NCBI GenBank assembly: GCA_027040375.1 | Contig: JALUMJ010000130.1 | Location: 1-28,072, forward strand | DNA from: Campylobacteraceae bacterium | Lineage (GTDB): Bacteria; Campylobacterota; Campylobacteria; Campylobacterales; Sulfurospirillaceae | DNA length: 28,072 bases | Reading direction: 5' to 3' | In this document: one piece after another, positions 1 through 28,072 of the stretch | Layout of the letters: every line of letters starts with the position of its first letter | Position numbering within the stretch: the first letter of the stretch is position 1 | Notes under the pieces: model-generated | The model's input: only the letters and a program-made list of their open reading frames with translations | Told to the model about the DNA's origin: nothing | The model's database searches: none | Translations under genes and position numbers: made by a program

Positions 1-834
1 GGAAATACGATAAATATAAGCAAGTGTATTTATAAGTGTTTTAAAAAAGGCAGTTTAAATTCTACAAGTATCATCGTAAATTCGGTGTATTTTGAAGAAT
101 CGATAGAGTTGATAAAAGATGAATCTATAAGAAAAGTTTTGCATTTAAATATCGTTGAAGGCAAAGCTGTAACAAGTAGAAATTTTAATCTTTTGACAGA
201 TGAACAAAATCATTTTTATAAAAGTTGGCAGAGATTGGTATTTGAGTACTATTGTTGGTTTGACAAAGGAAAAAAGGCAAAAATCAAAGAAGAGATAAAA
301 GAGGAGTATAAAAATCAAATACTTCTATACTGCTTGAAGATGCAAACTAAAGAGATATGCATAGATTCACATCAGCACACTCACGAGATACCTTTTGTCA
401 CAGATATTTTGATAGAACTTATAGATGAAATGGATATAAATATCTTAAATGTAAGGGTTACAAAAGAAAAATTTTTCTGGGCTGTTGGTTCTTTTGGCGA
501 TTTGAAAAATTACATAGGTATTAACTTTCTTGTGCATTTTTTACTAAACAATCTTTCAAGCAAAATGATAAAAAAATTTGATAAAGCTAACATAAAATAT
601 AATGATGCTTTCATTGGTGTACTTTTCAGCGGAGATATGACTCTAAAAGCCATCCAAAAAGCTTTCAAAAAAGTAAAAGATGCTAAAATGGTTGAAATTT
701 TGTTGCATCCAGGACATTTATCTGATGAAGAAAAAACAGCGTTTAAAAATGATCAATTCAAAAGGTTTTACATCAGCGGTAATAGAAAAAAAGAGATGAG
801 TGTCTTGCTTTGCCACAAGAAAATAGAGAAATAA
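1..834 (+). CDS. YdjC/ChbG-family carbohydrate deacetylase, 5' end missing (off window)
   Basis: The reading frame is open from base 1, so the gene is partial at its 5' end. A GTG at 85 is not the real start, because the residues encoded before it (ending in KKGSLNSTSIIVNS) match the conserved N-terminal part of the YdjC/ChbG family. The Gly encoded at base 1 may be the last residue of the family's DDxG metal-binding motif. Other family hallmarks are visible: HLNIVEGK, the metal/catalytic segment IDSHQHTHEIP, and LLHPG near the C-terminus. Family members are metal-dependent deacetylases acting on N-acetylated sugars. The actual substrate cannot be told from here; a role in surface polysaccharide or lipid-linked sugar metabolism would be inference. 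A patatin-like gene follows 36 bp downstream on the same strand. Confidence 0.85.
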   Translation, partial: GNTINISKCIYKCFKKGSLNSTSIIVNSVYFEESIELIKDESIRKVLHLNIVEGKAVTSRNFNLLTDEQNHFYKSWQRLVFEYYCWFDKGKKAKIKEEIKEEYKNQILLYCLKMQTKEICIDSHQHTHEIPFVTDILIELIDEMDINILNVRVTKEKFFWAVGSFGDLKNYIGINFLVHFLLNNLSSKMIKKFDKANIKYNDAFIGVLFSGDMTLKAIQKAFKKVKDAKMVEILLHPGHLSDEEKTAFKNDQFKRFYISGNRKKEMSVLLCHKKIEK

Positions 835-870
835 AATGATTTCCCATAAGGAATCACAAGGAATTTTATT

Positions 871-1668
871 ATGAGTGTTATAAATGTATTGAAAAAGACT
901 CCGTTTTCTCTAGTGCTTTCTGGTGGGGGAGCTTTGGGAATCGCACATGTGGGAGTGATTGAAGATATGGATAGACTCGGACTAGTTCCTGATGAAATCG
1001 TAGGAACTAGTATGGGAGGAATTATAGGTGCATGTGTGGCTGTTGGGATGAAAGCAGAGCAAATCTCTGCTGAATTAGAGAAGTTTGCTGGTGTGAGTAA
1101 TTGGTTTGATATGAAACTGCGAGGAAATTCGATCATCAGTGATGATAAAATCAAAGCAATATTTGAGCAAATATTTGGTGATAGATTAGTATCTCAAGCA
1201 CATATACCGCTAAAGTTGATTGCCACTGACCTTCTAAGTGGAGATAAACATGTATTTAGCTCAAGCGAAGATATTCGTATCGTAGATGCTTTGTTGGCAA
1301 CTATGGCAATTCCCGGTATCTTCAAAGAACAATATATAAAACAATCTGTACTAGGAGATGGGTTTTTATGTGAAAATCTTGGGATTCTTGAAGCACAAAT
1401 GGATACAATTTTAGCAGTAGATGTGATGGGCAAGAACTCTTTTAAACACCGCTTGCCAGATAATTTCTTTAGAAGTCGTAATGTTTTAGAGATGCTTGAG
1501 CAATCTGTTAGAATGCTCATAAACAACCAGACTAAATATGCTTTAGCACAATGTGAGAAACAAGTATATTTATTGGAGCCTGATACATCGGCTTATAAAA
1601 CTTTTCATTTTACTAAAATACATGAAATAAAAGTGTTAGGAAAAGGGTTGTTAGAAGAGTTATCTTAG
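871..1668 (+). CDS. Patatin-like phospholipase family protein (RssA type)
   Basis: 265-residue protein with the patatin-like serine hydrolase signature: a glycine-rich oxyanion motif (SGGGALGIAHVGV, residues ~17-29), the nucleophile elbow GTSMGG (~45-50, catalytic Ser in GxSxG), and the catalytic Asp in LGDGF (~160). The usual third Gly of DGG is Phe here. No signal peptide or membrane segment is seen, so it is likely cytoplasmic or membrane-peripheral. Family members hydrolyse acyl esters of phospholipids. The ATG at 871 has AAGGAA 6-7 bp upstream. It follows the YdjC gene on the same strand and converges on the histidine kinase gene with a gap of only 17 bp, with no clear terminator hairpin. 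Confidence 0.85.
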   Translation: MSVINVLKKTPFSLVLSGGGALGIAHVGVIEDMDRLGLVPDEIVGTSMGGIIGACVAVGMKAEQISAELEKFAGVSNWFDMKLRGNSIISDDKIKAIFEQIFGDRLVSQAHIPLKLIATDLLSGDKHVFSSSEDIRIVDALLATMAIPGIFKEQYIKQSVLGDGFLCENLGILEAQMDTILAVDVMGKNSFKHRLPDNFFRSRNVLEMLEQSVRMLINNQTKYALAQCEKQVYLLEPDTSAYKTFHFTKIHEIKVLGKGLLEELS

Positions 1669-1685
1669 AGGAGAAATTGGTTGAG

Positions 1686-3020
1686 CTAAAATCCCCTCCC
1701 AAAAATAACTTCCACCTTGCTGCCAACTCCAACTTTCGACTCTACATGTAGAGTTCCACCAAGAAGCATAATAGAATTTTTAACGATACTTAGTCCTAGT
1801 CCAAAACCTTTTATGGACTTGTTTCTGCTTTCATCAACTCTATAAAATCTATCTGTTATTTTGTCTATTTTGTCTTTTGGTATGCCTATGCCTTCATCTT
1901 TTATGATAAAGTGAATGTGGTTGTCTTTTTTGTATAAGGAGATGTAAATATTTTTTCCATTTGGGGAGTATTTTATGGCATTGTCTATGAGGTTTGAAAA
2001 GATTGTATTAATCAAAATCTCATTTGTGTTTAATTGTATGTTTTCTATCTTTTGGATATGTATTTTTATATCTTTTTCTTTTAAATTTGTATCAAATACC
2101 TCTATAGTGTTTAAAAGTATAGACTCCATAGAGCAGAGTTTATAAGTCTGTTTTATATTTTCTTTTGTATATCTTGTCAGCAATAGAAGATTTTCTATGA
2201 TGTCTTGGATCTGGTTTGCTTCCACTTCTATCTTTCCGAGTATGGTTTGGTAGTAGGTGATATCTCTTGGTTTTAAAGTTGCTATCTCAATCTCGCCTTT
2301 TATGACTGTTAGCGGAGTTTTTAGCTCATGAGATACATCAGAGTTAAATCTTTCGATTTTCTTGGTTCCATCTTTTAGTCGGTGTATCATTTCATTAAAA
2401 GCCAAAACTAATTCTCTCGTTTCATCATCGTATTTTGGTGAAGGTATGGTTGAGGAAAAGTCATCTACAGAGATATTTTTAGCAGTTTTTGTGATGCTTT
2501 TTATGGTAAATAGTATCTTGTCTATAAGCTTACTTCCTAAAAGTACAAGAAGAAGAAGTAACACAAGTTCTGAAAAAAACATGATATAGACTATATTTTC
2601 AATTTTATCGTCTATATTTTTTTGGTATATGATGATTTTAATGTTATTTTCTGTGAGATTTAAAATATAGCAAGCATTAAAAAAATCCCCATTTTCGATT
2701 GTCGAAAATTCTGCACCTCCTACCTTGGTGAAAAGTTTTTGGAAGTTTGTATCTCCTTTCTTAGCTATGAGTTTTTTATCTTTATATACAGCTATATCAT
2801 AAAGTTTATATTTTGGGCTCTTCAATATGAGAGATAAGCTTTTTTTGGTTTTGATGTTTTCTTTTATGAGTAGCGCAGTGTTTGATAATCTCTGTTGTAT
2901 CTTTAGGTTGATGCTTGAGTTTAAAGAATGATATAAAAACAGACTAAAAACAAGCAAAATGATAGCAACTAACGAGGCAAACCAAGCTAAAACTCTGATT
3001 TTCAGACTATTAAATTTCAA
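1686..3020 (-). CDS. Sensor histidine kinase (HAMP, HisKA, HATPase)
   Basis: 444-residue two-component kinase. There is a transmembrane segment at ~9-31, a periplasmic sensor region of about 110 residues (~32-142) with no recognised domain, a second membrane segment ~143-163, a HAMP linker to ~215, and the dimerisation box DVSHELKTPLTVI with phospho-acceptor His231. The ATPase domain shows an N box (NLIDNAIKYSPNG), a G1 box (DEGIGIP) and a G2 box (GFGLGLSIV). The start overlaps the 3' end of the response regulator gene by 11 bp, so the two are translationally coupled. It is the last gene of an operon with phosphatase and DedA genes, which suggests it monitors an envelope or lipid-related signal (inference). 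Confidence 0.95.
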   Translation of the reverse strand: MKFNSLKIRVLAWFASLVAIILLVFSLFLYHSLNSSINLKIQQRLSNTALLIKENIKTKKSLSLILKSPKYKLYDIAVYKDKKLIAKKGDTNFQKLFTKVGGAEFSTIENGDFFNACYILNLTENNIKIIIYQKNIDDKIENIVYIMFFSELVLLLLLVLLGSKLIDKILFTIKSITKTAKNISVDDFSSTIPSPKYDDETRELVLAFNEMIHRLKDGTKKIERFNSDVSHELKTPLTVIKGEIEIATLKPRDITYYQTILGKIEVEANQIQDIIENLLLLTRYTKENIKQTYKLCSMESILLNTIEVFDTNLKEKDIKIHIQKIENIQLNTNEILINTIFSNLIDNAIKYSPNGKNIYISLYKKDNHIHFIIKDEGIGIPKDKIDKITDRFYRVDESRNKSIKGFGLGLSIVKNSIMLLGGTLHVESKVGVGSKVEVIFGRGF

Positions 3021-3669
3021 TCTTATAACCTAACCCTCGAAAACTTTTGATTAGTTCTTTACCTACTTTTTTTCTAAGATTATACATCGTAACTTGTATA
3101 ACATTACTGTTTATATAACTTTCATTGTTCCAAAGTTGTTCCTCTATCATGGAGTTTGATACGATTCCATTTTTGTGTTTGATGAGAAAAACTATAAGTT
3201 CGTACTCCTTTTTAGATAGTATGATTTTTTCATGGTCTTTGGTAAATATTTTTGCATCCATATCCAAGATGCCAAACTCTTTTAACTTTATAATATTTGA
3301 GCTTGAAACGATGGATCGCCTATATAGTGCCTGAATTCTCGCATTTAATTCTTTGAAACTAAAAGGTTTAGATAGATAGTCGTCCGCACCCTTTGCTAGT
3401 CCTTTTACTTTGTCATCTATCTCACTTTTGGCTGTGAGCATGATGATAGGTGTTTTTATATCCTTGTCTCTAAGGGATTCCAAGACATCCACCCCACTTT
3501 TTAGAGGCAACATCCAATCAAGTACGATGACATCATAATGATTAAGAGTCGCCAGATATTCACCATCCTCACCATCTTTTGCACTATCTATCGTGTATCC
3601 TATGTCGGTAAATCCATTTTTCAAAAAAGAGAGGATATTTGTATCATCTTCAACTATTAAAAGTTTCAT
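3010..3669 (-). CDS. OmpR/PhoB-family response regulator
   Basis: 219 residues: a receiver domain with acidic pocket E7-D8-D9, phospho-acceptor Asp51 (VIVLDWMLP), conserved Thr79 and Lys101 (SKPF), followed by a winged-helix trans_reg_C domain (~130-219) ending FRGLGYKIEI. It pairs with the overlapping downstream histidine kinase. Its ATG shares one base with the DedA stop codon (TAATG). OmpR/PhoB regulators bind tandem direct repeats with an 11-bp pitch. Exactly such repeats (TTCATTTTCAT twice) stand before the first gene of this operon and two neighbouring genes, so autoregulation plus control of pmtA and the PepSY gene is likely (inference). Confidence 0.95.
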   Translation of the reverse strand: MKLLIVEDDTNILSFLKNGFTDIGYTIDSAKDGEDGEYLATLNHYDVIVLDWMLPLKSGVDVLESLRDKDIKTPIIMLTAKSEIDDKVKGLAKGADDYLSKPFSFKELNARIQALYRRSIVSSSNIIKLKEFGILDMDAKIFTKDHEKIILSKKEYELIVFLIKHKNGIVSNSMIEEQLWNNESYINSNVIQVTMYNLRKKVGKELIKSFRGLGYKIEI

Positions 3670-4250
3670 TATTTCTTTCTTTTTACTTTAACATAGATTG
3701 CTATCAAAACTATAACCAAAACAAGAGTTGCGATGGTAATCTCTTTTAAGTATTGATGAATCAACTCTGTATTTGCCCCTAGAAAATATCCTAAAAATGT
3801 TAAAATACTAGCCCATATGCCTGCGCCTAGAGTTGTGTAGATGCTGAATTTTAGTGCATTCATTTTAGCAAGACCTGCGGGAAATGAGATGTACTGTCTA
3901 ATTCCAGGAATCAGCCTCCCTGTAAAGGTAGAGATATGTCCGTGATTTTCAAAAAATACTTCAAGTTTTTCTACTTTTTCATGACTCATTATTTTATCTA
4001 AAAACTTTCTTCCAAATTTTGAAGCCAAGAGGTAATTAAACCAAGCCCCTGCTAAACTACCAAGTATTCCAAAAACTAGAACTAAAGATAAACTCATTTC
4101 CCCTTGATAAGCAAGGTAGCCAGCCGGTATCATCACAACTTCACTAGGAAATGGAAAAAAAGAACTCTCTAAAAACATTAGAGCAAATATACCAACATAG
4201 CCCATTTGCCCTATAGTGTTAACCAAAAAATTTACTATTTCATTCAACAT
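3669..4250 (-). CDS. DedA-family membrane protein
   Basis: 193-residue integral membrane protein of the DedA/SNARE-associated family. It has the conserved N-terminal acidic segment (LESSFFPFPSEVVMIPAG) and the diagnostic FTGRLIPGIRQYISFPAG motif with its two arginines, plus a Lys-rich C-terminus. DedA proteins are linked to undecaprenyl-phosphate and phospholipid transport across the inner membrane and to resistance to envelope stress. It lies in the middle of the PAP2 > metallophosphoesterase > DedA > RR > HK operon, 1 bp from the upstream gene and overlapping the response regulator by one base. With a BcrC-like PAP2 enzyme in the same operon, a role in undecaprenyl carrier recycling is plausible but not shown. 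Confidence 0.92.
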   Translation of the reverse strand: MLNEIVNFLVNTIGQMGYVGIFALMFLESSFFPFPSEVVMIPAGYLAYQGEMSLSLVLVFGILGSLAGAWFNYLLASKFGRKFLDKIMSHEKVEKLEVFFENHGHISTFTGRLIPGIRQYISFPAGLAKMNALKFSIYTTLGAGIWASILTFLGYFLGANTELIHQYLKEITIATLVLVIVLIAIYVKVKRKK

Positions 4251-4251
4251 A

Positions 4252-5247
4252 TTAATCTTTCTTTTTGATAATCATGCAATTATACACAAATAGATAAAAC
4301 AAACCAAGCAGAGCCAAAAACAGATCCCAATGCGCTAGTGCATACATGCTTATAAATTCTTTTAGGTTATGTAAAAATTCATCTATCAAAGAACCAGATG
4401 GTTTTGTAATTTGTTTTGCTTTATAATCCACTTTCGAACCATTTACATCGATGAGTACATAATGGTGAAAAAAGTGACTCTTGTCCTCACCCCCTAGTTC
4501 AGCTCCTGCACCCCCAGTGACAGTATATGGAGTTTTGCCCCATTTACCTGTGAAGTACCCGTGTTGATGGGCTGTAAAAATCATATCTATTTTGTATTTA
4601 TCAAATAGGTTTTGCAATTTAGATGCAAACGGTTCATCAAATTGTGCTTTTACTATAGAGTCTTTTACGGGATCATGAAGAGGAATATGCATAAAAACAA
4701 AAACATGTTGAAATTTTTGAGAGATTTTGAGTTTGTTTTTTAGCCATGCAAATTCTTCTGCTCCCATGCCCGTTTCATGCGAACCATCAAGCATCAAAAA
4801 GTATGAGTTTTTGAAACTAAAAGCATAATAAGCTTTGCCAAAAAGATAATAATAAGCCGAACTCATCCCTTCTGTTTCGTGATTTCCTGGAACCACTAAA
4901 AAAGGTTTTTTTATGGCGCTTATCTGTTTTAGGTAGATTTTGTATTCTGAGTTTCCATCTATCATATTGTCTATAAGATCACCCGTTTCACAACTAAATG
5001 CGATATTTTCTTGGTTTACTTTTTTGATAAGTTTGGGAAATGAAAAAACCGAGTTTTTATTATCTCCAAATACAACAAAAGAAAATTGACTGCTATTGTT
5101 ATCTTCTTTATGGATTTTTTGTAAATTTTTATAGTTCAAATCCTTCACCTTTGGCATCTCAAAAAGCCAAGGATATAAAAACACACCAAGCCCAACCATA
5201 ATCATAACCATAGCTATGATATTGTGTTTGTTAAAAATCTTTCTCAT
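4252..5247 (-). CDS. Membrane-anchored calcineurin-like metallophosphoesterase
   Basis: 331 residues with the metallophosphoesterase motif series: FGDNKNS (Asp62), ETGDLID (Asp90), GNHE (Asn122-His123), HIPLHD (His187) and AHQHGY (His227, His229). The first motif is GDN instead of the usual DxH. There is an N-terminal hydrophobic segment (~9-28) and a C-terminal one (~303-327) followed by KKKD. The catalytic domain would lie in the periplasm if the first segment acts as a signal anchor. Its ATG overlaps the PAP2 stop in an ATGA arrangement. The substrate is unknown; phospholipid head groups, lipid A or nucleotides are all possible. A decayed relative of its 3' end lies at 5988-6278. Confidence 0.85.
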   Translation of the reverse strand: MRKIFNKHNIIAMVMIMVGLGVFLYPWLFEMPKVKDLNYKNLQKIHKEDNNSSQFSFVVFGDNKNSVFSFPKLIKKVNQENIAFSCETGDLIDNMIDGNSEYKIYLKQISAIKKPFLVVPGNHETEGMSSAYYYLFGKAYYAFSFKNSYFLMLDGSHETGMGAEEFAWLKNKLKISQKFQHVFVFMHIPLHDPVKDSIVKAQFDEPFASKLQNLFDKYKIDMIFTAHQHGYFTGKWGKTPYTVTGGAGAELGGEDKSHFFHHYVLIDVNGSKVDYKAKQITKPSGSLIDEFLHNLKEFISMYALAHWDLFLALLGLFYLFVYNCMIIKKKD

Positions 5248-5807
5248 CTTTTCTCCTTGAAAATTTTATACCAAATTGATATGATAAATTTATTTACTAC
5301 AGTTAGCTTGTCTTTTAATACCATGATAAAAGTAACAGCTATGATTGAAACAACAATAGAACCTAGTATATCAAAAGGATAATGAACCCCCGCATAAACC
5401 CTTGCCAATCCACACCATAAAGCTAAAAATGCAGATATGATACCTAAAGTTCTTGTTGACTTAAATGTTAAAAGCATTAGTGCAATTGAAACTGTAAATG
5501 TTGTGTGATCAGAAGGAAAAGAGTTTTCTGACTTATGAGCTAATAGTGTAGCCCCTAAGTGATCCATAAAGGGACGATTGTGAAAGTAAAAAAGTCCTAT
5601 GACTAGATTTATGCCAACCCCTAGAGTTGTAGCATATCCCGCATATAATGCTTCAACTTTTTTATCCTTAAACCACAGATAAAGAAGTAATCCGATAAAT
5701 AAAAACGGCATATCTCGTGCCGCTGCCGTCATCACAGAATCCAGAAGATGACTTTTTAGTGCATATGAGTTGATACTCAAAAATATATCTTGATTTAAAG
5801 TTAGCAT
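5244..5807 (-). CDS. PAP2-superfamily phosphatase (BcrC-like undecaprenyl-diphosphatase candidate)
   Basis: 187 residues with several membrane segments and the PAP2 phosphatase motifs: FYFHNRPF (motif 1, Arg78-Pro79; the upstream Lys of the full consensus is not present), FPSDHTTF (motif 2, His101) and GLARVYAGVHYPFD (motif 3, Arg136, His142, Asp146). Length and motif spacing resemble BcrC-type undecaprenyl-diphosphatases, but phosphatidylglycerophosphate or lipid A phosphatases share this fold. It is the first gene of the operon with the metallophosphoesterase, DedA and the two-component pair. Its promoter (5837-5867) carries the tandem 11-bp repeat. Confidence 0.87.
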   Translation of the reverse strand: MLTLNQDIFLSINSYALKSHLLDSVMTAAARDMPFLFIGLLLYLWFKDKKVEALYAGYATTLGVGINLVIGLFYFHNRPFMDHLGATLLAHKSENSFPSDHTTFTVSIALMLLTFKSTRTLGIISAFLALWCGLARVYAGVHYPFDILGSIVVSIIAVTFIMVLKDKLTVVNKFIISIWYKIFKEKR

Positions 5808-5836
5808 ATTGACCCCTACATGTAAATTTATGTAGA

Positions 5837-5867
5837 ATTATACTTGCGAAAATGAAATGAAAATGAA
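5837..5867 (-). promoter_or_regulatory. Promoter of PAP2-DedA-TCS operon with tandem 11-bp regulator box
   Basis: Read on the minus strand: TTCATTTTCAT (5857-5867), then TTCATTTTCGC (5846-5856), 3 bp, then a perfect -10 TATAAT (5837-5842). The direct repeats cover the place of the -35 box, as in PhoB/OmpR-activated promoters. The same arrangement occurs before pmtA and the PepSY gene. That the response regulator at 3010-3669 binds it is inference. Confidence 0.7.
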
Positions 5868-5935
5868 AATGTTATCAAATTTCATTTCCTGCCATAAACC
5901 ATGTTTGCCACTTTTACAGCATGTAGCTCGAGCAT
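5849..5935. repeat. Copy A of a duplicated ~87-bp promoter/leader segment
   Basis: This segment aligns with 7607-7692 in the same orientation. By eye there are about 14 differences including one 1-bp gap, roughly 84% identity. The similarity runs from the regulator box well upstream of it, so it reflects a DNA duplication rather than only a shared binding site. Confidence 0.75.
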
Positions 5936-5987
5936 TATTGAAATAATAGTAAAATTTTAGTTAAAAGTTTAACTCCAAATATTCCTC

Positions 5988-6278
5988 TTAATGTGCTTCT
6001 ACTTTCTTCATAATCTCATCTCGCATCTCGTCTAACCACATGCCCACGGTTTTTACATCTAGCTTGACTACTTTATACTCTATTTTATCGCCATCAACAA
6101 TTACTTTTATATAGTGGTAAAAACTATTCTCTTTTAAAGGAGCTCCTGCTCCTCCTGTGATAATATATGGTGTTTTTTGCCAAACTCCACGAAAGTAAGA
6201 GCTAATGTGTGAGCTAAAAATCATACTTGCATTGTACTTATAAAATATATCATTTAGCCGTTTAGCTTTTTCATTTTA
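5988..6278 (-). pseudogene. Remnant of a second metallophosphoesterase gene (3' end only)
   Basis: The minus-strand frame between a stop at 6276-6278 and a stop at 5988-5990 encodes a 96-residue fragment. It matches the last third of the metallophosphoesterase at 4252-5247: RLNDIFYKYNASMIFSSH against LQNLFDKYKIDMIFTAH, then KTPYIITGGAGA against KTPYTVTGGAGA. The catalytic domain before this point is gone, and the metal-binding AHQHGY has become SHISSY, losing the second His. An internal ATG at 6224 could still give 78 residues, but these could not be an active enzyme. It abuts the pmtA-like gene with 5 bp between them, so the truncation was probably a deletion. The C-terminal membrane anchor is also missing. 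Confidence 0.8.
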
Positions 6279-6283
6279 AATTC

Positions 6284-6994
6284 CTACTTTGTACAGACAT
6301 AAACAAAAGCAGGTGGTAGGTTTAACCATACTGTTTTTGTTTGGATTGTTACTTTAAATTTCTTTTCTAAAAGTCTTTTAAACTTTCTTCCTTGTGGTAA
6401 AAATGAACTTTGGGCATAGGCAAAAGTCAAAAATTCACCGCCTTTCTCTAGACTATCATAGATGCTATCTATTAACTCTGTCTGCTTTTTTTCATCAAAA
6501 CAAGACCAAGGTAAACCAGATATCACACAATCACAAAAATGCTTATCATTGTTATGTAGATATTTTTGTATATCTTTAGCGTCTGCATGATAGACTTTAG
6601 CCTCAGGACAATTTAGCTTAGTTTTTGCTACAAAAAACTCGTTTAACTCTAAAGCAAAAAAAGTAGCATCATCAGGTAGCTTTTTTACTATATCCTTTGT
6701 AAAAACTCCCGTACCTGAACCTAACTCAACTACTGTCTTTTTCTCTTTTAAATTTGCTACATCTGTTATGTAATTAGCTAAAATAGTTGACGATTGAGCT
6801 ACTGCTCCAGTACTAAATCTATCTTTTTTAAACTCTTTTAAAAACTCCACAGAGCCTTCTATGTTTTTTTCAATACATTCTCCAACTTGTGAGCTAGAAA
6901 AAATTCTATATGCCTTAAGTGTTTTTAAATACAAAAATCTTAGTGACTCTTCAACACTACTTCTGTTCTGTTTTGCTTGTACAACTGCTTCCAT
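6284..6994 (-). CDS. pmtA: PmtA-like phospholipid N-methyltransferase (class I SAM-dependent)
   Basis: 236 residues. The N-terminal region (FLKEFKKDRFSTGAVAQSS, ~51-69) resembles the start of bacterial PmtA-type enzymes. SAM motif I is VVELGSGTGVFT (~88-99), followed by an acidic ALELNEFF and HADAKD. The motif SGLPWSCFD (~160) and the C-terminal LNLPPAFVYVC are also typical of the PmtA group, which methylates phosphatidylethanolamine towards phosphatidylcholine. rRNA-adenine dimethylases are an alternative relative, but the SGLP motif argues for PmtA. It has its own promoter with the tandem 11-bp box at 7020-7051 and AAGGAG before the ATG. Membership in the envelope regulon is inferred from that box. 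Confidence 0.75.
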   Translation of the reverse strand: MEAVVQAKQNRSSVEESLRFLYLKTLKAYRIFSSSQVGECIEKNIEGSVEFLKEFKKDRFSTGAVAQSSTILANYITDVANLKEKKTVVELGSGTGVFTKDIVKKLPDDATFFALELNEFFVAKTKLNCPEAKVYHADAKDIQKYLHNNDKHFCDCVISGLPWSCFDEKKQTELIDSIYDSLEKGGEFLTFAYAQSSFLPQGRKFKRLLEKKFKVTIQTKTVWLNLPPAFVYVCTK

Positions 6995-7019
6995 CTCATC
7001 TCCTTAATTTATTTATGAA

Positions 7020-7051
7020 ATTATAAAAAGTGAAAATGAAATGAGAATGAA
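7020..7051 (-). promoter_or_regulatory. pmtA promoter with tandem 11-bp regulator box
   Basis: Minus strand: TTCATTCTCAT (7041-7051), TTCATTTTCAC (7030-7040), 4 bp, TATAAT (7020-7025). This is the same architecture as at 5837-5867 and 7594-7625, with one or two substitutions. The 200-bp stretch from here to 7247 shows no gene. Confidence 0.68.
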
Positions 7052-7247
7052 ACGAGGTTATAAATTGATATTCCTATAAATTTTGCTTTTAATTATCAAG
7101 TTTTGTATTTAGTGCGTAAGGTCAGTTAGTAATATTTTCTTGTTGTATTTGACAAAAATAAGTAAATATTTCAACATATTTTTTAAAAGATACCTTTAAA
7201 AATTGATTTACTTCCTACTACATGTAGAGAGCAAACATGCAAACATA

Positions 7248-7565
7248 TTAATCGAGTAAGGACTCTAGCATCTTTGAGTTAACTGGGTCAATATAGACTT
7301 TATGTTTATTGCCTTTGCTATCAATAATTTTAACTCTATATACCAAACATCCATTTTCCTCTTCTAATTTAGCACCTATAGCTCTACCTTCAACAATTTT
7401 TTTAGCAGCAACTACGGCTTGCGTGATATCAATTTTAGTTTTTGACATAGCCGTTGTTTCGCTCCCAAAAAGACCTAATTTGATTGAACAGTCAAAACTG
7501 TCAGCCATCGCAGAACTTCCCAAAAGTGCACTAAGCACAACTCCAGATAAAATAATCTTTTTCAT
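7248..7565 (-). CDS. Small exported PepSY-domain protein
   Basis: 105 residues. A Sec signal peptide is clear (MKKIILSGVVLSALLGSSAMA, likely cut after Ala21). The rest carries one PepSY-like domain: a helix with AVVAAKKIVEGRAIGAKLEEE, then strands GCLVYRVKIIDSKGNKHKVYIDPVNSKML. Two cysteines (Cys26 and Cys69) could form a disulphide in the periplasm. Small PepSY proteins are often encoded beside two-component systems and are thought to modulate sensors or proteases. Here its promoter carries a perfect copy of the tandem repeat found before the two-component operon. It has GGAG before the ATG and a monocistronic layout. Confidence 0.82.
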   Translation of the reverse strand: MKKIILSGVVLSALLGSSAMADSFDCSIKLGLFGSETTAMSKTKIDITQAVVAAKKIVEGRAIGAKLEEENGCLVYRVKIIDSKGNKHKVYIDPVNSKMLESLLD

Positions 7566-7593
7566 CTTTAACTCCTTTTATAAAATCTAGGAA

Positions 7594-7625
7594 ATTATAC
7601 AAAATGAAAATGAAATGAAAATGAA
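7594..7625 (-). promoter_or_regulatory. PepSY gene promoter with perfect tandem 11-bp box
   Basis: Minus strand: TTCATTTTCAT occurs twice in perfect tandem (7615-7625 and 7604-7614), then 4 bp, then TATAAT (7594-7599). This is the best of the three boxes and defines the likely consensus. Confidence 0.72.
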
Positions 7626-7692
7626 AATATTATCGAATTCCATCTCCTGTCATTAGTCATGTGTGCCACTTTATGGCATATAGCTCAAGCAT
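7607..7692. repeat. Copy B of the duplicated promoter/leader segment
   Basis: Aligns to 5849-5935 at about 84% identity by eye, including conserved non-box blocks such as TGCCACTTT and TAGCTC-AGCATT. It fills much of the gap between the PepSY gene and the toxin gene. Confidence 0.75.
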
Positions 7693-7732
7693 TTGCAATT
7701 AAATTCACAGTCTCTCAGTTTCTGTTATAAGC

Positions 7733-7984
7733 TTAGTAAACTTCTTTTCTATGAGCGATTCGGATAACTGAAATAACTAAATAATTGTTCTCTTTTAAAT
7801 AGATAATCCTGTACCTCCCAGCTCTTTTTCTGAATTTTCCTTTATGTTTGCCTTTGAGTTTTTTATCATTTGAAAAATTTCCATTTTTTAAATCTAATAT
7901 TTTTATTGTAACAAGTTTTTGTGCTTTTGTATCTAGTTTTAAAAATTCCTTCTCTGCATTTTTATCAAATGCAATGTTATACAT
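7733..7984 (-). CDS. RelE/ParE-superfamily toxin
   Basis: 83 residues starting MYNIAFDKNAEKEF. An upstream in-frame start at 8023 would lie inside the antitoxin and is unlikely. The ATG at 7984 has GCAGGAATTA directly upstream. RelE-fold features are present: an N-terminal strand-helix pair, a basic core (KLKGKHKGKFRKRAGRYRIIY) and a C-terminal IRIAHRKEVY. RelE-type toxins cleave ribosome-bound mRNA, while ParE types target gyrase; the sequence alone does not settle which, although the HR-x-x-VY tail favours RelE. It overlaps the antitoxin by 8 bp, giving translational coupling. Confidence 0.85.
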   Translation of the reverse strand: MYNIAFDKNAEKEFLKLDTKAQKLVTIKILDLKNGNFSNDKKLKGKHKGKFRKRAGRYRIIYLKENNYLVISVIRIAHRKEVY

Positions 7985-8207
7985 TAATTCCTGCTTTTTT
8001 AAATACTTCTGATAAAGGTACAAGGGTAGTTTTTCCAGATTTCAAATTATCAATTCTTTTGTCTGCAATCATTTCATCTAGTTTGTCAAAATATAATTCT
8101 ATAGCTTTTCCAACCAAGCTAGTTCTGGTTTTATCAAGCTCTTGTGCATACTCATCAAGAGTCTGTATAGCATCTTTTTCTAATCTAATATTTATTGCTT
8201 GTTTCAT
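7977..8207 (-). CDS. Ribbon-helix-helix antitoxin (RelB/CopG-like)
   Basis: 76 residues from the ATG at 8207, which has AAAGG 9 bp upstream. A longer frame from 8255 would extend through the -10 region and is rejected. The N-terminus (MKQAINIRLEKDAIQTLDEYAQELDKTRTSLV) fits a ribbon-helix-helix DNA-binding fold: a beta strand and two helices. The C-terminal part (NLKSGKTTLVPLSEVFKKAGINV) would wrap the toxin. It precedes and overlaps the toxin gene, the usual order for type II pairs, and probably autorepresses through the palindrome at 8240-8249. Confidence 0.85.
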   Translation of the reverse strand: MKQAINIRLEKDAIQTLDEYAQELDKTRTSLVGKAIELYFDKLDEMIADKRIDNLKSGKTTLVPLSEVFKKAGINV

Positions 8208-8239
8208 AATAATAAACCTTTCAGCTGTTTTTTTGTGTA

Positions 8240-8272
8240 TACAATTGTAGTGCAAATAAAAAACTATGTCAA
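8240..8272 (-). promoter_or_regulatory. Toxin-antitoxin promoter with operator-like palindrome
   Basis: On the minus strand, TTGACA (8267-8272), a 17-bp spacer and TACAAT (8244-8249) form a near-consensus sigma70 promoter, stronger than most in the window. The perfect 10-bp palindrome TACAATTGTA (8240-8249) overlaps the -10 box, where an autorepressing antitoxin would bind. Confidence 0.7.
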
Positions 8273-8298
8273 GTTCTCAGTGTGACTTATTTACATTC

Positions 8299-9030
8299 TT
8301 AACCTTCCCAAACTATCAAATCCATCTTGTTGATGGTTTGTTCTCTTATGTTGCCATCCTTGTCTCGTAATGGTTTTAAAATCTTTTTGATTTTTTCCGT
8401 GTCTGGTTCCAATCCTCTTACATTTAAGTGCCAAGTGTAGTTTTCTACTGCTTCTTTGAAACTTCTTATCTTTATCTTTAGCTCTTCAAAGTTTTCGAGT
8501 TGGTATTTTATGTTCTCATCTTGGAGCCATTTTTTGACTCTTTTTGCACCATTTGGTGGGGTATATATGGAGTTATGCGCTAAAAAAAGGTCGTCGATAA
8601 CCGTATTGTCTCTTACTCCTGCCCATCCTAGGTATATCTTTGTTTTGGCGCATTTGTTGAATTTTTCTAAGTGTTTATCTGTCTTTATGGCGGGCGACAT
8701 AGTACAAATCGCTATATCATAGATTTTATCATTTAGATTAAAATCATCCCAAGTGTTGTGCCTAGTTTGTATATTGTCTATGCCTAGCTCTCTAGCATCT
8801 TCTTTTAGAATCTCAAGCATATTTATTGAAAAGTCGATGCCTACCACACTCTTTGCAGTTTGCGCTATCTTGATGGTATATACTCCAGTTCCACAACCTA
8901 TATCTACGACTGATTTGTTTTCAAATCTGATTTTTAACTTTTCCAAGGTCTTTAAGATATTTGCTTCAAAACTGTTTTTACTTGGTGAGTACCTAGCATA
9001 ATTTTTTGCTTTTTCGTCCCATTTATTCAT
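8299..9030 (-). CDS. Class I SAM-dependent methyltransferase
   Basis: 243 residues. SAM motif I is VVDIGCGTGVYTIKIA (~39-54), followed by motif II VVGIDFSINML and the post-motif segment DIAICTMSPAI. The fold belongs to the UbiE/COQ5-like Methyltransf_11/25 group; the substrate cannot be assigned. The C-terminal half has several aromatic residues (YTWHLNVRGL), perhaps part of a substrate cap. It is the last gene of an operon behind two EamA transporters, and its start overlaps the preceding gene by 8 bp. A joint role, for example modifying and exporting a metabolite, is only a guess. Confidence 0.85.
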   Translation of the reverse strand: MNKWDEKAKNYARYSPSKNSFEANILKTLEKLKIRFENKSVVDIGCGTGVYTIKIAQTAKSVVGIDFSINMLEILKEDARELGIDNIQTRHNTWDDFNLNDKIYDIAICTMSPAIKTDKHLEKFNKCAKTKIYLGWAGVRDNTVIDDLFLAHNSIYTPPNGAKRVKKWLQDENIKYQLENFEELKIKIRSFKEAVENYTWHLNVRGLEPDTEKIKKILKPLRDKDGNIREQTINKMDLIVWEG

Positions 9031-9880
9031 CTTTTTCCTTTGCTAATATGATGGCTGAAATCAATATAAAAATCGAGCCTATTATCTGAACGAAACCCAT
9101 CTTTTCACCCAAAAACAGATATGAGCAAAATAGGGTAATTACTAATTCAAATGTAGAAATCATGGATGATTTTACAGGTCCTATGAGTTTTAATCCTGCA
9201 AAAAAAGTGATAATTGCTATGATGGTAGAAACTATTGATATATAGGATATCCACTTCCACTGTTCGATATTTTGTGGAAAATCAACACCAGTAGATAATC
9301 CATAAAGCACATATATAAACGCAGAGCTTGCAATCACTACCCCAGTAGCAACAACAGGGCTTGTTCTACTCATGGCTTTTGTACCTATTATGATGTAAAA
9401 GGAGTAAACCAAAGCTGCCATTATGCCAAAAATTACACCTATTATATTTATATTTTCAAATTTTATACCAACAACGAGAATGGCTCCTATTGTCGTTAAA
9501 ACTAGAGCTGTTATATCGAGTTTATGAACTTTTGCTTTTAAAAGTATAACGGATAAGACTAAAACGATACTTGGGTAAAGATAGAGTAGAATAGAGGTCA
9601 GTGATGAGCCTATGAGGCTAACAGCGGTAAAATATGAAAATGCTTGCGCAGAGTATAAAACTGCCCCCATGAAAATCAATATAACCAGTAGTTTGCCTCT
9701 TGGATAAGAGTGTTTTTTTATGAGAATATAGATATTTATCAAAGTAGCCGCAATCAAAAACCTAAAAAGTAGAATTGTTCTGATGTCTAGCCCACTTTTA
9801 TATGCAAAAGTAGCAAAAATCGGCATAAGGCCAAAAGATATGGCTGATATGATGATGAGTATAAAACCTACAAGTTTCAT
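9023..9880 (-). CDS. EamA-family (DMT superfamily) transporter
   Basis: 285 residues with about ten hydrophobic segments arranged as two EamA repeats. The N-terminal repeat contains the conserved arginine in ILLFRFLIAAT, and the second repeat ends SYLFLGEKMGFVQIIGSIFILISAIIL, a typical EamA C-terminus. Such proteins export amino acids or other small metabolites; the substrate is unknown. It overlaps the upstream EamA gene by 4 bp (ATGA) and the downstream methyltransferase by 8 bp. Confidence 0.9.
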   Translation of the reverse strand: MKLVGFILIIISAISFGLMPIFATFAYKSGLDIRTILLFRFLIAATLINIYILIKKHSYPRGKLLVILIFMGAVLYSAQAFSYFTAVSLIGSSLTSILLYLYPSIVLVLSVILLKAKVHKLDITALVLTTIGAILVVGIKFENINIIGVIFGIMAALVYSFYIIIGTKAMSRTSPVVATGVVIASSAFIYVLYGLSTGVDFPQNIEQWKWISYISIVSTIIAIITFFAGLKLIGPVKSSMISTFELVITLFCSYLFLGEKMGFVQIIGSIFILISAIILAKEKDE

Positions 9881-10770
9881 CTCGCTTCCTCTTTTTTACT
9901 AAATAGGCTCAGATATATTCCAAATCCTATGAAAATAGCACCAACGATATGAAAGATGTGAAGCCTTTCACTTAAAAATATATATGCCAAAATCGCACCA
10001 AAAAGAGGCATCAGGTGTGTAAATTGACCAGTCTTATTTGCTCCGATTTCGTGTATGCCTTTGTGCCAAAAATAGAATGACAAAACAGAGGTGAAAAGTG
10101 AAACATAGATAAAGACAGGGTAGTATCTTTGAACAATATAGAGATCAGAAACAAAAGAGTAACCCATAAATTTATATATGATAAATAGCCAAAAAAGCCC
10201 TACATATACGATAGTTGTAAAAAATTCAAAATCACTGAGGTTTTTTGGTTTTAACTTTACTAAAACTGAGTACAGTGCCCAAATGACAGAGGAGGATATG
10301 ACCCATAAATCTCCATGGTTGAAACTCAGAGTTAAAAGGTTTGACAATTCGCCTCTTAAGATGAGATACACAACTCCTATGGTTGAGAGGAGTATGCCGA
10401 TGAGTTGTTTTATATTTATAGGGATTTTCAAAATCACAAAAGAGAGGACTAAAATCAAAACTGGTATAGAGGAGTTTATGATAAGAGCATTTGTTGCAGT
10501 TGTGTCTTGAAGTCCGATATAGAGAAAAGTGTTGAAAATCGTAACTCCAAGGATGGATAAAATATTTAATATAATGTAGTGCTCTTTAAAAGTTTTGTAT
10601 ATATTTGAAAAATTTTTTATAAGTATCGGCAAGACAATTATAGCTGCACCAAACCACCTAAAAAAGGCAAGTTGAAGTGGTTGTATGTCAGCATGAAAAA
10701 ATCTGCCTATGATAAAATTGCCCGACCAAAACAGTACACATAAAATTAATAAGATAAAAGTTGGTATAAT
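9877..10770 (-). CDS. EamA-family transporter with probable ATT/ATA start codon
   Basis: The first ordinary start codon in frame is TTG at 10632, but that would remove the first membrane helix. The frame continues upstream to a stop at 10786-10788, and the extra residues (FWSGNFIIGRFF, then LQLAFFRW) are exactly the conserved EamA N-terminus. Within this extension there is no ATG or GTG, and the only TTG is the one at 10632. A ribosome site AAAAGGA lies 3 bp before an ATT (10768-10770) and 6 bp before an ATA (10765-10767), so one of these is the probable start. That gives about 297 residues, the normal family length. The second EamA repeat ends in AYIFLSERLHIFHIVGAIFIGFGIYL. It overlaps the next EamA gene by 4 bp. 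Confidence 0.8.
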   Translation of the reverse strand: MIPTFILLILCVLFWSGNFIIGRFFHADIQPLQLAFFRWFGAAIIVLPILIKNFSNIYKTFKEHYIILNILSILGVTIFNTFLYIGLQDTTATNALIINSSIPVLILVLSFVILKIPINIKQLIGILLSTIGVVYLILRGELSNLLTLSFNHGDLWVISSSVIWALYSVLVKLKPKNLSDFEFFTTIVYVGLFWLFIIYKFMGYSFVSDLYIVQRYYPVFIYVSLFTSVLSFYFWHKGIHEIGANKTGQFTHLMPLFGAILAYIFLSERLHIFHIVGAIFIGFGIYLSLFSKKEEAR

Positions 10771-10812
10771 AAATCCTTTTAAAAATTAGATTATATCAGA
10801 AAAAGGTTATTT

Positions 10813-11163
10813 TTGAATAATAAAAATAGAATAAAACTAAAAACTTCTGAGCTTTTTGGAAATTTTAATTATCCAGAGCAGAGTTGGACTGTGCCTTCGT
10901 GGGTAGCTAAAAATGATGACTTTCTAGATGTTTTAAAAGATGTTATATCGTTTGGCATAACAGAGGATAAATATACAGAGCCTAAAACATTTACAGAACT
11001 TTTTTCATATCTAAAAGGAAAGCAATACGCCGTTTTTGAAGAGAGATTTGTGGTTTGTCTTACTCAAGGAAGATTGGCATATCTGACAAGTTCAGGCTTT
11101 TCAAAAGTGAGTGCTAGTGAAGATGTGTTTGAGTTATCAAATTGGAAAATTAAAATTTTTTAG
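10813..11163 (+). CDS. Hypothetical protein, TTG start
   Basis: 116 residues, no family recognised. The TTG at 10813 has AAAAGG 6 bp upstream (10801-10806), which supports this start. The protein is soluble, with no signal peptide or membrane segment. It has acidic and aromatic patches (PEQSWTVPSWVAKNDDFLDVL; EERFVVCLTQGRLAYLTSSG). It is divergent from the EamA operon and convergent with the aldo/keto reductase remnant. Codon use and AT content look like the neighbours, and the frame is clean, so it is probably a real gene. Confidence 0.6.
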   Translation: MNNKNRIKLKTSELFGNFNYPEQSWTVPSWVAKNDDFLDVLKDVISFGITEDKYTEPKTFTELFSYLKGKQYAVFEERFVVCLTQGRLAYLTSSGFSKVSASEDVFELSNWKIKIF

Positions 11164-11174
11164 AGTATTTCTCC

Positions 11175-11372
11175 TTATCCCATTGGGTACAAAATTTCTT
11201 GATGTACAGTGTCAAGTTCTTTGTTTAATTCGTCGCTTATATTGTAATTTAATCCGTTAAATATGACATCTAGTTGCTCGGCATTGCTAGCTCCAATGAT
11301 GGTTGAAGCTACAAAATCAAACTTCATGCTCCATGCTGTTGAAAGTGTAGTTAAACCAATTCCTTCCTTTTG
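11175..11372 (-). pseudogene. Aldo/keto reductase remnant (C-terminal ~65 residues)
   Basis: On the minus strand, the frame from just after a TGA (11373-11375) to TAA (11175-11177) encodes GIGLTTLSTAW, then FVASTIIGASNAEQLD, then YNISDELNKELDTVHQEI. This is the C-terminus of a Tas-like aldo/keto reductase: the STIIGA motif that binds the NADP phosphate, followed by the last helices. Everything before it is missing. The 5' boundary coincides with the end of the paaK copy, whose last codons and stop run into the remnant, so a deletion joined the two genes. Confidence 0.78.
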
Positions 11373-12655
11373 TCAATCACTCGCACGGCTTTTCCTTCAC
11401 TTCTGATTATGGACTTTGGAGCGACTAACTTGACTTCTACATTTATATATAAATTATTTAGCATCTCGTGTTGGATTTTTTTAGTAAGATTTTCTAAGTC
11501 GCGAACATTTTCACTCATTATGTCTTCATTTAATTCTATATCGATTTGGAGTTTGTCTAAATAACCTTTTTTATGAGCTATTATCTGATAGTTTAGTGTA
11601 ATCCCTTCTACATGTGAGAGAACATGCTCTATTTGCGATGGAAATACATTTACACCATTTATCACAAGCATATCGTCAGCTCTTCCTACGATACTCTCTA
11701 TGCGAGCAAGAGTTCTTCCGCATTTGCAAGGTATTCTTGTAAGTGAAGTGATATCGCCTGTCCTGTATCTGATGATAGGAAGTGCCTGTTTAGTAAGAGA
11801 TGTGACTACGAGTTCACCGCGTTCTCCTTGTGGTAAAACAACCCCAGTTTTTGGGTCTATGATTTCAGGATAGAAGTGATCTTCGTTTACATGTAGGAGG
11901 TGAGAGTGCTTGCAACTAGCCGCAACTCCAGGGCCTATTATCTCAGAGAGTCCGTAAACTTCGACATAATGGATTCCCCAGAGTCTTGCTATCTCATTTT
12001 TAAGACCCTCGCTAGCAGGCTCTGCTCCAAAGAAGCCAACTTTTAAATTGAAATCTTTTTTTATATCGTATCCCTCGGCTTTTGCTTTTTCTGCCATATG
12101 TAATGCAAATGATGGAGTCCCCGTTATAGCTGTTGCTTTAAAATCTTTTAATAGCAAAAGTTGCCTTGAAGTAAAACCAGTTGAACTTGGTATGACTGCC
12201 ATCTTCATGCGCTCAGCCGCCGTATGAAAACCAAGTCCGCCAGTAAAAAGTCCATATCCTGTTGAGTTTTGAAGTATGTCTCTACTTGTAAGTCCGCCCA
12301 TCGTAAAAACTCTAGCCATCACTTCACTCCATACATCCATATCGTGTTCAGTATATCCCACTACTGTTGGTTTGCCAGTAGTTCCGCTAGAGCTATGAAT
12401 TCGCACTATTTGATCCATATCAACCGCAAAAAGACCATAAGGATAATTATCTCTCAAATCTTTTTTCTTAGTAAAAGGCAGTTTGGATAAATCTTTTAGA
12501 GATTTTATATCACTAGGTTTTATGCCTAGAGTATTAAATTTTTCTTTATAAAAAGGCACAAGGTTGTAAACTCTAATTAGAGTTTCTTGCAATCTTTGTA
12601 GTTGTAAAGATTGCAACTCATCGACACTTAAACACTCATTTTTACTGTAAGTCAT
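11351..12655 (-). CDS. paaK: Phenylacetate-CoA ligase (second copy)
   Basis: 434 residues of the AMP-forming phenylacetate-CoA ligase family. The P-loop is IHSSSGTTGKPTVVGYT (~85-101); the adenylation core has YGLSEIIGPG; IRYRTGD and GRADDMLVINGVNVFPSQIEHVL lead into the C-terminal AMP-binding_C_2 domain. It activates aryl acetates (phenylacetate, indoleacetate) to CoA esters, or runs in reverse to yield ATP from the CoA ester. It is closely similar along its whole length to the paaK at 13098-14393. Its C-terminus (RVIDKRKELV) has three residues beyond the other copy, contributed by the deletion junction with the aldo/keto reductase remnant. It is the last intact gene of the ior/paaK operon. 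Confidence 0.92.
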   Translation of the reverse strand: MTYSKNECLSVDELQSLQLQRLQETLIRVYNLVPFYKEKFNTLGIKPSDIKSLKDLSKLPFTKKKDLRDNYPYGLFAVDMDQIVRIHSSSGTTGKPTVVGYTEHDMDVWSEVMARVFTMGGLTSRDILQNSTGYGLFTGGLGFHTAAERMKMAVIPSSTGFTSRQLLLLKDFKATAITGTPSFALHMAEKAKAEGYDIKKDFNLKVGFFGAEPASEGLKNEIARLWGIHYVEVYGLSEIIGPGVAASCKHSHLLHVNEDHFYPEIIDPKTGVVLPQGERGELVVTSLTKQALPIIRYRTGDITSLTRIPCKCGRTLARIESIVGRADDMLVINGVNVFPSQIEHVLSHVEGITLNYQIIAHKKGYLDKLQIDIELNEDIMSENVRDLENLTKKIQHEMLNNLYINVEVKLVAPKSIIRSEGKAVRVIDKRKELV

Positions 12656-12667
12656 CGCTTTTTAGCC

Positions 12668-13096
12668 TTACATGTAGAAGTGTTTAGCTTCAATTATCTG
12701 CACGCCTTCTTTTTCAAGGCTATCAACTGCTTTAGTGATGTTATCCACGCTAAATATAAATATGCCAGTTTGTGACCCATAAAAACTATAAGTATAATAT
12801 ATATTTATATTTTCTTTTGCCAAAGTGGCTATCACTTTATCAAAACTTCCTATATAATCATCTATCTTAACACCAAAAACTTCACTAAACCTCACACTAA
12901 AGCCTGCATCTTCGAGTACGGCTTTTGCTTTTTGAGGATTGTCAACGATGGAACGAACTAGCCCAAAATCACTAGAATCTGCAAGGATTATAGATTTGAT
13001 TGAAACTCCATTTTCAGACAATACTTTTGTAAAATCTGCTAATTCTCCCTCTTTATTTTCCAAAAAAACTGATAATTGTTGAATTTTGTATTTCAT
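12668..13096 (-). CDS. Protein with two tandem ACT domains
   Basis: 142 residues made of two ACT-like domains: ~1-68 (QLSVFLENKEGELADFTKVLSENGVSI) and ~70-142 (GSFDKVIATLAKENINIYYTYSF, ending EAKHFYM). No catalytic domain is attached. ACT domains bind amino acids, and stand-alone double-ACT proteins are common beside paaK and ior genes. A role in sensing an aromatic or branched-chain amino acid to regulate the flanking enzymes is plausible. It lies between the two paaK copies, 1 bp downstream of the first and 12 bp upstream of the second. Confidence 0.88.
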   Translation of the reverse strand: MKYKIQQLSVFLENKEGELADFTKVLSENGVSIKSIILADSSDFGLVRSIVDNPQKAKAVLEDAGFSVRFSEVFGVKIDDYIGSFDKVIATLAKENINIYYTYSFYGSQTGIFIFSVDNITKAVDSLEKEGVQIIEAKHFYM

Positions 13097-13097
13097 T

Positions 13098-14393
13098 TTA
13101 CTTCCTTTTATCTATAACTCGTATCGCTTTACCCATACTTCTCTCTATGCTTCTAGGTTCTACAAGTTTGATTTTTGCATTTATATATAGGTTGTTTAAA
13201 AGCTCACTCTGGATTCTTTTTTGCAGATTTCCTAATGCCCCAATGCTATCCATCGGCATAGTGTCATTTACTTCCACCATAATTTCCAAGCTATCAAGAT
13301 AGCCTTTTTTATCTGCTATGATTTGATAATTTAGCGTTATTTCTTCTATGTTTGAAAGCACATGTTCGACTTGCGAAGGAAATACATTTACACCATTTAC
13401 GATAAGCATATCATCTGCTCTTCCCATGACGCTTTTCATCCTTACATGTGTTCGTCCACATCTGCAAGGTGTTTGGTCTAGGCTCGTGATATCACCAGTT
13501 CTGTATCTTATGATAGGAAAAGCTTGTTTCGTTAAAGATGTGATGACTAGCTCACCTTTTTCACCATAAGGTAAAACTTCACCAGTTTTAGAATCTATAA
13601 TTTCAGGGTAAAAATGGTCTTCAAATATATGAAGTCCATCGTGTTGGTTACAACTATTTGAAACCCCTGGACCTATAATCTCACTCATGCCATATATCTC
13701 ATAGTACTCGATACCCCAAACTCTTGCCACCTCTTTTTTTAAACCCTCGCTAGTAGGTTCTGCTCCAAAGATACCGCATTTTAATTTGAAATCTTTTTGT
13801 AAATCATATCCTTCTTTAAGTGCAACTTCTGCTAAATGAAGAGCAAACGATGGAGTAGAAGCCAATACAGTTGAGCCAAAATCTTTCATCAAAAGAAGTT
13901 GTCTTGAAGTAAAGCCGCCTGAGCTTGGTACTACAGTAGCTCCTACATGTTGTGCTCCATTGTGAAGCCCAAGCCCACCAGTAAAGAGACCATATCCATA
14001 AGCATTGTGTACAGTATCTTGCGAATTTACACCACTCATAGTGTAGCATCTTGCCATCACTTCATCCCAAACATCCATATCGCTTTTTGTGTAGCTTACT
14101 ACTGTTGGTTTGCCTGTTGTTCCACTAGAACTGTGGATTCTCACTATCGCATCTTGCTCAACTGCAAACATTCCAAAGGGATAGTTGTCTCTTAAATCTT
14201 GTTTCTTAGTAAATGGAAGTTTCGCGATATCGCTGATGGATTGTATATCCCCTGGTAATATCCCCAATTCTTTAAACTTTTGTTGATAAAAAGGAACCGC
14301 CCCATAAACTCTTGCTACTGTCTCTTTTAATCTTTTTGTTTGAAGAGTCTCAAGTTCATCTCTGTTTAGTGTTTCGTTTTTTGACCATATCAT
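13098..14393 (-). CDS. paaK: Phenylacetate-CoA ligase (first copy)
   Basis: 431 residues with the same motif order as the second copy: IHSSSGTTGKPTVVSYT (P-loop), YGMSEIIGPG, IRYRTGD and GRADDMLIVNGVNVFPSQVEHVL. A cysteine pair CRC (and CKC in the other copy) lies before GR in both. The start codon follows the iorB stop directly with no gap, so expression is coupled with iorAB. In this setting it probably handles the aryl-CoA products of the ior enzyme. The two copies have diverged most in the middle substrate-binding region, which may mean different aryl acids (inference). Confidence 0.93.
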   Translation of the reverse strand: MIWSKNETLNRDELETLQTKRLKETVARVYGAVPFYQQKFKELGILPGDIQSISDIAKLPFTKKQDLRDNYPFGMFAVEQDAIVRIHSSSGTTGKPTVVSYTKSDMDVWDEVMARCYTMSGVNSQDTVHNAYGYGLFTGGLGLHNGAQHVGATVVPSSGGFTSRQLLLMKDFGSTVLASTPSFALHLAEVALKEGYDLQKDFKLKCGIFGAEPTSEGLKKEVARVWGIEYYEIYGMSEIIGPGVSNSCNQHDGLHIFEDHFYPEIIDSKTGEVLPYGEKGELVITSLTKQAFPIIRYRTGDITSLDQTPCRCGRTHVRMKSVMGRADDMLIVNGVNVFPSQVEHVLSNIEEITLNYQIIADKKGYLDSLEIMVEVNDTMPMDSIGALGNLQKRIQSELLNNLYINAKIKLVEPRSIERSMGKAIRVIDKRK

Positions 14394-14927
14394 CTATACG
14401 CTCCTGCTGTCTTCTATTGCTTGATGAAGTACAGCTATATTTTTATCAGCTACTTTTGCATTCATCACTCTTATGGCTTCTTCTATATCTTTTATATTAA
14501 AAGGAAAATTTGAATCTTTCGCAAGTGAAACCCCAAGCATATATACATTTAAAGCTTGTATTGGAAGTTCCCCTTTTGTAGCTTTTGCAAAGGCATCTAT
14601 TTTTATCGTTTTATAGTCAATACCGGGAAATTTTTCATCCGCATTTACCACTATCGTTCCACCATCTTTTTTAAGGTATTGGATATTTCTAAGACCTTCA
14701 TTGCCCTCAAGTGCGATTAATAAATCTGCTTGACCTTCATCGATAGCAGGAGAGTAAAAATTGCCAACTTTTACATAACAAGATACTGAACCACCTCTTT
14801 GACTCATGCCGTGATTTTCAGTTCCAAGACATTTTTGATCTTTTAATCCTGCTGCAATGGATAAAACTTTTACCAAAAATACAGCTCCTTGTCCGCCAAT
14901 TCCAGCTATTACTATTTGATATTTCAT
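14394..14927 (-). CDS. iorB: Indolepyruvate:ferredoxin oxidoreductase, beta subunit
   Basis: 177 residues of the pyruvate ferredoxin oxidoreductase gamma-type domain: GIGGQGAVFLVKVLSIAAG at the N-terminus and the conserved GTENHGMSQRGGSVSCYVKVG segment. The length is typical for IorB. It overlaps iorA by 4 bp (ATGA) and is followed without gap by paaK. With IorA it forms the enzyme that converts aryl-pyruvates (from Trp, Phe, Tyr transamination) to aryl-acetyl-CoA with reduction of ferredoxin. Confidence 0.94.
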   Translation of the reverse strand: MKYQIVIAGIGGQGAVFLVKVLSIAAGLKDQKCLGTENHGMSQRGGSVSCYVKVGNFYSPAIDEGQADLLIALEGNEGLRNIQYLKKDGGTIVVNADEKFPGIDYKTIKIDAFAKATKGELPIQALNVYMLGVSLAKDSNFPFNIKDIEEAIRVMNAKVADKNIAVLHQAIEDSRSV

Positions 14928-16735
14928 TTTACTTTCCTTTCTATAAATGCATCAGTTGGACATAAATCCTCTATGCAGCCATCACAGCCTATACACAAAA
15001 ATGGGTCTATCTCTATCTTATGGTCTTCATTGTAGTGCATTGGTGGACATTTATATTGTGTGGTACATATATCACATGCTACGCATTTATCCTGATCAAC
15101 CTCTGCGTAGATTCCAGGGAGCATAGTGGGGGCTCTTTCTTTATCTAACACACAAAACTCTCTCATAATCACAACAAGTGGACCATCAGTTGTTTCGTGT
15201 TTTTTCTTCACCTTTTTCATAAAGGCTATGCTTTCATCTAAATTTGGCGTATAGATATGTTCCATGCAAACCGCACCACAACCCTCAACTATGTGTTTGA
15301 GATTTATCACTCCAGGATTTGCCCGTTCAGGTGTCTCTTGGCGACCTGTCATGGCTGTTACTGAATTGTCCATTATAACGAGTATAAATTTGTGTTTTTG
15401 ATACACAGCATTTATAAGTGGAGCAACACCAGAGTGAGTAAAAGTGCTATCACCGATACTTGCTATCACCGTCTTGCTTTTGTCTGCTATAGAAAAGCCA
15501 CTCGCCATAGCGACACTAGCTCCCATGCAAAGTACAGTATCTATGGCACCTTGATTAAGGGCAAGTGTATAACATCCTATATCTGAAGGGTAGATGGATT
15601 TTTTCTTTTTAAAAACTTTCATGATAGAGTAGTAAACATCTCTATGAGGGCAACCAGGACAAAGGTTTGGAGGGCGAACAGGCAGTTCATCTGCGTATTT
15701 ATCGCTTTTGTAAAAACTATTTTTCTCTATAAGCCCAACATTGCTAAATGCTGCTAAAACTTTGTCTTTTGAAAACTCATCTATCTTATGGACATCATTT
15801 GTCAATTTTCCATGAAGATTAGGCGCACTTAACTGTTCTTCGATACAAGGATAACTTTCTTCAAATACTATAATAGTTTTGTAATTCTCAAATAATTTTT
15901 CTAACTCTTTTTTTGGCAATGGATAAGGCATATCAAGTTTCAAAACATCTGCACTTAATTTCATCTCTTCTAGGGCTTCTCGCACATATCCGTCACCAGT
16001 TCCACTGGTCAAACAAAGAGTATCAGCACCGTTAAAATCTTTGGTTTTAGGTTCTATAAAAGTTTCCCAATTGTATTTGGCAATGTCATCCATCCTTTTT
16101 AACTGCTCTAGTCCTTGTGCAAATCTTCCTCTTGGAGGAACTGCTGCCCATCTACCAACATCTCTTTTAAATTCACCTGCATTTGGTTTAAAATCCACTT
16201 CATCATCTACATCGCAAATCTCTCTTGCATGTGAAACCCTCATCACAGGGCGGAGCATCACAGGAATTTCAAATTTTTGAGATAAATCAAGCCCAGTTTT
16301 GACCATATCATAAGCCTCTTGAGGAGTTGCTGGGTCAAATACAGGTATTTTTGCAAACTTGGCAAAACTTCGACTATCTTGCTCAGTTTGGGAAGAGTGA
16401 AAACCAGGGTCATCAGCACTTACTAAAAGCATAGCCCCTAAATGACCTATATATGAAGCACTCATCAAGGCATCACTTGCGACATTCAGTCCAACTTGCT
16501 TTAGAGTGGCACATGTTCTTTTTCCGCTTATCGCTCCGGCATATGCAACTTCAAAGCCAACTTTTTCATTTGTTGCCCATTGTGCGTATGTATCGCAGTT
16601 AAACTGTTTTGAAAATTTTTGAAAATTTCCAATAATCTCACTTGAAGGAGTTCCAGGATATCCTGAAATCATATCTACGCTTGCATGTATGAGACCAAGT
16701 GATATGGCTTCATTACCCATTAAAATTTGTTTCAT
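14924..16735 (-). CDS. iorA: Indolepyruvate:ferredoxin oxidoreductase, alpha subunit
   Basis: 603 residues. The N-terminal POR domain (MGNEAISLGLIHASVDMISGYPGTPSSE) is followed by the thiamine diphosphate domain with PNLCPGCPHR, SDIGCYTL and the GDSTFTHSG...IMDNSVTAMTG binding motif. The C-terminus carries two 4Fe-4S cluster motifs: CVACDICTTQYKCP and CIGCDGCIEDLCP. All eight cysteines are present, so it should be active. The enzyme is oxygen-sensitive and belongs to anaerobic or microaerobic amino-acid fermentation or oxidation. It is the first gene of the operon; GGAG lies 5 bp before the ATG, and a large hairpin (16750-16833) fills the leader. Confidence 0.95.
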   Translation of the reverse strand: MKQILMGNEAISLGLIHASVDMISGYPGTPSSEIIGNFQKFSKQFNCDTYAQWATNEKVGFEVAYAGAISGKRTCATLKQVGLNVASDALMSASYIGHLGAMLLVSADDPGFHSSQTEQDSRSFAKFAKIPVFDPATPQEAYDMVKTGLDLSQKFEIPVMLRPVMRVSHAREICDVDDEVDFKPNAGEFKRDVGRWAAVPPRGRFAQGLEQLKRMDDIAKYNWETFIEPKTKDFNGADTLCLTSGTGDGYVREALEEMKLSADVLKLDMPYPLPKKELEKLFENYKTIIVFEESYPCIEEQLSAPNLHGKLTNDVHKIDEFSKDKVLAAFSNVGLIEKNSFYKSDKYADELPVRPPNLCPGCPHRDVYYSIMKVFKKKKSIYPSDIGCYTLALNQGAIDTVLCMGASVAMASGFSIADKSKTVIASIGDSTFTHSGVAPLINAVYQKHKFILVIMDNSVTAMTGRQETPERANPGVINLKHIVEGCGAVCMEHIYTPNLDESIAFMKKVKKKHETTDGPLVVIMREFCVLDKERAPTMLPGIYAEVDQDKCVACDICTTQYKCPPMHYNEDHKIEIDPFLCIGCDGCIEDLCPTDAFIERKVK

Positions 16736-16749
16736 ATTTTCTCCAGATG

Positions 16750-16833
16750 TTAGAGTTCTTGTAAAACTACTTCGTGGGGCTCAGACCAAAGGGAGGATTT
16801 GCCCCCTAAGAAGTAGTTTTGCAAGAACTCTAA
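16750..16833. repeat. Long inverted repeat / hairpin in iorA leader
   Basis: Two 24-nt arms (16750-16773 and 16810-16833) are inverted copies with a single A/G difference that would be a G-U pair in RNA. The outer ends read TTAGAG...CTCTAA. The 36-nt interior contains a further G-rich/C-rich pair (GGGGC with GCCCC) on either side of a loop holding CCTCC on the iorA strand. It lies between the iorA -10 box and the iorA ribosome site. It could be a regulatory leader, or a small mobile repeat (MITE/REP-like) inserted there. Confidence 0.75.
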
Positions 16834-16848
16834 TAATTAATTTTGGTT

Positions 16849-16854
16849 ATTATA
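16849..16854 (-). promoter_or_regulatory. Putative -10 box of the ior/paaK operon
   Basis: A perfect TATAAT on the minus strand in an AT-rich context, with no clear -35 box. Transcription would begin near 16842, a few bases before the hairpin, so the hairpin would form at the 5' end of the mRNA. Confidence 0.45.
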
Positions 16855-16948
16855 CTTAATGTTTCTTTAATTTTTTCTACATGTGAAACTATTTTTAAGC
16901 CAATAAGGGGTAAAATTGTATTTACTTTTTTAATCGTGGGGAGATGTG

Positions 16949-19186
16949 ATGTTTAATGGTATGACGATATATAGAAGGCTTATGCTAGTTGGTGCTATAT
17001 CTTTGTTGAGTATATTTATCTATGGTTTTGGTGTTTTTATTACAGAATATGGCGTCTATAAAGATGCAAAAAATACTACAGAGATAGTGGAATTATCAGT
17101 TGACCTTGGCAATGTTTTACACGAGCTTCAAAAGGAAAGAGGTGCAAGCGCAGGTTTTCTTGGCTCAAAGGGTAGAAAATTTGCAGATACACTTAAAAGT
17201 CAAAGAGTAAGTACGGACAAAAAACTTACTATTTTAAAAGCTTACTTAAGCTCAAAAAATAATCCATACATAAAAACAGCAAAAAAATCAATAGACTTTT
17301 CTAATCTTGAAAAGATGAGAGAGCGGGTGTCATCGCAGTCAATATCTGTAAAAAAAGAGGTAGGCTACTATACAACACTAAATAAATCCATCTTGGATAC
17401 TATAGCTTATTTTTCAAAAATTCCAAAAAACATAGAGATTAGAAATCTTGCAAACTCTCTGATTTTGTTCATAAGTGCCAAGGAGAGGGCAGGGATAGAG
17501 AGAGCAATACTATCTAGCACCTTTGCGCAAGATAAATTTAGTAAATTTTTGTACTATAAATTTGTATCAGTATTATCACAGCAAAAAGCACTTTTTAACC
17601 TTTTTGAGACAAGTGCTACAAAAAATATCAAAGAAAAATATAAAAATATAAAAACAGATCCATCTTTTGCAGAGGTGGAAAGAATGCGTAAAATTGCTCT
17701 TTTAAAAAGTAGTGGTTTTGGGGTTGATTCAATTTACTGGTTTAAAACTATCACAAAAAAGATAAATGCTTTAAAAAGCATGGAAGATTATATAAACAGC
17801 AGTATCACAAAATCTTCACAAGAGATAGCTTTTGCTTCTCTTGTAAAACTAATCACTCTATTGGTATTGACTTTAGTGGCCATTATCGTTATATTTATCG
17901 CATCTAGGAGCATTGTTTTTTCTATTACTAGGTCTTTAGCTAGGCTCAAAGGGCTCATGGAGAAGATAAATGATGGTGATTTGTCTGTTGTTGTAGATAA
18001 AAGGAAAAATTCAAGAAATGAGATAGACGAGATAACTCATCTTATAGACTCTTTGGTGGTGATTATCAGAGATGTGACCCACAGGATAAATAGTTCAGTT
18101 AGTCAGGCTTCAAAAGGAGATTTTTCTTATGTGCTAAATGATGATAGTTTACATGGTGATTTTGCGACATCTATCCATATGGTGCAAGAGGGAATTGAAG
18201 CCATGAAAGAGGCTTACGAAAAGAATGAGGTTATAAAATTTACCTCGACTATAAATAAGATTGGAGATGTTGGAAATGCTATGCTTATGATACAAGAAGA
18301 GATGTCAAGTCTTACAAAAGAGATAAGTAGTGTTTCTGATTCATCTGTTCAGACTAGCAAACTATCAACTGATAGCTTGCAGACTCTTGAAAAGATTCTC
18401 TCTAAAATGCAACTGTTGGATGAACAGATAAATGATTCAAATAGTTCGATAGAAGGGCTTGAAAATACAAGCAACGATATATCTTCTGTGGTCGGTCTCA
18501 TAAAGGATATAGCAGATCAAACAAATCTCTTGGCACTAAATGCTGCCATAGAAGCGGCAAGGGCTGGTGAGCATGGAAGAGGGTTTGCGGTTGTGGCAGA
18601 TGAGGTTAGACAATTGGCTGAACGAACCCAAAAAGCAACTAGTGAGATAAATATATCCATCGATACCATGAAGCAAGAGACAGGGTCTATAGTCCATAAA
18701 TCAAATGAAACCATGGATATCTCAAAAGATGTTTCAACTTCGATAGAAGAGTTTAAGCAAGTCATGAATACACTCGAAAAAGACTCTATCGGAGTATCAA
18801 ATCTTAGTGAAGACATGAGTCGTCAAGTCTTTTTGTTGCTAGTTAAAATTGACCACATCATATATAAGGTAAATGCATATAAAACATTGTCAAATAATGT
18901 TAAAGATATAGAGTTAAGTGATTCAAATAGTTGTAGGTTTGGCAAATGGTACCACAAAGATGGAAAAGATATGTTCCAAAAAGCACCTAGTTTTGCCAAA
19001 ATAGAAAAACCTCACAAAAAAGTACATGATAAAATTTTAGAAAATGCAAACTATGTAAATAGTGAACAAGATGAAAGATTGAAATACGAGGATATTATAG
19101 TAAATAATTTTGAAGAGGTAGAAAAGGCAAGCCAAGAATTATTTATATTGCTTGATGATTTAAGAGAAGAGATAAAAAATAGATAA
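16949..19186 (+). CDS. Methyl-accepting chemotaxis protein, NIT sensor and C-terminal zinc-binding CZB domain
   Basis: 745 residues from the ATG at 16949, with GGGGAG 5 bp upstream; a GTG directly before it is less likely. Order: membrane segment ~12-34; a periplasmic NIT-like nitrate/nitrite sensing domain ([18 protein letters not shown], ~55-72, to about 295); a second membrane segment ~300-322; HAMP; and the methyl-accepting signalling hairpin ([18 protein letters not shown], then [18 protein letters not shown], ~520-555). At the C-terminus is a CZB domain with the four usual ligands: His of IDHIIYK (~635), Cys of SCRFGKW (~660) and the two His of KPHKKVH (~687-691). It probably directs taxis or energy sensing from oxyanions outside and zinc or oxidants inside. 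Confidence 0.9.
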
Positions 19187-19197
19187 ATAGTTTATCT
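19181..19197 (+). terminator. Weak AT-rich stem-loop at the chemoreceptor gene end
   Basis: AGATAAA, a 3-nt loop TAG, and TTTATCT form a perfect 7-bp stem overlapping the stop codon, followed by TTTA. There is no G+C in the stem beyond one pair per arm and the U tract is short, so termination would be weak. Confidence 0.3.
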
Positions 19198-19213
19198 TTA
19201 AACTTAAATCTGT

Positions 19214-19219
19214 TATAAT
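19214..19219 (+). promoter_or_regulatory. Putative -10 box of the liv operon
   Basis: TATAAT 28 bp before the livK ATG, in AT-rich DNA with no good -35. The spacing would give a leader of about 20 nt. Confidence 0.45.
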
Positions 19220-19247
19220 GACAAAATTTAATTTTAGGAGATATGTT

Positions 19248-20393
19248 ATGTTTAAGAAAGCGGGTTTAAGTCTTTTCGCTCTTTTGTTTGTTTCTAGCTT
19301 TTTGTTTTTAAATGCTGGAACTATTAAGATAGGTGCTATTGTGTCCGCTACGGGTCCTGCTTCATTTTTGGGTGATCCTGAGCTTAAAACACTTCAGCAC
19401 TATGTCAAGAAAATAAATGATGAGGGCGGAGTAAACGGAAAAAAGATTGAGCTTATAGCTTACGATACAGGGGCTAGTCCTAAAAAAGCTGTAACATTTG
19501 TTAAAAGACTTATCAGTCAAGATAAAGTTGTAGCTATCATTGGACCTTCAACTACTGGTGAGACTATGGCTGTTATCAAGTTTGTCCAAAGAGCCAAGAT
19601 TCCTTTGATTTCTATGGCTGGAGCCGTTGTGATTATAGACCCTGTTAAGAAGTATGTGTTTAAGATGGTAGCTACTGATAGAATGGCTTGCCAAAGAATC
19701 ATGCAAGATTTGAAAAAGAGAAAATTGACAAATTTAGCTTTGATTTCAGGAAGTGGCGGTTTTGGAAAATCTATGAGAAAGCAGTGTAAAGCCGTAGCTC
19801 CAAGCTATGGTATAAAGATAGTAGCTGATGAGACTTATGGTAAAAAAGATACTGACATGACAACTCAACTGCTTAAAATCAAAAACAATAAAAAAGTACA
19901 AGCTGTACTAAATCCAGGTTTTGGTCAAGGTCCAGCGATTGTAGCTAAAAATTATAGACAACTTAAAATCAAGCAACCACTATATGAGTCTCACGGAGTA
20001 GCTTCTAAAAAGTTTATGGAGATTGCTGGAAAAGCGGCGAATGGTGTCAGACTTGTAGCACCTCCTGTTGTTGTAGCTGATAAATTAGCAGATTCAAATC
20101 CTATAAAAAAAGTGGCACTAGCTTATAAAAATGAGTACGAAAAAACTTTTCACACTCAAGTTGCAAGTTTTGGCGGACATGCGTATGACTCTCTTTACGC
20201 GATAGTTGCTGCTATAAAAGCACAAAAGTCAACAAATCCACAGAAGATAAGAGATGGTATTGTAAATCTTAAAAACTTTCAAGGCATAGATGGTATTGTA
20301 AATATGAGCCCAACAGATCACTTGGGACTTGACACAAAAACTGGTATGGTTTTGTTGGATATCAAAAATGGTGATTGGTCTATCGTTAAGTAG
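19248..20393 (+). CDS. livK: Branched-chain/hydrophobic amino acid ABC transporter, substrate-binding protein
   Basis: 381 residues from the ATG at 19248, which has AGGAG 7 bp upstream; a start 30 bp earlier would lengthen the leader with charged residues and lacks a ribosome site. A signal peptide (MFKKAGLSLFALLFVSSFLFLNAG) precedes a type I periplasmic binding fold: KIGAIVSATGPASFLGDPE, the hinge GPSTTGETMAV, and VASFGGHAYDSLYAI near the end. There is no lipobox cysteine, so the protein is soluble in the periplasm. It is the first gene of a complete five-gene importer. The ligand is uncertain: branched-chain or aromatic amino acids, or an aryl acid. Confidence 0.9.
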   Translation: MFKKAGLSLFALLFVSSFLFLNAGTIKIGAIVSATGPASFLGDPELKTLQHYVKKINDEGGVNGKKIELIAYDTGASPKKAVTFVKRLISQDKVVAIIGPSTTGETMAVIKFVQRAKIPLISMAGAVVIIDPVKKYVFKMVATDRMACQRIMQDLKKRKLTNLALISGSGGFGKSMRKQCKAVAPSYGIKIVADETYGKKDTDMTTQLLKIKNNKKVQAVLNPGFGQGPAIVAKNYRQLKIKQPLYESHGVASKKFMEIAGKAANGVRLVAPPVVVADKLADSNPIKKVALAYKNEYEKTFHTQVASFGGHAYDSLYAIVAAIKAQKSTNPQKIRDGIVNLKNFQGIDGIVNMSPTDHLGLDTKTGMVLLDIKNGDWSIVK

Positions 20394-21263
20394 ATGATTG
20401 AACTTTTTGGATTTCTTCTCTCTGGTGTAACAGTCGGTTTTGTCTATGCCCTTGTAGGTATAGGCTTTACTGTCATATACAATAGTAGTGGCATCATAAA
20501 CTTTTCACAAGGTGAGTTTGTGATGGCAGGAGGAATGTCAACAGTTTTTCTACTAAAAGCTGGACTTCCTCTAGGAGTTTCATTTATTTTAGCGATTTTG
20601 ATAACTTCGATGATAGGCATAGTTTTATATAAGCTGATAGCCTTTTCCAAAAATAGTTCACAAATCTCACTTATCATTTTAACTTTAGGCTTTGCAATTT
20701 TTTTAAGAGGTTTAGCTGAAGTAGTTTTTGATAAAGAACTCCATACTATGCCATCATTTGTGGGAGATGGTGCCTTTGATATGTTTGGTACTGTGCTTAC
20801 TTATCAATCCATACTTATTATGGTGGTTTCCATTGTTATAGTGGTAGCACTATATTTTTTCTTTAAAAAGACAAAGACAGGGCAAGCCATGATGGCGGCA
20901 TCCATAAATGTAGATGCTGCAAAATTAATGGGTATAAATATCAAAAAGATTTTGATGATAAACTTCGCTCTCTCGGCTGCCATCGCATCAATAGGCGGTG
21001 TACTATTGACTCCTATCACATCTACAAACTATGAAGTTGGTATCATGCTTGGATTAAAAGGTTTTGCAGCTGCTATCATAGGTGGACTTGGAAGTCCTTT
21101 TGGAGCAGTTGCTGGTGGTTTGGTGCTTGGAATTTTAGAGTCATTGATAGCGGGATATGTCTCTAGTGAATACAAAGACGCAGTTGCTTTTGTAGCACTT
21201 TTGGCAATTTTATTTTTTATGCCAGGTGGAATTTTTGGCAACACAAAAGCACAAAGAGTTTAA
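20394..21263 (+). CDS. livH: Amino acid ABC transporter permease LivH
   Basis: 289 residues with about eight membrane segments. It starts directly after the livK stop codon. Family features: YNSSGIINFSQGEFVMAGG near the N-terminus and the cytoplasmic coupling region AASINVDAAKLMGINIKKI (EAA-like loop), followed by GLKGFAAAIIGGLGSPFGAVAGG. It forms the translocation channel with LivM. Confidence 0.93.
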   Translation: MIELFGFLLSGVTVGFVYALVGIGFTVIYNSSGIINFSQGEFVMAGGMSTVFLLKAGLPLGVSFILAILITSMIGIVLYKLIAFSKNSSQISLIILTLGFAIFLRGLAEVVFDKELHTMPSFVGDGAFDMFGTVLTYQSILIMVVSIVIVVALYFFFKKTKTGQAMMAASINVDAAKLMGINIKKILMINFALSAAIASIGGVLLTPITSTNYEVGIMLGLKGFAAAIIGGLGSPFGAVAGGLVLGILESLIAGYVSSEYKDAVAFVALLAILFFMPGGIFGNTKAQRV

Positions 21264-22214
21264 ATGCTAAAAAGATATAATATAAACAGAGATATTTTAA
21301 CCTTAAGTGCGATTTTAATCATCGTTCCATTTTTCTTTCAAAATGATTTTTATTATGAAATAGCCATAGTTTCACTACTAAATTCTCTTATTTGTATAGG
21401 GCTAAATATGCTCATGGGCTATGCAGGACAAGTGAGCTTGGGGCATGGAGCTTTTGCGGGACTCGGCGGTTATATAGCTGTGATTTTAGGCTCAAAATAC
21501 GGCATAACACCTCTTTTTAGTATTTTTATTGCAGTAATCACAATGGCAATATTCGCTTTTATAATCTCAAAACCGATTCTTAGGCTCAAAGGTCACTATC
21601 TTGCTATGGCAACTTTGGGAGTTGGTATCATCATCAGCATTGTTTTAAATGTTGAAGATGAGCTAACTGGTGGAAGTGATGGCATGAGCGTAGATAGTTT
21701 TACGGTTTTTGGATATGAATTTAATAGCAGTTTACAATGGTATGTGTTGTGTGCCATTTTGTTAGTTTTTACCATTTGGATGTTCACAAATCTCATAAAT
21801 TCCCCCTTTGGAAGAGTTTTAAGGTCGATTGAGGGAAGTGAAAAAGCAGCAAATAGTGTTGGTATAAATGTGTCGCATTATAAGAGTATAGTTTTTGTAT
21901 TGTCTGTTGTAATTGCAACTATTGCAGGCAGTCTTTATGCCTTTTTTTCAGGCTTTATATCTCCAAGTGAAGCTAGCTTTTCTCACTCGATTGAACTTGT
22001 AGTGATGGTAGTGCTTGGCGGATTAGGAAGAATTTACGGAGCCATAATAGGTGCGGTTATACTAACTATACTTCCTCAGCTTTTGACATCTTTTGAAGAT
22101 TATCAAACTTTGATATATGGGGCAATCATCATCTTTGTTATGATTTTTATGCCAAAAGGTATCGCATCTGTTTATGAAGATCTAAAAGGGAGGCTTTTTG
22201 CTTCAAATAAATAG
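21264..22214 (+). CDS. livM: Amino acid ABC transporter permease LivM
   Basis: 316 residues, starting directly after the livH stop. Motifs: NMLMGYAGQVSLGHGAFAGLGGY, SIEGSEKAANSVGINVSHYK (coupling loop) and VVLGGLGRIYGAIIGA. It is the second permease of the LIV-type importer. Its 3' end overlaps livG by 17 bp. Confidence 0.93.
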   Translation: MLKRYNINRDILTLSAILIIVPFFFQNDFYYEIAIVSLLNSLICIGLNMLMGYAGQVSLGHGAFAGLGGYIAVILGSKYGITPLFSIFIAVITMAIFAFIISKPILRLKGHYLAMATLGVGIIISIVLNVEDELTGGSDGMSVDSFTVFGYEFNSSLQWYVLCAILLVFTIWMFTNLINSPFGRVLRSIEGSEKAANSVGINVSHYKSIVFVLSVVIATIAGSLYAFFSGFISPSEASFSHSIELVVMVVLGGLGRIYGAIIGAVILTILPQLLTSFEDYQTLIYGAIIIFVMIFMPKGIASVYEDLKGRLFASNK

Positions 22215-22959
22215 AGTTACTAAACAATTTGGTGGAATAAAAGCAGTGGATGATTTGAGCTTTAGAGTAAAAAAAGGTAGTATTCACTCCATAATAGGAC
22301 CAAACGGGGCAGGTAAAACCACTTTGGTAAATATGATAACGGGTGTTTACAAGGTCGATAGTGGAACTATATTTTTAGATGGAGCGGACATCACAAATAT
22401 CTCCACCGATAAGTTGGTTTATAGAGGGATTTGCAGAACTTTTCAAAATTTGGAAATTTGTGAAAATCTAACCGTCCTAGAAAATGTACTTTTGGGATTT
22501 GATAAATATATGGATAAAAGTCTTCTAAAATCATGCTTTAGAGCAAAATCCATACAAGTTGATGAAGCTAGATACAAACAAAGAGCTTTGCACCTTTTGG
22601 GGCTTATAGGATTGGAAAAATTAGCCGATCAAAAGGCTGAAAATCTATCTTATGGTATCTTAAAAAAGTTGGAAATCGTGCGTGCTTTGGGAACATCCCC
22701 AGAGCTTATTTTACTTGATGAGCCTGTCGCTGGGCTTAATCCAAAAGAGACGCAAGAGGTTTCAAATCTTATAAAAACAGTCGTTGCTGATGAAGTAACT
22801 ATCATACTAGTAGAGCATGACATGAAGATGGTCATGCAGATTTCAGATTACATAACAGTGATGAACTTTGGTAAAAAATTGGCGCAAGGAACTCCAGAAC
22901 AGATCGCAAATAATGAAGATGTGATAAGAGCATATCTAGGAAGTGGCGTGGTATGTTAA
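22198..22959 (+). CDS. livG: Amino acid ABC transporter ATP-binding protein LivG
   Basis: 253 residues starting at a TTG (22198) within the end of livM, with AAGGGAGG 4-5 bp upstream. Walker A is GPNGAGKTT, Walker B is LILLDEP, and the switch His is in LVEHDMK. The ABC signature reads LSYGILKKLEI instead of LSGGQ, a common LivG variant. It pairs with LivF as the ATPase dimer. Confidence 0.93.
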   Translation: MLQINRVTKQFGGIKAVDDLSFRVKKGSIHSIIGPNGAGKTTLVNMITGVYKVDSGTIFLDGADITNISTDKLVYRGICRTFQNLEICENLTVLENVLLGFDKYMDKSLLKSCFRAKSIQVDEARYKQRALHLLGLIGLEKLADQKAENLSYGILKKLEIVRALGTSPELILLDEPVAGLNPKETQEVSNLIKTVVADEVTIILVEHDMKMVMQISDYITVMNFGKKLAQGTPEQIANNEDVIRAYLGSGVVC

Positions 22960-23654
22960 GAGTAGAAAATCTAAGCTGTAACTACAAGCAAATCATAGCA
23001 CTTAGTGATGTAAGCCTTCATATAAACAGAGGTGAAATCGTTTCACTAATAGGTGCCAATGGAGCTGGAAAAACTACACTTTTAAGGACTATCAGTGGGC
23101 TTCATAATGCTAAAAACGGAAATATATTTTTTGAAGGTCAAGATATCACAAAACTTGAATCTCATGACGTGGCAAAATTAGCTATTACCCAGATTCCTGA
23201 GGGAAGAGGGCTTTTTTCAATTCTTAGTGTCGAGGAAAACTTAAGACTAGGGGCCTACTTGAGGGCTGATAGTGATATTGAAGATGACATAAATAAGATA
23301 TACGAGAAATTTCCAATTCTAAAAGAAAAATCACACGAATACGCAGGGACTCTCTCAGGTGGTCAACAACAGATGGTAGCAGTTGGGCGAGCTTTGATGA
23401 GCAGACCAAAACTTTTACTCTTAGATGAGCCTAGCATGGGATTAGCTCCTATCGTTGTTGAAGAGATATTTAAAGCCATCAAATCTCTAAGAGACAATGG
23501 AACTACGATATTTATAGTTGAACAAAATGCCTTTTTGGCTTTGAGTGTAACAGATAGAGCTTATGTCCTTGAAAATGGTAAAATCGTGATGAGTGGAAAC
23601 TCAGGAGAGCTTTTAAAAGATGAAAAAGTAAAAGAGGCGTATTTAGGAGCTTAA
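22953..23654 (+). CDS. livF: Amino acid ABC transporter ATP-binding protein LivF
   Basis: 233 residues with Walker A GANGAGKTT, signature LSGGQQQMVAVGRAL, Walker B LLLLDEP and the LivF-typical GLAPIVVEEIF and IVEQNA. It overlaps livG by 7 bp and runs 12 bp into the 3' end of the convergent FliT-like gene. No rho-independent terminator is evident at this convergence. Confidence 0.94.
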   Translation: MLRVENLSCNYKQIIALSDVSLHINRGEIVSLIGANGAGKTTLLRTISGLHNAKNGNIFFEGQDITKLESHDVAKLAITQIPEGRGLFSILSVEENLRLGAYLRADSDIEDDINKIYEKFPILKEKSHEYAGTLSGGQQQMVAVGRALMSRPKLLLLDEPSMGLAPIVVEEIFKAIKSLRDNGTTIFIVEQNAFLALSVTDRAYVLENGKIVMSGNSGELLKDEKVKEAYLGA

Positions 23655-23861
23655 AAACTCTTTTGTTTTTTTGATTTTTTGCATAGTTTCTAAGATTTTT
23701 TGTTTTTCAGTATCAACAAGCTCAATGGCAGTTGATACCAAAGATAAAGCCTCTTTGGCTTTATCTAATTCTGTAAATTGTGGTAGAGCTTTTGTTAGCC
23801 TAGATATACTTTGGATATCTTTTTCTATGATTGCTATCTTTAGACTATTTGTCCAAGTCAT
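23643..23861 (-). CDS. Small FliT-like flagellar protein (hypothetical)
   Basis: 72 residues, predicted almost wholly helical (KDIQSISRLTKALPQF; ELVDTEKQKILETMQKIKKTKEFL). The position right after fliS, overlapping it by 17 bp, and the size and helical character suggest a FliT-type export chaperone for FliD. The sequence match is too weak to assert this. The stop overlaps livF on the opposite strand. Confidence 0.65.
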   Translation of the reverse strand: MTWTNSLKIAIIEKDIQSISRLTKALPQFTELDKAKEALSLVSTAIELVDTEKQKILETMQKIKKTKEFLSS

Positions 23862-24225
23862 TACTTGTCTCTTCTCTCCATGCTTGTAGTAACTCTTTTG
23901 TTACAGATATAACTTCTTCGATTTTTTTACTATCATTTTCCATATTTGCGATACTTAGAGTTTTTATCTGATGCAGATACAATCCTGTTAAATAGTTTGA
24001 AATATTGCCAGCATCATAATTTATAGAGTTTAAGAGTTCAGAAAATATAGCAATCGTTCTGTTTATCCAGTATGATTTTTTCTCTATACTTTTTGTCTCT
24101 ACCGCTCTTTTGGCAAGAGAAGCAAATCTTAAAATCCCTTCATAAAGCATCTCTACTAATTTTTCTGATGATTCTATAGACACATTATTTTGTGAATATG
24201 TTGCATATGCTAAGTTTGGACTCAT
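23845..24225 (-). CDS. fliS: Flagellar export chaperone FliS
   Basis: 126 residues of the FliS four-helix bundle: N-terminal LAYATYSQNNVSIESSEKLVEMLYEGILRF, then the conserved KSYWINRTIAIFSELLNSINYDAGNISNYLTGLYLH. It binds flagellin C-termini in the cytoplasm before export. It is located between fliD and the FliT-like gene. Confidence 0.94.
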   Translation of the reverse strand: MSPNLAYATYSQNNVSIESSEKLVEMLYEGILRFASLAKRAVETKSIEKKSYWINRTIAIFSELLNSINYDAGNISNYLTGLYLHQIKTLSIANMENDSKKIEEVISVTKELLQAWREETSNDLDK

Positions 24226-24239
24226 AATTTTTCCTTTAT

Positions 24240-25604
24240 TTATTTTGTTCCATTGGTCATGCTACTTATTTGCATTGATAAAGATTGAAATGATGAATTT
24301 AGCTGACCTATTATGGCATCATACGCTGAAAATTTCTTCACCATTATTGCGTATTTACTGTCTAGTCTTGTTGTAGCTGTAGCTTTATTTTCATTTAATG
24401 TTGTTTTTTCATCACTTAATTGAGTGTTAAATCTTGTAAGCACCCCTGTGCTTGTATCTATATAGCCTGATAGCATTGAATTGTATTTGGTAAACAATCC
24501 ATCAGTGGTTCCATCACCTCTAAAGAAATTTTCTACATCTTTGCTATTGGTTTGCATTTTTGCATCAAATTTACTGCTATCATACTCTAGCAGCCCAGCA
24601 CTATTTAAAGTTACACCATAATCCTCCAAACTTCTACCCTTGGAATCTAAATTAAATATATTTTTACTTACATCTAATTTTAGATTTTTTATATCAGAGT
24701 TTCCTTGAAATGTCCCAGCAGCTTTAGTTTGTGTGTCGTATTTTGTAGATTCTACTAAATTATTCATCAAGTCGTTGTATTTTGCAACAAAAGAACTAAT
24801 GCTGTCACTTATGGATTGACTATCTTGCTTGATTGAAATATTTGAATTTACCTCTTGTGTTGCTTTTATGCTAACGCCTGTTATTAAATCGTCAATAGTA
24901 TTTGAAGATCTTGTAATCGATACACCATTGAAAGTAGCACTTAAATCTCCAGCAGGCTGTATGTTTGTAATTGTCAGGTTTGTATCATTGCTATCATCGC
25001 TATCACTATTATTGTCAGTTGTTACAGTTATGGCATTACTTGCTCCAGTATCTGTTGACTTTAAAACGAGCTTATAAGGATTGTCTCCTCCTACATTTAG
25101 CAAAGAAGCTGTTATTTTACCGTCGGTTGCATCATAAACTTTATTCTTAAAATTATCAATTGTTGTGCTCGATGTTACTTTGATATCGTATGTATTTCCA
25201 TCTATTGCAAGATGTACTGTATCGTCGGCAGTTGCAAAAGTATCTGTCGTTTTATTAAATGCTTGGCTTTCATTGATATCTCTTTTAGCTAAAGTAGTTA
25301 CATTAAATGAAAAATCTTGAATTTCAACCCCAGCCTGAACACTTACACTCACACCAGTATCTGATGAAGTTGCACTTCTTTGTAGGTAACTCATTTCATC
25401 AGATAGAGTACTAGTCTCCGCCTTTAATGAAGCAGTTAGTGTTGTTAATGCAGACAAATCTTTTGTTTGTATTTTATTTGTGGTAATCTTTTTATCTATC
25501 GGTGCTATTATAACTTTTTCATCTGCTGCTCTTAGCTTATCTATAACATCATAGCTTAGTGCCCCTTGACTTCCTAGGCCTAATGAACTTAATGAAGATG
25601 CCAT
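24240..25604 (-). CDS. fliD: Flagellar hook-associated protein 2 (filament cap) FliD
   Basis: 454 residues. The start (SLSSLGLGSQGALSYDVIDKLRAADE) and the coiled end (FNTQLSDEKTTLNENKATATTRLDSKYAIMVKKFSAYDAIIGQLNSSFQSLSMQI) are typical of Campylobacterota FliD. The Ser/Thr/Asp-rich middle is the surface-exposed cap region. It caps the filament tip and guides flagellin assembly. Expression is expected from the sigma28 promoter before flaG. Confidence 0.94.
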   Translation of the reverse strand: MASSLSSLGLGSQGALSYDVIDKLRAADEKVIIAPIDKKITTNKIQTKDLSALTTLTASLKAETSTLSDEMSYLQRSATSSDTGVSVSVQAGVEIQDFSFNVTTLAKRDINESQAFNKTTDTFATADDTVHLAIDGNTYDIKVTSSTTIDNFKNKVYDATDGKITASLLNVGGDNPYKLVLKSTDTGASNAITVTTDNNSDSDDSNDTNLTITNIQPAGDLSATFNGVSITRSSNTIDDLITGVSIKATQEVNSNISIKQDSQSISDSISSFVAKYNDLMNNLVESTKYDTQTKAAGTFQGNSDIKNLKLDVSKNIFNLDSKGRSLEDYGVTLNSAGLLEYDSSKFDAKMQTNSKDVENFFRGDGTTDGLFTKYNSMLSGYIDTSTGVLTRFNTQLSDEKTTLNENKATATTRLDSKYAIMVKKFSAYDAIIGQLNSSFQSLSMQISSMTNGTK

Positions 25605-25607
25605 CGT

Positions 25608-25976
25608 TTATCCTTTTTTATCAAAAATCATGCCAACTATCTCTTTCATTTTTTCAGAGAGTTTCATCGCTTCTTCTGTTGGTATTCTTCTGATTACTTT
25701 ACCAGTGCTTCTCTCAGTAACATTTACAAACATTGCATCTATCTTGTCATTAAAACCAAACATAACATTTGTATCTAAAGCTTTCATATTGTCATTTAGA
25801 TGTTTGACTGTATTGTTGAGTTCTTTCTTGATATTTTTTGTATCAGGTGCTTGATCCTTTTGAGATTTTGCAGTTTCGTTTGTGCTTTCAACCGCTCTTC
25901 TTACGCTCGTCGATGTATCTACCGTCGGTGCAGTTGTCTGAGCTACTTGTTTATTTGTGGCACTAAATATATCCAT
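25608..25976 (-). CDS. flaG: FlaG-family flagellar protein
   Basis: 122 residues. The N-terminal half is low-complexity and polar; the C-terminal half is the FlaG domain (LNDNMKALDTNVMFGFNDKIDAMFVNVTERSTGKVIRRIPTEEAMKLSEKMKEIVG). FlaG influences filament length. First gene of flaG-fliD-fliS-fliT-like, the order found across Campylobacterota. AAGGAGG lies 6 bp before the ATG. Confidence 0.92.
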   Translation of the reverse strand: MDIFSATNKQVAQTTAPTVDTSTSVRRAVESTNETAKSQKDQAPDTKNIKKELNNTVKHLNDNMKALDTNVMFGFNDKIDAMFVNVTERSTGKVIRRIPTEEAMKLSEKMKEIVGMIFDKKG

Positions 25977-26008
25977 TTTGTCCTCCTTGACTAAGTATTA
26001 TAAACCAT

Positions 26009-26035
26009 AAATCGGCAGTTGTCTATATTTATTTA
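26009..26035 (-). promoter_or_regulatory. Sigma28 (FliA) promoter of the flaG-fliD-fliS operon
   Basis: On the minus strand, TAAA (26032-26035), a 15-bp spacer and GCCGATTT (26009-26016) match the FliA consensus TAAA-N15-GCCGATAA with two differences at the end. It lies 33 bp upstream of the flaG start. Confidence 0.8.
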
Positions 26036-26071
26036 GGTATTAAGTACCAAACCATAGATAAAACCAACTAT

Positions 26072-26415
26072 TGGCCATAAGGAAATAGTCCTAGTACAAG
26101 GCAGATTTTTGTAGGCTTATCAAAAGATAAGTCAGTAAAATCTAACGAAGTAATTTGGAATATATTGCCTTACTAATCCATTAGTATATTCATTTAAACC
26201 TCTTTCCCAAGATGAGTAAGAATGACAAAAATAATACTCACAATCTAATGCTTGAGATATATTTTTATGATTGGAAAACTCAAATGCCAATATCACTTGC
26301 GATTGTGTGGATTCTATTTTTAAATGGTGTCATTAATTTTAAAGTTTCTTTTTCAATATCACTAGCCTTTTTAGATGTAGGAATGATCTGTCAACCTTAA
26401 TCATTATAGTAACGA
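26072..26415 (-). mobile_element. Decayed IS30-family transposase remnant (C-terminal half)
   Basis: Reading the minus strand across frameshifts gives an IS30-type transposase core: VTIMIKVDRSF, then SDIEKETLKLMTPFKNRIHTIASD, a frameshift, EFSNHKNISQALDCEYYF and SWERGLNEYTNGLVRQYIP. Known IS30 proteins have T-x-D-N-G-K-E-F-x-x-H and S-W-E-R-G-x-N-E-N-T-N-G-L-x-R-Q-Y at these places. The frame is broken at least twice (a stop before the EF motif and one soon after YIP), and the DNA-binding N-terminus is absent, so it is inactive. The + strand frame at 26212-26400 is only its shadow. Confidence 0.8.
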
Positions 26416-26567
26416 TAATAATGGAAACTATAGTGGAATTATATTTGCTTTTAGTTTTAATATAGTATAATTAGCACAAATAAGCCTTTTTATAAAGAAC
26501 ACCTTAAAAAGCAAGGAAATTTATAAAAAACAATGTTTTATTAGCAATAAATTTTAAAATAACATTT

Positions 26568-26586
26568 TCAAGAGAATTTCTCTTGA
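26568..26586. other. Short perfect palindrome / stem-loop
   Basis: TCAAGAGA, a 3-nt centre and TCTCTTGA, followed on the + strand by TTTTG. It could act as a weak terminator but no gene lies just upstream on either strand. Confidence 0.35.
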
Positions 26587-26652
26587 TTTTGTTTGATTCT
26601 AAAAGTACTTTTTAAAAGTCAATAATATAAATTTTGACCAAAGTATTTCTAT

Positions 26653-26673
26653 AATCAAACACTATGTTTGATT
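26653..26673. other. Perfect 9-bp stem-loop in IS-remnant region
   Basis: AATCAAACA, CTA, TGTTTGATT. A stem of nine pairs with a 3-nt loop in gene-free DNA between the IS30 and IS110 remnants. Function unknown; it may be part of a lost IS end. Confidence 0.4.
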
Positions 26674-26729
26674 TAATAAATTAGTATAGTAATAGCTATT
26701 TTTATAATTGCTATTATGGGTGATTCAAG

Positions 26730-27120
26730 TACTAGCTTGTGATCTTTAATTTTTTACTGTTTATGACTGAGCGAATACACGATAATGGATCAGTGATTTT
26801 TTCAAACTCTGGAAATGCAACTACAAGATTAGTTAAGATTCTTTTTTTAACATCTTTCATGTCAAGCATAATACTATTTCTATTGCGATATAGAGTTATT
26901 AGTCCTTGATATTTTATCATCTGTTATGTAATATGTAATAAGTGCTAAATAACAGCTACCTCACAGCTTTTAAATAAGTGATTAACAACTAAAGATATCA
27001 GCTGGCTTGACTGATGAAGTATTTAAAAAATATAATGAAATATTTCTAAACCCGCAAGGAGAAAGATGTTGTTTTATCTAAAGTCATAAACTGTAAAAAA
27101 TTAAAGATCACAAGCTAGTA
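26730..27120. repeat. 39-bp inverted repeat bracketing a ~390-bp segment
   Basis: Arms 26730-26768 and 27082-27120 are inverted copies with one mismatch (38/39). Both arms encode, outward, the same peptide tail (KKLKITS then a stop), so the repeat is a duplicated, inverted 3' end of the IS110-like gene or a pair of element ends. The interior holds the IS110-like fragment and, on the + strand near 26988-27080, a short open stretch reading LTDEVFKKYNEIFLNPQGER that I cannot place. Confidence 0.75.
26732..26920 (-). mobile_element. Probable IS110-family transposase fragment
   Basis: A 62-codon frame: LITLYRNRNSIML, then DVKKRILTNLVVAFPEFEKI. The pattern of an arginine-rich helix followed by a lysine-rich helix and FPEFE is characteristic of the middle of IS110/IS1111 (DEDD) transposases. 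The catalytic domain before it and the C-terminal domain after it are absent. The match is to a short, loosely conserved region, so the family is probable rather than certain. Confidence 0.5.
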
Positions 27121-27218
27121 TTTCAGTCTTAACAAAATAGTATTTTTTAGATAAATTTTTGTAAAAAAGTTTAAATAATTAAATATTTATTCATAAAGTA
27201 ATAATATAAGGAGAAAAC

Positions 27219-27878
27219 ATGAGAAGAAGTGGTTTTACAATGGTGGAGTTAATCTTCGTAATCGTAATTATAGGTATTTTGGCTGCAACTGCATTGCCAA
27301 AATTTAGTGGCATTAAAGACAGGGCAAAATCAAATAGTGAACTTGCGACTATGGAAAGTATTGATGGAGGTGCAATTGTTAGTCAGATTGAATTTCGCTT
27401 ACAAGATTACAACGATAGAAATGTCAGTTGGCACGATAGTGACATAGACAATAGTGCCAAATGGACTGATTACACTAGTATAAATAGTAGTCATGATGTC
27501 TTGAAAAAAATTCTAAAAAAAGCTGATAATTTACAGATAATTGGCTATGCAGAGGCAAATACTGACACAAATGCAACAAATGATGTATTACTTATAACTG
27601 GTAAAGCAAGTGATAGAACAATTGGCGTAACTCAACCATTAAGTGGTGATATTCCTGGTAGCCCAGATAACAATGACTTTTGGGTATTTAATCCAAACAA
27701 TTTTGATATAAATGTATCAAATGCCAACATATCATCAAATGGTAATGCATGGATTATAGTTCCTAGGGAAAGTATCAGTTTGGTAGATGTAAACGCTAGC
27801 ATAGACCCTATAACAGGTGTAAATGTAGATAATATAGATGATGCAGCTGCTGCTGTAGCTGTAAAAATAGCTGATTAA
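27219..27878 (+). CDS. Type IV pilin-like / pseudopilin protein
   Basis: 219 residues with a class III signal: MRRSG cut before FTMVELIFVIVIIGILA, giving N-methyl-Phe at +1 and the conserved Glu at +5. The hydrophobic helix continues to ~28, then a long polar C-terminal domain rich in Asn, Asp and Ser. No cysteines are visible, so there is no disulphide-bonded D-region. The ATG has AAGGAG 5 bp upstream. It could be a major or minor pilin or a type II secretion pseudopilin. It is followed by a second pilin gene with an identical 17-residue segment from +1. Confidence 0.88.
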   Translation: MRRSGFTMVELIFVIVIIGILAATALPKFSGIKDRAKSNSELATMESIDGGAIVSQIEFRLQDYNDRNVSWHDSDIDNSAKWTDYTSINSSHDVLKKILKKADNLQIIGYAEANTDTNATNDVLLITGKASDRTIGVTQPLSGDIPGSPDNNDFWVFNPNNFDINVSNANISSNGNAWIIVPRESISLVDVNASIDPITGVNVDNIDDAAAAVAVKIAD

Positions 27879-27888
27879 GAAACTAAAC

Positions 27889-28072
27889 TTGACTCGAAGC
27901 CACCAAGCATTCACAATGGTAGAGCTTATTTTTGTGATAGTTATTATCGGTATTTTGGCAACAGTGGCTATTCCTAAGCTCTCTGGTGTTACCGATGGAG
28001 CTAAAAAATCTGCTGAGATAGCAACTATCTCAGCAGTTGCTACTGCACTTGATAGCGCAAATGGTGAATGGA
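27889..28072 (+). CDS. Second type IV pilin-like protein, 3' end off window
   Basis: Open to the window end. The likely start is TTG at 27889, 10 nt after the previous stop, giving the leader MTRSHQA and cleavage before FTMVELIFVIVIIGILA. Ala replaces Gly at -1, which occurs in many Campylobacterota prepilins. No ATG lies in frame before the cleavage site (the first is inside FTMVE), and the ribosome site is weak, so translation may depend on coupling to the first pilin gene. After the hydrophobic helix it reads IPKLSGVTDGAKKSAEIATISAV. Confidence 0.8.
   Translation, partial: MTRSHQAFTMVELIFVIVIIGILATVAIPKLSGVTDGAKKSAEIATISAVATALDSANGEW

Follow-up and report, generated by a model that had tools for sequence, protein, structure and literature searches.

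Three promoters in a 28,072-nucleotide stretch of a Campylobacteraceae genome (hereafter the window, meaning this whole stretch at its full length) carry the same tandem box directly ahead of their −10 elements, which raises the question of which protein reads this box and what it controls. A preliminary description had placed the box at three sites, 3–4 bp ahead of a TATAAT and with an 11-bp pitch over the −35 region, and had proposed a self-regulated set under the OmpR-family regulator encoded in the first of these operons; a genome scan with the 22-bp box and a look at its conservation in related genomes had been suggested as checks. All three positions were confirmed on the minus strand, and the boxes have the layout described:

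5846–5867, minus strand: box 1, tandem TTCAT-N6-TTCAT, predicted operator of the operon running from a PAP2 gene to the regulator and kinase genes (sequence and genome scan)
5837–5842, minus strand: −10 element TATAAT of promoter 1, 3 bp past box 1 (sequence)
7030–7051, minus strand: box 2, before a gene for a PmtA-like methyltransferase (sequence and genome scan)
7020–7025, minus strand: −10 element TATAAT of promoter 2, 4 bp past box 2 (sequence)
7604–7625, minus strand: box 3, a perfect 22-mer before a PepSY gene (sequence and genome scan)
7594–7599, minus strand: −10 element TATAAT of promoter 3, 4 bp past box 3 (sequence)

Together with their −10 elements, the boxes read TTCATTTTCATTTCATTTTCGC-AAG-TATAAT (5837–5867), TTCATTCTCATTTCATTTTCAC-TTTT-TATAAT (7020–7051) and TTCATTTTCATTTCATTTTCAT-TTTG-TATAAT (7594–7625), all on the minus strand, and TATAAT is perfect at all three sites. 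The box spans about −38 to −17. TTCAT half-sites stand at its positions 0, 6 and 11, followed by a degenerate one at 17, and those at 0 and 11 give the 11-bp pitch. In an alignment of 64 sites, where half-sites 0 and 11 are largely fixed by the search itself, the TTCAT at positions 6–10, loosely required by the search, is still strong (49–60 of 64 per base), and the fourth half-site at 17–21 is degenerate beyond TT.

The exact 11-mer occurs three times in the window, and the remaining three half-boxes have one, one and two mismatches. In this AT-rich window, single 11-mers with up to two mismatches are at chance level (36 against a shuffle mean of 37.4), and it is therefore the tandem pair together with the −10 element that carries the signal. 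A scan of the host genome (1.67 Mb in 224 contigs, 91% complete) with the 22-mer at up to three mismatches returned exactly the three window sites, with none for the reversed control. The pattern TTCAY-N6-TTCAY-N8-12-TATAAT likewise returned the same three sites only (control 0), and dinucleotide shuffling of the window, repeated 300 times, gave no such site in 299 cases and a single site in one.

The genes behind the boxes are as follows:

5244–5807, minus strand: PAP2 phosphatase, first gene of the operon (Pfam, NCBIfam; motifs PSDH and RVYAGVHYPFD intact)
4252–5247, minus strand: calcineurin-like metallophosphoesterase (Pfam)
3669–4250, minus strand: DedA/VTT membrane protein (Pfam; best NCBIfam model UptA, below cut-off)
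3010–3669, minus strand: OmpR/PhoB-family response regulator, proposed to bind the box (Pfam Response_reg and Trans_reg_C; co-occurrence with the box)
1686–3020, minus strand: membrane histidine kinase with HAMP, HisKA and HATPase_c domains, probable partner of the regulator (Pfam; no ExxE in the sensor part)
6284–6994, minus strand: methyltransferase (best NCBIfam model the phospholipid N-methyltransferase PmtA, 78 bits against a cut-off of 250)
7248–7565, minus strand: small PepSY-domain protein of 105 aa (Pfam)

The three target units proposed initially, namely the PAP2 operon, pmtA and the PepSY gene, are upheld. Behind box 1 the operon is tight, its genes following in the order PAP2, metallophosphoesterase, DedA/VTT, regulator and kinase with ends that overlap or lie 1 bp apart. 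The best NCBIfam match of the PAP2 protein is an undecaprenyl-diphosphate phosphatase model, below its cut-off. The PepSY product had been called sensor-like, which goes too far for a 105-aa protein with one PepSY domain and a signal peptide recognised by eye only. The regulator combines a receiver with a winged-helix Trans_reg_C domain and is encoded beside a HisKA/HATPase kinase, as in OmpR/PhoB two-component systems, and the predicted operator is a tandem direct repeat with the 10–11-bp pitch of that family beside a −10 element. Heavy-metal regulators (CzcR/CopR) were rejected: they are the best NCBIfam subfamily for both regulator and kinase, yet both proteins score far below the cut-off.

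The three sites do not have three separate histories, since boxes 1 and 3 sit in the two copies of one repeat and are not independent in origin:

5848–5936, minus strand: first copy of an 89-bp repeat, holding box 1 and about 65 bp upstream of it (repeat comparison)
7606–7693, minus strand: second copy, holding box 3 (repeat comparison)
5940–6266, minus strand: degraded second copy of the C-terminal part of the metallophosphoesterase gene, with stops (tblastn, 7e-21)

The two copies of the repeat are 84% identical, and the regions of box 2 and box 3 have only about 42 bp in common. The window holds two independent occurrences of the box plus one copy; of the three promoters described initially, the sites exist and their independence was overstated. 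The upstream part of the repeat was considered as a further conserved element and rejected, as blastn of this flank against the collected loci matched only the query stretch in copies from the host's own genome (at the setting used it did not return the diverged second repeat copy, seen by other comparisons); the repeat is for this reason treated as a local duplication. The degraded metallophosphoesterase copy (5940–6266, minus strand) stands behind the PmtA-like gene, and in two related loci (L015 and L016) an intact metallophosphoesterase gene adjoins a PmtA-like gene. Directly upstream of the PepSY promoter lies a ParE-type toxin gene (7733–8255, minus strand; Pfam ParE_toxin), overlapped by a small upstream gene that has no Pfam match and is placed like an antitoxin gene. 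Farther along the window (11351–16735, minus strand), two phenylacetate-CoA-ligase-like genes flank an ACT-like gene and adjoin indolepyruvate-ferredoxin-oxidoreductase-like subunits, as read from the translations.

Whether the box belongs to the regulator of the first operon was examined in 396 genomes of the order, each searched both for the regulator protein (ortholog threshold E ≤ 1e-58) and for the 19-bp core TTCATTTTCATTTCATTTT. An ortholog is present in 33 of the 396 genomes. The perfect core occurs in 15 genomes, comprising 14 of the 33 with an ortholog and one of the 363 without (Fisher 5.5e-16), and at up to one mismatch in 20 of 33 against 28 of 363 (Fisher 1.6e-12); both values are too small, because the tests count related genomes as independent. 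The 14 ortholog-bearing genomes with a perfect core span eight genera and five families. By hand count, 47 sites stand against 0 in the reversed control in the 33 ortholog-bearing genomes, and 30 against 35, which is chance level, in the other 363. Within the host's own family, 10 genomes have an ortholog of at least 57% identity, and 8 of them hold the 22-mer at up to two mismatches, versus 3 of the 34 without.

The −10 element lies outside the 19-bp search pattern and provides a separate view of these sites. From the 47 sites 45 were fetched, 43 of them distinct over 46 bases, and 34 of the 43 have a hexamer matching TATAAT at five or six positions at offset +4, every other offset accounting for 0 to 4. 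In the 363 genomes without an ortholog, 23 distinct sites were compared (five of the 30 were left out and two were identical to others); the TATAAT-like hexamer lies at +4 in five of them and at +3 in one. Four of these six −10-bearing sites look real (genomes G006, G051, G095 and G308). G006 retains a regulator fragment only, 54% identical over residues 1–144 and interrupted by one in-frame stop. For G051, whose completeness is rated 100%, the regulator search gave nothing at E ≤ 1e-35, and the identity of the best match reaches 43% in G095 and 33% in G308. The opposite case also occurs: at up to one mismatch the core is missing from 13 of the 33 genomes that carry an ortholog. For 11 of these 13 (all except G064 and G196) the neighbourhood of the regulator gene was scanned with a relaxed pattern, which gave a convincing site in three (G281, G107, G247), a weak one in one (G134) and no site in seven. 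Sites of the form TTCATTTTCATTTCRATTTTAT in genus g3 are without a −10 element and were rejected, being counted as chance. The same genus has a related box, TTCAT-N6-TTCAT followed by TTTAGAAT or TCTAAAAT (L142 at 3587, L141 at 77, L146 at 3557), near regulators only 45–48% identical to that of the window.

Where the box stands in relatives was followed in 15 Campylobacterota loci (L008–L020, L022, L023) out of 80 regulator loci, the other 65, with distant regulators, being left out. In 12 of the 15 the box lies before the regulator operon (L008, L012, L013, L014, L017, L018, L019) or directly behind the kinase gene (L009, L010, L015, L016, L020); L011 and the truncated L023 have no box, and L022 has a weak one without a −10 element. 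Co-occurrence in related genomes and position together support the proposed link with the OmpR-family regulator of the first operon. Against it weigh the 13 ortholog-bearing genomes that lack a near-perfect core, the four genomes with a well-placed box and no full ortholog, and the common origin of two of the three window boxes.

The genes behind the box were classed by Pfam in a list of 69 sites with a −10-like hexamer, a biased sample in that loci were preselected for a known box or regulator, and one that includes some genomes without an ortholog. They encode PAP2 proteins (L151, L168, L196, and also L093 in G006 and L208 in G095, genomes without a full ortholog), a window-type methyltransferase (L116), PEMT-type methyltransferases directly before the regulator (L173, L228), LTA-synthase-like sulfatases (L014, L234), EptA (L196), the undecaprenyl-diphosphate synthase UppS followed by LptF/G (L088), a metallophosphoesterase followed by DgkA (L094), a DedA–PAP2 fusion (L231), DedA-type proteins as second genes (L092, L116, L147), a PMT/ArnT-like protein (L016), EI24 (L015), TolC, HlyD, RND and ABC efflux parts (L215, L224, L227, L231), haem-binding proteins (L155, L179) and PepSY proteins immediately before the regulator (L124, L174). 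In L014, EptA and DgkA genes lie just upstream of the box. The target class was read without Pfam in L008 (blastp to the window) and L119 (motifs), as were sulfatase-like genes in L012 and L018 and a GtrA-like gene in L016. The targets fit one theme, membrane lipid remodelling, outside which the haem-binding, cytochrome-like and efflux genes fall.

The box itself, its spacing, its uniqueness in the genome, its co-occurrence with the regulator and the gene classes behind it are computed observations, from which we infer the following mechanism. The membrane kinase (1686–3020) presumably phosphorylates the regulator (3010–3669) upon an envelope signal. A regulator dimer would then occupy a pair of TTCAT half-sites with an 11-bp pitch, between about −38 and −17, and recruit RNA polymerase to a TATAAT that has a poor −35 element. 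Regulators of the OmpR/PhoB family are known to touch polymerase, and an activator doing so would agree with the constant +4 spacing. The units activated would be the regulator's own operon (PAP2, metallophosphoesterase, DedA, regulator and kinase), the PmtA-like gene and the PepSY gene, and the output would be a remodelling of membrane lipid phosphates, through polyprenyl-phosphate recycling, phospholipid head groups or lipid A charge, similar to that of the ColRS and PmrAB regulons. The box is very probably the binding site of the window's regulator, and we regard the fuller reading, in which it serves as an operator activating these three units with lipid-phosphate remodelling as the output, as likely. 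Autoregulation, as proposed initially, is plausible, and the core idea of the preliminary description appears well supported at the sequence level.

Could the regulator bind the box and yet repress, or act both ways, as the box covers the −35 region? The position of the box would also suit a steric block, some promoters are repressed by ColR itself, and at a 16-bp spacing boxes 2 and 3 hold a −35-like hexamer that matches TTGACA at four of six positions. At the spacing of 17–18 bp, however, all three promoters match TTGACA at only 0 or 1 of six positions, and a constant distance of the box to the −10 element suits polymerase contact, which makes repression an unlikely reading.

Another OmpR-type regulator, such as a DccR-type protein, might instead read the box, the neighbouring regulator being linked to it by shared gene-block ancestry only. 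A similar TTCAC box pattern in a Campylobacter-like genus without a close ortholog and the four genomes that have the box and no clear ortholog would agree with this. Yet the perfect core follows the window's regulator through eight genera and five families, the box is kept at loci with quite different neighbouring genes, and the host genome has no second regulator matching at E ≤ 1e-50, so that we give this explanation little credit. Even less probable is that the boxes are T-rich promoter sequence copied by local duplication and read by no dedicated regulator. The 89-bp repeat around boxes 1 and 3 and the chance-level frequency of single 11-mers speak for mere copying; against it, box 2 has only its short stretch of about 42 bp in common with box 3, the genome holds no further tandem core, and in other families of the order the core precedes different genes.

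With activation by the window's own regulator as the preferred reading, a hitherto uncharacterised two-component system of environmental Campylobacterota gains a readable, predicted operator and a testable regulon, and a readable operator makes targets predictable in many genomes. The phospholipid-methyltransferase slot is filled by two unrelated families, PmtA-like in the window and PEMT-type in L173 and L228, which suggests that the function was selected for and not that a block of genes was inherited. Among the papers returned by literature searches, none describes the box or regulon in Campylobacterota by its title and the start of its abstract, which is weak evidence as most subscription journals were outside the scope. 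A bolder and rather doubtful proposal is that this system, undescribed in the literature searched, governs polyprenyl-phosphate and phospholipid head-group homeostasis across several Campylobacterota families by a small autoregulated regulon (PAP2, metallophosphoesterase, DedA, UppS, phospholipid methyltransferases, EptA, DgkA). In this proposal, the PepSY protein would be exported and feed back on the kinase, and the system in this host would hence sense the state of lipid carriers or membrane charge and not metal. We rate the whole proposal lower because a ColS-like ExxE, within five residues of predicted TM2, occurs in 4 of 13 related kinases (L013, L014, L018, L020).

How does the system relate to known ones? 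DccRS of Campylobacter jejuni, whose host belongs to the same phylum as the window genome, has a box WTTCAC-N6-TTCACW over the −35 region. In a Campylobacter-like genus, 9 of 13 genomes hold DccRS-type boxes with a −10 element, 13 sites in all (control 0), and by reading, TTCAC-N6-TTCAC boxes with a −10 element stand there before small periplasmic, PepSY-type and MacAB-like genes (L253–L264). TTCAY-box regulons may form a broader class in this phylum. Proteins that we take to be DccR from their hemerythrin neighbours are 28–30% identical to the window's regulator in an alignment and fall outside the 40-row tree group that holds it (group support moderate, 91/79); on both counts, membership in DccRS was rejected.

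PmrAB (BasRS) of enterobacteria resembles the window box in its head-to-tail half-sites with an 11-bp pitch, the PmrA box consisting of two 6-bp half-sites 5 bp apart (PMC3973317). PmrAB-like targets (EptA, ArnT-like) are found in relatives of the window system, and BasR/PmrA is among the nearest solved regulators (E 4e-35), behind DrrD and PrrA. The half-site, however, is TTCAT in the window versus CTTAAT in PmrAB, with no CTTAAT-type box at the three sites, and the regulator scores 176 bits against the curated PmrA model, whose cut-off is 330.

The likeness to ColRS of Pseudomonas (RaxRH of Xanthomonas), which also pairs an OmpR-type regulator with a membrane kinase, extends to operator geometry and targets. 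According to PMC2689224, five of seven footprinted ColR sites contain TT(C/G)AC-N6-TT(C/G)AC in one register, PP0903 having no such repeat and PP2561 one only in another register. The geometry TTCAY-N6-TTCAY is the same, whereas the half-site ends in T in most sites here and in C in ColR, and the window box, unlike ColR sites, has an extra conserved TTCAT in the spacer. ColR targets include DgkA and CptA as well as genes for PAP2, GtrA and a putative methyltransferase (PMC2689224, PMC4074579), and PMC8306577 ties ColSR/RaxRH to eptA, lpxE and arnT. From these target classes, PAP2 and methyltransferase are present in the window, and EptA and DgkA in relatives only. DedA, metallophosphoesterase, UppS and PepSY are putative targets here and do not appear in the available excerpts of the cited ColR accounts. 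An ExxE motif beside TM2, used as a criterion in PMC8306577, is absent before TM2 of the window kinase, which by this criterion falls outside ColRS. The preliminary description had known of no described system with this combination, which was too strong, given that ColRS controls genes for PAP2, a putative methyltransferase, DgkA, GtrA and phosphoethanolamine transferases and also has TTCAC-N6-TTCAC sites. By analogy, the window system would work like ColRS/PmrAB, and the box is a conserved, predicted operator of an uncharacterised Campylobacterota two-component system of that kind. Altogether, a ColRS-like logic, in which an 11-bp TTCAY repeat is joined to a lipid phosphatase, a methyltransferase and a phosphoethanolamine transferase, appears in a distant phylum.
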